Below, piece after piece: positions 1 through 64,000 of a stretch of DNA of 64,000 nt. How positions within the stretch are numbered: the first letter of the stretch is position 1; each line of letters begins with the position of its first letter. A model generated the notes under the pieces. It saw only the letters and a list, made by a program, of their open reading frames with translations, had not been told where the DNA came from and searched no databases. The translations under genes were made by a program, and so were the position numbers. Origin of the DNA: Woeseia oceani (GTDB lineage Bacteria > Pseudomonadota > Gammaproteobacteria > Steroidobacterales > Woeseiaceae). The stretch is taken from the NCBI RefSeq assembly GCF_001677435.1, contig NZ_CP016268.1, positions 2,035,001 through 2,099,000 of the forward strand, written 5' to 3'.

Positions 1-92
1 AAAATTACATGCCCCCCGAGGTAGCCGATACGCTGGCCAAGCACGCGGCGGCGAAAAAAGCAGCGGCTGAACAGGTGGTGGACAACGAATGA
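1..92 (+). CDS. ccmE: CcmE heme chaperone, C-terminal end (partial)
   Basis: Only the last 29 codons are inside the window, read from base 3 to the TGA at 90-92. The visible residues N-Y-M-P-P-E-V-A-D followed by an Ala/Lys-rich tail match the usual end of CcmE, the periplasmic, membrane-anchored protein that carries heme covalently on a His before CcmF attaches it to apocytochrome c. The heme-binding His lies upstream of the window. The stop codon overlaps the ATG of the next gene, which fits a translationally coupled ccm operon. The assignment rests on the tail motif and on the ccmF-G-H-I order that follows. Confidence 0.85.
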   Translation, partial: NYMPPEVADTLAKHAAAKKAAAEQVVDNE

Positions 93-2050
93 TCCCCGAG
101 ATAGGACATTTCGCACTTATCCTGGCTTTGGCATTGGCCGCCTGTCAGTTCATCTACCCGATTCTGGGTGCCTGGCGAGGTGATGCAGCCATGCTGGCAG
201 TCGCCAGACCGGCGGCCGTCGGCCAACTGGTGTTCGTGGCCATCGCTTTCATTTGCCTGACTGTCTCGTTCTTGCAGAGCGATTTCTCTGTGCTGTACGT
301 CGCGAACAATTCACAACTTGCCTTGCCGACTGTGTACAAGATTTCTGCCGTATGGGCAGCGCATGAAGGCTCGTTGTTGTTTTGGATACTGATATTGAGC
401 ATATGGACCGTCGCTGTCGCTCGTTACAGCAGCGGTTTGCCGGAGCTGTTTTCGGCGCGCGTTATAGGCGTTCTGGGCTTTCTCAGTATCGGCTTCCTGC
501 TGTTTACTTTGTTGACCTCGAACCCGTTTGAACGAATTATTCCTGCACCGGCAGATGGTGCGGACCTCAATCCCTTGCTGCAGGATCCCGGTCTCGCCAT
601 TCATCCACCGATACTCTATATCGGCTATGTCGGGTTTTCGGTGGCCTTCGCTTTCGCCATTGCCGCAATGTTAAGCGGTAATCTGGATCAGGCCTGGGCA
701 CGCTGGACCCGGCCGTGGACCACCTGGGCCTGGTTGTTTCTGACCGTGGGCATTGCGCTCGGCAGCTGGTGGGCTTACTACGAACTGGGCTGGGGTGGCT
801 GGTGGTTCTGGGATCCCGTCGAAAATGCGTCATTCATGCCGTGGCTCGCCGGCACGGCTTTGATTCATTCGCTCGCGGTAACTGAGAAACGTGGCTTGTT
901 TAAGAGCTGGACGTTGTTGCTCGCAATTGCCGCGTTTTCATTGAGTCTGCTGGGCACTTTCCTGGTTCGTTCCGGCATTCTCGTTTCGGTGCATGCGTTC
1001 GCGACGGATCCGGCCCGTGGGGTTTTCATTCTGGCGTTCCTCACTGTCGTTATCGGTGGCGCTCTCACGTTGTACGCGATGCGGGCACCGCAGCTGGATT
1101 CTCAGGCAGGATTCAAAGCGCTGTCCCGAGAAACCTTTTTGCTGCTGAATAACGTATTACTGATTATTGCTGCAACCTTGATTCTCATGGGCACACTGGC
1201 ACCGCTGGTGGTCGAAGTCATGGGGGCCGGTAAAATCTCAGTGGGCCCGCCGTGGTATGAAATTGCCTTCGCCATTCCAATGATTCCGTTGATCTTGCTC
1301 ATTGGCGTCGGCATGCATACCGCGTGGCGGCAGCAGGCGTGGAGTCCGTTGGCCCGGCAGCTGCGGATTCCAGCATTATTCGCGTTGATTGCCGGCATTG
1401 CCGTACCGGCTTTGATCTACGGTCGCCTTGGCGTCTTGCTGACTGTTGGCTGTATTGCCGGCTTTTGGCTGCTTGCCGTTTCCATCCTGCAACCATTGCG
1501 CTCGCTGCGCCGCAGCCCAGGTACGCCGCCGATTTCCCGCGCCATGCTGGGTATGTCCGTTGCCCATTTCGGGGTCGGCATATTTGTTCTAGGTGTGACC
1601 GTGGTTTCCTCGTTCAATGTGGAACGGGACGTGAGCATGGTGCTGGGAGAATCGGTTGAGGTGTCCGGCTATCAGTTCGAGTTGCAGAAGCTCTCTGACG
1701 TTGAGGGGCCGAATTACCGGGCCCTCGAAGGACAGATCGAAGTGCGACGGGATGGTCAGTACGTCACCACTTTGCGGCCACAAAAGCGCACTTACCTCGT
1801 ACAGCAAAATCCGATGACTGATGCCGGTATCGACGCCTCGTGGAACCGTGATTTGTTCGCCGCTTTGGGCGAGCCACTTGGCAACGGTGCCTGGAGTGTT
1901 CGCTTGCAGTACAAGCCGTTGATCCGGTTTATCTGGGCAGGCGCGTTTATCATGGCCTTCGGTGGCATAGTCGCTGCCAGTGACAGACGCTATCGCCTCA
2001 CGGCGAAAGCGCGGGTTAAACACAGTGACGCGCTGGGAGAGCCGGCCTGA
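89..2050 (+). CDS. ccmF: Cytochrome c heme lyase subunit CcmF
   Basis: This 653-residue polytopic membrane protein is the core of the system I heme lyase. It takes heme from holo-CcmE and ligates it to the CXXCH motif of apocytochrome c in the periplasm. The tryptophan-rich WWD signature (W-G-G-W-W-F-W-D-P-V-E-N) is visible at about residues 232-246, followed by conserved H-containing loops such as L-V-R-S-G-I-L-V-S-V-H-A-F. Length and about 15 hydrophobic segments are normal for the family. The ATG overlaps the ccmE stop, and the TGA overlaps the ccmG ATG by one base, so the genes are tightly coupled. Confidence 0.97.
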   Translation: MIPEIGHFALILALALAACQFIYPILGAWRGDAAMLAVARPAAVGQLVFVAIAFICLTVSFLQSDFSVLYVANNSQLALPTVYKISAVWAAHEGSLLFWILILSIWTVAVARYSSGLPELFSARVIGVLGFLSIGFLLFTLLTSNPFERIIPAPADGADLNPLLQDPGLAIHPPILYIGYVGFSVAFAFAIAAMLSGNLDQAWARWTRPWTTWAWLFLTVGIALGSWWAYYELGWGGWWFWDPVENASFMPWLAGTALIHSLAVTEKRGLFKSWTLLLAIAAFSLSLLGTFLVRSGILVSVHAFATDPARGVFILAFLTVVIGGALTLYAMRAPQLDSQAGFKALSRETFLLLNNVLLIIAATLILMGTLAPLVVEVMGAGKISVGPPWYEIAFAIPMIPLILLIGVGMHTAWRQQAWSPLARQLRIPALFALIAGIAVPALIYGRLGVLLTVGCIAGFWLLAVSILQPLRSLRRSPGTPPISRAMLGMSVAHFGVGIFVLGVTVVSSFNVERDVSMVLGESVEVSGYQFELQKLSDVEGPNYRALEGQIEVRRDGQYVTTLRPQKRTYLVQQNPMTDAGIDASWNRDLFAALGEPLGNGAWSVRLQYKPLIRFIWAGAFIMAFGGIVAASDRRYRLTAKARVKHSDALGEPA

Positions 2051-2583
2051 TGTGGCGTTACCTTGCGCCGATCGCGGTATTTGCGACACTCATTCCTGTG
2101 TTCCTGATTGGACTCAATCGGGACCCCAGTGAACTGCCGTCGCCGTTCCTCAACCAGCCGGCGCCCGCGTTTGAACTGACGACGCTGAGCGACCCGGAAA
2201 AAACAATCAGCAATGCTGACTACCACGGGCAAACCGTCCTGATAAACGTCTGGGCAACATGGTGCGTGGGCTGCAGGCAGGAACACGGCTGGCTCATGGA
2301 ACTGTCAGCGCGTAATGAGATTCCGATTTACGGCTTGAACTGGCGCGACCGACGCGAAGACGCACTGGCATGGATTGCGCAGCTGGGTAATCCTTACGTC
2401 GCATCCGGTTTTGACGGTGATGGTCGTGTCGGCATTGACTGGGGTGTGTACGGTGCACCTGAGACCTTTCTCGTCGACGCCAATGGGGTAGTTGTGCATA
2501 AACACCTTGGGCCCTTGAACGAACAAATATGGCAACGCGATTTCGTGCCGAAAATCGAAACTGCCAGGGCAAGCCGACCATGA
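2050..2583 (+). CDS. ccmG: CcmG/DsbE periplasmic thioredoxin
   Basis: A 177-residue membrane-anchored thioredoxin-fold protein that reduces the CXXCH cysteines of apocytochrome c before heme attachment. One N-terminal transmembrane anchor (residues 1-21) is followed by the thioredoxin domain. The active site W-C-V-G-C puts the cysteines at residues 72 and 75, and the cis-proline loop reads Y-G-A-P-E-T-F. The V-G pair between the cysteines differs from the P-T or P-S pair I usually see in CcmG, so the redox potential could differ (inference). The start overlaps the ccmF stop, and the stop overlaps the ccmH start in an ATGA. Confidence 0.95.
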   Translation: MWRYLAPIAVFATLIPVFLIGLNRDPSELPSPFLNQPAPAFELTTLSDPEKTISNADYHGQTVLINVWATWCVGCRQEHGWLMELSARNEIPIYGLNWRDRREDALAWIAQLGNPYVASGFDGDGRVGIDWGVYGAPETFLVDANGVVVHKHLGPLNEQIWQRDFVPKIETARASRP

Positions 2584-3017
2584 GGCGGCTTAGCGCAATT
2601 CTGTTGCTGCTTGCCTTTGCTCCAGTGGGCGCAATCGATACAGGTCTCGCCTTTGACGATCCGGTATTGCAAGCTCGCTACGAACATTTGATTGCAGAAG
2701 TGCGCTGCCTGAAATGCCAGAATCAAAATTTGCGTGATTCCAACGCATTTCTGGCATCGGACCTGCGCCGCGAGATTCGCCGCTTGCTTGCGGAAGGTAA
2801 TTCGGACGACGAGATTTACGATTTTCTGGTTGCCCGTTACGGTGAGTTTGCACTGTACCGACCCCGCATGAGTGGCAAGACGCTTATCCTCTGGATTGCA
2901 CCGGCATTGTTATTGCTCGGCGGTGGCTTTGTCGCCGTGCGCGTTGTCCGCGATCGAATGAGCCTGCCTATAGATGACGCTGACGAACTGCCAGCTCGAA
3001 ATAACGGAAAACTCTGA
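2580..3017 (+). CDS. ccmH: CcmH thiol-disulfide protein of cytochrome c maturation
   Basis: CcmH (CycL) is the 145-residue membrane-anchored oxidoreductase that works with CcmG to keep apocytochrome c thiols reduced. I chose the ATG at 2580 because it forms an ATGA overlap with the ccmG stop and is followed at once by a signal peptide. The upstream in-frame codon at 2529 lies inside ccmG. The diagnostic motif R-C-L-K-C-Q-N-Q-N has its cysteines at residues 43 and 46 and leads into the three-helix bundle. A transmembrane helix lies at about residues 103-123. The short form without a TPR extension agrees with a separate ccmI gene next door. Confidence 0.95.
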   Translation: MRRLSAILLLLAFAPVGAIDTGLAFDDPVLQARYEHLIAEVRCLKCQNQNLRDSNAFLASDLRREIRRLLAEGNSDDEIYDFLVARYGEFALYRPRMSGKTLILWIAPALLLLGGGFVAVRVVRDRMSLPIDDADELPARNNGKL

Positions 3018-3020
3018 CGC

Positions 3021-3989
3021 ATGACCCTCTGGATTATTTTTGCCGCCATGTTACTGGCTGGCGCCTTGTTTGTTTGCTGGCCGTTGTACCGTGAACAACG
3101 CAAACTGAGTATCGGTTCAGCGGCAGCGGCCGTGCTGGTCATGCTGGTCGGTGGCGGTTTGTATACGCTCATTGGTACACCCGGTGCACCTTCAGGGCCG
3201 GCCGCGACTCCATCGATCAATGAAATGGTCGCCGCACTCGAGCAGCGCCTCGAGGAAAATCCCAATGACATTACCGGCTGGAAGATGCTGGGTCGCACGT
3301 TCATGCAAACGCAAGACTACCCGCGCGCGGTCAATGCCTTTGAACAAGCAATGGCAAAGGAAGACGGCAGCGACGGAAATACGATTTCCGAATTGGCAGA
3401 AGCTGTTTTGTTCCGTGAGGGCGACCGGGTCGCCGGGCGCGCGGCACAATTGTTTGAACAGGCATTGAGCGTAGCGCCGAACAACCCGAAAGCACTGTTC
3501 TATGGTGGTATCGCGGCTGTCGAAAGAGGCGACAGGAGTCTGGCGGCAGACCGCTGGGAAACGTTGCTTGCACAGGCGCCTCCGCCAGAGATACAGGACA
3601 TATTGCGTAGCCGCATTGCCGAATGGCGAGGAGAGGTGCCCGCCGATACGGCACTGGCGATCAACATTGCCGTGACGCCGGCGGCGATGGCCGATCTCAA
3701 ACCAGATACCAGCGTATTCATCATCGCGCGCGACCCACAACAACCGTCACCACCCATTGCGGCAGCACGTCGCCAGCTTTCGGAACTACCCGCGACAGTG
3801 ACCCTCAGCAATGCTGATGCGATGATTCCAGGGAGGCTCCTGTCGCAGTTTCAAAGGGTAGAGGTCGTTGTAAGAGCATCTCTGAGCGGTGAACCCATTG
3901 CGCAAGCGGGAGACTGGTTTGGTCAGGCGGCCGTGGATACGGCAGCAAGCACGGCGGTGGACATCACAATAGACAGCCAGGTGCCGTGA
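3021..3989 (+). CDS. ccmI: CcmI apocytochrome c chaperone (TPR)
   Basis: This 322-residue protein presents the C-terminal helix of apocytochrome c to the CcmFH heme ligation complex. Two N-terminal membrane helices (residues 1-22 and about 33-52) are followed by tetratricopeptide repeats at about residues 75-195, for example N-D-I-T-G-W-K-M-L-G-R-T and the repeat beginning P-N-N-P-K-A-L. The C-terminal part (about 210-320) resembles the periplasmic CycH/CcmI C-terminal domain. The gene starts 3 bp after ccmH and is immediately followed by the thioesterase gene, so it is the last Ccm function in the operon. Confidence 0.92.
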   Translation: MTLWIIFAAMLLAGALFVCWPLYREQRKLSIGSAAAAVLVMLVGGGLYTLIGTPGAPSGPAATPSINEMVAALEQRLEENPNDITGWKMLGRTFMQTQDYPRAVNAFEQAMAKEDGSDGNTISELAEAVLFREGDRVAGRAAQLFEQALSVAPNNPKALFYGGIAAVERGDRSLAADRWETLLAQAPPPEIQDILRSRIAEWRGEVPADTALAINIAVTPAAMADLKPDTSVFIIARDPQQPSPPIAAARRQLSELPATVTLSNADAMIPGRLLSQFQRVEVVVRASLSGEPIAQAGDWFGQAAVDTAASTAVDITIDSQVP

Positions 3990-4409
3990 ATGCCTGAACA
4001 AACGAGCAGCGCCGAGGAGATAGAAGCGGTCAGGCACTGCTTTGCCTGCGGTGTCGACAACCCGATTGGCTTGCATATCCCGTTTGCCCTCGACGCAGAC
4101 GACCGTTGCAGCGGTATCTTCACGCCGAATGCGAATCACGTTGGCTATCAGAACACTGTCCACGGTGGAATCATTTATACGGCCCTTGATGACGTCATGG
4201 CCAACGTCATGTACTTGCAAAATCGCAAGGCCCATACCGCACGATGCGAAGTACGTTACCGGCATCCTCTCAAAGTCGGTGAAACGATCGAGCTGCTGGG
4301 ATGGATAGAACACGAACGCCGCCGTCGCGTCAGGGTCAAGGGCGAGGCACGCCGTAAACGTGACAACACGCTGATCGCCGAGTGCGATGCGAGCTTCATG
4401 TTGGTTTGA
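3990..4409 (+). CDS. PaaI-family hotdog thioesterase
   Basis: A 139-residue single hotdog-fold protein. The stretch C-F-A-C-G-V-D-N-P-I-G-L-H near residue 10 and V-H-G-G-I-I-Y-T-A-L-D-D near residues 52-63 are typical of PaaI-like acyl-CoA thioesterases, where the helix after H-G-G carries the catalytic acid. It probably hydrolyses a CoA thioester, but the substrate cannot be read from the sequence. The ATG abuts the ccmI stop, so it is co-transcribed with the ccm genes. A functional link to cytochrome maturation is not implied. Confidence 0.85.
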   Translation: MPEQTSSAEEIEAVRHCFACGVDNPIGLHIPFALDADDRCSGIFTPNANHVGYQNTVHGGIIYTALDDVMANVMYLQNRKAHTARCEVRYRHPLKVGETIELLGWIEHERRRRVRVKGEARRKRDNTLIAECDASFMLV

Positions 4410-4507
4410 CGCCTGCGCCGGGGCGTCGTTGCGCTCGTTGCGCAGGAGCTGTGCTAGCATGCACGGGTTTTTGCCATAGCCAGCCAACGTTTGTCACGGA
4501 AAGTTTT

Positions 4508-5473
4508 ATGTCTTTGTCCTCAAGTCTGTCCGCCAGACTACGCTTGCCACTCATCGGCGCACCGATGTTCATAGTCTCTGGTCCCGAACTGGTTATAGCG
4601 CAGTGCAAAGCTGGAATCGTTGGCAGTTTCCCGGCACTGAACGCCCGTCCGCAGCCACAACTTGACGAGTGGCTAAGTCGTATTGATACGGAACTGGCTG
4701 AGCATGCTGAGGCAAATCCCGGCGCGGTCATTGCTCCGTACGCGGTAAATCAGATTGTCCATCAATCGAATGACCGCCTGCAGCAGGACATCGACGTTTG
4801 CGTCAAGCACAAAGTGCCTATCGTCATTACCAGCCTGCGGCCACCGGCCGATGTTGTGGCGGCGGTGCACAGCTATGGCGGCCTGGTTTTCCACGATGTC
4901 ATTAATGTGCGGCATGCTGAGAAGGCGATAGCGCAGGGCGTGGATGGCATTATTGCGGTTTGTGCGGGTGCGGGTGGCCACGCAGGCACATCCAGCCCGT
5001 TCGCACTGGTCAAGGAAATACGCGAGATCTTCGACGGTACGGTCATTCTTTCCGGCAGCATGAGCTGTGGCAACGACATACTTGCTGCGCAGGCGATAGG
5101 CGCTGACCTCGCCTATATGGGAACCCGCTTTATTGCAACTCAGGAAGCGAATGCACCGGCAAGTTACAAAGAAATGATCGTCAGCAGCAAATCGGCGGAC
5201 ATAGTTTACACCTCGTTATTCACCGGTGTGCACGGCAGCTATTTGAAGGGCAGCATCGTTAATGCCGGGCTGGATCCTCAACAACTGCCCGAGGGCAACA
5301 AAGAGAAAATGAATTTTGCCAGTGGCGGCTCATCCAAAGCCAAAGCATGGCGCGACATTTGGGGCGCCGGGCAGGGCGTTGGTACCATGCATGACATTCC
5401 TCGCGTTGCGGACCTGGTCGATCGACTGGAACACGAATACCGAGCCACTGCGACGCGACTCTGTACCCCCTGA
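4508..5473 (+). CDS. Nitronate monooxygenase-like FMN protein
   Basis: A 321-residue TIM-barrel flavoprotein of the 2-nitropropane dioxygenase/nitronate monooxygenase family. The N-terminus (L-P-L-I-G-A-P-M-F) and the glycine-rich FMN phosphate loop with G-A-G-G-H-A-G-T-S-S-P-F at about residues 156-167 are diagnostic. The His in that loop is the usual catalytic base. The open frame extends upstream to 4382, but the ATG at 4508 has a GGAAAG Shine-Dalgarno and starts exactly at the conserved N-terminus. Likely roles are oxidation of nitronates or an NAD(P)H-dependent flavin reaction. The family is mixed and the substrate is unknown. Confidence 0.88.
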   Translation: MSLSSSLSARLRLPLIGAPMFIVSGPELVIAQCKAGIVGSFPALNARPQPQLDEWLSRIDTELAEHAEANPGAVIAPYAVNQIVHQSNDRLQQDIDVCVKHKVPIVITSLRPPADVVAAVHSYGGLVFHDVINVRHAEKAIAQGVDGIIAVCAGAGGHAGTSSPFALVKEIREIFDGTVILSGSMSCGNDILAAQAIGADLAYMGTRFIATQEANAPASYKEMIVSSKSADIVYTSLFTGVHGSYLKGSIVNAGLDPQQLPEGNKEKMNFASGGSSKAKAWRDIWGAGQGVGTMHDIPRVADLVDRLEHEYRATATRLCTP

Positions 5474-5482
5474 GGATTTTTG

Positions 5483-5881
5483 GTGAACCTGACAGCACTA
5501 TTGTTTGTCGGCGGCGGCGGCGCACTGGGTGCGATGTCGCGGTATGGGCTCACAATCCTGCTGTCACGATTCGGCGGGCTGCCATTCGGCACCTTCTTGT
5601 CCAATCTGCTCGGCTGCCTGTTCATGGGCGTGGTTCTGCAATGGTTCGCGGAGTCGGACTGGGTGGCCGGAACCGCGTTGGAACACGAACCGCACCGGTT
5701 GTTGCTGGCCGTGGGGTTCTGCGGAAGCTTTACAACCTTGTCCGCGCTGGTTTACGAAGTGAGCGGTATGCTGCAACGGGATGAACTATTGACCGCATTT
5801 GGCTACCTGCTGGCGACCCTCGGCGGCGGTTTCCTGTTCTTTTATGTGGGCATACTACTGGTTCGACTACTGAGCGCTTGA
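5483..5881 (+). CDS. crcB: Fluoride exporter FluC/CrcB
   Basis: A 132-residue dual-topology fluoride channel with four membrane helices that lowers cytosolic fluoride. Visible family motifs are G-G-G-G-A-L-G-A-M-S-R-Y at the N-terminus, G-T-F-L-S-N-L-L-G-C near residue 36, and the pore-lining G-F-C-G-S-F-T-T-L-S. I prefer the GTG at 5483, which is 6 bp after GAGGA at 5472-5476. A TTG at 5480 is in frame but too close to that site. It follows the nitronate monooxygenase gene by 9 bp. I found no fluoride riboswitch, and the tight spacing leaves no room for one. Confidence 0.92.
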   Translation: MNLTALLFVGGGGALGAMSRYGLTILLSRFGGLPFGTFLSNLLGCLFMGVVLQWFAESDWVAGTALEHEPHRLLLAVGFCGSFTTLSALVYEVSGMLQRDELLTAFGYLLATLGGGFLFFYVGILLVRLLSA

Positions 5882-5893
5882 GGTCAAGTGTGA

Positions 5894-6181
5894 TCAATCT
5901 CTGCGCGCTGCCAGCAAGAGTGCCAGCCATGCAGCGCTAACGGCGACGGTCCAGGCCAATACCAAATCCAGTAACAGACCGGTCCACAGCAGCTGGCCGC
6001 TGTCGGCCGGCAGCGAACCGCGATAGAACGGGAACGGGAAGCCCATGAACCGGGCAACATCGGCATTTACTTGCCACTCTCTGACGTAGCGAACCACGCT
6101 CAGTATGTTGCCAGCCGCAAACAGGCTAAGACTCAGCCAGTACGAACGGGTTCGGCGCAATGTGTAGAAGCTGAAGTTCAT
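5894..6181 (-). CDS. Small inner-membrane protein, unknown
   Basis: A 95-residue protein with two clear hydrophobic segments (about residues 13-30 and 63-91) separated by a loop with aromatic and basic residues (F-M-G-F-P-F-P-F-Y-R-G). I do not recognise a family. It is transcribed against its neighbours, starting 81 bp from the next plus-strand gene and ending 12 bp from crcB. The reading frame is the only sensible one in this interval and has normal composition for a membrane protein, so I keep it as a probable gene. Confidence 0.55.
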   Translation of the reverse strand: MNFSFYTLRRTRSYWLSLSLFAAGNILSVVRYVREWQVNADVARFMGFPFPFYRGSLPADSGQLLWTGLLLDLVLAWTVAVSAAWLALLLAARRD

Positions 6182-6262
6182 GGGCGAGCTCCGGTCAATT
6201 GACCGCTACTGACCAGCGGCTTAACCTGATCCACTGACGATTACTGATACCTGACGCTCGCT

Positions 6263-6694
6263 ATGGATCTACTTGCACTGGCCGTTCCATTTTTTGTGCT
6301 GGCGATGCTCATAGAGCTGGCGTGGGACCGTTGGCGTGGCAGCAAATACTACAGGCTCAATGACACGATCAACAGCCTCATTGCTGGCACGCTCGGAATT
6401 GGCTTCGCAGAATACGGTGCCGGCAGTGTCGTTATTCCCTGTGCTCTGCTCTGGCTGCAACTCTTTGGAATAGGCTTGATGAACGAGGGGCGAGTATTCG
6501 CACGTCGTTTCGAACTGTTGCGTCTGTTGCTGGTTGTGCCGGCGTTGCTGGTCTGGCTGTATGTGTTGGAGTTGGTTCCCGTGCCCGTCGGGTATGGCCT
6601 GAGCGCATACGGCGTGTATACCGTTGCCTCTTTGAGTTCGTTGGCTTTTGCGAAGCTTGACGCCGGTACGAGAGTGGCGGCGGATGCCACGTAG
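6263..6694 (+). pseudogene. Truncated sterol-desaturase-like membrane protein
   Basis: The first 45 residues, including P-F-F-V-L-A-M-L-I-E-L-A-W-D-R and Y-Y-R-L-N-D-T-I-N-S-L, look like the N-terminus of the sterol desaturase/fatty acid hydroxylase family. The family is normally 250-400 residues with several HxxxH or HxxHH iron-binding clusters. This frame stops at 143 residues, contains none of these histidines, and I found none in the other two frames. The remainder is hydrophobic (three helices). It is either a degraded gene that lost its catalytic half or a derived membrane protein. The last 11 bp overlap the start of the next gene. Confidence 0.5.
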
Positions 6695-7889
6695 CCAGTT
6701 CAGTGCGGCGGAGGCACGTCGTATAGCAATCGCCGCACAGGGCTTCGATCGCAGCAAACCCGCGACGGTCAATGCCGGTCATGTACGACGTGTTGTTGAC
6801 CGGCTGGGCGTCCTGCAACTGGATTTTGTGAATGTGCTGGTTCCTGCGCATCAGTTAATTCCGTACTCACGATTGGGGGCTTATTCGCCGGAGACCTTCG
6901 ATCGGGCGCTGTACGGCAATGGCAATTTCACCGAGCAGTGGGCGCATGAAGCCTGCATTGTCCCGGTTAGCAGTTGGCCATTACTGGCTCATCGCAGAGC
7001 GGCATTTCAGCAATCGAGTAACACCCCATTGTTTCGCATGCGCAATCACCGTCAATACCTTGCCGATATCCTGCAGCAGGTGCGCGAACAGGGTGCAGTT
7101 ACCGCGCACGACCTGCCGTACGTGGCCGGCCCGCGGCGCAAAGCGGGCGACTGGCATCGATCTGTCCCGCGATGGGCCCTCGAGCATCATTTTGGCAAAG
7201 GCGATCTCGCCGTTCGACGTCGGCTGACGAACTTCCAGCGCGTATACGACCTCCCGGAAAGATTGATCGATCCTGTCCACGCGCAACGGACCTGCACCCC
7301 GGCCGAGGCGCAGCGGCAATTGCTGGCGCAAGCGGCGCAGGCACTCGGCATAGCGACCAGTCGTGATCTGGCCGATTACTATCGAATGAAGCTCGGTGAC
7401 TGCCAGCCACGCCTGAATGAGCTACGTGAAGCGGGCGTAATCACGGCGGTGAATGTCGAAGGTTGGTCCGAGCAGGCCTGGCTGCATGAACACGCGAGGT
7501 TGCCACGAAGTGTAAGCACCACTGCCTTGTTATCGCCGTTCGATCCGCTGGTTTGGTACCGTCCGCGTACCAAACGCTTGTTCGACTTTCATTACCGCAT
7601 CGAGATTTACGTGCCGGAAAGCAAGCGTCGCTGGGGTTATTACGTTCTGCCATTCCTGTGCGACGACCGGATTGTTGCGCGAGTCGATCTTAAAGCGGAT
7701 CGAAAAGCCCAGTGTTTGCTTGTACGTGCGACGCATGGAGAGGACGGCATCCCGCAACGGGAAACGGCTGTCCGGCTTGCCGGAGAATTACGTGGCATCG
7801 CCGACTGGCTGCAGCTGCCGGAAATCAAGGTCAGCCGCAAAGGCAATTTGTCGGACACGCTGCGGCGTGTCGTCCGTGCGTCAGGGTGA
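6684..7889 (+). CDS. ycaQ: YcaQ/AlkX-type winged-helix DNA glycosylase
   Basis: A 401-residue protein of the AlkZ/YcaQ family, which E. coli and Streptomyces members use to excise alkylated bases and unhook interstrand crosslinks. The catalytic Q-x-D signature is visible as L-Q-L-D-F-V-N-V-L (Gln45, Asp47), followed by S-R-L-G and W-A-H-E-A motifs typical of the family. The C-terminal half carries the winged-helix and beta-barrel region (for example F-D-P-L-V-W-Y-R-P-R). I chose the ATG at 6684 because homology begins there. A TTG at 6648 is upstream in frame. The 3' end overlaps the convergent peptidase gene by 9 bp. Confidence 0.85.
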   Translation: MPRSQFSAAEARRIAIAAQGFDRSKPATVNAGHVRRVVDRLGVLQLDFVNVLVPAHQLIPYSRLGAYSPETFDRALYGNGNFTEQWAHEACIVPVSSWPLLAHRRAAFQQSSNTPLFRMRNHRQYLADILQQVREQGAVTAHDLPYVAGPRRKAGDWHRSVPRWALEHHFGKGDLAVRRRLTNFQRVYDLPERLIDPVHAQRTCTPAEAQRQLLAQAAQALGIATSRDLADYYRMKLGDCQPRLNELREAGVITAVNVEGWSEQAWLHEHARLPRSVSTTALLSPFDPLVWYRPRTKRLFDFHYRIEIYVPESKRRWGYYVLPFLCDDRIVARVDLKADRKAQCLLVRATHGEDGIPQRETAVRLAGELRGIADWLQLPEIKVSRKGNLSDTLRRVVRASG

Positions 7890-9278
7890 GGCGCGGCTGT
7901 ACTCGTCGATTACCTGCTCTATGGCGTTCGCGCACACCTGGCAAAACCCCGGCGTCCGGGTAAACATGACGCAGTTCAGCTCGGACCGGTAATAACCAGC
8001 GGCCTGGTAATTTGCACCCTCAAACGCACCGATCGTGTCGCGGTATTTTGCGGCGGAAAAAAGTTGCTCTTCGAAGTCCCGGTTTTCTGAGAACAATTTG
8101 TTCATTGCCGACTCTGGCGCATTATCGCGGCGCAGCGCAGCACGTTTTTCCTGATAGGCGTTGGAGTGTTGTTCGTAAACTTCTTTCGGCCAAGGTGTGG
8201 GTATCGGTGTTTGTTTATCGGTCAGGTGACGCCACTTGAGCTGGCCATCGGCTATGGTTGCGGTTACGTTGGGTTCGTACGGTTCAATCACGACCTCGGG
8301 CGGTTCGTAGGCGACTGAGCTGGTGTAATACTCGTCCGCCAAGCCGGCGAAATGATGCCCGAACTCATGCACGAACAAGTAGTCGGCCCATTCATTGTTG
8401 GCCGCCGCCGTGCTGTACAGTCCGTAAATGCCACCCCCGCCATAGGTATCGGTGTTGGTAAGAATTTCTACAAAATCGTACGGTGCCGAAGAAATGATTT
8501 CGCGCATTTCGCGGTTGTCGTACGTCAGGATGTAGCGCTCACTGCGGAACGCGTCGTAGGTCGCGCCGAATGGACTGTCACGATAAGTGCCTGTTGATGG
8601 TCGGGACACGCCAGATTCCGCGGCCGCTGGAGCCAGTGCCCACACATTGAAATCGTCACGGCGTTCCCGAAACGGGCTGCTGGCAAACAGTGCTTCAGTT
8701 AACTCGTGTGCTTTGGCAATGAATGCGGCGTGCTCGTCAGAACGGTAGCCGTCCCCGAGTAGCAGCAAGTCGACCTTGGTTGCGGGGTCGCCGCTGTTCT
8801 GGATCGCAACGACGGCCGGCTGGTAGGCCGCAGATTCCGCGTGGACGAGGTAATCGTCGGGATCAATACGAACCCGCCAAATTTCGCGGAACTGATTGTT
8901 CGCGTCGCGCTTACGCATGACCAGATCGACATCCGACTCCGGTTCGGGAAAACGGACGGATTCGTGGAAGGTACGGTACATCGATCGTGCTTCACCGGTC
9001 GTTTCCCATTCGCCGTAAATGCTGCTGAAACTGCGGCTGTATAATAGCTTGTCGTCTGCGCCGCGAATCTGGAACTCGTATTTACCACGTTGCGTACGGT
9101 CGATTGGTTGCGCCGGGTTGCCGGGGAAGGGCAGTGGTTCGCGTACGACCCGGTCCAGGCTGAATAGCTCGGTTTGAACATCACCACTGTGGTAATAATC
9201 AACGCGCAATGTGCGAGGTTCAGCGGCAAAAACCGCGACCGGCAACATGAGCAACAGAGCAGTCAGTGTTCGGCACAT
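7881..9278 (-). CDS. Secreted M64-family (IgA peptidase-like) metallopeptidase
   Basis: A 465-residue exported zinc peptidase. Residues 1-19 form a signal peptide ending A-V-F-A-A. Residues 20-150 form the beta-rich N-terminal domain found in M64 proteins. The catalytic domain follows, with L-L-L-L-G-D-G-Y at about 171 and the zinc motif H-E-F-G-H-H-F-A-G-L-A-D at residues 304-315 (His304, Glu305 and His308, with a distal Asp as third ligand). The family name comes from a Clostridium IgA protease. In a marine bacterium the substrate is more likely environmental protein (inference). It begins 28 bp from the stop of the upstream oxidase gene on the same strand. Confidence 0.88.
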   Translation of the reverse strand: MCRTLTALLLMLPVAVFAAEPRTLRVDYYHSGDVQTELFSLDRVVREPLPFPGNPAQPIDRTQRGKYEFQIRGADDKLLYSRSFSSIYGEWETTGEARSMYRTFHESVRFPEPESDVDLVMRKRDANNQFREIWRVRIDPDDYLVHAESAAYQPAVVAIQNSGDPATKVDLLLLGDGYRSDEHAAFIAKAHELTEALFASSPFRERRDDFNVWALAPAAAESGVSRPSTGTYRDSPFGATYDAFRSERYILTYDNREMREIISSAPYDFVEILTNTDTYGGGGIYGLYSTAAANNEWADYLFVHEFGHHFAGLADEYYTSSVAYEPPEVVIEPYEPNVTATIADGQLKWRHLTDKQTPIPTPWPKEVYEQHSNAYQEKRAALRRDNAPESAMNKLFSENRDFEEQLFSAAKYRDTIGAFEGANYQAAGYYRSELNCVMFTRTPGFCQVCANAIEQVIDEYSRASP

Positions 9279-9306
9279 GCGGGATACCTCGCTTAGCTGG
9301 GTGACT

Positions 9307-10665
9307 TCAGACCGTGCTCATCGGCTCGATGGGTGAGCCATCGAAAAAACGGCCAAGGCGGAAATGGGAAAGGTCGATGTCAGTCTGGCCACCGGTCAGC
9401 ATGGCAGCAAGCGTCTTGCCGGCACCCGGGCCGATACCAAAACCATGGCCGCTGAATCCGGTTGCTATGTGAAAACCCGGAAACGTTTCACTTTCACCCA
9501 TCACAGGAACGACGTCCGGCGAGGTTTCAACCATGCCGGCCCACGATTCAATGAGCTCTACGTCGGCCAGGGCGGGAAACGTTTCCGCCAGATTGCTTTT
9601 GATTTCCCGCAATACGGCCGCATTTGGTGCCGGGTTCAGCACCCGGGTATTTTCGAACGGCGACGGTGCGTCGAGTGACCAGCGTTTCGGTGTGCGCAGT
9701 TCTTGCCAGAAATCGCGGCCGATGGACAAGCGCAAAACCTTGAACTCCTGGCGTAGTGCCGGAATAAACTTGCTCGCGTAACGCAGAGTGCTTGGCGTAA
9801 TGCCGTGATCGAGTATGGAGCCGTGGGCGACGGTATAGCCGCCATCCTGCCGGCGGCGGATACCGATCTTTTCGTCAAACATGCAGCCTTGCAGTAACTC
9901 GGGTGCCGGTGCTGTGCGGGCGACGGTGCCGCGGACCCGTAGCTGCGGAACGGAAATGCCCAGCGAGCGGCAGAACATGCTGGTCCAGGCACCGGCCGCA
10001 CACAATACGACCCGCGTGCGGATTCTGCCGTGTTCGGTGACCACGGCCGATACCGCGCCGGCTTCGCTCTCTATGCCACGAACGGCGCAGTGAGTTAGCA
10101 CCGTAGCGCCTTCCCGAACGGCGCCTCTGGCAATGGCTGGTGCCGCCTTGTGCGGTTCTGCACGGCAGTCGGACGCCGTATAAATAGCGCCGCGCCATTG
10201 TTGGGATGCGTAACTTACCTGCTCATCCAGTGTGGAGCCACTGATGATGCGGGTATCAAGGCCGTGTTCTTTGGCTATGGGTAACCAGGACTCGAGCTCT
10301 TCTAGTTGTTCGGCGTTCCGGGCCATGAACAGGCAACCGCATTGCTTGAGTCCAACTTCTTCGCCGATCTGTTCTTCCAGGTCCAGCCAGATACGACGGC
10401 TTTCCATCATCATTGGCAGCTCTCTGGGATCGCGACCCTGTTGCCGTACCCAGCCCCAGTTACGCCCGGATTGTTCGCCGGCAATGTGGCCTTTCTCGCA
10501 CAGGACCACGCGAACGCCCTGACGCGCGAGGAACCATGCGGTGGACACACCAACGATACCGCCACCAATAATCACGATGTCCGCATCGGCGGGTAGCGAG
10601 TGCGGTGGATCAGCTGGGCGTTCCCAGGTGGACGATACCTTGTACGAGACGCTGTTCGAATCCAT
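9307..10665 (-). CDS. FAD-dependent amine/amino-acid oxidoreductase (DadA-like)
   Basis: A 452-residue flavoprotein of the DAO family. The dinucleotide-binding motif G-G-G-I-V-G-V-S-T-A-W-F lies at about residues 34-45 and is followed by the FAD ribose-binding acidic residue in V-L-C-E-K. The segment G-R-N-W-G-W-V-R-Q-Q-G-R-D-P-R-E is typical of putrescine, glutamylputrescine and D-amino acid oxidase relatives. The C-terminus has the second FAD contact region, G-F-S-G-H-G-F-G-I-G-P-G-A-G-K. It likely oxidises a secondary amine or D-amino acid. No transporter or aminotransferase adjoins it to refine the substrate. Confidence 0.87.
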   Translation of the reverse strand: MDSNSVSYKVSSTWERPADPPHSLPADADIVIIGGGIVGVSTAWFLARQGVRVVLCEKGHIAGEQSGRNWGWVRQQGRDPRELPMMMESRRIWLDLEEQIGEEVGLKQCGCLFMARNAEQLEELESWLPIAKEHGLDTRIISGSTLDEQVSYASQQWRGAIYTASDCRAEPHKAAPAIARGAVREGATVLTHCAVRGIESEAGAVSAVVTEHGRIRTRVVLCAAGAWTSMFCRSLGISVPQLRVRGTVARTAPAPELLQGCMFDEKIGIRRRQDGGYTVAHGSILDHGITPSTLRYASKFIPALRQEFKVLRLSIGRDFWQELRTPKRWSLDAPSPFENTRVLNPAPNAAVLREIKSNLAETFPALADVELIESWAGMVETSPDVVPVMGESETFPGFHIATGFSGHGFGIGPGAGKTLAAMLTGGQTDIDLSHFRLGRFFDGSPIEPMSTV

Positions 10666-10714
10666 TAGTCGCCTTGCTGTCTATGCTGAAAGAAAGGTCT
10701 TGCCGTCCAACTGC

Positions 10715-13700
10715 TCAGCCCGATACTACCTTGCCCCGCAGTTGTTTCAACGCGTGCTGCAAACCGGCTCTTATCCGGTGGCCGCGCAAGCGCATGAACG
10801 CGCGGAACAGAATCGGCATCAAAAAGAGGGTCATCACTGTTGCCACGGCCAGTCCAAACACCATGCTGGTGGCTACCGGGCCCCACAACAGAGACTTGCC
10901 ACCCAGACCGGTCGCAAGCGAAAACAGGCCCGCTATCGTGGTCAAGGTCGTCATCAGGATCGGCACAATCCGTCGCCGCGATGCGTAAATAATGGCGTGC
11001 AAGGGACGCATGCCGTCATTGATACGGGTATTCGCAGCATCGATAAGCACGATTGCCGCATTGACCGCGATACCGGTCAGAGCAACAACGCCATAGAGCG
11101 TGTACAGGCTGAGCGGGTTGTTGGTGACGAACAGGCCGAATACCACACCAATAAACGCCATTGGCACCGTGACCAAAATCAACATCGGCTGGAAATAGCT
11201 GCGGAACTGGGTGGCGAGGATCAGGTAGATAAGTCCAAGACCAAACAGCAACAGGAACAACATTGCATCCAGGCTCTCCTGAATGTCGTCAAATGCACCG
11301 CCAAACTCGAGGTCGGACGTTGGAAAGCCCAGGCGGATCCTGGCCCATTCATCACGGATGAAATTCGTGGCGTCGACTGTATTGGTGGTGCCGGGTGCCA
11401 GATCCGCTTCGACCGTAATCGAGCGGCGGTATTGATAATGCCGAACGGTGCCGCTGCTGCGCGCGGTCCGCGTATGGGTCAGCGCACCCAGCGTTGTATT
11501 GCCACCGGCTGGCAACGCGATCGGGTCATCGAGGATCGCACGCACATCGCTGACGGTACGCCGGGGCCCGCGGACGCGCAGCTCAATTTTTTCACCGGCA
11601 CCACGAGTGAAGGAAACGATTTCGCCGTCCAGATGCAAACGAACCAGGCGAGCGACAGTGCCGGGCGTCAGGCCCGCTTCACGGATTGCTGGCTCGTCCA
11701 GGTCCAGCGTTAGTTCGTAACGGCCAGGTACGTCGTTGTCCGCAACATTCGATGCGCCCGGAATCGCTTCCACAATAGCCTTCACCGCTTCTGTTGCCGC
11801 CCGCAGTTCGTCGAAGTCGTCGCTGCGAACCTTGACACTGACGTCCTTCGCCGCCGGTGGCCCGCCGGTCAGTTCAAAGAACGTAATCTCTGAGTCACCC
11901 GGCGTATTGATTGCGATATCCCGCACCGAGTCAACCACTTCCCGCACTGAGCGACCGCCGTTTGCCCGCGGTTGCAGTGATACCTGAATCTGTCCGTACT
12001 GATCGCCGAACAATGCTTCGGAATCGGTGAACTTGATACCCGCCATGCTGGTTACGGCGCGAATTTCCTCGTCCCTTAGCAGCGTGCGCACGCGAGTTTC
12101 GACACGCACCGTCTGCTCGAGCGTTTTCTCCAGTGGTGCATCCGGTGGCATATCCACATTGATGTAAAACATCCGGATCGGGTCAAAAGTGAAGAACTCA
12201 ACTTTGACCATGCCCGTACCAACCGCCGCAATCGACAGAAAAAATGCCGCGGCGCTGCCAACGAAAAAGCGGACGGGCCGGCGAAATACATAGGCAAGTG
12301 CGCGGGTATAGCGAGTGCGGATAAGGTGGGTCCAACGACCTCGCCAGTGTGTCAGCGTTTCCTTGTAGGTTACTTTCTTTGGTGCGGTTGCAATGACGTG
12401 CGACGGCAGTATCCAGAACGCTTCTATCAGGCTGACCAACAATCCGACGGTAACGACCAGCGGAATAACCTGCATGAAGTCACCGAGAATTCCCGGCAAC
12501 AACATCAGGGGTGCGAACGCCGAAATCGAGGTCAACACTGCAGACGTAACCGGTTTACCGACTTCCGCCAAGGAGTCCAGGGCAGCCGATACCGCTTCCT
12601 GGCCGCGCTGCAATCGGTAGTAGAGCGCTTCGACCACGACCACCGCATCATCGACCAGCATACCCAGAACAATGACGATACCGAGCAGCACCGACACATT
12701 GAGGGTGCTACCCATCACGTTCAACAACCAGAACGTGCCGGCGATGGAAAAGCCGATCCCCATGGTAACGAAGAGGGCGATGCGCATACCCAGGAAGAGC
12801 CAGCAAACACCCAACACGAGAAACAGACCGAGGCCTGCATTGCGTTGCATGACGTCGAGCGCCGAACGGGTCTGCACCGTTTGGTCATCCGACAGGATCA
12901 ATTCCATACCGTTGGCGGCAAGCACTTCGTTCTTGTCGTTCACATAGGCGTTGATGCGATCAACGAGCTCCAGTGTGTTGGTGAAGCCGACTTTGGTGAC
13001 GGACATGAAGATTGCAGGGCGGTTATTGAAACTAACCGCTTGTTGCGCTTCCTGTCGGCCACGCCGGACCGTCGCAACACGATCCAGTGGGATTTTGCTT
13101 TGCGGTTCGCTGAGTGGTGCTATCAGAAAGTTCGCAAGCTCTTCCGGATCGGTAGTCTTGCCTTCTACCCGAACTAACCAGGCTTCGCTGTCGACGTCGA
13201 TCTTGCCCGCGGACACATCCTGAAAGGAAGCCCGAACTTGATCAGCCAGGTCCGCCGCGGTTATGCCGTTGGCCGCCAGCTTTACCGGGTCGACTTCAAT
13301 CTGCAGTTCCGGCTCATTGAATCCAAACGCGCTGACACGGTCCACACCCTTGAGCCGTTCGATCTCTTCTTTGACCAGTTTTGCCTGTTGCCGCAAACGT
13401 TCGTCGTCGGCTTGCCCGAGTAACACAACACTTGCTGTAGGGAAGCCGTTCGAGGTGGTAATTTCCATTACGTAGGGGTCTTCAACATCCCCTGGCAATT
13501 CGTCGTTGGTCTTACTCTGAATTTCTCGCCGAAGGTCCGTAACCCGCTTGTCGAACTCGCGTTCGGAGAGTTCGCGAAAGCGCACAAGAATATTTGATAC
13601 GTTGTCCCGGGAACTGCTGGAGACGAAGCGAATGTCCTGCACGTTGCGCAGCGCATCTTCGAGCGGACTGGTAACCAGCTGCTCGACGTCGGCCGCTGTC

Positions 13701-13861
13701 GCGCCGGGTAAAACAGTGTTGATGCTGACGAAGTTGAAATTGATTTCCGGGTCCTGCTCGCGCGGCATCTGCGAATACGACAGGGCGCCGAGTACCAGCA
13801 CCACGCCGAACAGGATATTGACCAGTGGGTGATTGGTCAGCAGCGTTCGCATGAATTTCAT
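10715..13861 (-). CDS. RND efflux pump inner-membrane transporter
   Basis: A 1048-residue AcrB-type proton-driven exporter with the expected two-fold repeat of six helices and large periplasmic loops. The proton-relay aspartate pair appears in G-M-L-V-D-D-A-V-V-V-V-E at about residues 395-410. The N-terminal signature P-R-E-Q-D-P-E-I and the porter-domain motif P-G-A-T-A-A-D-V-E are also present. The start overlaps the adaptor stop as ATGA, so the pair is translationally coupled. No outer-membrane factor is encoded nearby, so it probably borrows a TolC-like channel. The export substrate is unknown. Confidence 0.95.
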   Translation of the reverse strand: MKFMRTLLTNHPLVNILFGVVLVLGALSYSQMPREQDPEINFNFVSINTVLPGATAADVEQLVTSPLEDALRNVQDIRFVSSSSRDNVSNILVRFRELSEREFDKRVTDLRREIQSKTNDELPGDVEDPYVMEITTSNGFPTASVVLLGQADDERLRQQAKLVKEEIERLKGVDRVSAFGFNEPELQIEVDPVKLAANGITAADLADQVRASFQDVSAGKIDVDSEAWLVRVEGKTTDPEELANFLIAPLSEPQSKIPLDRVATVRRGRQEAQQAVSFNNRPAIFMSVTKVGFTNTLELVDRINAYVNDKNEVLAANGMELILSDDQTVQTRSALDVMQRNAGLGLFLVLGVCWLFLGMRIALFVTMGIGFSIAGTFWLLNVMGSTLNVSVLLGIVIVLGMLVDDAVVVVEALYYRLQRGQEAVSAALDSLAEVGKPVTSAVLTSISAFAPLMLLPGILGDFMQVIPLVVTVGLLVSLIEAFWILPSHVIATAPKKVTYKETLTHWRGRWTHLIRTRYTRALAYVFRRPVRFFVGSAAAFFLSIAAVGTGMVKVEFFTFDPIRMFYINVDMPPDAPLEKTLEQTVRVETRVRTLLRDEEIRAVTSMAGIKFTDSEALFGDQYGQIQVSLQPRANGGRSVREVVDSVRDIAINTPGDSEITFFELTGGPPAAKDVSVKVRSDDFDELRAATEAVKAIVEAIPGASNVADNDVPGRYELTLDLDEPAIREAGLTPGTVARLVRLHLDGEIVSFTRGAGEKIELRVRGPRRTVSDVRAILDDPIALPAGGNTTLGALTHTRTARSSGTVRHYQYRRSITVEADLAPGTTNTVDATNFIRDEWARIRLGFPTSDLEFGGAFDDIQESLDAMLFLLLFGLGLIYLILATQFRSYFQPMLILVTVPMAFIGVVFGLFVTNNPLSLYTLYGVVALTGIAVNAAIVLIDAANTRINDGMRPLHAIIYASRRRIVPILMTTLTTIAGLFSLATGLGGKSLLWGPVATSMVFGLAVATVMTLFLMPILFRAFMRLRGHRIRAGLQHALKQLRGKVVSG

Positions 13862-14865
13862 AGGCGATCGATCTGCAGTTTATCGCCGTCCTGCAGCCTC
13901 GATTGACCACGAATCACCAGCAAGGTTGCCGGTGGTAAATCGGCGCTGGCAGGACGGCCTTCTTGGGCATCAGGTAGCGCGACAAAACGTGCAGTGGTGC
14001 CATCCGCGACAAAGACGCCGAGCTGACCATCGCGCTGCACGATCAAGGGAACGGGCAACAAGCCGGTCGCCACTTTCCACACGACTTCACCGCTGGTGCC
14101 AATGGCCGCAGGAGGCCCGGCAAAACTGAAACGGCCTTTTTGCGTGCGCGCCGCGGCATCGATAACGCCAGCCAGTCGTGCCAAACCGAGTGGCCACGAC
14201 CGGCCCTGACTTTCGAGGCGCAGGTCTTGCGCGTTCGGCAGGTCGGCGGCGTAACGGGGATCAATGTCTGCGTCGACTTCGCGTGCACTGGTTTGGACCA
14301 GCGTCAGTAACGGCGTTCCGGGTTGTGCGAGGCTGCCCACCTGCGCGGCGCGCGCAACGACAGTGGCGTCATAAGGCGCACTGATACGGGTACGAGACAA
14401 CGCAAGTTGGGCACTGCGAATGCCCAGTTCCTGTGCGGCGCGGTTGGCCCGGAGCACCGCCAGTGTCGTCCGTCGGTCGAGGAGATCATCGTCAGAGATG
14501 AAACTGCTTTCGATGAGGTCCTCGCCGCGTTTTAAGCGAGCCGCCGCCTGTTCAATCTGCGCGTCGAGTGCCTGCAACTCGGCTCGGGCCCGGTCCAATG
14601 CCAGTTGCGCATCATCACTATCGAGCCGGATCAGGACATCACCTTGCTTTACGGATGCGCCGACATCCTGCTCGACAGCCTCTATCAGCCCCGTAACCTG
14701 CGCCGTTATCACTGCTTGGTTAGCCGGTACAACCATCGCGGGCGCGCGGACTTCAAGGTCCAGGAGTTGTTCCGCAAGCGGACCAACCGTCACCGGTATA
14801 GCCGCGGCTGTCAGGGTCGAATGTAAGAAGGCAGAGAGCAGGATCAGGCGAGTCAGCAACTTCAT
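13858..14865 (-). CDS. RND periplasmic adaptor (membrane fusion protein)
   Basis: A 335-residue HlyD/AcrA-family adaptor. I place the start at 14865, where a signal peptide (M-K-L-L-T-R-L-I-L-L-S-A) begins. The longer frame upstream has no such feature. The lipoyl half-motifs (about residues 45-75, with V-T-G-L-I and G-D-V-L-I-R-L-D-S) flank a coiled-coil hairpin at about 80-140, followed by barrel domains. There is no lipobox, so it may be soluble or weakly anchored. It precedes and overlaps the RND permease. Just upstream on the transcript is an A-rich stretch instead of a strong Shine-Dalgarno. Confidence 0.92.
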   Translation of the reverse strand: MKLLTRLILLSAFLHSTLTAAAIPVTVGPLAEQLLDLEVRAPAMVVPANQAVITAQVTGLIEAVEQDVGASVKQGDVLIRLDSDDAQLALDRARAELQALDAQIEQAAARLKRGEDLIESSFISDDDLLDRRTTLAVLRANRAAQELGIRSAQLALSRTRISAPYDATVVARAAQVGSLAQPGTPLLTLVQTSAREVDADIDPRYAADLPNAQDLRLESQGRSWPLGLARLAGVIDAAARTQKGRFSFAGPPAAIGTSGEVVWKVATGLLPVPLIVQRDGQLGVFVADGTTARFVALPDAQEGRPASADLPPATLLVIRGQSRLQDGDKLQIDRL

Positions 14866-15395
14866 TGTTTTTTTCTTTGGCAGAGAGGCACAGGGTCCCG
14901 CAACCCGGGGCCCGTAACCTGTTTTCAGAAAGATTGTTGCGGGAGGTGTGCTTTGTTGCACTGCATTATAACCGGGCCAATCGTCGCTAGATACTGTCAA
15001 CAGCCGCTCGGTGCTTGTTGAGAAATGAAAAAACATGAGCGGGCTACGTGTAGCGGCCAGAATGTCGGGCGTGGCTTGGGGGTTGTTTCCGTTTGGGTCA
15101 ACGTTGGCTGTCCGGCAACCCGCGAGACCTCGCAACTCTGGCTGCTGGCAAATCCTGCATGAACGGGCTGCTGCAAACCCCGCGGCCATCCATACCGCCA
15201 CAACAGGGCAAGGCTCTGCGCCGCACTGCAAGCCGCACCTGCGCGGCCGACAAGCGCGGTCAATCAAGTCACTTGCGGCCAGTGTTCAGACCACGACACG
15301 ATCCTGCCATGGTTTTGCTAGTGAGCGCGGATTGCGTATGCTGATGCCATCCCGTGCAGCCTGAGCGGCTGCACCGAATTGCCGGAATTGTTGAC
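14866..15395. other. Intergenic region between divergent RND operon and lipoprotein gene
   Basis: This 530-bp stretch lies between the leftward RND adaptor start and the rightward lipoprotein start and must hold both promoters. The minus-strand frame of the adaptor stays open across most of it, but the composition does not look coding and it lacks conserved motifs. I see no regulator gene, repeat or convincing terminator here. Confidence 0.5.
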
Positions 15396-15992
15396 ATGCA
15401 ACTAACAAAAACATTGGGCCTGGCATTGCTGCTGCTTGCGCTGAGCGCTTGCGGCAATCGTGAAGTTCTTGAGCCTTACGCGTCAGCCAATCAATCCACA
15501 GTCAGTCTCGCCGGCAACTGGGTCCTGGAAGGAGACTCGGCGGCGATTGCCCGCGAACTGAATCGCGCAATACGGCAAACCGATGGAGTTCGCGACGACC
15601 GAATCATGGCGCCACCGCGTCAGGGGCGCTCCCGCAGCGGTGGCAGCAGCCGAGCGCAAGGGGGGCTGACTTACGTGTTCTTTGAGAACGCCGATGCCTT
15701 AAAGATCACCCAGACACCTTCGGCGCTGTTCATCAGCTTTAACAGGGCCATTGTTGAAGAATACCGTTTTGGCGAAATGCGCCGGATCAGTGTGGGCCAG
15801 GCAGAAGCGCAGCGTGTTTCCGGCTGGGACGGGCCTGATTACGTCGTGGAAACACTTGACCGCTACGGTATGAAAATCAGTGAGCGCTACAGTCTGTCCA
15901 GTGACCGCGAGAAGCTTGTCCGGGAAGTGACGTTCCGCGGCCGCAACAATGAATCCGCAACGGTTGTGCAGACGTTCGCCAGAACCACCTGA
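15396..15992 (+). CDS. Predicted lipoprotein, unknown function
   Basis: A 198-residue exported protein. The ATG at 15396 starts a type II signal peptide with lipobox L-S-A-C (Cys19), so the mature protein should be a lipoprotein. The body is mainly beta-strand in pattern, with a Ser/Arg/Gly-rich low-complexity loop near residues 70-90 (R-Q-G-R-S-R-S-G-G-S-S-R). The C-terminal segment (S-E-R-Y-S-L-S-S-D-R-E-K-L-V-R-E-V) resembles strands of lipocalin-like periplasmic proteins, but I do not recognise a named family. It is monocistronic and convergent with the TonB-like gene. Confidence 0.75.
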   Translation: MQLTKTLGLALLLLALSACGNREVLEPYASANQSTVSLAGNWVLEGDSAAIARELNRAIRQTDGVRDDRIMAPPRQGRSRSGGSSRAQGGLTYVFFENADALKITQTPSALFISFNRAIVEEYRFGEMRRISVGQAEAQRVSGWDGPDYVVETLDRYGMKISERYSLSSDREKLVREVTFRGRNNESATVVQTFARTT

Positions 15993-16007
15993 AGCAAGGC
16001 AGCAGGC

Positions 16008-16069
16008 AAAAAAGGGGAGTGAACCCGGTGCGGACCCGGCGGGAGACTAGGTTGACCGGACTCACTCCC
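16008..16069 (-). terminator. Intrinsic terminator of the TonB-like gene
   Basis: Inverted repeat arms at 16015-16022 (GGGAGTGA) and 16062-16069 (TCACTCCC), with an inner pair CCGGT at 16025-16029 and ACCGG at 16055-16059. On the minus strand the stem is followed directly by CC and six T (the A-run at 16008-16013), the pattern of a Rho-independent terminator. It sits 49 bp past the stop of the minus-strand TonB-like gene. As a convergent site it could also limit transcription from the lipoprotein gene. Confidence 0.7.
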
Positions 16070-16117
16070 AAACTGCTCAGTGTGTTGTCGCGCGACCTTG
16101 CTGATGGTCGCCGTACC

Positions 16118-16720
16118 TCAGTCCTTTAGTTCGAAGCGGAACAAGGTCTGCACGCCGCTCGTGGGGACCGGTGTGCCATCGATGACCCGTGGCTGGTAAC
16201 GGAACTTCGCAACAGCGCTTAACGCCGCATTGTTAAATACCGGGTGACTGGAACTCACGATGACGGGGTCACTGACCAGGCCGTCAGCGCCCACGTCGAA
16301 GCTCACGACCACTGTCCCCTCGATGCGCTGATTTGCCGCTCGTTGCGGATAGACCGGTTCAATCCGAACCAGGCTGACAAGTGAACTCTCAGTCCATTCC
16401 GGCAGCTCGGTGAGCGATGTTTGTGTTGGCGGTAGAGTCCTGGGTGTTGGGACGGTTACCCGTTCTGTCTTCGGGTCGGCGGTAAGTGCCGGAGTGCCGG
16501 TCGGTGTCGGCAGGGGCAAGACAATACGTTCCGGCGGCGTTGAGTCCCTCTGTTGCGGCGGCGGCGGTGGCACTGTGACGTCGTGAAATATCGTCGGCAG
16601 TCGACCTGTGGTGGGTATCAGTACGTCGTTGCCCGATTTGATCAACTGCTGCATGAGCAGTAACAAACTCGCGGCAATGATGACGCCGGGCGGTGTAGCG
16701 GCTACGTATCGGTTAATCAT
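16118..16720 (-). CDS. TonB-family energy transducer-like protein
   Basis: A 200-residue protein with one N-terminal membrane helix (about residues 11-25), a Pro/Thr-rich periplasmic linker (residues 50-110, including P-P-P-P-P-Q-Q) and a C-terminal TonB domain (about 120-200). That domain begins P-V-Y-P-Q-R-A-A and ends with the R-Y-Q-P-R-V-I-D-G-T-P-V-P strand typical of the TonB fold. TonB proteins transmit proton-motive force from ExbBD to outer-membrane receptors. No exbB or exbD is nearby, so it may be an accessory TonB or a structural relative. It is divergent from the padR gene and shares its control region. Confidence 0.85.
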   Translation of the reverse strand: MINRYVAATPPGVIIAASLLLLMQQLIKSGNDVLIPTTGRLPTIFHDVTVPPPPPQQRDSTPPERIVLPLPTPTGTPALTADPKTERVTVPTPRTLPPTQTSLTELPEWTESSLVSLVRIEPVYPQRAANQRIEGTVVVSFDVGADGLVSDPVIVSSSHPVFNNAALSAVAKFRYQPRVIDGTPVPTSGVQTLFRFELKD

Positions 16721-16767
16721 GTCAGGGCCCTCAGAACAGTGACTGTCCAGCCGTGCTTCCCGCCGAG

Positions 16768-16848
16768 ATACCTATCAGTTACAGGTATAGTGTAGATACC
16801 TTGAATGGCAATGTATATATTGACATACCTTGAATCTCGAGGCATTCT
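16768..16848 (+). promoter_or_regulatory. padR/tonB control region with ATGT-N8-ACAT operator
   Basis: The 159-bp divergent region contains an exact ATGT-N8-ACAT dyad at 16811-16826, the pattern known for PadR-family operators. A perfect -35 hexamer TTGACA (16820-16825) sits inside it, with a weak -10 (CATTCT, 16843-16848) 17 bp later, so the regulator would block its own promoter. Nearby are an 11-bp direct repeat ATACCTTGAAT (16796-16806 and 16825-16835) and two overlapping inverted repeats: ATACCT 16768-16773 with AGGTAT 16783-16788, and GGTAT 16784-16788 with ATACC 16796-16800. The cluster suggests several regulator-binding sites. Confidence 0.65.
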
Positions 16849-16879
16849 CCGGAGGATCACTGGCGGGCAGGGCAGAACC

Positions 16880-17218
16880 ATGGCCAAGACCAACCCACCG
16901 TTCATGAGTGGCGTCCCCGAACTCCTGTTGTTGCGGCTGCTCGCGCAGCGCGAGATGTACGGCTACGAGCTGGTGCGCTCTATTCGCCAGGTCACCGATG
17001 AGGCCATCAAGCTGGGCGAGGGCGTAATCTACCCGGTGTTACACGGTCTGGAACGGGACGGCGCATTGCAGGCCCGTCGCAAAGCCGTGGATGGCCGCAC
17101 TCGTGTTTATTACTCTTTGACCCACAACGGCAGCAAGCGCCTCGAGCAATTGCAGCAGGAATGGCAGCGCGTGCAGGGGGGAATCAGTGCAGTTCTGGAG
17201 GGCGGCGCTCATGCATGA
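16880..17218 (+). CDS. PadR-family transcriptional regulator
   Basis: A 112-residue winged-helix repressor. The segment L-L-L-L-R-L-L-A-Q-R-E-M-Y-G-Y-E-L and the wing G-E-G-V-I-Y-P-V-L-H-G-L-E-R-D-G are diagnostic of PadR. A dimerisation helix follows at the C-terminus. The ATG at 16880 is the natural start, since the upstream in-frame codons have no homology. PadR proteins often repress their own operon and an adjacent transport or stress gene. Here the next gene overlaps by 8 bp and encodes a small membrane protein, and the tonB-like gene diverges. Confidence 0.93.
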   Translation: MAKTNPPFMSGVPELLLLRLLAQREMYGYELVRSIRQVTDEAIKLGEGVIYPVLHGLERDGALQARRKAVDGRTRVYYSLTHNGSKRLEQLQQEWQRVQGGISAVLEGGAHA

Positions 17219-17636
17219 CCCCGATTTTCAGCGCTTGTCGGTGCAACTGCAGGCAGCAGGCATCGGCCGTCGGCACGCCGAGCGGTCAGTGGCTGAACTC
17301 AAAGATCATTACGCTGATCTGGTGGAGGACTTGCAGAGCCGGGGCCTGGACGCGGTTGCCGCAAGGGCTGAAGCCAGCCGGCAGCTGGGCGATCTTTCCG
17401 TGCTTGGCCAACTGTTTGCAAAGGCCCCGAAATTGCGCGCGTGGCCTTATCGTTATCCGGCTCTTGCCCGCTGCCTGTTACCGGTTGCTTGCCTGGCTGT
17501 GCTGCCGGTGACACCGGTCATCGCCGGCTGGCAACATGCGTCCGTCGTGATGCGCTGGGCTTTCGCCATGCTCGCAAGCGCGGCCTTTACTGCCATATTG
17601 CTGGGATTCCTGCAGCTCTCGATACAGCTAAGCTGA
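17211..17636 (+). CDS. Membrane protein with permease-prefix-like helical domain
   Basis: A 141-residue protein. Residues 1-65 form a charged helical domain (R-R-H-A-E-R-S-V-A-E-L-K-D-H-Y-A-D-L and A-R-A-E-A-S-R-Q-L-G-D) of the kind found in DUF1700/HAAS and permease-prefix proteins, which commonly follow PadR genes. Two membrane helices follow (about 82-100 and 113-137). The start overlaps the padR stop. I infer that it takes part in PadR-linked envelope signalling, perhaps as a membrane partner. No ABC permease follows, although such domains often precede one. Confidence 0.7.
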   Translation: MHDPDFQRLSVQLQAAGIGRRHAERSVAELKDHYADLVEDLQSRGLDAVAARAEASRQLGDLSVLGQLFAKAPKLRAWPYRYPALARCLLPVACLAVLPVTPVIAGWQHASVVMRWAFAMLASAAFTAILLGFLQLSIQLS

Positions 17637-17656
17637 GTCGCCGTCACACTCGATCA

Positions 17657-18409
17657 TCATTTTGCGGCATTGACGTCGGTTGCTGCAGGCAGCTCACGAT
17701 AGTCCGTCAGCACGGCCTGAACGCGCAGTTTTCCGTCTTTGTGCTGCTCAATCACGATCGGCAAGTAACCGAGTTCGCGGACGCACCAGAGGGTGCTGAC
17801 CCGCGATGAGTCGTCCGCCTGGTGCTGGATCCCAACGGCGTCGAAACGGCCGAACGGAACCTTGATACGGCGGGTGCCGATATTGGTGACTTTCAAGCGC
17901 TTGAGTTCATCCCCGTCGAGCATCGCGTACTGGCCTGCGTCCTTGCCATTGCGCAAGTTCTGCATCAACTGGTATTGAATCGAAACACGGTCGTGCAGTA
18001 AGCCGCCGATGGTGAACGCGAAATCCTGCTCGTTGATCACACCGGTGACTTTCCGGTCCTGCCAATCAAAGTCGAAGCTGATCGTCGTCTTCTCTTTGGA
18101 CAGCGTGTCGATGGACTCGTAATGCCGCGGCCGCAACACGTCTTCATCCACCACAAACTCCGACTGCTCAACGATGCTCCCGTCCATGAACATACTCGCG
18201 AACCCGGTTGGCGAAATAACGGAGCGGGCCATATAGGCATCTCCGACGTCAAACACCTGGGTACGCATCGTGCCGCCCAGAACGCTTATTTTCACTTTGT
18301 ATTCTGCGACGTGGGGTACCAGGACCTCATTGGACAATGCGTTGCCGGTCAACAGCAAAGCGATCAGGCTCGTCAGTGTGTGGACTAAGAACCGATTGTA
18401 TCGGATCAC
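17657..18409 (-). CDS. DUF3108 exported protein
   Basis: A 250-residue protein with an N-terminal signal peptide (residues 1-26) and a single beta-rich DUF3108 domain. Visible family features include the opening V-A-E-Y-K-V, the L-L-H-D-R-V-S-I-Q-Y-Q-L-M segment and the ending W-C-V-R-E-L-G-Y-L-P-I-V-I-E-Q. The biochemical role of DUF3108 proteins is not known to me. They are exported and often encoded near nucleotide or lipid genes. The ATG overlaps the stop of the acyltransferase gene upstream (ATGA), so the two probably work in the same envelope process. Confidence 0.85.
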   Translation of the reverse strand: MIRYNRFLVHTLTSLIALLLTGNALSNEVLVPHVAEYKVKISVLGGTMRTQVFDVGDAYMARSVISPTGFASMFMDGSIVEQSEFVVDEDVLRPRHYESIDTLSKEKTTISFDFDWQDRKVTGVINEQDFAFTIGGLLHDRVSIQYQLMQNLRNGKDAGQYAMLDGDELKRLKVTNIGTRRIKVPFGRFDAVGIQHQADDSSRVSTLWCVRELGYLPIVIEQHKDGKLRVQAVLTDYRELPAATDVNAAK

Positions 18410-19152
18410 TGGGATTCCCCTTTCAATGCAGCTTCAGCCGAGCGCATTAACGCGTTGGTCGCCGCCTCGATTGCCTGCCGGTGTTGCTCGAGATCAGCCA
18501 CGGGTGTAGAGCGGGGTATCGGCATGGGTTCGCCAACCGCAAGCACAACCTTCGCAAACGGCTTTGGTAACAGAAAATTGTCCCACCGACGCAAATACCA
18601 CGCACGATCGGCTGCGCAGGATATCGGTACAAGAGGGGCATTGCCGATGCGTGCCATCAATACCACCCCCGTCTTGAATTCGTAGATCGGGCCCAACGGT
18701 CCGTCGGCGGCGCTCACAATGGAGACGCCACGTTTCATGGCTTGCTGGATATCACGCATGGCCAGTGCGTTCGTGTGTTTCGCCGAGCCACGGACCACGG
18801 TGGCACCCCAGGAATGCGCCACGCGTGACGGTACTTCGCCGTCAACGGAGGCCGTAATTATGAAACCCGCTTTGAACCCCCGTTGCAGCCATTCCCGCAT
18901 CATGTTCAGGCAAATAAACGTGTGCTGATGCCAGTACACCGGCGCGCAGATCGACTCGCTGCTGAGCAATCGCTCCAGCGTGTCGGCACCGATGACGTAT
19001 TGCTTGCGGTAGGTGGACCACAGCAGCCAGCTGACGCCTTTTAGCACCGGCATGCCTACCCAGTAGTAGAACCGCCGCAACAGTGTCATACGGCGTCTGG
19101 AAGCCGCGCTGCGGCGTGCTTCAAGGTCTTCAGGTTGGGTTTGATTGCTCAT
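18406..19152 (-). CDS. DUF374 lysophospholipid acyltransferase-like protein
   Basis: A 248-residue membrane-associated protein related to glycerolipid acyltransferases. An N-terminal amphipathic/hydrophobic segment (P-V-L-K-G-V-S-W-L-L-W) precedes the catalytic-like block W-H-Q-H-T-F, which takes the place of the usual HxxxxD. It is followed by the A-S-V-D-G-E and A-A-D-G-P-L-G-P motifs seen in DUF374. I chose the ATG at 19152; an in-frame codon lies 30 bp upstream. It probably transfers an acyl chain to a lipid A-like or phospholipid acceptor (inference). It is translationally coupled to the DUF3108 gene. Confidence 0.82.
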   Translation of the reverse strand: MSNQTQPEDLEARRSAASRRRMTLLRRFYYWVGMPVLKGVSWLLWSTYRKQYVIGADTLERLLSSESICAPVYWHQHTFICLNMMREWLQRGFKAGFIITASVDGEVPSRVAHSWGATVVRGSAKHTNALAMRDIQQAMKRGVSIVSAADGPLGPIYEFKTGVVLMARIGNAPLVPISCAADRAWYLRRWDNFLLPKPFAKVVLAVGEPMPIPRSTPVADLEQHRQAIEAATNALMRSAEAALKGESQ

Positions 19153-19379
19153 AGGCGACGGGTTGATTCCGGGTCTTCGCAAAGGCGGCTGAAAGTCGGT
19201 TTGCGGCGATGATTGAATGAGAGCCTAACGCAGACACGATGAATATCGGATGAACCGCGCCAGGCCGGCATTCGCATCACAGCGGCGGTGCGCGCGAGTT
19301 TGCAGTATGCGGATCAGCCCGGTCAATGTAATAATGCGCCTCAATTTGCCGGACTGTCTGCCTAAAATCCCGATTGATC

Positions 19380-20696
19380 ATGAACTTAGCTAACAGCAAC
19401 AGCCAACAGGCACCGGGCCCGGAGGGCGTCGTTTCAATTAACGTTGAACCGGCGTCACTGAAAACCCTGCGGGATTTGCAGGCCCGTTACGGCAATGTGG
19501 TGGAATTCGAGGCGCCCGGCGACCGCCGCGGCATGTTTATCAACGACCCGGCCTGCGTGCGCCGCCTGTTAGTCCGGCATCACCCCAAATACCGCAAAGG
19601 GCGGGGGTTTGAGCGCGTTGAAATGCTGCTCGGCAACGGACTGATAGTCAGTGACGGTGACGTTTGGCGCCGTTCGCGGACCATGATCCAGCCGGCTTTC
19701 AGTCGCCAGAACGTGCACCAGCTGGAAGCGCTGATGATCGACTGCACGAAACACAAGCTGGCTGCCTGGCAGTCAGTGGCGGCCGCGGGAGAGGTGCTCA
19801 ACGTTACCCAGGAAATGAGCGATTTCGCGCTGGAACTCATTTTGCGAGCGATTTTCAGCGACGATTATGAAACGCGTATCCTGAGCGGCGGCGAAAACCC
19901 CTTTGCATTTCTTAGCCAGGACGCGACCCGGGATCTGTCAGTGGTACTGAAGCTGCGGCAACTCCGTGAACTATTGCTCGACATCATCGCCAGTCGACGC
20001 GCCGGCCATGCGAGCAACAGTTACGATTTTCTGTCGATGTACCTGACCGCGGTCGATAAGCAAGGTCAGGCCTTCAGCGACCGCGAGCTGCTTGATGAAC
20101 TCATGACTTTGATCGTTGCAGGCTACGAAACCTCTGCCGGTACCCTGAACTGGGCGTGGTACTTACTGGCGCACCACCCCGAGGCGGCCGACAAGCTGCA
20201 GGCGGAAGCCGCCGCGTACGGCACGGCTTTCGAAGGTGCCGCGGACGACCCGGCACTGACCGGCTTGAACTGGTCGCAACAGGTGCTGGATGAAACTTTG
20301 CGGCTTTACCCGCCGGTCTGGCTGTTTTCCCGTCGTTCACTGGAGAGCGACGAGATTGAAGGCTATGCCATACCGGCCAATGCGGATGTCTACCTTTCGC
20401 CGTTTATTCTGCAGCGCAGCAGTGAGTTCTGGAGCGACCCTGACAGTTTCAAACCGGAACGGTTCGGCCCCGACGGGCCATACCAGAAAGGTGATCGGCC
20501 ATTCTTTCCGTTTTCCCTCGGCCCGCGTCGTTGTCTCGGTGAATACTTCTCATTTCTGGAAATGAAAATTCATCTCGGTATGCTGTCACAGCAATTCCGG
20601 CTGTTGCCGGTAACCGAACAACATCCCGGGCTCGACCTGGGTATCAATTTGCGCTCACTGAGCGACATCCAACTCAAACCCGAACTTCGGCACTGA
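19380..20696 (+). CDS. Cytochrome P450
   Basis: A 438-residue P450 with all core motifs: the I-helix A-G-Y-E-T-S (oxygen activation), the K-helix E-T-L-R, and the heme loop F-P-F-S-L-G-P-R-R-C-L-G with the thiolate ligand at Cys385. The layout resembles CYP4/CYP102-like fatty acid hydroxylases more than classical camphor-type bacterial P450s (impression only). No membrane anchor is visible. It starts an operon with an acyl-AMP ligase 5 bp downstream, so its substrate is likely a fatty acyl chain, possibly bound to the ACP domain of that protein. No ferredoxin or reductase partner is encoded nearby. Confidence 0.95.
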   Translation: MNLANSNSQQAPGPEGVVSINVEPASLKTLRDLQARYGNVVEFEAPGDRRGMFINDPACVRRLLVRHHPKYRKGRGFERVEMLLGNGLIVSDGDVWRRSRTMIQPAFSRQNVHQLEALMIDCTKHKLAAWQSVAAAGEVLNVTQEMSDFALELILRAIFSDDYETRILSGGENPFAFLSQDATRDLSVVLKLRQLRELLLDIIASRRAGHASNSYDFLSMYLTAVDKQGQAFSDRELLDELMTLIVAGYETSAGTLNWAWYLLAHHPEAADKLQAEAAAYGTAFEGAADDPALTGLNWSQQVLDETLRLYPPVWLFSRRSLESDEIEGYAIPANADVYLSPFILQRSSEFWSDPDSFKPERFGPDGPYQKGDRPFFPFSLGPRRCLGEYFSFLEMKIHLGMLSQQFRLLPVTEQHPGLDLGINLRSLSDIQLKPELRH

Positions 20697-20701
20697 ATCG
20701 A

Positions 20702-22645
20702 ATGACTCAATTTTCCACGCTCAGCGAGATGCTGCTCGCCCGTCGCGCTAGTACGCATCGCCTGAATTTCATCGATAGCGATAATCCGGAACACAGCGTG
20801 TCCTTCAGCGAGCTCGTTGATAGTGCGCTCGGTTGTCTCAAGTCGCTGCAGGACCGCGGATTCAGCGCCGGCGACGAGCTGGTCATCTTCACTGACAGCA
20901 ACGAGCAGTTTCTCATCGCATTTTGGGCGGCCATCCTCGGCGGCCTCATTCCCGTTCCGGTCGCTGTAGGTATCAGCGACGAACATCGAATGAAGTTGTT
21001 CAAAATCCTGCGTCAGTTGCGCAATCCCTCAATTTTCAGCAACGACAATTTGCAGGAGCGACTGCGAACATTCGCAACTGAACAGAAACTCGACGACATA
21101 CTGCAACTACTCGCCGAACGCAGCGTCTCCAGTGACGAACTCGATTACACAGGCGAGGGCGCAGTGCATACGCCAACAGAGGATGACCTGGCGTTTATCC
21201 AGTATTCGTCGGGTTCAACCAGCGACCCGAAAGGCGTTTGCCTGACCCATCGGAATCTGTGCAGCAATACTCGCGACATCATCAACAGCTTGTCACTGAA
21301 TGAAAACGAGCGCTCGTTGAGCTGGATGCCGTTGACGCACGACATGGGCCTGATTGGCTATCACGTATCCATGATTACGGCGAACATGAATCACGCGATT
21401 ATGGATACAAGTGTGTTCGTAAGGCGGCCATTGCTCTGGCTGCAAAAGGTGAGTGAACTCGGCTCGACGGTGCTCTGCTCGCCGAATTTTGGTTACAAGC
21501 ATTACCTGAAAGTGTTCGAACGGAAAGGTCCTGGCGATATCGATCTGTCGAAGGTCCGCCTGCTGCTGAATGGCGCAGAACCGATTTCGGTGGCGCTGTG
21601 CGACGAGTTCCTCGACGCACTCGAACCGCACGGGCTGCGACGTGAAGCCATGTTACCGGTGTACGGTCTTGCGGAAGCCACGCTGGCAGTCGCCATACCG
21701 GAGCTGGGCAATCGTTATTCCTGGATCACTGTTGATCGACACAGTCTCCGCATAGGTAAGCCGTACGTGGAACTCACGGGCGCGGACGCTGACTCGGAAA
21801 ACGCCGTCAAGCTGGTCAAACACGGCGGTATCGTCGAGGGCTGCGAGTTGCGCATTGCGGACGATGCCGACCTCGCATTGCCGGAGGGCTATGTAGGCCA
21901 TATCCACTTGCGTGGCCCGAATATTACCGGCGGAATTTTCGGCGACAAGGACGATACAGCAGGCATCCACACCCCGGATGGCTGGCTGCGGACTGGCGAC
22001 TGTGGTGCGATGGCGGACGGCCAGTTGCTGATTACCGGCCGGCACAAAGAAATCATCATTGTTAACGGCCAAAACTACCTGCCGCACGATATCGAAGAGG
22101 TCGTGGCGACACTCGACGATCTCGACATCGGCAAAGTTGTGGCCTGTGGAGCCTTACCTGCCAACAGCCAGGTTGAGCAACTCATCGTTTTCATCCTGCA
22201 TCGGAAAGATGCCGAATCGTTCGCCACCATTGCGGAACAGGTGCGCAGTATCGTCGGCCGTCAGATCGGTATCGAGGTCGATTACGTTCTGCCCGTTTCC
22301 CGTATCCCCAAGACCACGAGTGGCAAAATTCAGCGCCGATTGCTCGCGCAGGAATTCCTGGACGGTGCGTTCGCGGAACAAATCGCCGCACAGAAAAAGC
22401 TGGCGCCTGCGGAGCCGGATGCTGATGAAGATCCATTGGTCCGTGAAATACTCGGGATATGCGCCGAGTTTTCCAGGGACAAAGTGGTCGGGCCGGACGA
22501 CAATCTTTTCGAGGTTGGCATCAGCTCATTGACGCTCACCGAAATCATGCTCGCGGTTGATGAAAAATACCCCGGCAAGGTCGATATCAACGACCTTTTT
22601 GATTACCCCACTATTCGCGAGCTTGCGCAGTTCTTGCAACGCTGA
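20702..22645 (+). CDS. Fatty acyl-AMP ligase fused to an acyl carrier domain
   Basis: A 647-residue two-domain enzyme. The adenylation domain (about 1-550) carries the P-loop Y-S-S-G-S-T-S-D-P-K-G, the Y-G-L-A-E-A-T motif, D-G-W-L-R-T-G-D and the hinge G-R-H-K-E-I-I-I-V-N-G. The C-terminal 75 residues form an acyl carrier domain whose phosphopantetheine Ser is residue 609 within V-G-I-S-S-L. The usual Asp before that Ser is replaced by Ser. FAALs activate a fatty acid as acyl-AMP and load it onto a carrier instead of CoA. The order P450, FAAL-ACP, KASIII suggests that a free fatty acid is loaded, oxidised and condensed (inference). Confidence 0.93.
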   Translation: MTQFSTLSEMLLARRASTHRLNFIDSDNPEHSVSFSELVDSALGCLKSLQDRGFSAGDELVIFTDSNEQFLIAFWAAILGGLIPVPVAVGISDEHRMKLFKILRQLRNPSIFSNDNLQERLRTFATEQKLDDILQLLAERSVSSDELDYTGEGAVHTPTEDDLAFIQYSSGSTSDPKGVCLTHRNLCSNTRDIINSLSLNENERSLSWMPLTHDMGLIGYHVSMITANMNHAIMDTSVFVRRPLLWLQKVSELGSTVLCSPNFGYKHYLKVFERKGPGDIDLSKVRLLLNGAEPISVALCDEFLDALEPHGLRREAMLPVYGLAEATLAVAIPELGNRYSWITVDRHSLRIGKPYVELTGADADSENAVKLVKHGGIVEGCELRIADDADLALPEGYVGHIHLRGPNITGGIFGDKDDTAGIHTPDGWLRTGDCGAMADGQLLITGRHKEIIIVNGQNYLPHDIEEVVATLDDLDIGKVVACGALPANSQVEQLIVFILHRKDAESFATIAEQVRSIVGRQIGIEVDYVLPVSRIPKTTSGKIQRRLLAQEFLDGAFAEQIAAQKKLAPAEPDADEDPLVREILGICAEFSRDKVVGPDDNLFEVGISSLTLTEIMLAVDEKYPGKVDINDLFDYPTIRELAQFLQR

Positions 22646-22668
22646 GCCTTCAGGAAACACCAACAACT

Positions 22669-23637
22669 ATGCCTTATTCAGCCATCGCCGGTACCGGTTC
22701 CTATTTGCCCAAAAGGGTGATGATGAACCAGGAATTCGAAGCACTGGTCGATACCTCCGACCAATGGATTCAGGACCGGACCGGGATCAAGCAACGACAC
22801 ATTGCCGCCGACGGCGAAACCACCTCCGACCTGGCGTTCGAAGCGGCTAAAGCCGCGCTCGAGAGTGCCGGTGTCGCGGCCGATGAAGTGGACCTTATTG
22901 TGTTGGCCACGACTACGCCAGACAAGGTTTTTCCCAGCACCGCGTGCCTGCTGCAACAGCGCCTCGGCATCAGAGATTGCCCCGCCTTTGACATTCATGC
23001 CGCGTGCGCCGGTTTCATCTACGCGCTGGATGTGGCCGATCGTTTTGTGCGGACCGGTGGCGCGAAATGCGTACTGGTGGTGGGCGCTGATACTTATTCG
23101 CGAATACTCAACTGGGAAGACCGGTCGACCTGCGTGCTGTTCGGCGACGGAGCAGGTGCCGTAGTCTTGCGTGCCAGTGAGGAACCCGGCGTCATCTGTA
23201 CGCACTGTCATGCGGATGGCCGTTTCGAAGATTCGTTGCACGTTCCGAGTGGCATATCGGCAGGTTACGATCAGGTCCGTGCGGAAGCCGCCTTCATTCA
23301 GATGCGGGGCAACGAGGTATTCAAAAAGGCAGTGAGTACTCTCGATACGATGGCACGTGAAACGCTCGCCAGTCACGGCATCGACAAGAAAGACGTTACC
23401 TGGCTCGTGCCGCATCAAGCCAACATGCGCATCATCAGTGCCGCGGCCAAAAAACTGGAGCTGCCCATGGAGCGGGTCGTGGTCACGGTCGACAAGCACG
23501 CCAACACCTCCAGCGCCTCCATACCTTTGGCACTCGATGTCGCGGTTCGTGACGGCCGTATTCAACGCGGCGACCTGTTGCTGTTTGAAGGCTTCGGTGC
23601 CGGCTTTACCTGGGGCTCCGGGCTCGTCCGTTACTAG
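22669..23637 (+). CDS. 3-oxoacyl-ACP synthase III (KASIII)-type ketosynthase
   Basis: A 322-residue FabH-like thiolase-fold enzyme with the full Cys-His-Asn triad: Cys113 in H-A-A-C-A-G-F, His in W-L-V-P-H-Q-A-N at about 249, and Asn in H-A-N-T-S-S-A at about 279. The start region A-G-T-G-S-Y-L-P is typical. It lies 23 bp after the FAAL-ACP gene and no other fatty acid synthesis genes (fabD, fabG, plsX) are present. I therefore read it as a pathway-specific condensing enzyme, not the housekeeping FabH. It may extend or release the acyl chain held by the upstream ACP. Confidence 0.92.
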   Translation: MPYSAIAGTGSYLPKRVMMNQEFEALVDTSDQWIQDRTGIKQRHIAADGETTSDLAFEAAKAALESAGVAADEVDLIVLATTTPDKVFPSTACLLQQRLGIRDCPAFDIHAACAGFIYALDVADRFVRTGGAKCVLVVGADTYSRILNWEDRSTCVLFGDGAGAVVLRASEEPGVICTHCHADGRFEDSLHVPSGISAGYDQVRAEAAFIQMRGNEVFKKAVSTLDTMARETLASHGIDKKDVTWLVPHQANMRIISAAAKKLELPMERVVVTVDKHANTSSASIPLALDVAVRDGRIQRGDLLLFEGFGAGFTWGSGLVRY

Positions 23638-24024
23638 CGGTCTCGCGGACGTGACGGGCAGTCAGCGCCATTCTCAGGCGCTGCCGGTCGGTCTCAGGCG
23701 GGGCGGCCGGAGCGCGCTGCAGAGTGCGCGGGCCACGCTGTTAGGTTTCTGTCAGTGGCTGCGCTTTTGTCTCGCCGGCGGTGGGGCAGGGTCCTGCCCC
23801 TGAGGCGCGCCAAACCGGCCGAATCGTCGCCTTCAGGCGACAGCCTTTTTTACCGGCTGCAAAAAGAAAGGCTCTGAAGCGCTGTCTCTAAACCATTGAA
23901 TTAGTTAGCTTCTTGGTTTCAAACTGTGACACAGTTCACACTTTGCGCCCCGGTCGAAACTTATACTGCGCACTGCATGCTGTCGCATATTGGCGACAGC
24001 CAAAGAAATCAGGTGGAAAAACTG
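23638..24024 (+). other. Intergenic region after the P450-FAAL-KASIII operon
   Basis: A 387-bp stretch without a convincing gene. It contains a terminator candidate (listed separately), a KOPS octamer GGGCAGGG at 23784-23791, and A/T-richer sequence from about 23880 that probably holds the promoter of the small gene that follows (a TATACT hexamer begins near 23963). Confidence 0.5.
23826..23851 (+). terminator. Candidate intrinsic terminator of the P450 operon
   Basis: A 6-bp G+C-rich stem, GTCGCC at 23826-23831 and GGCGAC at 23836-23841, closes a TTCA tetraloop and is followed after four bases by six T (23846-23851). It lies 189 bp after the ketosynthase stop, which is far, but no gene intervenes. 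An alternative stem pairs CAGCC (23841-23845) with GGCTG just downstream. Confidence 0.5.
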
Positions 24025-24216
24025 ATGCAAGATTTGAACGAGAAGCACCGGCCGTCGGACATTCCTTTGTCCGAAGCCACCATCCCGACCCGACTGGCGG
24101 ATATTCGCGCGCGTTGCCAGGACCTGCTGGCTGACGAAGGCGAGCTGGCGCTAACGCTGGACGACCCCGGCGCACCGCCAGCCCACGGCGCTTACAACCC
24201 CTATAACCACAGCTAG
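24025..24216 (+). CDS. Small hypothetical protein
   Basis: A 63-residue acidic protein (M-Q-D-L-N-E-K-H-R-P-S-D to Y-N-P-Y-N-H-S) with one helical core, L-A-D-I-R-A-R-C-Q-D-L-L-A-D-E. The ATG at 24025 has AGGTGG eight bases upstream. The frame also stays open to codons at 23926 and 23977. No membrane segment or recognised domain is present. It ends 16 bp from the convergent htpX stop. I treat it as a likely real but uncharacterised gene. Confidence 0.5.
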   Translation: MQDLNEKHRPSDIPLSEATIPTRLADIRARCQDLLADEGELALTLDDPGAPPAHGAYNPYNHS

Positions 24217-24232
24217 GCGCTGTGCGCGGCGA

Positions 24233-25123
24233 CTAGCCGCGGTAGTTTTGCAACGCGGCAATCCGTTCCGCTATCGGCGGGTGGCTCATGAACAAGCGGC
24301 TCAATAGCCCGCTGCGCGGTCCGCCGGAAATACCGAACGCACTGAGGGACTCTGGCAAATCGTTGCCGCGTCCCTGATCCAGCCGGCGCAAGGCATTGAT
24401 CATCGGTGCCGTGCCGTTCAAACGCGCGGAACCCGCGTCGGCCCGGAATTCACGTTGCCGTGATACCCACATGACAATGGTGCTGGCCAGAATACCCAGG
24501 ACTACCTGGGCGACCATCACGGAGACGAAATAGCCAATGCCGTAGCCGCGCTCGTTCTTCAAAACAACCCGATCGATAATGTGGCCCACTATGCGTGACA
24601 GGAAAATAACGAAGGTGTTGACCACGCCCTGAACCAACGCCAGCGTGACCATGTCGCCGTTCGCAACGTGCGAAATTTCATGGGCAAGGACCGCCTCAAC
24701 TTCGTCCTTTTTCATGGCGGTCAGCAAACCGGAACTGACGGCAACGAGAGCGCTGTTACGGCGTGCACCGGTGGCAAATGCGTTGGGCTGCGGGGAGTCG
24801 TATATTGCGATCTCCGGCATTTCGATGCCCGCTTGTTGGGCTTGCCGCTGCACCGTGCTGAACAACCAGGATTCAGTACTGTTGGCAGGTGATTCGATGA
24901 CCCGCGCACCGGTAGAGCGTTTGGCCAGCCACTTGGACATCGCCAGGGAAATGAAGGAGCCACCGAAGCCGATGACCAGGGAGAGTATCAACAAGGCCTG
25001 ATAATTCAGGTCCGAGCCGGATTCCGCCAGCATCCGGTCGACGCCGAGCAAGCGCAACACAATACTAAGTACCAGGACGACCGCAATATTTGTGGCCAGA
25101 AACAGGGCAATGCGTTTGAACAT
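24233..25123 (-). CDS. htpX: Protease HtpX
   Basis: A 296-residue inner-membrane zinc metalloprotease of family M48B that helps FtsH remove misfolded membrane proteins. It has two N-terminal membrane helices (about 4-26 and 41-62), then the cytosolic active site H-E-I-S-H at residues 148-152, and two further helices (about 160-182 and 200-220). The P-N-A-F-A-T-G motif before the active site is characteristic. Length is standard. It is transcribed alone. A Cpx-type or heat-shock promoter would be expected upstream, but I cannot identify one with confidence. Confidence 0.95.
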
Positions 25124-25501
25124 CAGCAGTCACTCACTCAATTAGGTTCACGTGAATGTATGTCCAATCCGGCTGAAGTCAAGGCCTTGCGGTCGCAATA
25201 GCCTCCCGTCTGTTCGTGCCGACGCAGACCGGAGCCCGCGGCCGCACCGGATCAGTGCGGTGCGGGTGGGTTTATTCTTAACAAATGCATTACGGCCATT
25301 GCGCCGGAACACTTACCGGCGAACATGAAAACGGCGCAATTGAGTCTGGCTGGGGCCCGAAACCACTGCGGTTGGCGCTTTTCCGAATACTGACGCTACG
25401 GAAAAGAGGAAGAAATATCACAGGCGGCACCTTAGTATTCAGCTGTGGTTCGAATTCCATAGTCAACACGGTGCCAGCAGACGCGCCGCAGGATGCCGAC
25501 G
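25124..25501. other. Intergenic region with two hairpins upstream of rof
   Basis: A 378-bp region between the divergent htpX and rof starts. It holds a G+C-rich hairpin, CCGCACCG at 25242-25249 and CGGTGCGG at 25258-25265, followed by a T-rich tail (TTTATTCTT). A second inverted repeat, CTTTTCCG at 25378-25385 and CGGAAAAG at 25399-25406, has a 13-nt loop. Both are on the side that would form the rof leader. They could be a terminator-like structure and a leader element, but no plus-strand gene precedes the first. No coding frame here is convincing. Confidence 0.5.
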
Positions 25502-25774
25502 ATGAACGATGACAGCTACACGCCGATAGACTGCGGCGTCCATGATCAGCTTGAACTGGCCTGCATGCGTGGTCTGGCAATGCGCCTCACGACGGAAAGC
25601 GAATGTCTGACCGGCGTACCGCTTACAACCCGCACGTCGCCCGAGCGCGCCGAGTGGCTGGTCTTCCAGCTGGCAAGTGGCAAACGTGAGATTCGCCTGG
25701 ATCACATCCGCAAGCTCGAACCACTGGACGGGCGGCAGACCAGTGAACCCATTGTATTCGCGCCGCAACGATAG
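25502..25774 (+). CDS. rof: Rho-binding antiterminator (Rof/YaeO family)
   Basis: A 90-residue protein matching Rof, which binds the primary RNA site of Rho and inhibits Rho-dependent termination. The opening Y-T-P-I-D-C followed by L-E-L-A-C and, later, R-E-I-R-L-D-H-I-R-K-L-E closely follow the E. coli pattern Y-x-P-I-x-C ... L-E-L-A-C ... E-x-R-L-D-x-I. I chose the ATG at 25502, 8 bp after AGGA. The in-frame ATG at 25493 would sit on top of that site. It stands alone between htpX and the NmrA-like gene. Confidence 0.82.
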   Translation: MNDDSYTPIDCGVHDQLELACMRGLAMRLTTESECLTGVPLTTRTSPERAEWLVFQLASGKREIRLDHIRKLEPLDGRQTSEPIVFAPQR

Positions 25775-25824
25775 TTTGTGACGGCCGGGTATACTGCAGA
25801 ACAGAATAACAAAAGAGCAAATCT

Positions 25825-26757
25825 ATGTGGCGTATAGGGTTCTTGGTCGGCTTTGTTGTTTCCATCGCGTTAACGGCGTGCAGCCAACCCGAAGAGCCCA
25901 CTGGCAGTACCCGTTCGTCCCCCATAGTGGTCGTTACCGGCGCTACCGGCACGCAAGGTGGCGCTGTCGCGCGCGAACTGCTCAAACGCGGTTATCGTGT
26001 CCGTGCACTGACCCGCAATACGGAACAGCCGGCGGCCGCGGCCTTGCGCGCAGCCGGTGCGCAGGTCGTTCAGGGCAACTATGATGATGGCGATTCGTTG
26101 CGCGCGGCCATGCAAGGTGCACACGGTGTATTTGCCGTGACCGACTCTGCCGAACACGGCGCGCCACGTGAGATCGACCACGGCAGGGCACTGATTTACG
26201 CCGCCGAAGACAGTGGTATCGCTCACTTCGTGTTTTCTTCCGTTGCTTCGGCCGATGAAAATACAGGCATTGCGCACTTCGACAGCAAATACGCCATTGA
26301 AGAAATGCTGGCTGAATCGGACCTGGCCTATACGGTCTTGCGCCCGGTCGAATTCATGGACAACTGGCAGCGCTACAGCCGCGACGCGTTACGCGCTGGC
26401 GACTACATTAATCCCCGGGACGGATCGGACATGCATCAGTGGATCGCCGCGAGCGACATCGGCTTTTTCGTGGGTGAGGCATTCGACAATCCGGATGAAT
26501 GGTTGGGCAGAACGGAGGAACTCGCAGGCGACGAAATGTCCATAGATGAGCTGGTGCAGGTGATGTCCGAGTCACTCGGGCACCCCGTGCGGCACGTGCA
26601 ACCGGAATGGGCGGAATACAACGCCAATGTGTCCGAGGATATCGCAACGATGTATCGCTGGTTTGCGACCCAAGGCTACGCCGTTAACATTGAAGCGTTG
26701 CGCAGTCGTTATCCGGATCTTGTGCGGGTTCGCGACTACCTGGAAACACTGGAGTAA
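25825..26757 (+). CDS. NmrA-like NAD(P)-binding protein with lipoprotein signal
   Basis: A 310-residue atypical short-chain dehydrogenase of the NmrA/azoreductase-like group. The Rossmann motif V-T-G-A-T-G-T-Q-G-G-A-V lies at about residues 37-48, with V-L-R-P-V-E-F-M in the second half. Unusually, residues 1-19 form a lipoprotein-type signal ending L-T-A-C (Cys19), followed by a polar linker. Relatives are normally cytosolic and bind NAD(P), which is scarce in the periplasm. Either the protein is exported folded or used without cofactor, or the hydrophobic start is not a true export signal. Confidence 0.8.
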   Translation: MWRIGFLVGFVVSIALTACSQPEEPTGSTRSSPIVVVTGATGTQGGAVARELLKRGYRVRALTRNTEQPAAAALRAAGAQVVQGNYDDGDSLRAAMQGAHGVFAVTDSAEHGAPREIDHGRALIYAAEDSGIAHFVFSSVASADENTGIAHFDSKYAIEEMLAESDLAYTVLRPVEFMDNWQRYSRDALRAGDYINPRDGSDMHQWIAASDIGFFVGEAFDNPDEWLGRTEELAGDEMSIDELVQVMSESLGHPVRHVQPEWAEYNANVSEDIATMYRWFATQGYAVNIEALRSRYPDLVRVRDYLETLE

Positions 26758-26963
26758 CCATCAAAAACAATACGCTGGTACTGGCCGCTGTTCACAACCA
26801 AGGCTGTTGAGCAGGGCTCGGCCGGGCCAAGCCGAGCGTGGAGTTGCTACCGCTGTGCCGCACAGGCATACGTTGCATAAGGCGGTTTGCGGCTGCTCAG
26901 ATCGGCGCCTGACAGCGGCCAGATAATCCAGCGGAAGAAAATTTCCAGAAATGGCTTTCTTGC

Positions 26964-26995
26964 TGTCGATTTGCGGCTCGGCGCGACGACCAGTA
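26964..26995 (+). promoter_or_regulatory. ECF42-type promoter of the DGPF-sigma operon
   Basis: A -35 element TGTCGA at 26964-26969 and, exactly 17 bp later, CGACCAGTA at 26987-26995. From memory, ECF42 sigma factors recognise TGTCGA at -35 and a CGA/TC element at -10. The same arrangement recurs at 45762-45793 before another DGPF gene. It lies about 30 bp upstream of the first ATG of the operon, a normal leader length, and would make the operon autoregulated. Confidence 0.75.
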
Positions 26996-27024
26996 TGCAG
27001 ACATTCACGCAAACGGAGACCTGT

Positions 27025-27381
27025 ATGAAGTACTTATGCTTGGTGTACGCCGAAGAATCGGCCTTGGCCAGCTGCCCGGACGAGGAGTGCCTCGCGTATT
27101 TTGAGTCCGTCAATGACAGCGGTCATTGCCAGTTTGCCGAAGCGCTGGAATCAGTGCAGACGGCGACCACGGTACGGGTTCGGGCCGGCAGTCTGTCGGT
27201 CACGGATGGCCCGTTTGCCGAAACCAAGGAACAGCTGACGGGCTTCTATCTCATCGAGGCCCAGGACTTGAACGAAGCCATACAGCTTGCCGGCCGAATT
27301 CCGCCAGCGCGAATAGGCAGTATCGAGATCAGGCCGATCCGTAACCTTGCAGGTCGTGTGCGGAACGCCGACGGCCTGTAA
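27025..27381 (+). CDS. DGPF/YCII-domain protein
   Basis: A 118-residue YCII-related (DGPF) protein with the hallmark V-T-D-G-P-F-A-E-T-K-E motif at about residues 62-72. The ATG at 27025 has GGAGA six bases upstream. The longer frame to 26887 runs over the promoter and is not used. DGPF proteins are small dimeric alpha/beta proteins of unknown biochemical role that are consistently linked to ECF42 sigma factors. It is the first gene of the operon leading to the sigma factor. The N-terminus M-K-Y-L-C-L-V-Y is the standard first strand. Confidence 0.9.
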   Translation: MKYLCLVYAEESALASCPDEECLAYFESVNDSGHCQFAEALESVQTATTVRVRAGSLSVTDGPFAETKEQLTGFYLIEAQDLNEAIQLAGRIPPARIGSIEIRPIRNLAGRVRNADGL

Positions 27382-27449
27382 CACGACGCTCTCAGGGGCT
27401 GTAATTTGCCCAGATTGATCAGTCTCTTCCCAAGAAAAGGAAACCATCG

Positions 27450-27866
27450 ATGAGATTCATGTTGCTGATGATTCCGCAAGGCTACGAAACAGCGGCGCCC
27501 GGCACGCTGCCGGAGGCCGATGCCGTGGCGGCCATGATGAAGTTCAACAATGACTTGCAAGACGCCGGCGTTCTCGTTGCGCTGGACGGACTGCACCCGC
27601 CGTCGATGGGCGCGCGTGTAAGTTTTGAGAACGGCAAGGCCAGTGTAACCGCCGGCCCTTTCGCCGAAACCAACGAAGTACTTGGCGGCTACTGGATCAT
27701 CAACGTGGATTCCTTGCAGGATGCCATTGCCTGGGCAAGCCGCTGCCCTGGAGGTGACAACGAGATCATCGAGGTTCGCCAGATTCAGGAATTCGAGGAC
27801 TTTCCTGAAGACGTGCAGGAAGCGGCCGCGGGTTTCAAAGAAATGCAGGATTCAGCCAATCACTAA
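27450..27866 (+). CDS. DGPF/YCII-domain protein, second copy
   Basis: A 138-residue paralogue of the preceding gene. Here the motif reads V-T-A-G-P-F-A-E-T-N-E, so the Asp of D-G-P-F is replaced by Ala. It opens with the strand M-R-F-M-L-L-M-I and ends with an acidic helix. It follows the first DGPF gene by 68 bp and precedes the DUF1428 gene by 24 bp, in the same direction. It presumably belongs to the ECF42 regulon. Function unknown; enzymatic activity has been suggested for YCII folds, but I cannot support it here. Confidence 0.9.
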   Translation: MRFMLLMIPQGYETAAPGTLPEADAVAAMMKFNNDLQDAGVLVALDGLHPPSMGARVSFENGKASVTAGPFAETNEVLGGYWIINVDSLQDAIAWASRCPGGDNEIIEVRQIQEFEDFPEDVQEAAAGFKEMQDSANH

Positions 27867-27890
27867 CGGTCGTAACGAACTGGAGCTGAC

Positions 27891-28256
27891 ATGGAAAAGT
27901 ACATAGACGGGTTCCTGATACCGGTACCCAAAGCAAACCTGGACAAATACCTGGAAATGGCTGCACTGTCCGGCAGGGTCTGGATGGAGCACGGTGCACT
28001 GGATTACACGGAATGCGTTGCCGATGACGTCCAAGCGGGAAAGGTGACCTCGTTTCCGCAGAGCGTATTACTGGAAGACGACGAAACCGTCATTTTTTCC
28101 TGGATAAGTTATCGCTCGCGGGAGCACCGCGACGAGGTCAACAAGAAAGCCATGGCGGATCCACGGCTGGCACATATGAAACCCGAGGACTTTCCGTTCG
28201 ATGGCAAGCGATTGATCTGGGGTGGGTTCCGTACGATCGTGACACTTGGAACCTGA
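27891..28256 (+). CDS. DUF1428 (YbaA-like) protein
   Basis: A 121-residue DUF1428 protein with a ferredoxin-like alpha/beta dimer fold. It opens Y-I-D-G-F-L-I-P-V-P and closes M-K-P-E-D-F-P-F-D-G-K-R-L-I-W-G-G-F, both typical of the family. The biochemical role is unknown. It is structurally akin to YCII and dimeric alpha/beta barrel proteins, so its place between two DGPF genes and the sigma factor suggests a shared stress response. Its last codons overlap or nearly touch the start of the sigma factor gene. Confidence 0.9.
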   Translation: MEKYIDGFLIPVPKANLDKYLEMAALSGRVWMEHGALDYTECVADDVQAGKVTSFPQSVLLEDDETVIFSWISYRSREHRDEVNKKAMADPRLAHMKPEDFPFDGKRLIWGGFRTIVTLGT

Positions 28257-28278
28257 TCACTCCCGAGCCCCGACGAGC

Positions 28279-29514
28279 GTGACTGACGATATTCAGCAAC
28301 AGGTTGCCAGGCTGTACCGCGAGGAATCCCGCCGTGTGCTGGCGACCCTGATTCGTTTGTTGGGTGACTTCGAGCTGGCCGAAGAAGGGCTGCACGATGC
28401 CTTTGCAGCCGCAGTGGAGCAATGGCCGCGGGATGGCGTACCGGACAACCCTCGTGCATGGCTGGTATCGGCGGGCCGCTTCAAGACCATCGACCGCATC
28501 CGCAAACGAGCCCGCTTCGACAGCAATGTGCGAGAACTCGCGATTCATCTTGAAACGCAGGAGCAACCGGATTTTGATGAGCGTGTCGTGCACGATGATC
28601 ATCTCAGACTCATTTTTACCTGTTGTCACCCGGCAATCGGCGCGGATGCGCAAGTCGCTCTGACACTGCGCGAAGTGTGCAATCTCACCACTGAAGAAAT
28701 TGCCAAAGCATTCCTGACCTCTGCCGCCACGATTGCTCAGCGTATCGTCCGGGCAAAGAACAAGATCAAGTCAGCTCGAATACCCTATGAGCTGCCGGTT
28801 GCTGCGCAGCTCCCGGAACGTCTCGACAACGTACTGCGGGTGGTATATCTCGTTTTTAACGAAGGCTACTCGCCATCCTCCGGTGAATCAGTCACCCGGC
28901 GCGATCTCTCCACGGAAGCGATTCGGCTGGGTCAGACCTTGTTTGCGTTGCTGCCGGAATCCGAAGTCGCTGGTCTGCTGGCCCTGATGCTGTTGCAGGA
29001 TTCCCGGCGAGATGCGCGTAGTACGCTGGATGGCGACATTGTGCTGCTTATGGATCAGGACAGGAGCAATTGGAATCAGGAACAAATAGCGCAAGGGATC
29101 GCACTGGTCGAACGGGCCATTTCATCGCGACGCATCGGTCCGTATACCCTGCAGGCCGCGATTGCTGCGGTCCATGCCGAAGCCGCAACGCCTGCCGATA
29201 CCGACTGGACGCAAATCATAGGTTTGTACGATGTGTTGCTGCGTGCCATGCCGTCACCCGTGGTGGCGCTTAACCGCGCAGCCGCCATTGCCATGCGTGA
29301 CGGTCCTGCTGCAGGCCTTGCGCTGATTGACAGCTTGCTGGCGACAGGCGACCTGACGGACTATCACCTTGCACATTCAGCGCGTGGTGAACTGTGCCGA
29401 CAACTGGAGCGGCGCGCAGATGCAATCGCATCGTTCAAGACGGCACTTGCGTTAACCCAATCACAGCCGGAACGACGTTTCCTCAGTCAGCGAATTGCAA
29501 CGCTTGGTGGCTGA
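28279..29514 (+). CDS. ECF42-group RNA polymerase sigma factor with C-terminal TPR-like domain
   Basis: A 411-residue sigma factor, about twice the usual ECF length. Region 2 covers about 5-75 (L-Y-R-E-E-S-R-R-V-L-A-T-L-I-R to W-L-V-S-A-G-R-F-K). The signature F-T-C-C-H-P-A follows at about 113, region 4 at about 125-170 (T-T-E-E-I-A-K-A-F), and V-Y-L-V-F-N-E-G-Y-S marks the long C-terminal extension with TPR-like helices. This organisation, with adjacent DGPF genes and no anti-sigma gene, is that of group ECF42, where the extension is thought to control activity. I chose GTG at 28279; an upstream TTG at 28246 would overlap DUF1428. Confidence 0.9.
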   Translation: MTDDIQQQVARLYREESRRVLATLIRLLGDFELAEEGLHDAFAAAVEQWPRDGVPDNPRAWLVSAGRFKTIDRIRKRARFDSNVRELAIHLETQEQPDFDERVVHDDHLRLIFTCCHPAIGADAQVALTLREVCNLTTEEIAKAFLTSAATIAQRIVRAKNKIKSARIPYELPVAAQLPERLDNVLRVVYLVFNEGYSPSSGESVTRRDLSTEAIRLGQTLFALLPESEVAGLLALMLLQDSRRDARSTLDGDIVLLMDQDRSNWNQEQIAQGIALVERAISSRRIGPYTLQAAIAAVHAEAATPADTDWTQIIGLYDVLLRAMPSPVVALNRAAAIAMRDGPAAGLALIDSLLATGDLTDYHLAHSARGELCRQLERRADAIASFKTALALTQSQPERRFLSQRIATLGG

Positions 29515-29645
29515 TGACGCAAGAGGACGTGTTAAGTGGCGCTGCTGTCTCGACTGACAGCCGTCGTGACACAAGAGAGTTGCGGTAGTGCAAGTTGGTG
29601 CGTAACAAGTAGCGCTAACCTGTGTAGAAGCTGAGCGAATCCTGC

Positions 29646-30584
29646 TTACTTTGCCGCGGTACGTACACGCGGACCGGCGGCCGCCTGTAACTGACCAATC
29701 AGGCCCTGTACCTGGCCAAGTGCAAACTGCAATTGATCCAGACTGGCGAAGGCAATATCGAGTTTGTAAGTGCCGTCAGTACGAGGCCGAATCGTTACTT
29801 TCTGGCCCAGCTCTTTGCCGAGCTGTTCCTGCAACCACCGCGTTTGCATGTCGATCGGAGCTGCTGGTTTGCGTGCGGCATCTTCGGTCAAGCGGCTGCG
29901 CACCGACTTTTCTACCTGCCTGACCGACCAGCCGGAGGCCGAAGCTTTTTGCGCGATCTTCACCTGGTGTTCACCGCGCAATGGCAACAAGGCCCGCGCG
30001 TGGCCCATGTCCAGCCGGCCGTTCGCCAGCATGTCTTTGACCGCGTCGTCCAGATCGAGCAGGCGCAGCAGATTGCTGACCGAAGAGCGCGAGCGTCCCA
30101 CCGCATCTGCAACTTGTTGATGTGTAAGTTGAAATTCCTTAGCCAGACGCATCAGAGACTGCGCTTGTTCGATGGCATTGAGGTCTTCGCGCTGCAGATT
30201 TTCAATCAAGGCGACCGCTAATGCCGATTGATCATCCAGCTCCCGAACGACCACCGGCACAGATTCCAGGCCGACAATCTGCGATGCGCGCCAACGCCTT
30301 TCGCCGGCCACGATTTCGTGCGTGATGCCATTGGCCGCTTCGATAGGTCGCACTATCAACGGCTGCAATACGCCTTGCTCACGAATGGAATTGGCCAGTT
30401 CCGAAAGACTGTCATCGGACAGTGACTGGCGCGGCTGGTACTGACCCGGTTGCAACGTGGTCACCAGCATGTCTTGCGTTACGAGTGTGCTGCTAGCATC
30501 ACTGCCGGCTGGCTCTTCCTCACTTGCTTTGTTTCCAAGCAATGCTTCCAGTCCACGACCGAGTCTTTTTTTCGGGGCACTCAT
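29646..30584 (-). CDS. parB: Chromosome partitioning protein ParB
   Basis: A 312-residue canonical chromosomal ParB. It starts with the usual K-K-R-L-G-R-G-L-E-A-L-L motif, has the CTP/nuclease-like motif G-E-R-R-W-R-A at about residues 115-121, a helix-turn-helix (T-H-Q-Q-V-A-D-A-V-G-R-S-R-S-S-V) and a C-terminal dimer domain. ParB loads at parS sites and spreads to segregate origins with ParA. I chose the ATG at 30584, where homology begins. Normally parA lies directly upstream and often overlaps. Here it is absent, and the gene is 24 kb from dif, both unusual. Confidence 0.93.
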   Translation of the reverse strand: MSAPKKRLGRGLEALLGNKASEEEPAGSDASSTLVTQDMLVTTLQPGQYQPRQSLSDDSLSELANSIREQGVLQPLIVRPIEAANGITHEIVAGERRWRASQIVGLESVPVVVRELDDQSALAVALIENLQREDLNAIEQAQSLMRLAKEFQLTHQQVADAVGRSRSSVSNLLRLLDLDDAVKDMLANGRLDMGHARALLPLRGEHQVKIAQKASASGWSVRQVEKSVRSRLTEDAARKPAAPIDMQTRWLQEQLGKELGQKVTIRPRTDGTYKLDIAFASLDQLQFALGQVQGLIGQLQAAAGPRVRTAAK

Positions 30585-30940
30585 CGGTGCGGAATCTCCT
30601 GGCGAGGCTGAATTCGAAGTCCGCCACTGGCGCGGCGGGAAATAATCATACGCCGGAAAAACGATGTCGAACAAGCCGGACGAAAAAATGTGATTCAGCC
30701 TTAGCGCAAATGTACCGCTATTTCGTTCGATCTTTGCCGCAAGTCCGTGTCGTACCGGGAATTGTCGGTCGGCATTCACGGATGCGTATTCGTTTGGCCG
30801 ACGAATCCCAACCGAAGCTGCGCTGGCGACTTGCGCAAGATAGGGAAGTACGCGACGTAGTTCGCCGCGCAATTCAGGGCTGATTGGGTCAAGCAGAACG
30901 ACGCGACGACTACCGGTTACGTCACGCCGTGCACATGCCG
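30585..30940. other. Region between parB and cyclophilin gene where parA would be expected
   Basis: These 356 bp hold no convincing gene. The parB frame stays open upstream to 30872, but the encoded residues do not resemble the ParA C-terminus or any ParB extension. The parB promoter is probably here. I see no parS-like palindrome in this stretch and no intrinsic terminator. Confidence 0.5.
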
Positions 30941-31726
30941 CTACCGACGCAGGTGACGTGACACCCGGACGGCGAATAAGCCGAGCAACAGGAGTACACC
31001 CGTGCTACCGCCACCGCCGCCGCCAAGACTGCCGCCGTTATCATTTGCGGTATTCGGGGTGGGGTTGAGACCCGCCGCGCTGTCGACGGTTGTGTCTGTT
31101 ACCGTTATCGACGAAATGATAACGAGGTGAGTGTTGTCGATAGGTACGTTGTTAGCGGCGTCTTGTGCTGTGTAGTTGCGTAGCGGCAATTCAGTCAATG
31201 GAGAACCGATGTTGTACACCGGCAGTGCAGCCAGCGCATCGACGATATCCATTCCGTTACCGATCACTTCACCGAAAACGGTAAAGCCACCGTTCTGGCC
31301 ATCGAGGTCGTCCGAGTTGTCGTCCACGTTGAAGAACCACTGGCTCGTAGCGCTGTTCGGGTTGCCTGCAACTTTGGCCATTGCAATCGTACCGCGTACG
31401 TTGGAATAGACCGGCTCGTTAACAACCGCGGCACCGGTGGTTATGACCCCAATATCAGCTCGCGCATTGGTGTTGAAGCCACCGCCCTGAATAACGAAAT
31501 TCGCTACGGAACGATGAAAAATGGAATCCGTGTAGCGACCGTTCTGCACGTAGTCGAGAAAATTGGCGACCGTTTGCGGCGTCGCGTTGTCGTACAGATT
31601 TACTTCGAAGTTGCCCAAAACCGTTTCGAACTCGACGATGGTTGCGCGAGAGGTTGAGGGTAGAAGAGCCGAGAAGCAAAGGGCGCCGATGGCAATGAAT
31701 GAGCGCACTTGTATTGAGGAAAGCAT
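30941..31726 (-). CDS. Exported cyclophilin-type PPIase with C-terminal sorting-like tail
   Basis: A 261-residue protein. A signal peptide at residues 1-28 precedes a cyclophilin domain (residues 29-200) with F-H-R-S-V-A-N-F-V-I-Q-G-G-G-F and Q-W-F-F-N-V-D-D, the catalytic and binding segments of PpiA-type prolyl isomerases. The tail has a glycine-rich stretch (G-G-S-L-G-G-G-G-G-G-S-T-G), a hydrophobic helix and a basic end (V-S-R-H-L-R-R). That arrangement resembles GlyGly-CTERM sorting signals cleaved by rhombosortase. The protein is probably exported and then anchored or processed at the envelope. Confidence 0.85.
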   Translation of the reverse strand: MLSSIQVRSFIAIGALCFSALLPSTSRATIVEFETVLGNFEVNLYDNATPQTVANFLDYVQNGRYTDSIFHRSVANFVIQGGGFNTNARADIGVITTGAAVVNEPVYSNVRGTIAMAKVAGNPNSATSQWFFNVDDNSDDLDGQNGGFTVFGEVIGNGMDIVDALAALPVYNIGSPLTELPLRNYTAQDAANNVPIDNTHLVIISSITVTDTTVDSAAGLNPTPNTANDNGGSLGGGGGGSTGVLLLLGLFAVRVSRHLRR

Positions 31727-32031
31727 GCAATTTCTCCGGGGAGCAGGGGCAAAAATGGTGCGTGATTCTACACAAACCGTTTTGCCCGGGGATAGTTCAA
31801 TCTAATGGCAACAATTGGCGCACACTGTCGGCAGCTTGCGACAGAAGTGGACAATTTTCGCGTAAGAGTGACTGTACAGACGTGTTTTGGAAACGACCGG
31901 CCTGGATCAGATTTCAGCCCAGCGCCGTACAAGGTTGTGATAGATGGACGTCAGTCGCAGGACATCGGCGGCCGAATTCGGTGCCACTCGCATCGGATCG
32001 CAGCCGCCGGACCTGGGTTCCGGCTGACCCG
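31727..32031. other. Intergenic region upstream of the cyclophilin gene
   Basis: A 305-bp region between the start of the minus-strand cyclophilin gene and the stop of the next minus-strand gene. It should hold the cyclophilin promoter. I see no gene, strong repeat or terminator with a T-run. Confidence 0.45.
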
Positions 32032-33093
32032 TTACAGGCTGAAAGGTCGTAACTGAACCGCCTCGAATTGGCCAGCATAGGCGTGGATGGCGGGGGAACC
32101 ACCCAGATGCATCAGTAGTATCTGACCCGATTTGGGCAGCCGGCCTTCATCCGCCAGATTCAAGAGTCCCTGAATTGCCCGGCCTTCATACACCGGATCC
32201 GCAATCAAGCCTTCCTTGCTGGCCAACAGCCGTATGCCGTTGATGATCTTCTCATCCGGAATACCGTAGGCGTTGGCATTGATTGATATAACATCAACAT
32301 CGTTTCGTGAAACGCGAACGTCAAGCTCGAGTGTCATTAATGCGGCGTTCGCTAATTCAAGGACCCGTGCTTTCTTGATAGCTGTTTCATGGTCGTCCGA
32401 CACACCTATAATCCGGGTACGCATCCCCAGCGCCGCGAAACCGGCCAATAATCCCGCCTGAGTACTGCTGGAACCCGTGCAATGGACCAGGTAATCGAAT
32501 TCGACCCCGAGTTCCGCCGATTGCATTGCCAACTCTGCCGCGCAGCCGATGTAACCCATACAACCGAGTGGGTGCCCAGAGCCGCCACCGGGTATCAAAT
32601 ACGGCTTATGACCTTCTTTCTTCAGGCGACGCACAAATTCGTCTAACGGCCCTTGGTCTTCGATCGGACGTTCGGTTTCATCAACGAAGAGTTCGGCACC
32701 CATCAGGTGACTGAGCAAGACATTACCAACGGACCGGTAGTTCGGGCCCGCATCGCGGGTCCAGGCGCAATGCAAGAGGGCGCACTTGAGTCCCGCCTTT
32801 GCCGCGGCGGCCGCAGTCTGGCGAGTATGGTTGGATTGAATAGCTCCCACCGTCACCAGCATATCCGCGCCCTGACTAAGTGCATCGCCGACCAGGTACT
32901 CCAGTTTCCGCGTCTTGTTGCCACCACCTTCGAGTCCTGACAGGTCATCCCGTTTCATCCAAAGCTCGGGACCACCCAATAACGCACCGAAGTTGCTGAG
33001 CCGTTGCACGGGCGTAGGTAACAGTGCCAGTGCGGCACGGGGAAATGTTTCAAGGCGCCGCTGAATATCAACGATTTTGTGCACATCAATCAT
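32032..33093 (-). CDS. PLP-dependent D-cysteine desulfhydrase/ACC deaminase family enzyme
   Basis: A 353-residue fold-type II PLP enzyme. The Schiff-base lysine region reads G-G-N-K-T-R-K-L-E-Y-L at about residues 56-66, followed by A-I-Q-S-N-H-T-R-Q-T at about 83-92, as in D-cysteine desulfhydrase (DcyD) and ACC deaminase. The phosphate-binding loop is represented by C-T-G-S-S-S-T-Q-A-G. Likely reactions are alpha,beta-elimination of D-cysteine or a related amino acid to a keto acid and ammonia. The ATG at 33093 begins the conserved protein. Monocistronic. Confidence 0.88.
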   Translation of the reverse strand: MIDVHKIVDIQRRLETFPRAALALLPTPVQRLSNFGALLGGPELWMKRDDLSGLEGGGNKTRKLEYLVGDALSQGADMLVTVGAIQSNHTRQTAAAAAKAGLKCALLHCAWTRDAGPNYRSVGNVLLSHLMGAELFVDETERPIEDQGPLDEFVRRLKKEGHKPYLIPGGGSGHPLGCMGYIGCAAELAMQSAELGVEFDYLVHCTGSSSTQAGLLAGFAALGMRTRIIGVSDDHETAIKKARVLELANAALMTLELDVRVSRNDVDVISINANAYGIPDEKIINGIRLLASKEGLIADPVYEGRAIQGLLNLADEGRLPKSGQILLMHLGGSPAIHAYAGQFEAVQLRPFSL

Positions 33094-33314
33094 GTTGAAA
33101 GCTCCGCAGTTGTCTGAAAGAAAACTGCGACGTTTTTGATTGAATGTTAGAGGCTGTCTGAATAGCCGTCGTCGCGACCAACAGCTTGCCCGATATCGAC
33201 AAGTAATGCATCTGGCATTCTTGATCGACCAATGTGACGAAACCGTCCGAATCAAGTCTGTAGACAGGGTAACCGCTGTGCGACTGGCGACTTGGCTAGC
33301 GACGAATTACATTG

Positions 33315-33998
33315 CTAACGATTCAGGTAATCCAGCGCTCGATAGCGTCCACTGTGTTCAAGGGCTTCGACGGTATCAAAGGTAAAGCCGTTGGTTTGCG
33401 GGGCTTCGTTATCGATTCGCATGCGAATTCTGTCCATCTGTTGATGTGCAGCACTTAGCAGCGGCCGGATCATTTCCGCACAGGTTCTGGAGCGGGTGAT
33501 CATGCGCTCGCATTTCAACGCGAAATACCTGGCGTAGGCCTGTTCGTACTGATCGACCAATGCATTGCCTGGATTGTCGTGCATCATCAGCAGTATATGG
33601 GCCGCGGATATCTGGCTCGATTCAGCCAGCAGAAAATTTCGGTGTTCCAGCAGAACGCTGTCATTGAAATCGAGCGTGCCATGGAAAAGCCGAAAAATTC
33701 TGACCCGCTTGTCCCCGACTACCTGATTCTCTCGTAGATAATTAAACAACGCGCTGCGCGGCACCAAACGCAATTGCGCGGCTCGCATTTCAGCCAAAAG
33801 CCGTCGGTCATCCGCTGAACGTGCAGCAGGTACCAGTAATTCAGCGTGACGCGTTTCCCAGTTGCGGTACGTACGACTGTCGGCAATCACCGTTTTCGCC
33901 ACTCGCGCAACGTCTTCCGCCGGCGCAGCCACTGCATCGTGCAGCGCTGTTTCTGACGTACGCATCAACTTTTTGTGTCGCTCTGTCATGAACTTCAT
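33315..33998 (-). CDS. Hypothetical protein, mostly helical
   Basis: A 227-residue soluble protein with no signal peptide or membrane helix. It is rich in Arg, Ala and Leu, and patterns such as T-Y-R-N-W-E-T-R-H-A-E-L-L and Q-Y-E-Q-A-Y-A-R-Y-F-A-L-K suggest a helical bundle. I do not recognise a family. The ATG at 33998 follows a GGGGA stretch; a second in-frame ATG lies three codons in. It lies alone between the PLP enzyme and a degraded region, so neither context nor motif suggests a role. Confidence 0.65.
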   Translation of the reverse strand: MKFMTERHKKLMRTSETALHDAVAAPAEDVARVAKTVIADSRTYRNWETRHAELLVPAARSADDRRLLAEMRAAQLRLVPRSALFNYLRENQVVGDKRVRIFRLFHGTLDFNDSVLLEHRNFLLAESSQISAAHILLMMHDNPGNALVDQYEQAYARYFALKCERMITRSRTCAEMIRPLLSAAHQQMDRIRMRIDNEAPQTNGFTFDTVEALEHSGRYRALDYLNR

Positions 33999-34373
33999 TG
34001 TTCGTGAGTCCCCAGCGAGCCGTTTAATTCTTTTAGTTATTCGTGCCTGTTAATTATAGTCCGTCAGCAATTTTTCGTGACGGCATATTTGGCTCTGTTC
34101 TGGCGCATCGCAACCATATGTCGCACCTTTGCCAGCGCTATTGGAAGGACAGGGCTGTCTGGTCAAGTTTGCCGCCCGACGACAACATGCATGTCCGGTC
34201 GCTTCGTTAAAGGTAGCAATGGCCTTGCTCTACGTGTGCGCTCAAATCCGGGGGGGGGACTGCGGTGCATCTGCACGCCGTATGGAGATTCCGGTTTCTG
34301 GTCAGCATCATGAACGCAAGATCAACACTTTAAACCGTTCGCGATGAACCGTTTCTGATCCGGGAGCAGAGTG
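33999..34373. other. Intergenic region with no supported gene
   Basis: These 375 bp separate the divergent hypothetical gene from a decayed SnoaL-like gene. Two short overlapping plus-strand frames exist but have no recognisable motif. A run of seven G occurs at about 34252-34258. I see no repeat or RNA structure I would name. Confidence 0.45.
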
Positions 34374-34862
34374 ATGAAACTAAAACACAAACGACTAAAA
34401 AACCGCTCGTGCGCTTTGCGACCTGATGTTCAATCAATGCAGACCGCGCGATGCTGTTGAGCAATTCGTCGGTGACGAATACATTCAACACAACCCTGGC
34501 ATCGCTGACGGCCAGGCACCTTTTACGAACTTCTTCGAACGGATGGCTGGCGAATACCCAGGCAAGAAAGTGCTGCTCAAACTGGTCATTGCTGAGGGCA
34601 ATCTGGTTGTATTGCATTGTCACCATTTCTGGCCAGGTAACAGTGACTACGCGGGTATCGATTTTTTTGATTCGACGATAATGAAAAAATCGTAGAACAC
34701 TGGGACGTTCTGCAGGTCATCCCCGATACCTCAGGTAACGACATTTCGATGTTTTGCCCTGGGTGGCAGGGCTGCGAAACGCTGCAAAAACCCGGTATTC
34801 GCAAAGGACAATGGCTCGATGATGGGCACGAATACCGTAACCAACAGGTTGCGGTCAGTTGA
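34374..34862 (+). pseudogene. SnoaL-like (NTF2-fold) protein gene with frameshifts
   Basis: Three consecutive frames together encode a SnoaL-like ester cyclase/NTF2-fold protein. A short N-terminal piece ends L-V-R-F near 34417. The middle piece runs from C-D-L-M-F-N-Q (34419) through H-N-P-G-I-A-D-G and F-F-E-R-M-A-G-E-Y-P-G-K to Y-A-G-I-D-F-F. The last piece begins F-D-D-N-E-K-I-V-E-H-W-D at 34671 and ends at the TGA 34860-34862. Each junction fits a one-base deletion, at a TTT (34415-34417) and at a run of seven T (34662-34668). A further shift near the A-run at 34397-34402 is needed to reach the ATG at 34374. Sequencing error is an alternative. Confidence 0.65.
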
Positions 34863-35006
34863 ACAATAATCACAGCAAGCATTCAGACGTTCGTTTTCAT
34901 AGACGTTGAGTTTTCACCGACTACCGCAAGTAACGGGCACCGCTGGCAGAAAAATCGTTACCGGGCGCGGAAAACGGGGGCAACGGGCAGGCTTACTTGC
35001 CATGCA

Positions 35007-35027
35007 AAACAGTAGGTCGTACTGTTT
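35007..35027 (+). promoter_or_regulatory. Candidate TetR operator
   Basis: Perfect inverted repeat AAACAGTA (35007-35014), spacer GGTCG, TACTGTTT (35020-35027), 38 bp upstream of the tetR ATG. An 8-bp arm with a short spacer directly before a TetR gene is the standard layout of an autoregulatory operator. A related but imperfect half-site pair (AAACAATA at 35684, TATGTTT at 35703) lies before the TonB receptor gene. Confidence 0.6.
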
Positions 35028-35065
35028 GCGCTGGAGCTAAAGTCGCAACCCCAAGGCTTACGAAT

Positions 35066-35671
35066 ATGGATACAGCGTCCCAGCCGATACGCCGTAGATC
35101 GCAAGAAGAACGCCGGACGACTACGCAGACCGCATTGCTTGAAGCAACGGTGCGTTGCCTTGGTCGTCTCGGCTTCGCGGGAACCTCGATCAGTTCCGTA
35201 ATCAAGGAAGCGCGTGTATCGCGCGGCGCATTGTTGCATCACTACCCGGCGAAAAATGAACTTATTGCGCACGCCATTCACCACTTCTACTGCCAGCGCC
35301 TCGACCGTTTCAAAGCCAAGTTGCTGGGCGCGAATACCGACCAATTGTCGTTGGAAGATCGGTTACGGGTACTGAAAGACGATTTCGCCACGTGGTACGA
35401 CACTGCTCGTGAAATCGAAGTCGCCATGCGCACCAACCAGGAGATTGCGAGTCTCCAGGAGCAGTTGTCGGCCCAGCAACATGAGCAAATGAGCTGCGAG
35501 TACGAACAATTGCTGCCGGAGTTCGCGGTGCTGGAGAACCCGCGCGACATGATTGGCATCGCCTGCTACCTGATGCGTGGACTTGCCAGCGATCGCGATC
35601 AGGGGAACGTCGCACGACGGTTTGATGCCTGTGTGGCTATGATTCAGGGCTATTTGGACAGGGCGCACTGA
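35066..35671 (+). CDS. TetR-family transcriptional regulator
   Basis: A 201-residue regulator with an N-terminal helix-turn-helix (A-L-L-E-A-T-V-R-C-L-G-R-L-G-F-A-G-T-S to G-A-L-L-H-H-Y-P) and a helical ligand domain. The motif G-A-L-L-H-H-Y-P-A-K is typical. I chose the ATG at 35066; the longer frame from 34997 would run through the operator. It precedes a TonB-dependent receptor, transporter and amidohydrolase in the same direction. It probably controls them in response to a nutrient or xenobiotic ligand (inference). Confidence 0.93.
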   Translation: MDTASQPIRRRSQEERRTTTQTALLEATVRCLGRLGFAGTSISSVIKEARVSRGALLHHYPAKNELIAHAIHHFYCQRLDRFKAKLLGANTDQLSLEDRLRVLKDDFATWYDTAREIEVAMRTNQEIASLQEQLSAQQHEQMSCEYEQLLPEFAVLENPRDMIGIACYLMRGLASDRDQGNVARRFDACVAMIQGYLDRAH

Positions 35672-35678
35672 GTTTCGC

Positions 35679-35708
35679 TTTACAAACAATACGATCGGAC
35701 GGTATGTT
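35679..35708 (+). promoter_or_regulatory. Candidate promoter of the TonB receptor gene
   Basis: A -35 like TTTACA (35679-35684) and a -10 like TATGTT (35703-35708) are 18 bp apart, about 70 bp before the receptor ATG. An imperfect inverted repeat (CAAACAATAC at 35683-35692, GTATGTTTG at 35702-35710) overlaps both boxes and could bind the upstream TetR protein. Confidence 0.4.
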
Positions 35709-35776
35709 TGCAGGCGCAACCAGTAGTCCGGGTGAAACATCACCCCTGGTACGATGCAACTCTTAGGGGTAACACG

Positions 35777-37975
35777 ATGTTTTTAAACCGAAATAGACGT
35801 TTGCAGCTCGGCGCGGCTGCCCTCATGACAACGCTGTTCGTGCCGCTGGCCGCCACTGCGCAGGACACTGGCGCGCCCGTGCAGATTGAAGAAATAGTGG
35901 TCACCGCCGACAAGCGCGCGGCGAAGAGCGTGCAGGACCTCTCCAGCAGCATTACCGCCTTCGATGCTGATAAGCTCGAACGTCTCGACGTGCTCGATTT
36001 CGACGATTTCATCGTGCAGGTTCCGGGTACGAATTTCATCAATGACGGCGGGCCAGGGCGTGGCAATGAAGTCGCATCCATACGTGGACTCTCGACGGTC
36101 GCTGACAATACCGTCGGTGTGGTTGCACAGTACCTGGACGGCGCGCCGCATTTCGGCAACTCCTACCGGTTTTTTGATATCGGCGAAGTCGGTGTATTGC
36201 GTGGCCCGCAAGGCACGTTGTGGGGTTCACAATCCATCGGTGGGCTTATTTATTACCGGTCCAACCGACCGGAACTCGACAGCTACAACGGCAGCGTGCA
36301 GGGCGACCTGTACACCACCGACAACGACGGCGGATTGAGCCAGCGTTACAGTGGCGTCATTAACATGCCGCTGGTTGAAGACAAGTTTGCGATTCGTGTA
36401 GCGGGGCAGTTTATCGACGAAACGGGTTATATCGACAACGTGCGTACGTCGGGCAGTGCCATTAATGATGTCAAGGAGTCTGCATGGCGCTTATCAGCGT
36501 TGTTCGCGCCGACCGATGCACTCACCGTCACCACGATTTATCACGGCAATGATTTGAATGCCGATGCGCCGACCTATTTCGAACTCGGTCTCGACGGACT
36601 GCAGGTGAATCAGCCGTCGGATGCCGGCCCGAGCCGTCAGGAATACGATCTCTTCAACCTGATTGTCGACTACGACCTCAGCTGGGGCACGCTCAACTAC
36701 ACCGGTTCGCACTTCACCAACGATGGCGGCTATACCGACTATCTCGATTCGTCGGGCACTTTGCAGCGGTTCGATACCGTTATCGACGAGCACTCCACGA
36801 CTCACGAATTGCGACTCGCATCAACGGGTGACAGTCGCCTGCAATGGCTGGTTGGCCTCTACTACGACGAATACGAAGACTTCAACCAGGCGATTGACTA
36901 CTCGCTGACCGGCTTTGACGATCCCGCTCCCGTCGAAGGCACGCGTTCCGGTGGCCTGCAGATCTTGACCGATAAAGCGTTCTTCGGCGAAGTCAGTTAC
37001 GACCTGACAGACGACCTGACCGTGCTCGTCGGTGGCCGCCTGTTCAACTGGGAAGTGGACAACCGCGAGGTATTCCTGATCGGCGGCAGCGACTTCGGCT
37101 TCGTCACCAACGGTATCGCGGAAGACGATGACGTCTTTTACAAAATTTCACTGGAATACCGTTTGAACGACGATGTCATGGCCTACGCGTTGCGCTCCGA
37201 AGGCTTCCGCTACGGCGGCTTCAATACCTTTGTCGGCGAAGCATTGTTCGGCATCTCGGAAGAGTTCTACGAGTTCGCACCGGATACGCTGGTCAGCTAC
37301 GAAGCAGGCTTCAAGTCACGGCTTGCAGACGGGCGTGTCCTGTTGAATGCGTCTGTTTATTTCCTCGACTGGCAGGAAGTGCAGGCCGTAGTACAGAGCG
37401 ACACGGCGGGCGCATTCGGCCAAGGCTTCTTCACGACTAACGCGCCGGATCTGGAAGCGCAGGGTGTCGAACTGGAAATTGTCACGCAGGATTTCCTTGC
37501 GCCGGGCGTTTACGCCGCATTGAGCTGGGGCAACACGGATAACGAGTTCCAGGACGATGCGCAATTGTTCCCGGGCACGCGCGTCAACATCAATAAAGGG
37601 GACAGTCTGCGTCGCACCCCGAGAAACACGTACTCACTTGATGTCGGCTACCAGTTTGCCTATAGCAACCAGGTAGACGGCTACGTTCGTGCAAATTTCT
37701 GGCACAAGGACTCAACCTCCACCTTCGGCTTCGACGGTAATGACGGCAATGTGGAAGTGCCTTCACAAAACATCGTGAACATGTCTACCGGCGCAAACTG
37801 GGAAAACTTCCAACTGAAGCTGTACGTCGACAACCTGACGAACAAAGCCCCGTTGCTGAATGTATTTTCCGGCGGACGAGCCGGTTTGCCCGGCGGTGAT
37901 GTCGCTGTGCGTGCCAATACGCTCCGGCCGAGAACGATCGGTATTGAGGGTACCTACCTGTTCGGTGGCCGCTAG
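35777..37975 (+). CDS. TonB-dependent outer-membrane receptor
   Basis: A 732-residue receptor. A signal peptide (residues 1-30, ending A-T-A-Q-D) is followed by a TonB-box-like segment (I-E-E-I-V-V-T-A), a plug domain (about 45-160, with S-I-R-G-L-S and L-R-G-P-Q-G-T-L-W-G) and a 22-strand barrel. The ATG at 35777 has AGGGG upstream; the longer frame from 35708 overlaps the promoter. The plug sequence resembles receptors in Caulobacter-type and marine bacteria that take up carbohydrates or aromatic compounds. Its neighbours (MFS, amidohydrolase) suggest uptake of an organic nutrient, not iron. Confidence 0.95.
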   Translation: MFLNRNRRLQLGAAALMTTLFVPLAATAQDTGAPVQIEEIVVTADKRAAKSVQDLSSSITAFDADKLERLDVLDFDDFIVQVPGTNFINDGGPGRGNEVASIRGLSTVADNTVGVVAQYLDGAPHFGNSYRFFDIGEVGVLRGPQGTLWGSQSIGGLIYYRSNRPELDSYNGSVQGDLYTTDNDGGLSQRYSGVINMPLVEDKFAIRVAGQFIDETGYIDNVRTSGSAINDVKESAWRLSALFAPTDALTVTTIYHGNDLNADAPTYFELGLDGLQVNQPSDAGPSRQEYDLFNLIVDYDLSWGTLNYTGSHFTNDGGYTDYLDSSGTLQRFDTVIDEHSTTHELRLASTGDSRLQWLVGLYYDEYEDFNQAIDYSLTGFDDPAPVEGTRSGGLQILTDKAFFGEVSYDLTDDLTVLVGGRLFNWEVDNREVFLIGGSDFGFVTNGIAEDDDVFYKISLEYRLNDDVMAYALRSEGFRYGGFNTFVGEALFGISEEFYEFAPDTLVSYEAGFKSRLADGRVLLNASVYFLDWQEVQAVVQSDTAGAFGQGFFTTNAPDLEAQGVELEIVTQDFLAPGVYAALSWGNTDNEFQDDAQLFPGTRVNINKGDSLRRTPRNTYSLDVGYQFAYSNQVDGYVRANFWHKDSTSTFGFDGNDGNVEVPSQNIVNMSTGANWENFQLKLYVDNLTNKAPLLNVFSGGRAGLPGGDVAVRANTLRPRTIGIEGTYLFGGR

Positions 37976-38053
37976 GCGACCGGGTCACTGTAGGTAGCTT
38001 GCAACGAACTTGGTATAAAGGAGCCGGTGTAGCGAAGAACGTGGTTCTGAATC

Positions 38054-39406
38054 GTGAGTCGAAAACTCGGGGCATGGACAATTGCGGCCTATGCGGCACC
38101 GATGGTGCCAATCTGGATGTTGCACACACCCGCGCTGTCGATTTTGCCCGGCCTGTACGCAACGGTCAGCGGCATCGACCTCGCGACGATAGGCCTCATC
38201 CTGGTGTTCAGCCGGGTTCTCGATGGCGTTACGGACCCGATCATCGGCTTCTTTTCCGATCGCACGGCAACGGCCATAGGGCGGCGAAAGCCATGGATGA
38301 TTGCCGGCGGACTCCTGTGCATCATTGGTGTGTGGTTCTGGTTCCGCCCTGGGGCCGATACCGGCGGGCTGTATTTTCTGCTGGCTTCGGTTGTCGTCTA
38401 CATTGGCTGGACGATGGTGGAAGTGCCGCATGCGGCATGGCTCAGCGAGCTGACGGTTGACTATGATGAACGCTCACACCTCTCCGGGTTTCGCACCGCC
38501 GCCATCTACCTCGGCTACCTTTTATTCTGGTCCGGACCGTTTCTGCCGATATTTGCAACCACCGAGATCACCCCGGATGTCACCGCAGCAATGTCGTATT
38601 TGGTCATCGCCTTGATCATTCTTGCGGTAGCCGCTGCCGTTCTGAAGGTGCCCGCGGGCACGGTCAGTGCTCGGCCGCAGGCGAGTGTCACAGCCGCGCT
38701 ATCGACCCTCGCTGGTAACAAGCCATTGCGCTTCTACGCACTCATCATGCTGTCCAGCTGGCTGGCAAGTGGCATGGTGGCCGGTCTCTACTTTTTTTAC
38801 ATCAGCAATTATCTGACGATTCCGGACAAGTTTGGCCATATCGGTCTTGCTGTTGCGGCTATGGGTTTCCTGAGCGCGTCATTCTGGGGTTGGGCGGGGG
38901 CGCGTTTCGATACCCACCGGGTCCTTAGTTTCTGTAATTTATGCATCGTGCTGACCCTGGTCGCGATGGCCCTGATACAACCAGGACCTGGCGCCTTTCC
39001 AGCGCTGCTCGCGGTATTCAGCATCTCCGCGTTGTTTACAACCGGCACCACCGTCGCTTACTACGCAATGATGGCGGACATCGTCGACTACGACACGCTG
39101 AAAACCGGCGCAAACAATGCCGGTAACTATTACGCACTGGTAACGCTGCTACAGAAAATTGGCCTCGGTGCCGGGGCCGGAGCAGCGTTGTTGCTGGTGT
39201 CGCTGTTCGGTTTTGACGCGAACGGCAGCAATGAAGGCTGGGCACTGGCCGGATTCTTCATCGCCTTTCTGGGATTGCCCATCCTGCTGAATTTGCTGGC
39301 GACAGTGCTCGCGCTGTATTTCCCGATTAACAGGCGCCGGCACAACATCATTCGCAAACGCCTGCGGACGCGGGCCAGCCACGCGCTGGCAATGCCAGAT
39401 GGCTGA
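38054..39406 (+). CDS. MFS transporter, GPH (sugar:cation symporter) type
   Basis: A 450-residue 12-helix transporter. The motif S-R-V-L-D-G-V-T-D-P-I-I-G-F-F-S-D-R-T at about residues 55-73 is the signature of the GPH family (melibiose/glucuronide carriers). It is followed by a W-M-I-A-G-G segment. The start is a GTG at 38054. It lies 78 bp after the TonB receptor and probably moves the imported compound across the inner membrane. GPH members outside the sugar group also carry other organic anions, so the substrate is open. Confidence 0.9.
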   Translation: MSRKLGAWTIAAYAAPMVPIWMLHTPALSILPGLYATVSGIDLATIGLILVFSRVLDGVTDPIIGFFSDRTATAIGRRKPWMIAGGLLCIIGVWFWFRPGADTGGLYFLLASVVVYIGWTMVEVPHAAWLSELTVDYDERSHLSGFRTAAIYLGYLLFWSGPFLPIFATTEITPDVTAAMSYLVIALIILAVAAAVLKVPAGTVSARPQASVTAALSTLAGNKPLRFYALIMLSSWLASGMVAGLYFFYISNYLTIPDKFGHIGLAVAAMGFLSASFWGWAGARFDTHRVLSFCNLCIVLTLVAMALIQPGPGAFPALLAVFSISALFTTGTTVAYYAMMADIVDYDTLKTGANNAGNYYALVTLLQKIGLGAGAGAALLLVSLFGFDANGSNEGWALAGFFIAFLGLPILLNLLATVLALYFPINRRRHNIIRKRLRTRASHALAMPDG

Positions 39407-39500
39407 ACAAATGCAACCCGCAGGCAGACGCAAGACGAACAAGGGTAGCGCTCACAAGGCATGAGCGCGAGCCGGAACCTTAACCACACAATCAGCACCT

Positions 39501-39537
39501 ACTGATTTATCCCACCCGCTACCGGTGGGGAATCAGT
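39501..39537 (+). promoter_or_regulatory. Two-step hairpin before the amidohydrolase gene
   Basis: An outer stem ACTGATT (39501-39507) with AATCAGT (39531-39537) encloses an inner stem CCCACC (39511-39516) with GGTGGG (39524-39529). There is no T-run, so it is not a classical terminator. It ends 31 bp before the ATG of the amidohydrolase and could be an operator, an mRNA-stability element or a processing site between the transporter and enzyme genes. Confidence 0.45.
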
Positions 39538-39568
39538 CATGCAATATGTTCGATTTCAGGAGAGTTAG

Positions 39569-41059
39569 ATGCGAGTCATAATTTACCTGTTGTTATTGGC
39601 CGTGGGTGTTAACCACGCGGCAGCAGCAGAGAAGATTGCCTTGACCGGGGCAACGGTCATCAGCGCGACCGGAGCGGCACCCATAAAAGATGCAATGGTG
39701 CTACTGGCTGATGGCAAAATTCAGGCGATCCGCAGCAACGGAAAAGTGCCGGCGGGTTACCGGGTCGTTGATGCATCCGGCAAATGGGTTACTCCAGGGC
39801 TGATTGACTCCAACATTCACCTGATTCTGATGACCGTGCCGGAGTTCTTCATCAAGTACGAGGACCGGCTTACCGACATCGCCATTCAGTCGGCGCAGGT
39901 CGGCCTGAAGTACGGCCTGACGACCATGCCGGATACCTGGGGCCCATTGAAACCGCTGCTTGAGGCACGCGACCGAATCAACAACGGCGAGTTTGTGGGT
40001 AGTCGTTTGTTGATCGCCGGCAATATCATCGGCACCGGTGGCCCGTTCAGTCAGTACTTCATGGGCGGCTGGCCCGTATCCGGTCTCTCCCTGCGCTACG
40101 GTGGCTGGGTAACCCCGACAGTTCGGCAACGCATTGATGCCTTGTGGGAAGACGACGTGGGCCCGGCCTTGCTGGCGATGACGCCGGAAGAAATTGCGGT
40201 CGCTACACGTAACTACATTGCAAAGGGCGTTGACTTCATCAAGGTCGGCGTCAGCGGCCATGGTATCGGTCCGGTCGAACCGTTGATGTTTTCCAAAGAA
40301 GCGTTGATCGCAATGCGCGAGGAAGCGCGCAAGGCCAGTATTCCATTTACGACCCACACGTTCACCGTCGAGAGTCTGCGCATGGCGGTTGAGGTGGATT
40401 CCGACCTGCTCATACACCCGAATGTCATGAGCACACCGTGGTCTTATGCTTCGGCGGCGCAAAAGGGATCGATTTTGCAACTGATCGAAACCATTGCGGA
40501 GAAGGGTATTTACGCTGGCCTTATGTCCATTCCTGAAAAAGAAAAGGAACGGATTTACGCCGAGTGGGACTTCCGGGAGCATACCGACCAACCCGCGTTA
40601 AACGAAATTATGGTGAACCGGCAACTCAACATGCACGGCTCGTCTTTCGAAGAAAAAGCGGAAGGTGTACGTGCCTGGCTGGACGGCGGGGTCAAATTCA
40701 CGCTTGCAACCGATCAGGGACCGGATACCGCGGATCTCGGACCGGTCGTATGGGGCCGACTCGGTCGTATGCATTTCAACCGCATGATCGGCTTGCAGGA
40801 CGTTGGCGCGAGCCCGATGGACATTCTCATAGCTGCAACCCGCAACGGCGCAGAAGCGTACGGGCTTGGCGACACACTCGGAACAGTGGAAGAGGGCAAG
40901 ATCGCCGACTTACTGGTGCTCGATGCAAACCCACTGGACGACATCGGCAATTTCCGGCAAATCAACATGGTCATCAAAGGCGGTGAGATCGTGGACCGTG
41001 ATGCGCTGCCAACAGTAAAAGTGCTCGACTACGACCCAAGTCTGCCCTGGCCCTACTGA
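39569..41059 (+). CDS. Exported amidohydrolase-superfamily protein
   Basis: A 496-residue metal-dependent hydrolase with a signal peptide (residues 1-20). The metal site is recognisable: D-S-N-I-H-L at about 75-80 (the first His of the usual H-x-H is Asn), a Lys in D-F-I-K-V that may be carboxylated, His in T-T-H-T-F, His in L-L-I-H-P, and Asp in A-T-D-Q-G. The C-terminal strands (G-K-I-A-D-L-L-V-L-D-A-N-P-L-D) are typical of imidazolonepropionase-like proteins. It may cleave a cyclic amide or ester in the periplasm. AGGAGAG precedes the ATG. Confidence 0.88.
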   Translation: MRVIIYLLLLAVGVNHAAAAEKIALTGATVISATGAAPIKDAMVLLADGKIQAIRSNGKVPAGYRVVDASGKWVTPGLIDSNIHLILMTVPEFFIKYEDRLTDIAIQSAQVGLKYGLTTMPDTWGPLKPLLEARDRINNGEFVGSRLLIAGNIIGTGGPFSQYFMGGWPVSGLSLRYGGWVTPTVRQRIDALWEDDVGPALLAMTPEEIAVATRNYIAKGVDFIKVGVSGHGIGPVEPLMFSKEALIAMREEARKASIPFTTHTFTVESLRMAVEVDSDLLIHPNVMSTPWSYASAAQKGSILQLIETIAEKGIYAGLMSIPEKEKERIYAEWDFREHTDQPALNEIMVNRQLNMHGSSFEEKAEGVRAWLDGGVKFTLATDQGPDTADLGPVVWGRLGRMHFNRMIGLQDVGASPMDILIAATRNGAEAYGLGDTLGTVEEGKIADLLVLDANPLDDIGNFRQINMVIKGGEIVDRDALPTVKVLDYDPSLPWPY

Positions 41060-41073
41060 CAGAGAACCCTGCC

Positions 41074-41931
41074 ATGCGAATGAAAACCCTGTTGCTGCTA
41101 TTGAGCTGTTCGTTCTGGGCAACGCACGTCCATGCTCAGGATGAGACGGAGTGGCGAGCCGTTGATCCCGAGCGTCTCGTAGTCATGACGCTCGACGCAG
41201 GCGTGGTTTTTCTGGAATTGAACTCGACCTTTGCTCCGGCAACAGTCACCCAGTTCAAACGCCTGGTTCGTGAAGGCTTCTACGATGGACTGAGCTTCTA
41301 CAGGGTAATCGAAGGCTTCGTTGCGCAAGGTGGCGACGGCAGTGACATGGGTAATGCCAATTCAGAACCGACCATCAAGGGAGAGTTCGAGCGCAAGCTA
41401 ACGGCTTCATTGCCGTTCACCAGCGTGCAGAAGCCGGATATGTTCGCGGCTGAGACCGGCTTTAGTGATGGCTTTGCTGCCGCTCGCGACCCGAGAGAGG
41501 GCACGGCTTGGCTAACGCATTGCCCCGGCACGCTCGCGATGGCGAGACTCAACGAGGCGGATACCAGCAGCACTGATTTTTATATCGTCATTGGTCAGGC
41601 ACCCCGTTATCTTGACCGAAATATGAATATCTTTGGGCGGGTCGTGCTGGGCATGGACATCGTCCAGCGCATTCGTCGCGGGGCGGCGAGTGAGGGCGGT
41701 ATGTTGAGTGAGACCGATACGCGCACCGCGATTACCTCCGTCCGTATTGCCGCCGATATAGCGCCGAGTGAGCGTCCTGCGGTCGAAGTCATGGACACGG
41801 ACAGCGCGGCTTTTGCGGCGATGCTGGAATCGCGACGCCACCGAGTACATGAATTCTTTCAACACACGCCCGCACCGGTGCTGGATGTTTGTCAGGTTCC
41901 CAATGCAGGTCGTCTGCTATCGGCCAACTGA
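41074..41931 (+). CDS. Exported cyclophilin-type peptidyl-prolyl isomerase
   Basis: A 285-residue exported PPIase. A signal peptide (residues 1-21, ending H-V-H-A-Q) precedes the cyclophilin domain with F-Y-D-G-L-S-F-Y-R-V-I-E-G-F-V-A-Q-G-G-D and a core strand T-D-F-Y-I-V-I-G-Q. A long insertion at about residues 100-150 separates the two halves, as in some PpiA relatives. The C-terminal 60 residues are a helical extension of unknown role. It follows the amidohydrolase by 14 bp, so it may help fold that enzyme or the receptor in the envelope (inference). Confidence 0.88.
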   Translation: MRMKTLLLLLSCSFWATHVHAQDETEWRAVDPERLVVMTLDAGVVFLELNSTFAPATVTQFKRLVREGFYDGLSFYRVIEGFVAQGGDGSDMGNANSEPTIKGEFERKLTASLPFTSVQKPDMFAAETGFSDGFAAARDPREGTAWLTHCPGTLAMARLNEADTSSTDFYIVIGQAPRYLDRNMNIFGRVVLGMDIVQRIRRGAASEGGMLSETDTRTAITSVRIAADIAPSERPAVEVMDTDSAAFAAMLESRRHRVHEFFQHTPAPVLDVCQVPNAGRLLSAN

Positions 41932-41938
41932 GTCACGG

Positions 41939-43549
41939 CTATTCCGCCGGTTGTGGCGACGTTGTTGCAGCGACATGCGCCGCATAGCCGGCGCCGGCTT
42001 CGGTGTAAATATTGAACACAGTCGATGCGCCGGCTTTCTGCAATGCGACAACTTCATCCGGAAAGCGTGCAGTGGCTGCTATACGACCTTTGAACGAGGT
42101 TAACTTGAGTTGCTCGATTACTTCGAGGCTGGTGCTCAATTTGGGTAACGCCAACATGATGAGGTCGAGCGTATGCGTAGCCTGAACGCGGTCCCAGAAA
42201 TCGGCATCGCTGGGATCACCGAGTAACACCTTGCGGTTCATTCCTCGCTGGTTTTTGACGGTAATGGGATCAATCTCAACGCCGACCACATGATCGCCAA
42301 ACGACTCGCGCATGGTGTCGTAGGCGCCGGTACCGACTCCGCCCATGCCCACAATCGCTATGGTCGCATTGTCGATGTCATGCGGTTGATCATCCGGCAA
42401 CCGCCCTGAGCGTTGCAATCGTTGCCACAGCGGCCGGTGTCTTGCGTAAAGGTCGTTCGCCATCGCATTCAGGGTGGCGGCAATGGCGAACGACAATGAC
42501 AATGCAACCGCAAGAACTACCAGCCATTCACGGTCCAGCCAACCATTGGTAACGCCAATCATGGCGACAATTAATCCGAACTCACTGAAGTTGGTGAGAT
42601 TGGCCGAGGCGAGAAACGCGGTCCGGGCCCGCAACCGGAAGTAGGCCAGCAACGCAAAGAAAAGTCCGGCTTTCACGAACACAAACGGTGCGATGAGTGC
42701 GCCGACAATGAAGGTTTCGTAGGTCAGCTCGCCGGACAATCCTATCGAGAGAAAGAAGCCGAGCAGGAACAGGTCCTTGAAGCCCAGCATGGTCTTGGCC
42801 ATTTCCTCGGCCTTGGAATGATTGGAGATGAGCACGCCCAGCAGCAATGCCCCGAGATCACCTTTCAAGCCAACCAGTTCGAAGATTTCCGCGCCACCGA
42901 GTGCCAGCACGAAACCGAAGAGGACCAGCAGTTCACCATGGCCGACGCGTTGCAGCAGTCGATGCAGCAATGGTCGTAGCAGCACAAGCAGGACCAACAG
43001 CAGCGCCCACTGCGAGGGCGACTTGCCGGATGAAACGGCAAGAAACACGACAGCGGCAAGATCCTGCATGATCAGAATGCCGATGGCGATTCGGCCGTGT
43101 GGCGTTGCCATTTCGCCTTTTTCTTCCAGCACCTTGACGACAAACACCGTGCTGGAAAAGCTCAGTGCAAATGCAACGAGGATTGATTGCGGAAAGTCCA
43201 GGCCGGCGAAAAATGGCGTACCGAAAAGCGCCAGGGCATAGACGGCCAAACCGAAAACGGCGACGACGAGCGTCGTGTGCAAACCCGTCACCGCCCATAT
43301 CTGCGGTTTGGCGAGTGAACGAAGATTCAGCTTCAGGCCGACGGTAAACAGTAAGAGCGTTATACCCAGGTCCGCGAACTGTTGCAGCACGTCACCACTG
43401 ACGACACCAGTGCCGTTGAGAAGAAAGCCTGCTGCCAGATAACCAACCAATGGTGGAAGTCCGATGACACGCGACAACAAGCCCAGTGCAAATGCGAGCG
43501 CGAGCCAAACAATGTCGCCCAGCGCCGTAGTAATCCAGTAGAAATCCAT
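41939..43549 (-). CDS. Kef-type cation:proton antiporter with RCK-N domain
   Basis: A 536-residue CPA2 antiporter. About 11-12 helices (residues 5-385) include the family motifs G-L-P-P-L-V-G-Y-L-A-A-G-F, S-F-S-S-T-V-F-V-V-K and I-G-I-L-I-M-Q-D-L-A-A-V. A cytosolic TrkA/RCK-N domain with the nucleotide-binding loop G-M-G-G-V-G-T-G at about 402-409 follows. Kef-type proteins export potassium for protons during electrophile or acid stress, with gating by nucleotide or thiol ligands. It is convergent with the cyclophilin gene and ends 7 bp from its stop. Confidence 0.92.
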   Translation of the reverse strand: MDFYWITTALGDIVWLALAFALGLLSRVIGLPPLVGYLAAGFLLNGTGVVSGDVLQQFADLGITLLLFTVGLKLNLRSLAKPQIWAVTGLHTTLVVAVFGLAVYALALFGTPFFAGLDFPQSILVAFALSFSSTVFVVKVLEEKGEMATPHGRIAIGILIMQDLAAVVFLAVSSGKSPSQWALLLVLLVLLRPLLHRLLQRVGHGELLVLFGFVLALGGAEIFELVGLKGDLGALLLGVLISNHSKAEEMAKTMLGFKDLFLLGFFLSIGLSGELTYETFIVGALIAPFVFVKAGLFFALLAYFRLRARTAFLASANLTNFSEFGLIVAMIGVTNGWLDREWLVVLAVALSLSFAIAATLNAMANDLYARHRPLWQRLQRSGRLPDDQPHDIDNATIAIVGMGGVGTGAYDTMRESFGDHVVGVEIDPITVKNQRGMNRKVLLGDPSDADFWDRVQATHTLDLIMLALPKLSTSLEVIEQLKLTSFKGRIAATARFPDEVVALQKAGASTVFNIYTEAGAGYAAHVAATTSPQPAE

Positions 43550-44004
43550 GCGCCTAGTTCTCGTCCAGCAATACAGCTACGTTCTCAATGGACTTCATGG
43601 CGATGGCTACTGCAGACCAATGGGCTACTTGTATTGCTATTGCTTGCATACGAGAGGTTACGCTCCGTTCTTATCGGTTGTGCAATTCACGCCATCAATA
43701 GGCACCGTGGTTTGGTATGACGCGCAAGAGTTAGACGTCAATGGTACCGGATACGAATGACGGTATTGTTGTCGCTGCAGTTTTTTCGCCGGGCGAGTTC
43801 AAGCTAGCCGTGTACGCAACCGCGCAAAGCGTTAATTATTTGCAGCGGCGTCCAGTCCGTATATACGTGATAGCCGGGAACGTGGCTACTTTAGCCACGC
43901 ACGGGTGTCACGATCGTCGTCAAGATCAAAAGGCAGTGGCCGTTATTGCCGGAGCGGCTGCTTAGTGAGCATTTTTGCGCAGGATACGGTTCGTCACAGC
44001 CAGA
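43550..44004. other. Intergenic region with a hairpin, no supported gene
   Basis: A 455-bp stretch between the antiporter start and the ABA4-like remnant. Short plus-strand frames at 43548-43965 have no recognisable motif. One perfect hairpin (CGTGGCTA at 43881-43888, TAGCCACG at 43892-43899) lacks a T-run. The region is A/T-richer than its surroundings and borders degraded genes. Confidence 0.45.
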
Positions 44005-44421
44005 CTAGCCGAGTCGTATGCACAGGAACAGCGCGAGGCCCATCGCTGCAAACATGAAGGCAGCCATCAGGATAGGAGCCTGAACGAATCGGGACATACC
44101 AGTATCGTTGGCTTTTTTGGCTAGCCACGCCCCAATGAACAGGTCGAACGTCAGGTAGTGCACCCAGCCGGCGAGCAACACGTTGTCATCGAGGAAAAGC
44201 GAACGGACGCTGGCGACTGAGTTGTCGCCGCCCTCGACAATGAAGTAGTTCGTTAGCGCCGGGCCCGCGTATAACAGGGACAATCAGAACGGAATCACGT
44301 ATGGCGGTACGAAGATCAGCGGTTTGATGCGGCGAGGAAGGAACACACGGATGATCCAGCCAACCATAGCTGTTGTGCTGGCAAGAGAAAAAGGGTCCTC
44401 AGGGGCATGTGCGATTTTCAC
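44005..44421 (-). pseudogene. ABA4-like (DUF4281) membrane protein gene with in-frame stop
   Basis: The 92 C-terminal residues (L-L-Y-A-G-P-A-L, G-W-V-H-Y-L-T-F-D-L-F-I-G-A-W, and A-P-I-L-M) match the ABA4-like family of small membrane proteins of about 140 residues. Reading upstream in the same frame, the missing N-terminal part (S-T-T-A-M-V-G-W-I-I-R-V-F-L-P-R-R) continues to a GTG at 44419-44421, interrupted only by a TGA at 44284-44286. A TGG-to-TGA change would explain it. The gene is a recent pseudogene, a sequencing error, or is re-initiated at the TTG just after the stop. Confidence 0.65.
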
Positions 44422-44529
44422 TATGCCGCTGCGCAAGCATCGGCGTTAAGCAGACAGGTGCAACCATTCAATGCCGCCCGGTGCAAAGGGTGCCGACCGT
44501 TATACGGCGCTTTTAGCGGCGATCGGAAC

Positions 44530-44576
44530 TTGAAATCAGAAATCCAGAAATATATGCTTTATATACAAAGCATATA
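44530..44576 (+). promoter_or_regulatory. Promoter and palindromic operator of the parD-like/map pair
   Basis: A sigma-70 promoter, -35 TTGAAA (44530-44535), 17-bp spacer, -10 TATGCT (44553-44558), is overlapped by a perfect inverted repeat: TATATGCTTT (44551-44560), spacer ATATAC, AAAGCATATA (44567-44576). The palindrome covers the -10 box and the likely start site, 14 bp before the ATG of the ParD-like gene. That is where a ribbon-helix-helix protein would bind to repress its own operon. Confidence 0.75.
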
Positions 44577-44589
44577 CTACGGACTCGTG

Positions 44590-44796
44590 ATGGGCATAGT
44601 AAAGATAAGTGACGAACTGCACGAAGAAATTCGTAAGGCAAGCTCGGTAATGGTGCGTTCCATCAACGCCCAGGCTGAGTTCTGGATAAAGATGGGCATG
44701 CTGGCTGAGGCTAATCCGGAACTCTCGTACTCACAGCTGGTGAACGAACAACTGAAGCACGCCAACGTTGATATAAGGAAGATCGCCAGTGGCTGA
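44590..44796 (+). CDS. ParD-like antitoxin-family protein
   Basis: A 68-residue protein of the ParD-like antitoxin family. It opens M-G-I-V-K-I-S-D-E-L-H-E-E-I-R-K-A-S and has the conserved R-S-I-N-A-Q-A-E-F-W-I-K-M-G-M-L-A-E segment, consistent with a ribbon-helix-helix DNA-binding fold. The ATG at 44590 is preferred; an upstream in-frame ATG at 44554 lies inside the operator. No RelE/ParE-like toxin is nearby. Instead the gene overlaps map by 8 bp, a pairing I recall from other gammaproteobacteria. It probably represses the pair through the palindrome. Confidence 0.8.
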   Translation: MGIVKISDELHEEIRKASSVMVRSINAQAEFWIKMGMLAEANPELSYSQLVNEQLKHANVDIRKIASG

Positions 44797-45568
44797 AGCC
44801 ATACTCAAGAACGCCCATGAGTTAGAGCTGATGCGCGAATCAGGCCGGCTTCTCGCGTCCGTTTTCGACTACCTGGATAAGCAGATGGACATCGGCATCA
44901 CCACGATGAACATCAACGATCTCGTGGAGTGTTACATAGTCGACGAGCTGAAAGCGCGCCCGGCGAGCAAAGGCCAGTACGATTACCAGTACTCACTGAA
45001 CACCTCAGTCAACAACGTGGTGTGCCACGGGGTTCCTTCCGCAACACAAAAGCTGAAGTCCGGCGATATCGTTAACGTGGATATCACATTGGAGAAGGGC
45101 GGCTTCATTGCGGATTCCAGCAAGATGTACCTGATCGGTAAAGTCTCGCCGCTCGCCGAGCGACTGGTCGACAAAACCTACGAGGCCATGTGGGCCGGTA
45201 TCAGGGCCGTAAGACCGGGAGCGACGCTAGGGGATATCGGCTATGCCATTCAGTCCTACGTCGAGAAAAACGGCTACTCGGTAGTGCGTGAATACTGCGG
45301 TCACGGCATAGGCCGGGAGATGCACGAAGAGCCGTCCGTATTGCACTACGGCCAGCAGGGCAAAGGCCGGATTCTGCAAGAAGGCATGACCTTCACAATC
45401 GAACCGATGATCAATCAGGGCAAGGCCAAAGTTAAGCTGAAGAAAGACGGCTGGACAGTTGTGACCGCTGATAAGAAGTTGTCGGCACAGTGGGAACACA
45501 CTATCGCCGTTACGTCCAACGGGTTTGAGGTTCTTACACTACGACCCCAAGAGCCCATTCCTGTTTGA
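44789..45568 (+). CDS. map: Type I methionine aminopeptidase
   Basis: A 259-residue enzyme that removes initiator Met from nascent proteins. The five metal ligands are in place: Asp in V-N-V-D-I-T, Asp in A-D-S-S-K-M, His in C-G-H-G-I-G, Glu in T-I-E-P-M and Glu in Q-W-E-H-T. It starts with a GTG overlapping the parD-like stop. Housekeeping map usually sits beside rpsB, so this is probably an additional, regulated copy (inference). Its coupling to a ParD-like gene suggests dosage control of N-terminal processing. Confidence 0.93.
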   Translation: MAEAILKNAHELELMRESGRLLASVFDYLDKQMDIGITTMNINDLVECYIVDELKARPASKGQYDYQYSLNTSVNNVVCHGVPSATQKLKSGDIVNVDITLEKGGFIADSSKMYLIGKVSPLAERLVDKTYEAMWAGIRAVRPGATLGDIGYAIQSYVEKNGYSVVREYCGHGIGREMHEEPSVLHYGQQGKGRILQEGMTFTIEPMINQGKAKVKLKKDGWTVVTADKKLSAQWEHTIAVTSNGFEVLTLRPQEPIPV

Positions 45569-45870
45569 GAAACGGACACTACTCGCCCTGCGAGGATTTT
45601 GGCTATTCAAGCTCCGCGGCGCATCCCGAACACCAGCCACCAGCAACCAAAAGCCCGGTTTCGGCGGCAAAAATCTCGTTGACAAGAACTGACTGGCGGG
45701 CGCTTCCAGTGGCGGCATCCGCTATTCTTTAGGTTGCGATCTGGAATTTCGCAACTGGAGCTGTCGAAATCGGAGCGTGGCATTCGACCAGTAGTGGAGG
45801 CGGCGCTAGCAACTAGCCTGACGCCCGCTATGCCATTGCTATTTTCGAATCGACAGCACGGGAGTAAAAA
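45569..45870 (+). other. Intergenic region containing an ECF42-type promoter
   Basis: A 302-bp stretch between map and the next DGPF gene. The only clear feature is the TGTCGA-N17-CGACCAGTA promoter listed separately. I see no further gene and no terminator with a T-run after map. Confidence 0.5.
45762..45793 (+). promoter_or_regulatory. ECF42-type promoter of the DGPF-VOC pair
   Basis: TGTCGA (45762-45767), 17 bp, CGACCAGTA (45785-45793). The hexamer, the spacer length and all nine downstream bases equal those at 26964-26995 before the sigma factor operon, while the spacer sequences differ. It is about 80 bp upstream of the DGPF start. Confidence 0.75.
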
Positions 45871-46317
45871 ATGCGATTTATGCTGATTGTCAAAGCCAGC
45901 GATGATTCGGAAGCGGGAGTCATGCCGCGCGAGGAACTCCTGCGAAAGATAATCAAGTACGAGGAAGCCCTGGTGGAAGCCGGCGTGTTGCTAACAGGCG
46001 AAGGTTTGCAGCCGTCTTCCAAAGGCGTCCGGGTGCGGTTTGCCGGCAACGACTGGAGTGTAACGGACGGGCCGTTTCTCGAAACCAAGGAATTGATAGC
46101 CGGATACTGGTTGTGGCAGTGCGACTCGATGGAGACAGCGATTGAGTGGCTAAAGCGTGCCCCGTTTGAACGTGGCGCAGAAGTCGAACTGCGGCGGGTC
46201 CTGGAAACAGACGACTTCGGCGACGAACTCACTCCAGCGCTGCGCGAAAAGGAAGTGAAACTGCGAGAACGAATTGCTGTGACAAATCATGACGGCAAAA
46301 AAACAGAGGAGCCATAA
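45871..46317 (+). CDS. DGPF/YCII-domain protein, third copy
   Basis: A 148-residue DGPF protein with V-T-D-G-P-F-L-E-T-K-E at about residues 68-78 and the typical first strand M-R-F-M-L-I-V-K-A. The C-terminal 30 residues are a charged helical tail. It starts about 80 bp after an ECF42-type promoter and is followed 1 bp after its stop by a VOC/PhnB-like gene. Members of both families are commonly found in ECF42 regulons, so this looks like a second target of the sigma factor encoded at 28279-29514. Confidence 0.9.
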   Translation: MRFMLIVKASDDSEAGVMPREELLRKIIKYEEALVEAGVLLTGEGLQPSSKGVRVRFAGNDWSVTDGPFLETKELIAGYWLWQCDSMETAIEWLKRAPFERGAEVELRRVLETDDFGDELTPALREKEVKLRERIAVTNHDGKKTEEP

Positions 46318-46318
46318 A

Positions 46319-46804
46319 ATGGAAATCACTCAGATCATATCGCCCTGTCTTTGGTACGACGGACAAGCGGAATCCGCGGCGGAGTTTTACTTAGCCGCTT
46401 TTCCGAATTCGCACATTGACAACGTTATGAAGAGCGACGGCGACTGGCCGGGCGGGAAGGCCGGCGATACCATTCTGGTGAGCTTTAGCATCGCAGGGCA
46501 GCAGTTTCAGGCACTGAACGGCGGACCCAACGTGCCCTTTAACGAGGCGGTATCGCTCTCGATCGCCTGTAAAGACCAGGCCGAAGTGGACCGATACTGG
46601 GATGCGCTGATCGCGGACGGCGGCGAGGCGATCCAATGTGGCTGGCTAAAGGACAAGTACGGCTTGCACTGGCAGGTGGTACCGACAGTGCTCATGGAGA
46701 TGATGCAGGACAAGAACAGGGTGAAAGCGAACCGCGCCATTGGGGCCATGATGCAGATGGTGAAGCTCGACATTGCAGCGCTGAAGCGAGCCTATGACGG
46801 ATAA
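46319..46804 (+). CDS. VOC-superfamily protein (PhnB/3-demethylubiquinone methyltransferase-like fold)
   Basis: A 161-residue protein of the PhnB-like branch of the vicinal oxygen chelate superfamily. It begins I-S-P-C-L-W-Y-D-G-Q-A-E-S-A-A-E-F-Y and contains A-L-N-G-G-P and W-L-K-D-K-Y-G-L-H-W-Q-V-V-P, which are typical. No methyltransferase motif is present, so the old family name is misleading. The ATG begins one base after the DGPF stop, so the genes form an operon under the ECF42-type promoter. Its ligand is unknown. Confidence 0.9.
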   Translation: MEITQIISPCLWYDGQAESAAEFYLAAFPNSHIDNVMKSDGDWPGGKAGDTILVSFSIAGQQFQALNGGPNVPFNEAVSLSIACKDQAEVDRYWDALIADGGEAIQCGWLKDKYGLHWQVVPTVLMEMMQDKNRVKANRAIGAMMQMVKLDIAALKRAYDG

Positions 46805-47017
46805 GTAGAATGATGATAGGGCTGCTTGGCAGTTCAATGGCGACATAGCGCCGGGTTGGAAAGCCGTTGTTCAGGCTCGTCGTGTTCAGTATCAGTCTTG
46901 CGCAGTTCATTCCGGGTGGTTCTTGGCGGCATAGCGCCGCTGTGCAGTCCGATTGTCCTTTTGTAGGTCCCGGCTTAACAAGAATTGGCTCAGAATGGAT
47001 TTGATATAGTTGCTGCC

Positions 47018-47497
47018 ATGAACAGAGAAATCAGAACTATTCAACAGTTGGCGGCCGTTTTGCTCACGGGACTCGTACTCTTCGTGGCGGGGTGTTCCGG
47101 TGGCCTTATCCAGGACTCTGAGACCGTGCATCAATCCATAGGACCACAAGCGCTATTCAACGTCGTCTGGCAGGTCGAGGATATCGACAGGGGAGGCATC
47201 GTCGACAGCTCCCATATAACCATGCAGATGTCATCTGAGGGCCGTATAGCCGGCTCCACCGGTTGTAACCAGTACTTCGGCACTCTGACCCTGGGACAGA
47301 CTGCGTTTGAGGTCAATGGCGCCGGTAGCACGCGCCGGGCCTGTGCCCCGGCGATCATGCAACAGGAAACGCGGTTCCTGCAGGCACTGCAGGATGCTCG
47401 CCGTTACAAAATGGATGGCGATTTCGTGCGTCTGTACGACGAATCCGGTGATGAACGCATGCGGATGATTCGAACAAACGAGGAACCTGCGTCGTAG
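47018..47497 (+). CDS. META/HslJ-domain lipoprotein
   Basis: A 159-residue predicted lipoprotein. The ATG at 47018 begins a type II signal with lipobox V-A-G-C (Cys26). The META domain (about 45-145) shows S-T-G-C-N-Q-Y-F-G and R-R-A-C-A-P-A-I-M-Q-Q-E-T-R-F-L-Q-A-L, the conserved pattern of HslJ-like proteins. In E. coli HslJ is linked to novobiocin resistance and heat induction. The mechanism is unknown. An in-frame codon at 46985 precedes it but spoils the signal peptide. Confidence 0.85.
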   Translation: MNREIRTIQQLAAVLLTGLVLFVAGCSGGLIQDSETVHQSIGPQALFNVVWQVEDIDRGGIVDSSHITMQMSSEGRIAGSTGCNQYFGTLTLGQTAFEVNGAGSTRRACAPAIMQQETRFLQALQDARRYKMDGDFVRLYDESGDERMRMIRTNEEPAS

Positions 47498-47524
47498 GCA
47501 GCAGCACGTTGTGATATCCACTGT

Positions 47525-47907
47525 ATGCGCGTTGGACACTGCAAGACCTCTTCCACTCCCGTAAGTTCGAATGGCATAACCGTGGACCTTGCAACCGGCA
47601 ATCTCTTGCTCGCGCCCTGGGGTGACTCCAGCGAATCAGTCGCCTGGGATATTGACGAGCAGCGCTTCTCGACAATCGGAACGCTGGTCGGTGGTGGCAA
47701 TTTTGACGGTATCGAAGTTGTCGGAAAAAAATCATCACTGCGAGCCGGATGGATAACAGCCTTCACTTTATGGAGGAGGGCTCGGATCGACTGGCAGTGG
47801 AATTACCCGGCAAGCCAGCGGATAACGGTATCGATACAAGACGCAACAGAGTTGCCGTGCCGTACGTTGCATTGAATAGGGTGGATATTATTCAACTCGA
47901 GGACTAA
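47525..47907 (+). pseudogene. SMP-30/gluconolactonase-like gene remnant
   Basis: Two frames encode the C-terminal part of a six-bladed propeller protein. The first (from 47525) contains G-I-T-V-D-L-A-T-G-N-L-L-L-A-P-W and G-G-G-N-F-D-G-I-E-V-V-G. The second continues with I-I-T-A-S-R-M-D-N-S-L-H-F-M and P-A-D-N-G-I-D-T-R-R-N-R-V-A-V-P to the TAA at 47905-47907. They join at a run of seven A (47725-47731), which fits loss or gain of one base. The N-terminal half of the propeller is missing, so the gene was truncated before or after the shift. Confidence 0.55.
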
Positions 47908-47991
47908 GCGGCGAAAGGGTTTGAACGTCAGCGTGAGAAACCAGCGAACCCCCGCACAGAAATATCATGACCGAAGTCGTTAGAGCAAAGC

Positions 47992-48441
47992 ATGAAAAGA
48001 ATCACGTTCAGCGTTGAAGACAGGCGTAGATACAATCCCAACTGTGAATCGTCAACAGTGAATATCCTGATCGATGACAAACCTTTGGCAGAAATTCTGC
48101 GGGCATATGAGTTGCCAATGGCCACCAAGGAAGGACATCCGGCACTTGCCGGCGACTACCATGCCATCGAAGTAATGGCGTCTCTGGAAGATTACTACCT
48201 AGGCAAAGCGGAGGCCGATTGGGGCGATGAAGAAAACAAAACCCAGCTCCTCGGTTGCAGTTGCGGAATTGCGGGTTGTTGGCCGTTGCTCTGCAAAATC
48301 AACGTGCAGGGCGATACCGTAGTTTGGTCAGAGTTTGAACAACCGCACAGAGACGAGGACTGGGACTACTCGGCATTTGGCGTTCTTGAATTTGACAAGC
48401 AGCAGTACCTGGAAGCTGTACAAGCCATGCAAAATTTATAG
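47992..48441 (+). CDS. Conserved hypothetical protein with CxC...C cluster
   Basis: A 149-residue soluble protein. The motif L-L-G-C-S-C-G-I-A-G-C-W-P-L-L at about residues 86-100 is conserved in many uncharacterised bacterial proteins I recall, with three cysteines that could bind metal. It is followed by V-V-W-S-E-F-E-Q-P-H-R. No signal peptide. The role is unknown. It is a single gene flanked by a degraded propeller gene and a convergent esterase. Confidence 0.75.
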   Translation: MKRITFSVEDRRRYNPNCESSTVNILIDDKPLAEILRAYELPMATKEGHPALAGDYHAIEVMASLEDYYLGKAEADWGDEENKTQLLGCSCGIAGCWPLLCKINVQGDTVVWSEFEQPHRDEDWDYSAFGVLEFDKQQYLEAVQAMQNL

Positions 48442-48565
48442 CGAACAGAGGAAACGCTTGTGGTGGGTCGCTTTTGCGTTGCCCACACTTACCACTTCTT
48501 GGTGGAAACAGACGCAGAGGACCAGTGACCATTCCCGGCAGCGTTGCCGACCTGTCGCTGCTGCC

Positions 48566-49438
48566 TTAATCAACCAGCCCGGCCGCCGCCGGTGTCATCT
48601 GCGCATTGCTGTGTGCCGCACCGGGAACATCAACCTTCCGCCAGTTGAATTTCACGCCGAAGCGCTCGGCTGTGGACTTTGCGACGTCGTACATCGTTGC
48701 GCCACGGGCGTAGCGATGCGGACCTTGCTGCTGCGCTTCCGGTGACTTGCGAAGATTCGCTTGCTCGGTATCAATATCCGCATCGCCAAGCAACAGAATT
48801 ACGTCTTTGCCAAGCGCTTCGCGAATGACGCTGCCCTCAATATGCGCGCCGTCCAGTCCGTAGGGGTAGGCAACATCAAAGTCGGGCAATGTGTACCAGC
48901 CGGCATTCGCAGCAATTGCCCGTGCAACCCGGGCACCCGGCTTGTAGTAAAGGAAACGATGCACGAACTGCGCGCCTGCCGAATGGCCGTAGAGCGTATA
49001 AGCTGCTTGGTCTGTGCCGAGTGCGGCGGTGATTTGGTCAAACAGCGGCTCTATGGCAGAAAACGTCCATTGACTCTCCGGCCGTAACCGGCCGGTGTCT
49101 TGGTCGAAAACGTGGCCAAGGTTGTATCGCCAGGAGCCGGAGAAATCGACAGCATTGAACTCCGGAACAACGACTACAAACCCGTGAGTTTGACCTTGCA
49201 ACTGCCAGTGCGTGAAGTAGTTGTCGACAGTACGGCTGGCGCCGTGCATTACGATCACTATCGGCGTTGAGTCCTTAACTTTTTCAGGAGTGTACACACG
49301 CACTTCCAAATCCGGTCCGGCCCAGTCACTGAACGTGAACTGGCTGCTGCCGACCGGCAGTGTTCTCAGCTCGTCGGCCTGAGCAAACGACGCCAACAAC
49401 ACAAACAAAACCAAAGCTATCCGATCGGGCACGCCCAT
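48566..49438 (-). CDS. Exported alpha/beta hydrolase (esterase/depolymerase-like)
   Basis: A 290-residue hydrolase with a signal peptide (residues 1-22, ending S-F-A-Q-A). The nucleophile elbow G-H-S-A-G, the oxyanion segment V-M-H-G-A-S-R, an Asp in G-D-A-D-I and a terminal His in G-A-A-H-S-N complete the triad. It resembles PHB-depolymerase-like and acetyl-esterase proteins. I take the ATG at 49438; an in-frame ATG at 49453 is possible. It likely cleaves an ester in the periplasm or outside the cell. Confidence 0.85.
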   Translation of the reverse strand: MGVPDRIALVLFVLLASFAQADELRTLPVGSSQFTFSDWAGPDLEVRVYTPEKVKDSTPIVIVMHGASRTVDNYFTHWQLQGQTHGFVVVVPEFNAVDFSGSWRYNLGHVFDQDTGRLRPESQWTFSAIEPLFDQITAALGTDQAAYTLYGHSAGAQFVHRFLYYKPGARVARAIAANAGWYTLPDFDVAYPYGLDGAHIEGSVIREALGKDVILLLGDADIDTEQANLRKSPEAQQQGPHRYARGATMYDVAKSTAERFGVKFNWRKVDVPGAAHSNAQMTPAAAGLVD

Positions 49439-49697
49439 TTTTTTTATCAACATAGCTTGTCTCTGTAAGCTTCAATCGCGTCAGTATACTTTGACACCAT
49501 CCTTTGTAGATGGCGCCAGAGATGAGAGACTTATTGCTCCAGGAATTAGAAGTATGCAATGCCAATCCACGTAACAGTTGTCGGCGAGAATCAAAGAAGC
49601 CGGCAATACGACCAATCCAGGCAACCGGGTAAATGTTAGCTATCGATGGCTATTTCTCTGACCCTCTCACGACCACCCCGGCCCGAAGGCTAATTCC

Positions 49698-51569
49698 ATG
49701 ACCAACCCCCAACTTCTGATCTTCGCCCTACTTGCTGCAATGATGGGGCTGTTCCTGTGGGGGCGGTTACGCCATGACGTAGTGGCGCTGGCTGCATTGC
49801 TGACCTGCGTGATAGTGGGACTGGTGCCGGCAGAGGCAGCTTTTTCGGGCTTCAGCCACCCGGCAGTAATCACGGTGGCCTGTGTGTTGGTGCTCAGCCA
49901 GGCCTTGCGAAATACGGGTGCCGTGAACTGGCTGGCGCGCACCATCGTGCCGCGCGACGGTGGACGCCTGGTGACCATGGCGACGCTGATCGGACTGGGT
50001 GCTGCGCTGTCGGGCTTCATGAACAATGTCGGCGCAATGGCGCTACTTATGCCGATCGCAGTGCAGCTGTCGGGCCGGTTGGGCCTGACGCCAGGGCAGA
50101 TCCTGATGCCGCTTGCCTTCGGCACCATTCTGGGTGGCATGACCACGCTCGTGGGTACGCCGCCCAACTTGATCGTTTCCGGCTTCAGGGAACAAGCAGG
50201 GCTGGGGCAATTCGCTATGTTCGACTTCGCGCCGGTGGGTGTGGCGGTTGCGGCCGTGGGCGTCATCTTCGTCGTCACCATCGGCTGGCGTCTGGTGCCG
50301 GCACGCAAATCCGACATTGGTGACGACTTTGACACTGGCGCCTATCTGACGGAGGTGCGCGTACCGGAGGATAGCAAGGCTATCGGCATGACCTTGCGAG
50401 CCTTCGAATCCGAGATTGAAGACGGCGGTGTACAGATCGTCGGTCTCGTTCGCAACGAGGTCCGCATGACCGCACCGCACGGCGGGCGGCACGTCCGCGC
50501 GAAAGACGTCCTGGTGTTGCAGGCCGATGTTGATGCATTGGCGGTGGCGCTGTCGGTCTTCGGCATCAAGTTGGAGGAAGAGAAAGCCTTATCAGAAAGC
50601 CAGGACCAGACGGCAGACAACGCGCCCACAGACGCACCGGAAATACCCGGGAGTAGCGTCGGGAAATCAGAAGCCGAGACTCAGGAAGCCGATGAGAGCG
50701 ATGAGCGAGGCGAGGAGATCGTGCTACGGGAACTGGTCGTGCTGCCGGGCTCGACCATCGTCGGCCGTTCCGGCAGCGACCTTCAGCTGCGTACTCGCTA
50801 TGGGCTTAATCTGCTGGCCGTATCAAGGGAAGGGCACCCGCCCGAGGCCCGACTGCGTAAACTGAAGTTGAAGTCAGGCGATCTCTTGCTGACGCAGGGC
50901 CCGGCCGAGACGATTGCTGAGTTTATTAATGAAACAGGCTGTGTGCCGCTGAGCGAACGCGACCTGCGTATCCCCGACAAGCGCATGGCCGTGATCTCCG
51001 GGGCGATCATGCTAGGGGCGATAGGCATTGTTGCGCTGGGACTGCTGCCTGCCGCCGCAGGCTTTGCACTCGGGGTTCTGGCCTCAATGCTTTTTCGCAC
51101 GTTACCGTTGCGGCAGATTTATACCGCAATCGACTGGCCGATAATCGTGTTGCTTGCAACCCTGATACCGGTTGCAGGCGCAATGCAAACAACCGGAGCC
51201 GCTGATCAGCTGGCGCGGTTTCTTGTAGAGAGCGTCGCACAGGGCAATCCCATCATCGCCCTGGCAGTGGTGTTGATTACGACCATGTTCCTGTCAGACG
51301 TTATGAACAACGCGGCCACTGCGGCCATCCTGTGCCCGATCGCGCTTGGCATTGCCGCAACGCTTGGTGTGAACCCGGACAGTTTTCTTATGGCGGTGGC
51401 GATTGGCGCCTCCTGTGCATTCCTCACACCCATAGGGCATCAGAACAACACCTTGATCCTTGGTCCCGGCGGGTTCCGGTTCGGCGACTACTGGAGGTTG
51501 GGCTTGGTGGTAGAAGTTCTGGTGGTCGCGGTTAGCATGCCGTTGCTTTTGATCGTCTGGCCGCTATAA
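49698..51569 (+). CDS. SLC13/DASS-type anion permease with central RCK-C domains
   Basis: A 623-residue carrier. Two membrane halves (about residues 5-205 and 430-620) flank a cytosolic region with two TrkA-C (RCK-C) segments (about 215-300 and 340-415) joined by an acidic, low-complexity linker (about 295-340). The two halves carry the related motifs S-G-F-M-N-N-V-G-A and L-S-D-V-M-N-N-A-A-T, and V-G-T-P-P-N-L-I lies in the first. This layout matches the SAC1/YbhI-like group that moves sulfate, dicarboxylates or other anions. It has no operon partner. Confidence 0.92.
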   Translation: MTNPQLLIFALLAAMMGLFLWGRLRHDVVALAALLTCVIVGLVPAEAAFSGFSHPAVITVACVLVLSQALRNTGAVNWLARTIVPRDGGRLVTMATLIGLGAALSGFMNNVGAMALLMPIAVQLSGRLGLTPGQILMPLAFGTILGGMTTLVGTPPNLIVSGFREQAGLGQFAMFDFAPVGVAVAAVGVIFVVTIGWRLVPARKSDIGDDFDTGAYLTEVRVPEDSKAIGMTLRAFESEIEDGGVQIVGLVRNEVRMTAPHGGRHVRAKDVLVLQADVDALAVALSVFGIKLEEEKALSESQDQTADNAPTDAPEIPGSSVGKSEAETQEADESDERGEEIVLRELVVLPGSTIVGRSGSDLQLRTRYGLNLLAVSREGHPPEARLRKLKLKSGDLLLTQGPAETIAEFINETGCVPLSERDLRIPDKRMAVISGAIMLGAIGIVALGLLPAAAGFALGVLASMLFRTLPLRQIYTAIDWPIIVLLATLIPVAGAMQTTGAADQLARFLVESVAQGNPIIALAVVLITTMFLSDVMNNAATAAILCPIALGIAATLGVNPDSFLMAVAIGASCAFLTPIGHQNNTLILGPGGFRFGDYWRLGLVVEVLVVAVSMPLLLIVWPL

Positions 51570-51873
51570 AAACTTCTCGCGCGTAGCAAAAAGAAAACCG
51601 CTTAGTAGCAATGGTGACTTTAGAACTGAGTGGGTTGTAATTTCGACGGTCCTGCGTCTTCAGTAGAACTGCAGACCGCGTATAACGATAGAAGTAAATA
51701 TCCGTCCAGCCAGCCAGTTGATAGCCATCAATTCATTGACAGCGTGGTATAGCTTTTGCGTTTTTCTCGCCGTAGTAAAAAGTTTGATTACGTTCTCGAT
51801 AGTCTGGTGTGCTTGGCGATGGCCGAGAGTCGAGTCTGGTTAGCTAAATAAACCGACAGAGTTCAGGTCAGCA
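51570..51873. other. Intergenic region, nothing recognised
   Basis: A 304-bp A/T-richer stretch between the convergent SLC13 permease and the endonuclease-like gene. No gene, no perfect hairpin with a T-run, and no repeat recognised. The drop in G+C marks the edge of the accessory segment that leads to dif. Confidence 0.45.
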
Positions 51874-52572
51874 CTAGCCTTTGCCAACATCGACAATCAT
51901 AGCTGAATGGTCGGAAAGTCCCGCTTTCCGAACTTCATGATTGTAGCCAACCGATTCTATTCTCATATTCAATCGGGGAGAGGCGAACGCATGATCCAGC
52001 CGGAATCCGTTTCCGACGTTGCTGAACCATGAGAACTCTCTCGCCGTCTCATTTCTACTGCGCCAGGTATCGATCCAACCCAAACCCTCCAGCCTGTCGA
52101 AGTATTCGGTGCAGTGAAAAGTTTTCTCACGCTCATCGACGAAATGGCGACCAGTATTGAAGTCCCCAATTAGGAGTGACTGCTCAACTAACACACCAGA
52201 ATCAAGTCCGCATATAGCGTCAAAAACATTCGCTTTCTCTCTATTTTGCGGGAAATAGAACCCGAGGATATTTATGCCTTCAACGCGAACCCAAGAACAA
52301 CGATGTGCCTCATCGCCAAGTGAGTCGAGCTGCCTTTCTTCGAATGGTGTCCGAGAGCACAGCAAGACCGTATTCAATCTTGCCGGTGTTGAGACGTCGG
52401 AGAAATAAAATAGACCAGCGCGCTCCATCACATGTTTAATATGCGCACCAGTTGGCCCGTTTCGATATTCCGTAATGATTGCGATATCGGGCGAAAGCGA
52501 CACCAATTGTTCGGCAAAGCTGCGCGCTCGATCGCCTCCGCCATGCCTAACATTCCAGGTGATGATCCGCAT
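51874..52572 (-). CDS. Endonuclease/exonuclease/phosphatase-family protein
   Basis: A 232-residue EEP-fold hydrolase. The catalytic blocks are in order: T-W-N-V-R-H-G at the N-terminus, I-I-T-E-Y-R, L-I-G-D-F-N-T-G at about 140, F-R-L-D-H-A-F-A near 195 and L-S-D-H-S-A at about 222. The family includes exonuclease III-like nucleases and phosphatases. There is no signal peptide, so it acts in the cytosol. Its composition is A/T-richer than the core genes. It lies outside but next to the left border of the Xer-type element, so it may be part of an older insertion at the same hotspot (inference). Confidence 0.82.
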   Translation of the reverse strand: MRIITWNVRHGGGDRARSFAEQLVSLSPDIAIITEYRNGPTGAHIKHVMERAGLFYFSDVSTPARLNTVLLCSRTPFEERQLDSLGDEAHRCSWVRVEGINILGFYFPQNREKANVFDAICGLDSGVLVEQSLLIGDFNTGRHFVDEREKTFHCTEYFDRLEGLGWIDTWRSRNETAREFSWFSNVGNGFRLDHAFASPRLNMRIESVGYNHEVRKAGLSDHSAMIVDVGKG

Positions 52573-52756
52573 AATCTTGTGCGTCGCGATTGATATAGGT
52601 CAATAACCGAATGCTAGTCGATTGCCACATTCCGAGCTATTTCATACGAAACGACGAAGGTAATCGCGCGGGACGTTAAGCTTACGCGCGGGATAGGCCT
52701 TTGACTTGAAACCTGTCAACAAAAATCTCTAGTTTCCAAACGCGCATCCCCCCTCA

Positions 52757-52784
52757 TATACACATAATGTATATTACAAGCGTA
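52757..52784 (+). repeat. Degenerate dif-like site (left border)
   Basis: XerC-like arm TATACACATAA (7 of 11 identical to the E. coli arm), central TGTATA (identical), right arm TTACAAGCGTA (3 of 11). It shares CATAATGTATATTA (52763-52776) with the dif site 1.8 kb to the right, in the same orientation. Poor outer arms are typical of attachment sites carried by Xer-exploiting elements, or indicate decay after integration. Confidence 0.65.
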
Positions 52785-52852
52785 GTTTTCGACGCAAATC
52801 GTGACTAGAAATCATACAGTTACACCGTCCACCGATCGGGCGTTCTGTCTCT

Positions 52853-53245
52853 TCAATTAGGTAAGTCAAATACGAAGACTTGAGACTGGCAACCAAGGAC
52901 GCAGTTCTTCATCTCGACATTTGTTGAGTCTTCCGAGATATGAAGTAGCCTGCCTGTTGGCCCAACAAGCTCGCGCACAAAATTCTCGACGAGTTCCGAG
53001 AAAGCTTGGTAGTTCCAATTGCCCTGGTAGCAATTCGGAGGCCCAACTTCGAAGGGATCGCCAAATTGAGTTCCCCAAGGCTGCGCTAAGTCGACTGAAC
53101 AATTTGGAATGTCAAAACAAACTCGATTGTCGGCGTTCGCAATTTGCAATCGAAATCGGGCGGTCATTTGCAACCTGGATTGGTTGTCACCCGAGAAATG
53201 CATGTCGTGAACAACTATCTCGTAGAATTGAACTGCTGCTTTCAT
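52853..53245 (-). CDS. Hypothetical protein of the dif element
   Basis: A 130-residue protein without signal peptide or membrane segment. It has alternating beta-like stretches at the N-terminus (V-Q-F-Y-E-I-V-V-H and L-Q-M-T-A-R-F-R-L-Q-I) and six cysteines, including C-F-D-I-P-N-C and C-V-L-G-C near the C-terminus. I do not recognise a family. Codon use is more A/T-rich than in flanking core genes. It is 120 bp downstream of the phage-type gene on the same strand. Confidence 0.55.
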   Translation of the reverse strand: MKAAVQFYEIVVHDMHFSGDNQSRLQMTARFRLQIANADNRVCFDIPNCSVDLAQPWGTQFGDPFEVGPPNCYQGNWNYQAFSELVENFVRELVGPTGRLLHISEDSTNVEMKNCVLGCQSQVFVFDLPN

Positions 53246-53364
53246 TTCGATGCTCCAGCTATTTCGTCGAGTCAGCTTAATCTTACAGGAATTCCAGTCA
53301 TGCTTATCCGCAATTCGGGGAATTAGCTAAGCCGAAGAGGGCGCTGAAAGACTGGCCATAGGTA

Positions 53365-53775
53365 CTAGGCGACGTTGTCCATTTGCTCGAGTAACTCCCG
53401 ATATTTCTGGCTATCGGCCTCGGATAACGCATGCCAAAGTAATCCGACCATCTGAAAATGACTAGGCCGAACGACCTTGCCACAGTTATCAATAAGCTGA
53501 CCTTTGACGCATCGAAAATCCTTCCAGGCCTCGTCAAGTACTCGACCGTCGCGGTGGAGTTCAAACAACCGCATAACACTCTTGGAAGGCTTCCGTTGGC
53601 CGTTCTTGTATTTCTCAGCAGTGCCGACAGAAATGCAGCACCATTCCGCTATCAGTTCGGCAGGGTAACCGTAGAAGGGCGTAAGTCGAGAAACGGGCCG
53701 CCGAGAGACTGGCGGCAGCAGCCCAGCTTGGCGATGCAAGCGGTGTATAAGGCCGTCAAGGCGATCAACTGGCAT
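53365..53775 (-). CDS. Phage-type HTH protein, DUF3653-like
   Basis: A 136-residue protein. Residues about 30-70 (P-A-E-L-I-A-E-W-C-C-I-S-V-G-T-A-E-K-Y-K-N-G-Q-R-K-P) look like a helix-turn-helix. The following W-K-D-F-R-C-V-K-G-Q-L-I-D-N-C-G-K-V-V resembles the W-x-G-F...L...G pattern of DUF3653 phage proteins, which I recall from filamentous and other phages of Xanthomonas. The frame is open to an ATG at 53844; the shorter start is favoured because the extra residues look non-coding. Likely the element's regulator. Confidence 0.6.
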   Translation of the reverse strand: MPVDRLDGLIHRLHRQAGLLPPVSRRPVSRLTPFYGYPAELIAEWCCISVGTAEKYKNGQRKPSKSVMRLFELHRDGRVLDEAWKDFRCVKGQLIDNCGKVVRPSHFQMVGLLWHALSEADSQKYRELLEQMDNVA

Positions 53776-53844
53776 AGAGACAACATCCCAGCGTTGGGAT
53801 TGGCAACAACACGCTGGTGAATGCGGGCCGGCTCCTTGCCGCAT

Positions 53845-54151
53845 TCCACGTCTGATACTTCGAAGCCGGGTCTCTATTCCTGCGCAGACTGAAGGCCATT
53901 TTGTCGTCTATTTCCTCCAGGCGCAACTATCCCGTCAAGCTAAAAGGGATAGTTGCGAACACTCGCTCCCTCAGCCAACTGCGCAGACGTGCATGGCATC
54001 GTCTGGCCCGCCTTGTTACCGCAGCGGACATCCCGGACAAGGTCAACGGGACGCCTTAAGCGTTACCGCTTAAGCAATCCCCGATATGCGGGGATCTGTA
54101 CTAACGCTGCCATTGAGCGGCCGAGCCGGGCTACGCCCGGCAGCGGATCAC
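53845..54151. other. Non-coding part of the dif element
   Basis: A 307-bp stretch between the phage-type HTH gene and the zinc-ribbon gene, both on the minus strand. No supported gene. Its right half carries the hairpin cluster listed separately. The left half should contain the promoter of the HTH gene. Confidence 0.45.
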
Positions 54152-54157
54152 TCAATG
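54055..54157 (+). repeat. Cluster of three perfect hairpins
   Basis: Three hairpins occur in 103 bp: CTTAAGCG (54055-54062) with CGCTTAAG (54067-54074) around TTAC; ATCCCCG (54077-54083) with CGGGGAT (54089-54095); and GCCGGGC (54125-54131) with GCCCGGC (54135-54141). The last is nested inside CATTGAG (54111-54117) with CTCAATG (54151-54157). Such clusters mark replication origins and packaging signals in single-stranded DNA phages, and folded attP sites in some Xer elements. A transcription terminator is less likely because no T-run follows. Confidence 0.6.
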
Positions 54158-54445
54158 ACGAGAAATAACCGAACCCAAGCGATTTTCAGTGGTCATGAGG
54201 TCAGCGAACGCATCAAGCTCCAGGCAGAACGACAGATCGTGGCAGCCGCTGCGAAACATCGGGCGAAACTCGACATAGCCGCAATCGCTACAGACCGTGC
54301 CAGTGATGTTTAGCAAGCCAGGCCGTGCGAGTTCAGACATTGGCAGGAAGTTGGCCGCGCAGTAGTTTTCGGCTCCGCATTGAGAACAATGACCCAGGTA
54401 ATCCGGTTCATCGTGGCGCCTGGCAGTAGAGGCTTTGCCAATCAT
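54152..54445 (-). CDS. Small zinc-ribbon-like protein
   Basis: A 97-residue protein with two CxxC pairs, C-S-Q-C-G-A-E-N-Y-C and C-S-D-C-G-Y-V-E-F-R-P, spaced about 30 residues apart as in zinc ribbons that bind nucleic acid or act as adaptors. The ATG at 54445 is preferred to a GTG at 54451. It is the gene of the element closest to dif. The opposite strand has an overlapping short frame without motifs. The CxxC spacing supports the minus-strand reading, but the gene remains uncertain. Confidence 0.5.
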   Translation of the reverse strand: MIGKASTARRHDEPDYLGHCSQCGAENYCAANFLPMSELARPGLLNITGTVCSDCGYVEFRPMFRSGCHDLSFCLELDAFADLMTTENRLGSVISRH

Positions 54446-54554
54446 TGGCACAGAGCTGCCGCGCTCAGTCGGCGCGCGCCTTGGTGGGAGTCAAGAAGTA
54501 AGGTGAAGCGTGGCAACATCGCGGTCACAGGATCGGATAACTGTGACCATTCTA

Positions 54555-54582
54555 TGTGCGCATAATGTATATTATGTTAAAT
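54555..54582 (+). other. dif: Chromosome dimer resolution site dif
   Basis: XerC arm TGTGCGCATAA (54555-54565), centre TGTATA (54566-54571), XerD arm TTATGTTAAAT (54572-54582). Compared with the E. coli dif that I recall, 27 of 28 bases are identical, the exception being the first base. XerC and XerD recombine here under FtsK control to resolve chromosome dimers, so this locates the replication terminus. It lies 31 bp after the stop of the hydroxyacid dehydrogenase gene, in non-coding DNA, as expected. Confidence 0.93.
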
Positions 54583-54613
54583 CCCGTTCACACGCAGAAT
54601 ATGGACCAAGCGT

Positions 54614-55555
54614 TCAATACCCTCGTTCGAACCCCACCACGTACTTCAGCGGCTGCTTCTCGCAATAACGCCGGTAGTTCTCGACAAATACAGGGGCTAT
54701 CAGCGATGGCTGGCTGGGTGCGGCCTTGTGTGCGGTGATCACCAGGTTCGGCGTCTCCCACAACGGGCTGTCTTTAGGCAACGGCTCGGTATCGAACACA
54801 TCGAGAACCGCACCGGCCAGTTTGTTCTCACGCAAGGACTGCATCAGGGCATCGTCGTTCACGACATTGCTACGGCCGACATTGATGAAACACGCGTTTG
54901 CTGGCAGCCTGGCCAGCGCTTTGGCATCGACCAGATTGTTGGTCTCTGCAGTGGCCGGCAGTGTCGCCACGAGGTAATCGACGTCAACCAGTATGTCGTG
55001 CATCTCGTTGACCGGCTTGATCTGATCAAACGCATCCGTTGCTGTGCCGGAACGATTAATTCCGGTCGTCTGCATGCCGAATGCTTTGGCGACCCGTGCG
55101 ATGTACGCCCCGATCGAGCCTGTACCCAGAACGCAAAGGTGTTTACCAAAAAGCGTTCCAGATTGTTTTGGAAACCAGTCGTGTGCACGTTGATGCTGCA
55201 TGCGCTCAAACAACTTCAATTCGTGAGCCAGCATGTAGGCCGTCACGTATTCTGACATCGGTGGACCGAACACGTCTTTGATTCCCGTCAGCACGTAGTC
55301 GCGACGCGGCACTGCCGTTAACGGCGTAACGCCGGCCCAGGTGGACTGGACCCACTCTACGTTGGGCAATTCAGCCAGCACCGAGGCAACCATGTCCGGA
55401 TTGCCGAAGACCACAGGCTGACCGGAGTATTTCTCCACAGCCTGCTTTCCGGACGTACACACGATGCCTGAACACGGCGCACCCGTCAGACGTGCTATCT
55501 CATCCGCATAGGCATCGGCTGCCGCATCAATTATCAGGTATTCAGGCATAGTCAT
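54614..55555 (-). CDS. D-2-hydroxyacid dehydrogenase (GhrA-like)
   Basis: A 313-residue NAD(P)-dependent reductase of 2-oxoacids. The Rossmann motif G-T-G-S-I-G lies at about residues 146-151. The conserved I-N-V-G-R-S segment carries the substrate Arg at about 235, followed by D-V-F-D-T-E-P-L-P with the catalytic acid, and the catalytic His is in I-T-A-H-K-A-A-P. The pattern is close to glyoxylate/hydroxypyruvate reductase A. It is the last gene before dif on this side. Confidence 0.9.
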   Translation of the reverse strand: MTMPEYLIIDAAADAYADEIARLTGAPCSGIVCTSGKQAVEKYSGQPVVFGNPDMVASVLAELPNVEWVQSTWAGVTPLTAVPRRDYVLTGIKDVFGPPMSEYVTAYMLAHELKLFERMQHQRAHDWFPKQSGTLFGKHLCVLGTGSIGAYIARVAKAFGMQTTGINRSGTATDAFDQIKPVNEMHDILVDVDYLVATLPATAETNNLVDAKALARLPANACFINVGRSNVVNDDALMQSLRENKLAGAVLDVFDTEPLPKDSPLWETPNLVITAHKAAPSQPSLIAPVFVENYRRYCEKQPLKYVVGFERGY

Positions 55556-55645
55556 CGTTGGCCGTTACGGCGTTCCCGTTTGTCCCGACAGCATCGCCCT
55601 ACTTCACAGGCTTAAAAAAAATCCGTCGCGGCAACCACAATGCTA

Positions 55646-56716
55646 TTACTGAATGTACGGTGCCAATTCTGACTCGTACTCCTGGTACAACTCGTAGTTA
55701 TGCTTAACCGTGTCATTGATATCTTTCTGCAGCCAGGCGGTACGCAAAGAGTCGCGTACCCAGGTGTGTTCAGCCCAGTTGCCACCCGATGTTTTTACGA
55801 TTTCAATTTCGACGCCACCGATCCCGGCAAGACCGGTTGCGCTACCCATCATGCTGGTAAGGTCCCCTATCGACATTTCTTCGTCGTTCTCGGCCCTTGC
55901 TTTCAGTTCCTGTAATTGTGCGGCCTTGGCTTGTCGTACTTCGGCTACCCGGCTCATAGTCCGTATGAAGTCCTTCACTTGCTTTTCGGCAAGCTCTCCG
56001 TCTGCGGGCGGCGTGTACTGATCTTCCTGGGCTGCAGCCATCAATTCACCTTGACGCACGGCTGCACCGAGCAAGCTACCGGACTCCGATAAAGGGTTAC
56101 CGGAATCCGAATAACTGCCTGTATCGAATGAACGTGAAATGTCCGCGCCCGGCCGCATGCCAGCGAACAATGAGCCCAAGACGGCCATTACGATGATCGT
56201 CGCAATTAGCGACACGATGTAGTGCGCCGCGTGCTTTGCAGCCGGTACCTCAAGATACAACGGCAATATTCGCCACAAGAGCACGAGGCTGTAGATACCG
56301 AGACCGAAGGCCAGAAGCCCGCCGATCCACGGCAACCAGCTGAATGCCTGACCAACGTAGCCCGGCACAAATGCCAATGTCAGCGCGGCAAGGCCCAATG
56401 CAAAGTCTCTCTTGCCGCCGAACACGCCCGCCAATGCACTGTAGATAAACGCGGCTATGCCAATGCCGATGACGGCAAAAACCATGTTGAACAAGGACGA
56501 TGCGATCGTCGGTCGAAACATCCCCAGCAGCGATGAACCGCTACTGGTCAGACCACCGAGATAAGCAAGCACCGTGGAGAGAACAATCAGTGGTCCGGTG
56601 AACAGCAAAGCCGTTCTTTTCCAATCACCCGCCTCCGGCAAATAACTGCGCCAGGTGGTTTCCGCATCAAGCAACGCGCCTTTGACAAGTGCCAGTGTTC
56701 GGTTCGGATCAAACAT
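55646..56716 (-). CDS. Yip1-domain membrane protein
   Basis: A 356-residue protein. After a short soluble start (F-D-P-N-R-T-L-A-L-V-K-G-A-L-L-D-A) come five to six membrane helices (about residues 35-200), matching bacterial Yip1/DUF1282-like proteins. The C-terminal 150 residues are a polar helical region with M-A-A-A-Q-E-D-Q-Y and A-K-A-A-Q-L-Q-E-L-K-A-R-A-E. The ATG at 56716 is chosen because the longer frame is unlike the family. Function in bacteria is unknown; eukaryotic relatives act in vesicle traffic. Confidence 0.8.
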   Translation of the reverse strand: MFDPNRTLALVKGALLDAETTWRSYLPEAGDWKRTALLFTGPLIVLSTVLAYLGGLTSSGSSLLGMFRPTIASSLFNMVFAVIGIGIAAFIYSALAGVFGGKRDFALGLAALTLAFVPGYVGQAFSWLPWIGGLLAFGLGIYSLVLLWRILPLYLEVPAAKHAAHYIVSLIATIIVMAVLGSLFAGMRPGADISRSFDTGSYSDSGNPLSESGSLLGAAVRQGELMAAAQEDQYTPPADGELAEKQVKDFIRTMSRVAEVRQAKAAQLQELKARAENDEEMSIGDLTSMMGSATGLAGIGGVEIEIVKTSGGNWAEHTWVRDSLRTAWLQKDINDTVKHNYELYQEYESELAPYIQ

Positions 56717-57405
56717 GCATGACTCCAGTTGGGTATACGTAGTTAATTGGTTCGTGCAACGCGTTGACGTTGCGCTCGAGGCGGATCCCACTTCATTATT
56801 CGATTTTTCGCGAAGTCCTGGGCGGCATCGAGACCGCCGATGCCGCACTGTTTTTCTTTTCTAACTGCGCTGGCGAGCAATAGTAGCTCAATTGCCCGAA
56901 AGGTCATCGCTATTCGTGTCCTGCAAGCAACCGCCAATCCAGGCTCATCGGTCTGGCCAGCCGGGGCGTTCCGGCGATTAAAATACCCAGTTTTGCTATA
57001 TTTTTCAAAGCATAGCGAAAAGCCATGTGGCCCAGGAAAGCTGCTTTTTGATCCCGGATTATGCTAAGCGTCGCCCATTTGTCGTGGTCTGCCTGTAAAA
57101 ATCATGCGGTCAATCGGGCTCCCGGCTCCCGACCGGCATTTGATCGCCACTGCAGCCTGTGTTACCGCACACGCGTACCTGCACTCCACGCACCGTTTCT
57201 GGCCTTGTAAAGCAGGAAAAGATGCGATCGCGATCCTCAATTCTGCAATACCAGGGTGGCCATGGCAGGATGATCGTGTAAAATCGCCGCCCTGCGACAT
57301 TGAGGCTCTGCTCTCGTCTATCGTAGTCGTCGCGGTCTTTCCTACCCTTTTTCTCGATTAATCCCGAACCGCTGTCGTGGTTGCGGTTTGCGTGGTTTTC
57401 TCAAA
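56717..57405. other. Long intergenic region, no supported gene
   Basis: 689 bp between the divergent Yip1 and SulP genes, the longest gap in the window. Short frames on both strands lack motifs. A/T-rich patches near 56990-57010 and 57340-57360 may be promoters for the flanking genes. I looked for tRNA, tmRNA and hairpin terminators and saw none I would claim. A small RNA cannot be excluded. Confidence 0.45.
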
Positions 57406-58983
57406 ATGTTTTTCAGTTTGTTCACCAAGATACACGGTACTTGGAAGACCGATACTTTATCGGGCCTGACAGTAGCGCTCGCGCTCGTTCCAGAAGCCAT
57501 TGCATTTTCCTTTGTTGCCAATGTCGACCCGGTCGTTGGTCTCTGGTCGGCGGTCTTTCTTGGCTTCATCACCGCCGCGTTTGGCGGTCGCCCCGGCATG
57601 ATATCCGGCGCGACAGGCGCCGTAGCTGTGGTGGTCGCGAAGGCAGTCGACGCCGGCAATACCGCTGGCGCAGAGCTCGGTATCGACAATCTCGGTATGC
57701 AATACATGGTGGCCGCCGTGATGCTCGCGGGTGTCATTCAGGGCCTTGTCGCCGTGCTGAAGCTCGGTCGTTTCATTCGCCTGGTGCCGCACCCCGTCAT
57801 GATGGGTTTTGTAAACGGTCTCGCCATTGTCATCCTGATCTCGCAATTTCAGTCCTTTCAGACCGTGGACGGTGAGTGGCTTTCAAGCGATAAAATACTC
57901 GTCATGGGCGCCCTCGCCCTCGTCACGATGTGCATCATCAAGTTTTTTCCCAAGATCAGCGAAGCAGTCCCTTCGATACTGGTCGCGATTGCGGCGGTTG
58001 GTTTGCTGAGTTATTTCAACGTCGTCGATACTAAAACAGTATCGGACGTCTTGTTCGACGGTACTGGCAGCGGCGAATTACGCGGCTCTTTTCCCGCCTG
58101 GGGCTGGCCCGGCGACATTGTCTGGAATCTGGAAACCATACTGCTTATCGGCGGTGTTGCGGCAGCGGTGGCGATGGTAGGCCTGATCGAATCGCTCATG
58201 ACGCTGCAACTTATCGACGACATGACCGAAACACGTGGTGAAGGTAACCGCGAATGTTACGCCCAGGGCGGTGCCAACTTCCTGAGCGGCTTGTTCGGCG
58301 GCATGGGTGGCTGCGCCATGATTGGCCAGAGCCTGATCAATATCCGTTCCGGCGGTCGCGGCCGGATTTCCGGCATTGTAGCGGCACTTGCGCTCGCGGG
58401 TTTCATCCTTGTGGGTGGCCCGATAATCGTTGAGATCCCGGTAGCGGCGCTGGTCGGCGTCATGTTCATGGTGGTCATCGGCACCTTTGAATGGTCAACG
58501 TTCCAGACTTTCGGCAAAGTGCCCGGCTCGGACATACTCGTCATTCTTGTAGTAACGCTTACAACTGTTTTCTTGCACAACCTCGCACTGGCCGTGTTTG
58601 TCGGCGTGGTCATGTCCGCACTGGTATTCGCGTGGGAATCGGCACAGCACGTGCGTCTCAATCCGCAGAATACCGAGGACGGCACGCGTATCTACAACCT
58701 GCAGGGCGTTCTCTATTTTGGTTCCGTGCGCGAGTTTTCTGAGCGCCTGAATCCATCCGATGATCCGGATGAAGTCATCATCGACTTCAAGCACGCACGC
58801 ATTGCGGACTACTCAAGTCTTGAGATTCTGAATGCCATTACCGAGCGCTACCGGAAAGCCGGCAAGAACCTGCTGTTGCGCCACATGAGCAAAGAATGCC
58901 AGCGAATGATTACGGCCGCCGGCAGTCTTGTCACGATCGAGATGGCTGAAGACGATCCGCACTACCGGGTTGTGCGAATCTAG
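57406..58983 (+). CDS. SulP-family anion transporter with STAS domain
   Basis: A 525-residue SLC26/SulP transporter. The first helices carry L-S-G-L-T-V-A-L-A-L-V-P-E-A-I-A-F-S and the segment S-G-A-T-G-A-V-A-V-V; the later G-G-M-G-G-C-A-M-I-G-Q-S motif is also typical. The C-terminal STAS domain (about 420-515) includes V-I-I-D-F-K-H-A-R-I-A-D-Y-S-S. Substrates in bacteria include sulfate, bicarbonate and C4-dicarboxylates. I take the ATG at 57406; a TTG lies 18 bp upstream. Monocistronic. Confidence 0.93.
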   Translation: MFFSLFTKIHGTWKTDTLSGLTVALALVPEAIAFSFVANVDPVVGLWSAVFLGFITAAFGGRPGMISGATGAVAVVVAKAVDAGNTAGAELGIDNLGMQYMVAAVMLAGVIQGLVAVLKLGRFIRLVPHPVMMGFVNGLAIVILISQFQSFQTVDGEWLSSDKILVMGALALVTMCIIKFFPKISEAVPSILVAIAAVGLLSYFNVVDTKTVSDVLFDGTGSGELRGSFPAWGWPGDIVWNLETILLIGGVAAAVAMVGLIESLMTLQLIDDMTETRGEGNRECYAQGGANFLSGLFGGMGGCAMIGQSLINIRSGGRGRISGIVAALALAGFILVGGPIIVEIPVAALVGVMFMVVIGTFEWSTFQTFGKVPGSDILVILVVTLTTVFLHNLALAVFVGVVMSALVFAWESAQHVRLNPQNTEDGTRIYNLQGVLYFGSVREFSERLNPSDDPDEVIIDFKHARIADYSSLEILNAITERYRKAGKNLLLRHMSKECQRMITAAGSLVTIEMAEDDPHYRVVRI

Positions 58984-59370
58984 GACTATCTACTGCGAGG
59001 TGTTTGAGCCGTAGTTGCCGTCTGATCGCTTTATCGCGATTCCTGGCAAACCCAGGTGTACGACATGTGCGGCGGCTTGCACCCGGTCAGCAATGACGAT
59101 GGTTGCACCGACTTCTTTGGCGTAGTCCTGCTCAGGCTTCCCCGATCTCATAGACCCAATCCCGGATTGTGGGGCAGTCCCGTGCCTATCCCGACAGAGC
59201 CAGCATGATATAGGCTGATCGGGCAACATCACGAATAACATCATGCCAACAGTAACCGGGGTCGAACGCTGCTTCCGGCAGTGTCAGGTGTGTGCCGATT
59301 AGATACAGACGACAGACCGTCGCTTGATCTATTATTGCGGCACACTGATCCAGCTTGATGAGCCTGCCGA
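58984..59370. other. Intergenic region with an unassigned minus-strand frame
   Basis: 387 bp between SulP and the acetyltransferase gene. An 84-codon minus-strand frame (58990-59244) ends with the regular-looking stretch A-K-E-V-G-A-T-I-V-I-A-D-R-V-Q-A-A-A-H-V. It could be the remnant of a nucleotide-binding domain, but its N-terminal half looks non-coding and I cannot name it. Confidence 0.4.
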
Positions 59371-59931
59371 ATGCCGAATGATCCGAAGTGCGAGCTGAGC
59401 CACCGCCTTGCGACCAAGGACGATGTCCCGGCCATCATGGAACTCATGCGTCTCGCGATCGCCGAGAACATGAAAGCGTTCCTGAGTGCGGCCGAGATTG
59501 AGGCCGCCCAGGAGACCATGGGTGTTGATCGCACGCTCCTTCAGGACCAGACCTATTTCGTCATTGAGACCGAACACGAAGGTCGGACCCTGGTGGTCGG
59601 TTGCGGCGGCTGGGGCAAACGCAAGACGTTGTATGGCGGTGACCACACGGTTGGTCGCGATGATTCTTTGAGTGACCCGGCCGTTGATCCCGCACGTATT
59701 CGCGCTATGTATACCCACCCGCAATGGACACGGCGCGGCATCGGTACCCTGCTGCTGACCCTCGGTGAAAACGCCGCACGGCAGGCCGGCTTCAAGACGA
59801 TCGAACTGGGTTCTACTATTCCGGGGGAACCGCTGTACTACGCGCGCGGCTATCGGGAAGTCAGTCGCGTTACTCACATTGCGGCGAACGGCTCGGAAAA
59901 CGTTGTCATCAAAATGAGCAAGGCGCTCTGA
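59371..59931 (+). CDS. GNAT-family N-acetyltransferase
   Basis: A 186-residue acetyltransferase. The acetyl-CoA binding motif A is visible as M-Y-T-H-P-Q-W-T-R-R-G-I-G-T-L-L-L at about residues 112-128 (R-x-x-G-x-G/A type, here R-R-G-I-G). It is followed by A-R-Q-A-G-F-K-T-I-E-L-G-S-T and P-L-Y-Y-A-R-G-Y. The acceptor is unknown. The ATG at 59371 starts just before the first conserved strand. Single gene. Confidence 0.9.
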   Translation: MPNDPKCELSHRLATKDDVPAIMELMRLAIAENMKAFLSAAEIEAAQETMGVDRTLLQDQTYFVIETEHEGRTLVVGCGGWGKRKTLYGGDHTVGRDDSLSDPAVDPARIRAMYTHPQWTRRGIGTLLLTLGENAARQAGFKTIELGSTIPGEPLYYARGYREVSRVTHIAANGSENVVIKMSKAL

Positions 59932-60179
59932 CAGGACGCTATAGAGCTAACGTCCTTAACTCTTGCGTATGGCCTGTGACCGCAACTGTCGCGGGCACTG
60001 ACGATTGCATTCCGCGTGCAAAACGGCCCGCGCTCACCGACAAACGCTTAAGTTGGCTGAATTAAATCGACAACCAAGGCAACAGGTTTCGATTGGTGGA
60101 ATAGCTCTCTGCGCAACTTGCGTGATTTGCCGGGATAGCCCGGTGCGTTATTCGCTGGCGCTCACCCTGCCTTCGCCGA

Positions 60180-61082
60180 CTAATCGGGCAAGGGAATAAA
60201 TTCATCGTCACCCGGAACCTTGCCAAACCGTCCCTCTTTCCAGTCTCGCTTCGCCTGCTCCAATCGCTCTCTCGAGCCAGAGACGAAGTTCCACCAGATA
60301 TGCCGGCGGCCGATTGAACTGCCGCCGATGACCATAACCCGGGAATCGGAATCCGCAGTCAGTTGCACGGCGCGACCGGGACGGGCAACAGCCAGCACAC
60401 CACCCTCGTATTGCTGTCCGTCGATCCGTACCGAGCCACTCACCACGTACGCGCCAAGTTCACTGTAGTGTTCCGGAAGCTTCAGTGATGTCCCTTTGGG
60501 TATCCGGCACTCCATGTACAACGTTGTCGAGTACGTCGTCACCGGCGAGGTTTGCCCATAGGCTTCGCCCATGATGAGTCTGATACGCGCGCCGTCAATC
60601 TGGAAATCAGGTAAGTCGGCCGCCGGAGTGTGTTCGAAAGCCGGCTCGATTTCTTCCTTCCCGTCCGGCAAGGCCATCCAGGACTGAATGCCGTGCAGCT
60701 TCGCGTGCGTTTGGAGATCGCTGCCAGCACGTTCGGAATGCACAATACCGCGCCCGGCGGTCATGAGGTTGACAGCACCCGCGCGGATCGCCTGCTCATA
60801 ACCGAGGTCATCGCGGTGCATGATCTCCCCTTCAAACAGGTACGTGATTGTCGCGATGCCAATATGCGGGTGCGGACGGACCTGAATACCCTTGCCCGGT
60901 GGAAACTCGGCCGGCCCCATGTGATCGAAAAAGATGAACGGCCCGACCATTCGTCGACCGGGTGACGGCAGAACCCGCCGTACCGTCATTTCGCCCAAGT
61001 CTTTTTCCTTGGGCACAATCCGCAACTCAATCGCTCCATCCGCCTCGCTGCATTTCGGGGCGGCGCATTCCACGTAACTCAT
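60180..61082 (-). CDS. Pirin-family protein
   Basis: A 300-residue bicupin. The N-terminal cupin holds the metal ligands in H-P-H-I-G-I-A-T (two His) and later R-G-I-V-H-S-E-R (His and Glu), as in pirins such as YhhW that have quercetinase or regulatory activity. The R-R-V-L-P-S-P-G-R-R-M-V-G-P-F-I-F-F-D-H segment is typical. The ATG at 61082 has AGAGGA eight bases upstream. It lies on the other side of a LysR gene from a second pirin gene. Confidence 0.9.
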   Translation of the reverse strand: MSYVECAAPKCSEADGAIELRIVPKEKDLGEMTVRRVLPSPGRRMVGPFIFFDHMGPAEFPPGKGIQVRPHPHIGIATITYLFEGEIMHRDDLGYEQAIRAGAVNLMTAGRGIVHSERAGSDLQTHAKLHGIQSWMALPDGKEEIEPAFEHTPAADLPDFQIDGARIRLIMGEAYGQTSPVTTYSTTLYMECRIPKGTSLKLPEHYSELGAYVVSGSVRIDGQQYEGGVLAVARPGRAVQLTADSDSRVMVIGGSSIGRRHIWWNFVSGSRERLEQAKRDWKEGRFGKVPGDDEFIPLPD

Positions 61083-61144
61083 TGCAACATCCTCTCTGAA
61101 TTTGCCTTTGCGCTCATTGTCGGACAAGCGACATGTTGGAAAAG

Positions 61145-62050
61145 CTAGTCTTCATCCAGTCCGGCGAAGCGCTCGGCAAGAAAATCAATCAATGTACGTA
61201 CAGCCGGCAGCAGGCCGCGCCTGGAGACAAAGGCGGCATGAATCGTTTCCGCTGGCGGTGCCCAGCCCGGCAGTAGTTCAATCAGCGTTCCATCTGCCAG
61301 CTCATCGCGGATGGTCAATTTCGGTAACTGCACGATACCGACGCCGGCAATCGCCGCTTGCCGCAACACCGCCAGATCGTCCGTGATCAGGCGCGGTTCA
61401 AAGGGAATCGTCGCAACAGCGCCCTCCGCTCCCTGCAATTCCCAGCGAAACTTCTGATGCGGCTGACCATGGCCAAGGCTCGGCATCGTGCCGAGATCGG
61501 CGGGTGTTGCCGGTCTATGGCCATTTGCAAAGAGTGTCGGACTCCCGACCAGGCACTGCTGCCGATCGCCAAGACTGCGCACAACGATGTCGCTGTCGGC
61601 CAACGGCAGCCGCCGCACCCGGATCGCGACGTCCACGTTTTCGTTAAGCAAATCAACCCGGCGATTGGTGGCCTGCAGGTGCACCTGGACCTGCGGATAG
61701 GTATTCATGAACGCCGCCAGCATCCCGCCAACACTGGATTCGAGCAATGCGATCGGACAGCTCAGGTGCACCGTGCCGCAGGGTTCGGCCCGCGTCATTT
61801 CAATGGCTTCCTGCGCTGCGTCTGCTTCCACCAGCATTGCCTTGCAGTGCACGTAGTAGGTCTGGCCGATGTCCGTTACTGAAAAGCGCCGGGTGGATCT
61901 GTGCACCAGTTGCACACCCAGCCGCTCTTCCAGCCGGGCCAGCCGCCGGCTCAGTTTGGATTTGGGCTCGCCCAGCGCCCGGCTGGCAGGCGCGAATCCG
62001 CCGTTGTCGACCACGTGGACGTAGTAATAGAGATCATTAAGGTCTTGCAC
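61145..62050 (-). CDS. LysR-family transcriptional regulator
   Basis: A 301-residue LysR regulator with the N-terminal winged helix-turn-helix (G-G-F-A-P-A-S-R-A-L-G-E-P-K-S-K-L-S-R-R-L-A-R-L-E) and a periplasmic-binding-like effector domain. It resembles the group of LysR proteins that often sit beside pirin and quinone or FMN reductase genes and respond to quinone-like or electrophilic compounds (from memory). It is divergent from the pirin gene at 62171 and probably controls it, with the 120-bp gap as the target region. Confidence 0.93.
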   Translation of the reverse strand: MQDLNDLYYYVHVVDNGGFAPASRALGEPKSKLSRRLARLEERLGVQLVHRSTRRFSVTDIGQTYYVHCKAMLVEADAAQEAIEMTRAEPCGTVHLSCPIALLESSVGGMLAAFMNTYPQVQVHLQATNRRVDLLNENVDVAIRVRRLPLADSDIVVRSLGDRQQCLVGSPTLFANGHRPATPADLGTMPSLGHGQPHQKFRWELQGAEGAVATIPFEPRLITDDLAVLRQAAIAGVGIVQLPKLTIRDELADGTLIELLPGWAPPAETIHAAFVSRRGLLPAVRTLIDFLAERFAGLDED

Positions 62051-62170
62051 CGGCTTATCGTTCCAATTTCAGGACGCTGTGACCAAGTTTTGCAGTCTAC
62101 CGCCCGCATTGTCCCGAATCTACTATTGCCACCTTGGTCTGGCTTCGGCCCACGAACACAGGAGGCAAAC

Positions 62171-63070
62171 ATGAAAAAGATCCTAGGCGTTTACAGCGCA
62201 CCCCGGCAGCACTGGGTCGGCGACGGCTTTCCGGTTCGATCGCTGTTCTCCTACAACAGCCACGGTGAGCACGTCAGTCCGTTCCTGCTGCTGGACTACG
62301 CGGGTCCGATGAAATTTGACCCGGCCAGCCAGCCGCGCGGCGTTGGTGAACACCCGCACCGGGGTTTCGAAACCGTCACTATTGTCTACGAAGGCGAAGT
62401 GGCGCACCGGGATTCTTCCGGCGCAGGCGGCACGATAAAACCCGGCGATGTCCAGTGGATGACAGCGGCGTCCGGCATCTTGCACGATGAATTCCATTCA
62501 CCGGCATTCACGCAACAAGGTGGAACCCTGGAGATGGTTCAGTTGTGGGTCAACTTGCCCGCCAAGGACAAAATGTCCCCACCGAAGTATCAGGCGATTC
62601 AGGAACGACAAATACCGACCGTTGCACTGGCGAACGGGGCAGGCAAAGTCCGCGTGATCGCCGGCGAATTTGCCGGCAAGAAAGGCCCTGCTGAGACGTT
62701 CACTCCGTTGGACGTATGGGATATGCGCCTGAATGCCGGTGGCTCGGTAGACGTCCAGTTTGTCGAAGGACGCACGTTGATGCTGGTCGTGTTGCGCGGC
62801 AACGTGACGATCAATGGTGACGAGACAGCACGCGAAGCACAACTGGTCATGCTGGACCGCCACGGCAGCGGGATTACCATCGATGCGGAAACCGACAGTA
62901 CGTTGCTTGTACTGAGCGGCGAACCCATCGAGGAACCCATCGCCGGTTACGGACCGTTCGTCATGAACACCGAAGCAGAGATCCGCCAGGCGATTAGCGA
63001 CTTTAATCGTGGCCAGTTCGGACAATTGGGCAGGCCCGCGCCATCGCGGGAAGCGCCTGCGACGGTCTAG
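62171..63070 (+). CDS. Pirin-family protein, second copy
   Basis: A 299-residue pirin. Metal ligands appear in E-H-P-H-R-G-F-E-T (two His) and, later, G-I-L-H-D-E-F-H. The ATG at 62171 follows a perfect AGGAGG. The upstream frame to 61901 overlaps the LysR gene and is not used. It resembles pirins adjacent to LysR regulators in Pseudomonas-like bacteria. The likely activity is oxidation of a flavonoid- or quinone-type compound, or metal-dependent redox sensing (both inferred from the family). Confidence 0.92.
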   Translation: MKKILGVYSAPRQHWVGDGFPVRSLFSYNSHGEHVSPFLLLDYAGPMKFDPASQPRGVGEHPHRGFETVTIVYEGEVAHRDSSGAGGTIKPGDVQWMTAASGILHDEFHSPAFTQQGGTLEMVQLWVNLPAKDKMSPPKYQAIQERQIPTVALANGAGKVRVIAGEFAGKKGPAETFTPLDVWDMRLNAGGSVDVQFVEGRTLMLVVLRGNVTINGDETAREAQLVMLDRHGSGITIDAETDSTLLVLSGEPIEEPIAGYGPFVMNTEAEIRQAISDFNRGQFGQLGRPAPSREAPATV

Positions 63071-63261
63071 CAATAGCAACCTGCGGACAGGGCTTCAGCG
63101 CCCTGCCCGCTCTCTTCATTGTTCACAAACAGCATTGCGACAGGCGTGCAGTTGCCGACGCCGGCGCAATCCATTGCCAGCAACCCTTGCTATGCCGGTC
63201 CGAAACCACGACGCTGACCACTGACTAACAGCACGAAACCAATCTACGAGGAACGAAACGA

Positions 63262-63822
63262 ATGGCGATTACGATAGTTGGCGTTTCCGGCAGTCTGCGA
63301 CGCGAGTCACTGAATACACGGCTATTGAAGGCCGCCCGCGAACGCATGCCGGAGAACACCGAACTGATACTGGAATCCATCGCGGACATTCCGCTCTACA
63401 ATTTTGATGACGAGGCGGAGTCCGGAGTTCCACCGCGTGTGGCTGAACTCAAGGCGGCATTTGCCAGTGCCGACGGGGTATTGATATGCAGTCCGGAATA
63501 CAACAATGCCATGCCCGGTGTGCTCAAGAATGCCATTGACTGGATGTCACGACCGGCGGCCGACATTCCTGCCGTTTTTGGCGGCCGCCCCCTTGGATTG
63601 CTCGGTGCAACGCCGGGAGGTTATGGCACCGTACTGGCACAAAACGCCTGGTTGCCGGTGATGCGCGCACTTGGCGTGTCTTTGTGGAATGGCGGACGCC
63701 TGATGGCGCCACGGGCCGGTGGCCTGTTCGACCAACAGGGCCGTTTGACCGATGAAGCGATGGACAGCCGGCTACGGAATTTTCTCAACGGTTTCGTCGA
63801 TTTCGTGCGCGAGTCTCACTGA
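63262..63822 (+). CDS. NADPH-dependent FMN reductase
   Basis: A 186-residue flavodoxin-fold reductase. The FMN phosphate loop G-S-L-R-R-E-S-L-N lies at residues 10-18. S-P-E-Y-N-N-A-M-P-G-V-L-K-N-A-I-D-W at about 75-92 is the ChrR/azoreductase-type signature, and G-A-T-P-G-G-Y-G follows. Such enzymes reduce quinones, chromate or azo dyes in the cytosol. Its position after pirin and LysR suggests a shared quinone or electrophile response. Confidence 0.92.
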   Translation: MAITIVGVSGSLRRESLNTRLLKAARERMPENTELILESIADIPLYNFDDEAESGVPPRVAELKAAFASADGVLICSPEYNNAMPGVLKNAIDWMSRPAADIPAVFGGRPLGLLGATPGGYGTVLAQNAWLPVMRALGVSLWNGGRLMAPRAGGLFDQQGRLTDEAMDSRLRNFLNGFVDFVRESH

Positions 63823-63908
63823 AACCTTAAGCACGAGGCGTAGCGATACGCCGCACAATTGTTCAACACGCCGTCGCTATGCCGTGGCAGGCTATGGCAA
63901 CCACCGGA

Positions 63909-64000
63909 TTACAGCCGCACGCCGTCTTCGCGATCGCGCTGGAACATTTCTTCGAGTTCTTTGGCCGCAGTCTTCGCGAGACTTTGCATCTTCTGTTCGT
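63909..64000 (-). CDS. C-terminal end of an unknown gene (partial)
   Basis: Reading leftward from the window edge, an open frame encodes E-Q-K-M-Q-S-L-A-K-T-A-A-K-E-L-E-E-M-F-Q and ends G-V-R-L before the TAA at 63909-63911. It is a charged helix typical of a protein C-terminus. The gene begins outside the window, so no family can be given. It converges with the FMN reductase gene. Confidence 0.5.
   Translation of the reverse strand, partial: EQKMQSLAKTAAKELEEMFQRDREDGVRL

Follow-up and report, generated by a model that had tools for sequence, protein, structure and literature searches.

Introduction

XafT of TLCphi, a satellite phage of Vibrio, is said to have been described in studies by Midonet in 2019 and Miele in 2022, and the 2019 study reportedly found XafT-like Xer-exploiting elements (IMEXs) to be widespread in gamma- and beta-proteobacteria. 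TLCphi has its own replication initiator and is packaged by a helper phage.

The attP of TLCphi is described as highly similar to dif on the XerC side and in the centre and as strongly divergent on the XerD side; its integration is started by XerD and is independent of FtsK (PMC5357621). For CTXphi and VGJphi, the same source reports XerC catalysis (PMC5357621), and the repeats of UPphi are stated typically to correspond to dif over its first fifteen bases (PMC7307601). In Acinetobacter, the dif/pdif modules occur at a distance from the main dif, with C/D and D/C sites as their boundaries; the name XafT does not occur in the main text of that source (PMC12907356). The gonococcal genomic island (GGI) and Legionella LME-1 have a modified dif at one end and a wild-type dif at the other (PMC9765430).

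Here, we describe a small element beside dif in Woeseia oceani, within a stretch of 64,000 nucleotides (NZ_CP016268.1, positions 2,035,001 to 2,099,000; hereafter the window). As in the attP of TLCphi (PMC5357621), its left site keeps the core and, in part, the XerC arm and has a divergent XerD arm; like TLCphi, it also encodes a protein related to the XafT family (NF040522). It differs from TLCphi in its size of 1.8 kb, in that no replication initiator was recognised among the ORFs scanned, and in that its similarity to XafT is remote. Because no replication gene was recognised, we do not file the element as a satellite phage. With the further XafT-like IMEXs reported from gamma- and beta-proteobacteria it would share Xer-dependent integration and an encoded activation factor. 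Like the filamentous phages that integrate at dif (CTXphi, VGJphi, UPphi), as their sources portray them, it is integrase-less, would use XerCD at dif and leaves a partial dif repeat, but no structural or Zot gene was recognised in it. The Acinetobacter pdif modules are likewise small pieces of Xer-bounded cargo, which in their case include toxin-antitoxin genes (PMC12907356). GGI and LME-1 share with the element the pairing of one modified and one wild-type dif end (PMC9765430), but GGI spans 57 kb (PMC5357621) and LME-1 relies on a single recombinase, XerL (PMC9765430).

Results

An intact dif and a half-dif border the element

The intact dif lies at 54555-54582 on the plus strand, forms the right border of the element and is presumed to be the working chromosome dimer resolution site. 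Both sites were scored against a 28-bp sequence that we take to be the dif consensus, with which the intact site agrees at 27 of 28 positions. The left border is a half-dif at 52757-52784, also on the plus strand, composed of the XerC arm TATACACATAA, the core TGTATA and, in place of the XerD arm, TTACAAGCGTA. It agrees with the consensus at 6 of 6 bases in the core, 7 of 11 in the XerC arm and 3 of 11 in the XerD arm. A preliminary description of this DNA had proposed a degenerate dif-like site 1.8 kb to the left of dif, in the same orientation and with a shared 14-mer. Our analysis confirmed this: the sites are 1798 bp apart in the same orientation, and the common 14-mer CATAATGTATATTA occurs exactly twice in the 4,059,891-bp genome, both times at the element. 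When up to 2 mismatches were allowed, the 14-mer had 3 matches in the window against 0.04 expected, the third being dif on the opposite strand. In simulated 5-kb stretches of similar composition, a half-dif with at most 3 mismatches arose in 7 of 2000.

The locus thus has the borders of an IMEX, two dif-like sites in direct orientation of which one is an intact dif. The left site also follows the pattern of the TLCphi attP, with XerC arm and core kept and XerD arm divergent, although in the window the XerC arm is kept at only 7 of 11 positions. This left XerC arm differs from the dif arm at 3 positions, and the border is therefore weaker than those at three loci of other genomes (L022, L079, L082; L and G numbers denote loci and genomes). 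The arm is 2 changes away from the arm of the same-genus dif, TATGCGCATAA, and 3 from the arm of the right-hand site; in this small sample, the comparison weakly suggests that the left arm may be host-derived, with later decay, and the right arm element-derived. No nested older element was detected to the left of 52757, the best further half-site in 46001-52756 having 6 mismatches. The DNA at 51570-52756 is low in G+C (0.48, versus 0.61 in the gene to its left) and includes an exonuclease/phosphatase-family gene on the minus strand (51874-52572). It may also be foreign; a search for a dif-like border there found none.

Gene content between the sites

The three minus-strand ORFs of the preliminary description are present between the sites, but the start of the middle gene has been revised and the gene nearest dif is now regarded as uncertain. 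The leftmost, orf130 (52853-53245), is a cargo gene to which no family was assigned: at the limits used, Pfam, PHROGs, NCBIfam and PADLOC returned nothing save one Pfam match at E 0.22. Homologues of orf130 were found in 4 of 273 other genomes of the class, and the 8-15 kb fetched around each of the four contained no dif, as expected of cargo. The middle gene (53365-53775, minus strand) belongs to the VC1465/DUF3653 family and is hereafter called xafT; its 136-aa product consists of a Cro/C1-like HTH followed by a C-terminal part with a conserved tryptophan. Its likely start is the ATG at 53775, which lies within a longer ORF and overlaps the stop of a 44-codon ORF (53765-53899, minus strand). 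This short ORF has a GGAGG ribosome site and no Pfam match, and is possibly a leader peptide or a coupled gene. Upstream of xafT lies a hairpin cluster (53920-54160, minus strand), whose presence bears out the preliminary description. The DNA fold z-score for 53845-54165 is -5.9, and none of 100 shuffles was equally good. The cluster contains a 12-bp perfect inverted repeat, and an Rfam search of it gave no match at E 1 or better. The third ORF (54152-54451, minus strand; 99 aa) encodes a CxxC zinc-ribbon-like protein. It is the least certain gene, because it starts with GTG and its best Pfam zinc-ribbon match (E 5e-4) falls below the cut-off.

We scanned 10 of the 13 ORFs of at least 60 aa that overlap the element, together with the 44-codon ORF, against Pfam, and the three main ORFs also against PHROGs and NCBIfam. 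Pfam named no integrase in any of the ORFs scanned, in agreement with the preliminary description and as is typical of an IMEX. In the same set, no replication family, no Zot-type assembly ATPase, no coat gene and no phage gene besides that of the xafT family was recognised, and the likeness to filamentous phages drawn earlier does not extend to gene content. No second copy of the element DNA was found in its own genome, and in 59 other genomes the matches listed (35) all covered dif only, with no more than five candidates scored in each genome.

The middle gene as a remote relative of xafT

Profile comparisons indicate that the "DUF3653-like" gene at 53365-53775 encodes a remote homologue of XafT of the satellite phage TLCphi, a relationship missed in the preliminary description. 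The product matches NF040522 (VC1465, Xer recombination activation factor) with an E value of 4.5e-7 and 29.9 bits for the core, and of 1.2e-6 for the long ORF. With a cut-off of 70 bits, the protein does not reach NCBIfam-curated XafT/VC1465 membership. All 11 members of the family collected here (A1), the window protein included, match NF040522 with E values no higher than 0.01 and are connected to one another by iterated profiles. Pfam gave no match for the window protein itself, so that the earlier DUF3653 label stands by way of a relative from the same order (L022), which exceeds the DUF3653 cut-off (27.8 versus 22.4 bits) and thereby ties DUF3653 to the XafT family.

In PHROGs, the XafT homologue matches phrog_1668, and orf130 matches no family at the limits used. 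Ten of the 11 A1 members match phrog_1668, which is labelled "tail assembly protein"; the matching segment in the window is 53365-53685. We prefer the NCBIfam name, Xer activation factor, because the family is linked to dif. The conflict between the phrog_1668 label and the naming of NF040522 makes the public phage annotation worth correcting. The AlphaFold model (mean pLDDT 82, pTM 0.48) has a confident Cro-like HTH core, and a fold search with it returned mostly HTH regulators and nothing below E 0.001. A profile search with the sequence matched an HTH regulator and an intein endonuclease, both at E 4e-4, and then weaker HTH proteins. The collections searched, comprising 50,697 records of phages, 72,556 of plasmids and a set of viral contigs, yielded no relative of the protein by methods sensitive to close relatives only.

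Homologues of xafT adjoin dif in other genomes

The order survey with the family profile covered 396 genomes and the class survey 369. A match counted towards linkage only if it extended as far as model position 87, into the C-terminal part; since many regulators share the HTH half, rows confined to it were dropped. At three such HTH-only loci (L081, L092 and the fragmentary L147 of G213), no dif was found. Within the order, 19 matches, that of the window among them, reached the C-terminal part, in 18 of the 396 genomes. Each of the 19 has a dif agreeing at 22 or more of 28 positions no more than 2.9 kb away, and for 18 of them the distance is at most 0.85 kb. Within the class, 12 of the 16 matches other than that of the window adjoin dif, the second tandem copy at L082 at 1.6 kb and the others within 0.65 kb. 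The four exceptions are two matches at a contig end (L084, L086) and two in G165, a genome with two xafT genes and, in 57 kb, only a half-site and no full dif.

Among 31 cases, L146 is the only one with xafT directed towards dif, and the other 30 have it directed away; of these 30, 28 were scored by script, and L079 and L162, which overlap dif, were judged from coordinates. Stop codons fall inside the matched stretch in 6 of the 19 rows from the order and 2 of the 16 from the class. Some of these stops may lie past the true gene end, and some xafT copies may be dead. The contig of L083 begins at dif, and those of L087, L088 and L091 end 0-0.75 kb after xafT; contig ends at these positions would fit unassembled element repeats.

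Second half-sites and small units in other genomes

We scanned 33 dif loci, 27 of them with xafT, for a second XerC arm plus core or core plus XerD arm with at most 3 mismatches, taking each genome's own dif arms as the reference. A second half-dif was found at 13 of the 27 xafT loci and at 1 of the 6 without xafT (L023), and the antisense control gave none over the 33 loci. Fifteen dif loci with a side no longer than about 1.5 kb were also scanned and gave one second site, that of L023, and a similar scan detected none at L161 and L162. Of the 14 xafT loci without a second half-site, four have a contig end close to xafT (L085, L087, L088, L091). At 11 of the 13 loci with one, the second site keeps the XerC arm and core and has lost the XerD arm, as in the window. 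In L129 and L132 the layout is mirrored: xafT lies on the side of the XerD arm of dif, and it is the XerC arm that the second site has lost, with core and XerD arm kept.

Eleven units span 0.93-2.5 kb between their sites. The shortest are those of L079 (930 bp), L022 (1070 bp), L146 (1212 bp) and L089 (1213 bp), and that of L132 also measures 1213 bp, on the other side of dif. L082 has two units in tandem, with distances of 1582 and 1605 bp, and these are followed by L123 (1787 bp), the window (1798 bp), L131 (1904 bp) and L124 (2491 bp). Longer distances occur at L127 (3728 bp, with a further candidate site at 2503), L090 (7187 bp) and L129 (7770 bp). The two 1.6-kb units of L082 are 97.2% identical over 1623 columns. 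Both elements of this pair (L082:8430-11644, genome G183) carry an identical xafT; the second gene is a single frame in one copy and is split over two frames in the other. At L079, an apparent truncated second xafT lies beyond the half-site.

The cargo differs between units. L123 carries a SIR2-like gene (25.9 bits in Pfam, against a cut-off of 24.5, and matches to PADLOC SIR2 models), and L127 a Clp protease and a SEC-C protein. L090 contains a Zot-family gene and a member of a transfer protein family, and the same arrangement thus also occurs in a phage-sized element.

The hairpin cluster is not a part common to such elements. We scanned 11 units, not counting L090 and the second L082 unit, in 150-nt segments with 30 shuffles each. 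Segments whose z fell below -3 were present in the window, the first L082 unit, L124, L127, L131 and L146, and absent from five units (L022, L079, L089, L123, L023). The region upstream at L022 has a fold z-score of -1.4. A role as a general origin or packaging signal was rejected, since the cluster is absent from several units. Rfam gave nothing at E 1 or better.

Two arrangements beside dif do not include xafT. In a genome of the same family as the window (G016), L023:8811-9929 is a 1091-bp unit bounded by a half-dif and a full dif that carries a DUF6090-like protein, below the cut-off. In a genome of the same genus (G001), a HigB-toxin-family gene adjoins dif at L021:7326-8083 (106 bits in Pfam, cut-off 27), with an HTH partner just under the HTH_3 cut-off. 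This stretch recurs beside dif in G023 (L024:8689-9446) with 79% DNA identity, which begins about 730 bp from dif and ends at the dif end; the DNA beyond is unrelated. It looks like a small dif-linked toxin-antitoxin module, in which no second half-site was found.

Host genome and comparison with relatives

The host genome encodes an FtsK with a gamma domain. In a search for a helper, it gave no Zot match; helpers of other types may be present. Among close relatives no empty dif was found; the one genome of the same genus has unrelated DNA flanking its dif. The right-hand neighbour of the element encodes a D-2-hydroxyacid dehydrogenase, with orthologues of 54-58% identity in six relatives. In all four relatives with dif located, the orthologue and dif are on different contigs. 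When flanks were compared over 18 dif loci, the window shared, among the matches listed, only xafT and fragments of 21 and 37 residues; in a comparison of seven loci, only the xafT of L022 matched besides dif. The tandem copies at L082 support the view that such elements may be mobile.

Discussion

The element is likely a miniature TLCphi-type, XafT-encoding IMEX with cargo, in which no replication or capsid gene was recognised. The preliminary proposal of a Xer-exploiting element at dif thus gains support from the XafT family, from the homologues adjoining dif and from the small elements with the same borders. This explanation rests on the site pair, the NF040522 family, the linkage to dif, the gene orientation, the borders and the published attP pattern of TLCphi. 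Against this explanation count the lack of an empty site in a relative, the weak left arm, the 14 of 27 xafT loci without a second site and the remote XafT score. Our rating is also lowered by the stops in matched rows, which at 8 of 35 are no rarity, and by the lack of a Pfam match for the window protein.

The analysis established the site pair, the gene family, the linkage, the border pattern and the tandem copies elsewhere, from which we infer the following reaction steps. Besides xafT and the cargo, the circular form would have contained an attP resembling dif, in which the XerC arm and core were good and the XerD arm poor. By analogy with TLCphi, binding of XafT probably activates XerD in an FtsK-independent manner, after which XerD and then XerC would recombine attP with the host dif. 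The left product would be the host XerC arm and core with a junk arm; the right product would join the element's XerC arm and core to the host XerD arm and again be a full dif, so that the host would keep a working dif. The element would stay in place because its left site offers no XerD arm for FtsK-driven excision. The ORFs scanned included no recognisable gene for an integrase, for replication or for a coat; replication and transfer are therefore putatively borrowed from a helper, or the DNA circle may pass from cell to cell. Erosion of the left XerC arm in this strain makes it probable that the element is now fixed.

A decayed filamentous phage or TLCphi-like satellite, that is, a longer dif-integrated element in which internal deletions left xafT and passengers, is a rather unlikely alternative, and one that overlaps with the miniature IMEX, being itself an IMEX, so that the chances given to the two overlap as well. 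The 7.2-kb XafT element at L090, with its Zot-family gene and the same borders, would suit such an origin, as would the eroded left arm of the window, the stretch from xafT to dif with mostly hairpins and one weak ORF, and the fact that 8 of the 35 matched rows elsewhere contain stops. However, several genomes have units of 0.93-1.6 kb in which the XerC arm is perfect, the near-identical tandem pair included, and the xafT family is the only one recognised as a phage gene among the ORFs scanned. A decayed prophage, as first suggested, is not required, because there are units elsewhere of about this size or smaller whose borders are cleaner.

It is much less probable that xafT is a resident host gene, domesticated beside dif to aid chromosome dimer resolution, with the left half-site as a relic or accessory. 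Although its homologues mostly adjoin dif and are directed away from it, they are sporadic (C-terminal-part matches in 18 of 396 genomes of the order), occur in tandem copies, on both sides of dif and with differing cargo, and the host already has an FtsK with a gamma domain. A chance pairing of a dif-like 14-mer near dif with an unrelated HTH gene, to which the partial match of the left arm and the sub-threshold NCBIfam score of the window XafT might point, is extremely improbable given 7 hits in 2000 simulated stretches, a 14-mer found only twice in the genome and homologues at dif in 19 of 19 matches from the order.

If the element is a miniature XafT-encoding IMEX, its tiny form, with no replication gene recognised, looks new. 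XafT-like IMEXs are themselves reportedly widespread, and the novelty therefore lies in the size and the lack of replication genes; a limited literature search found no description of XafT elements below 2.5 kb. More tentatively, minimal Xer cassettes could form a widespread class of circles of about 1-2.5 kb, each with an attP half-site, an activation factor and from one to a few genes of cargo, that stack at dif. Such cassettes would do so as gene cassettes do in integrons, and would have no replication, transfer or recombinase genes of their own. If this is true, they would bring defence-like or toxin-antitoxin genes to the terminus.

Elements of this kind would rank among the smallest integrating elements that control their own reaction, encoding a switch for the host recombinase in place of a recombinase. 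With a half-site and xafT within 930 bp at L079, they would be natural minimal substrates for the action of an activation factor without an XerD arm. They raise the question of how DNA that has no replication gene spreads between species, and they recommend dif as a site to search for small cargo genes, SIR2-like ones included.
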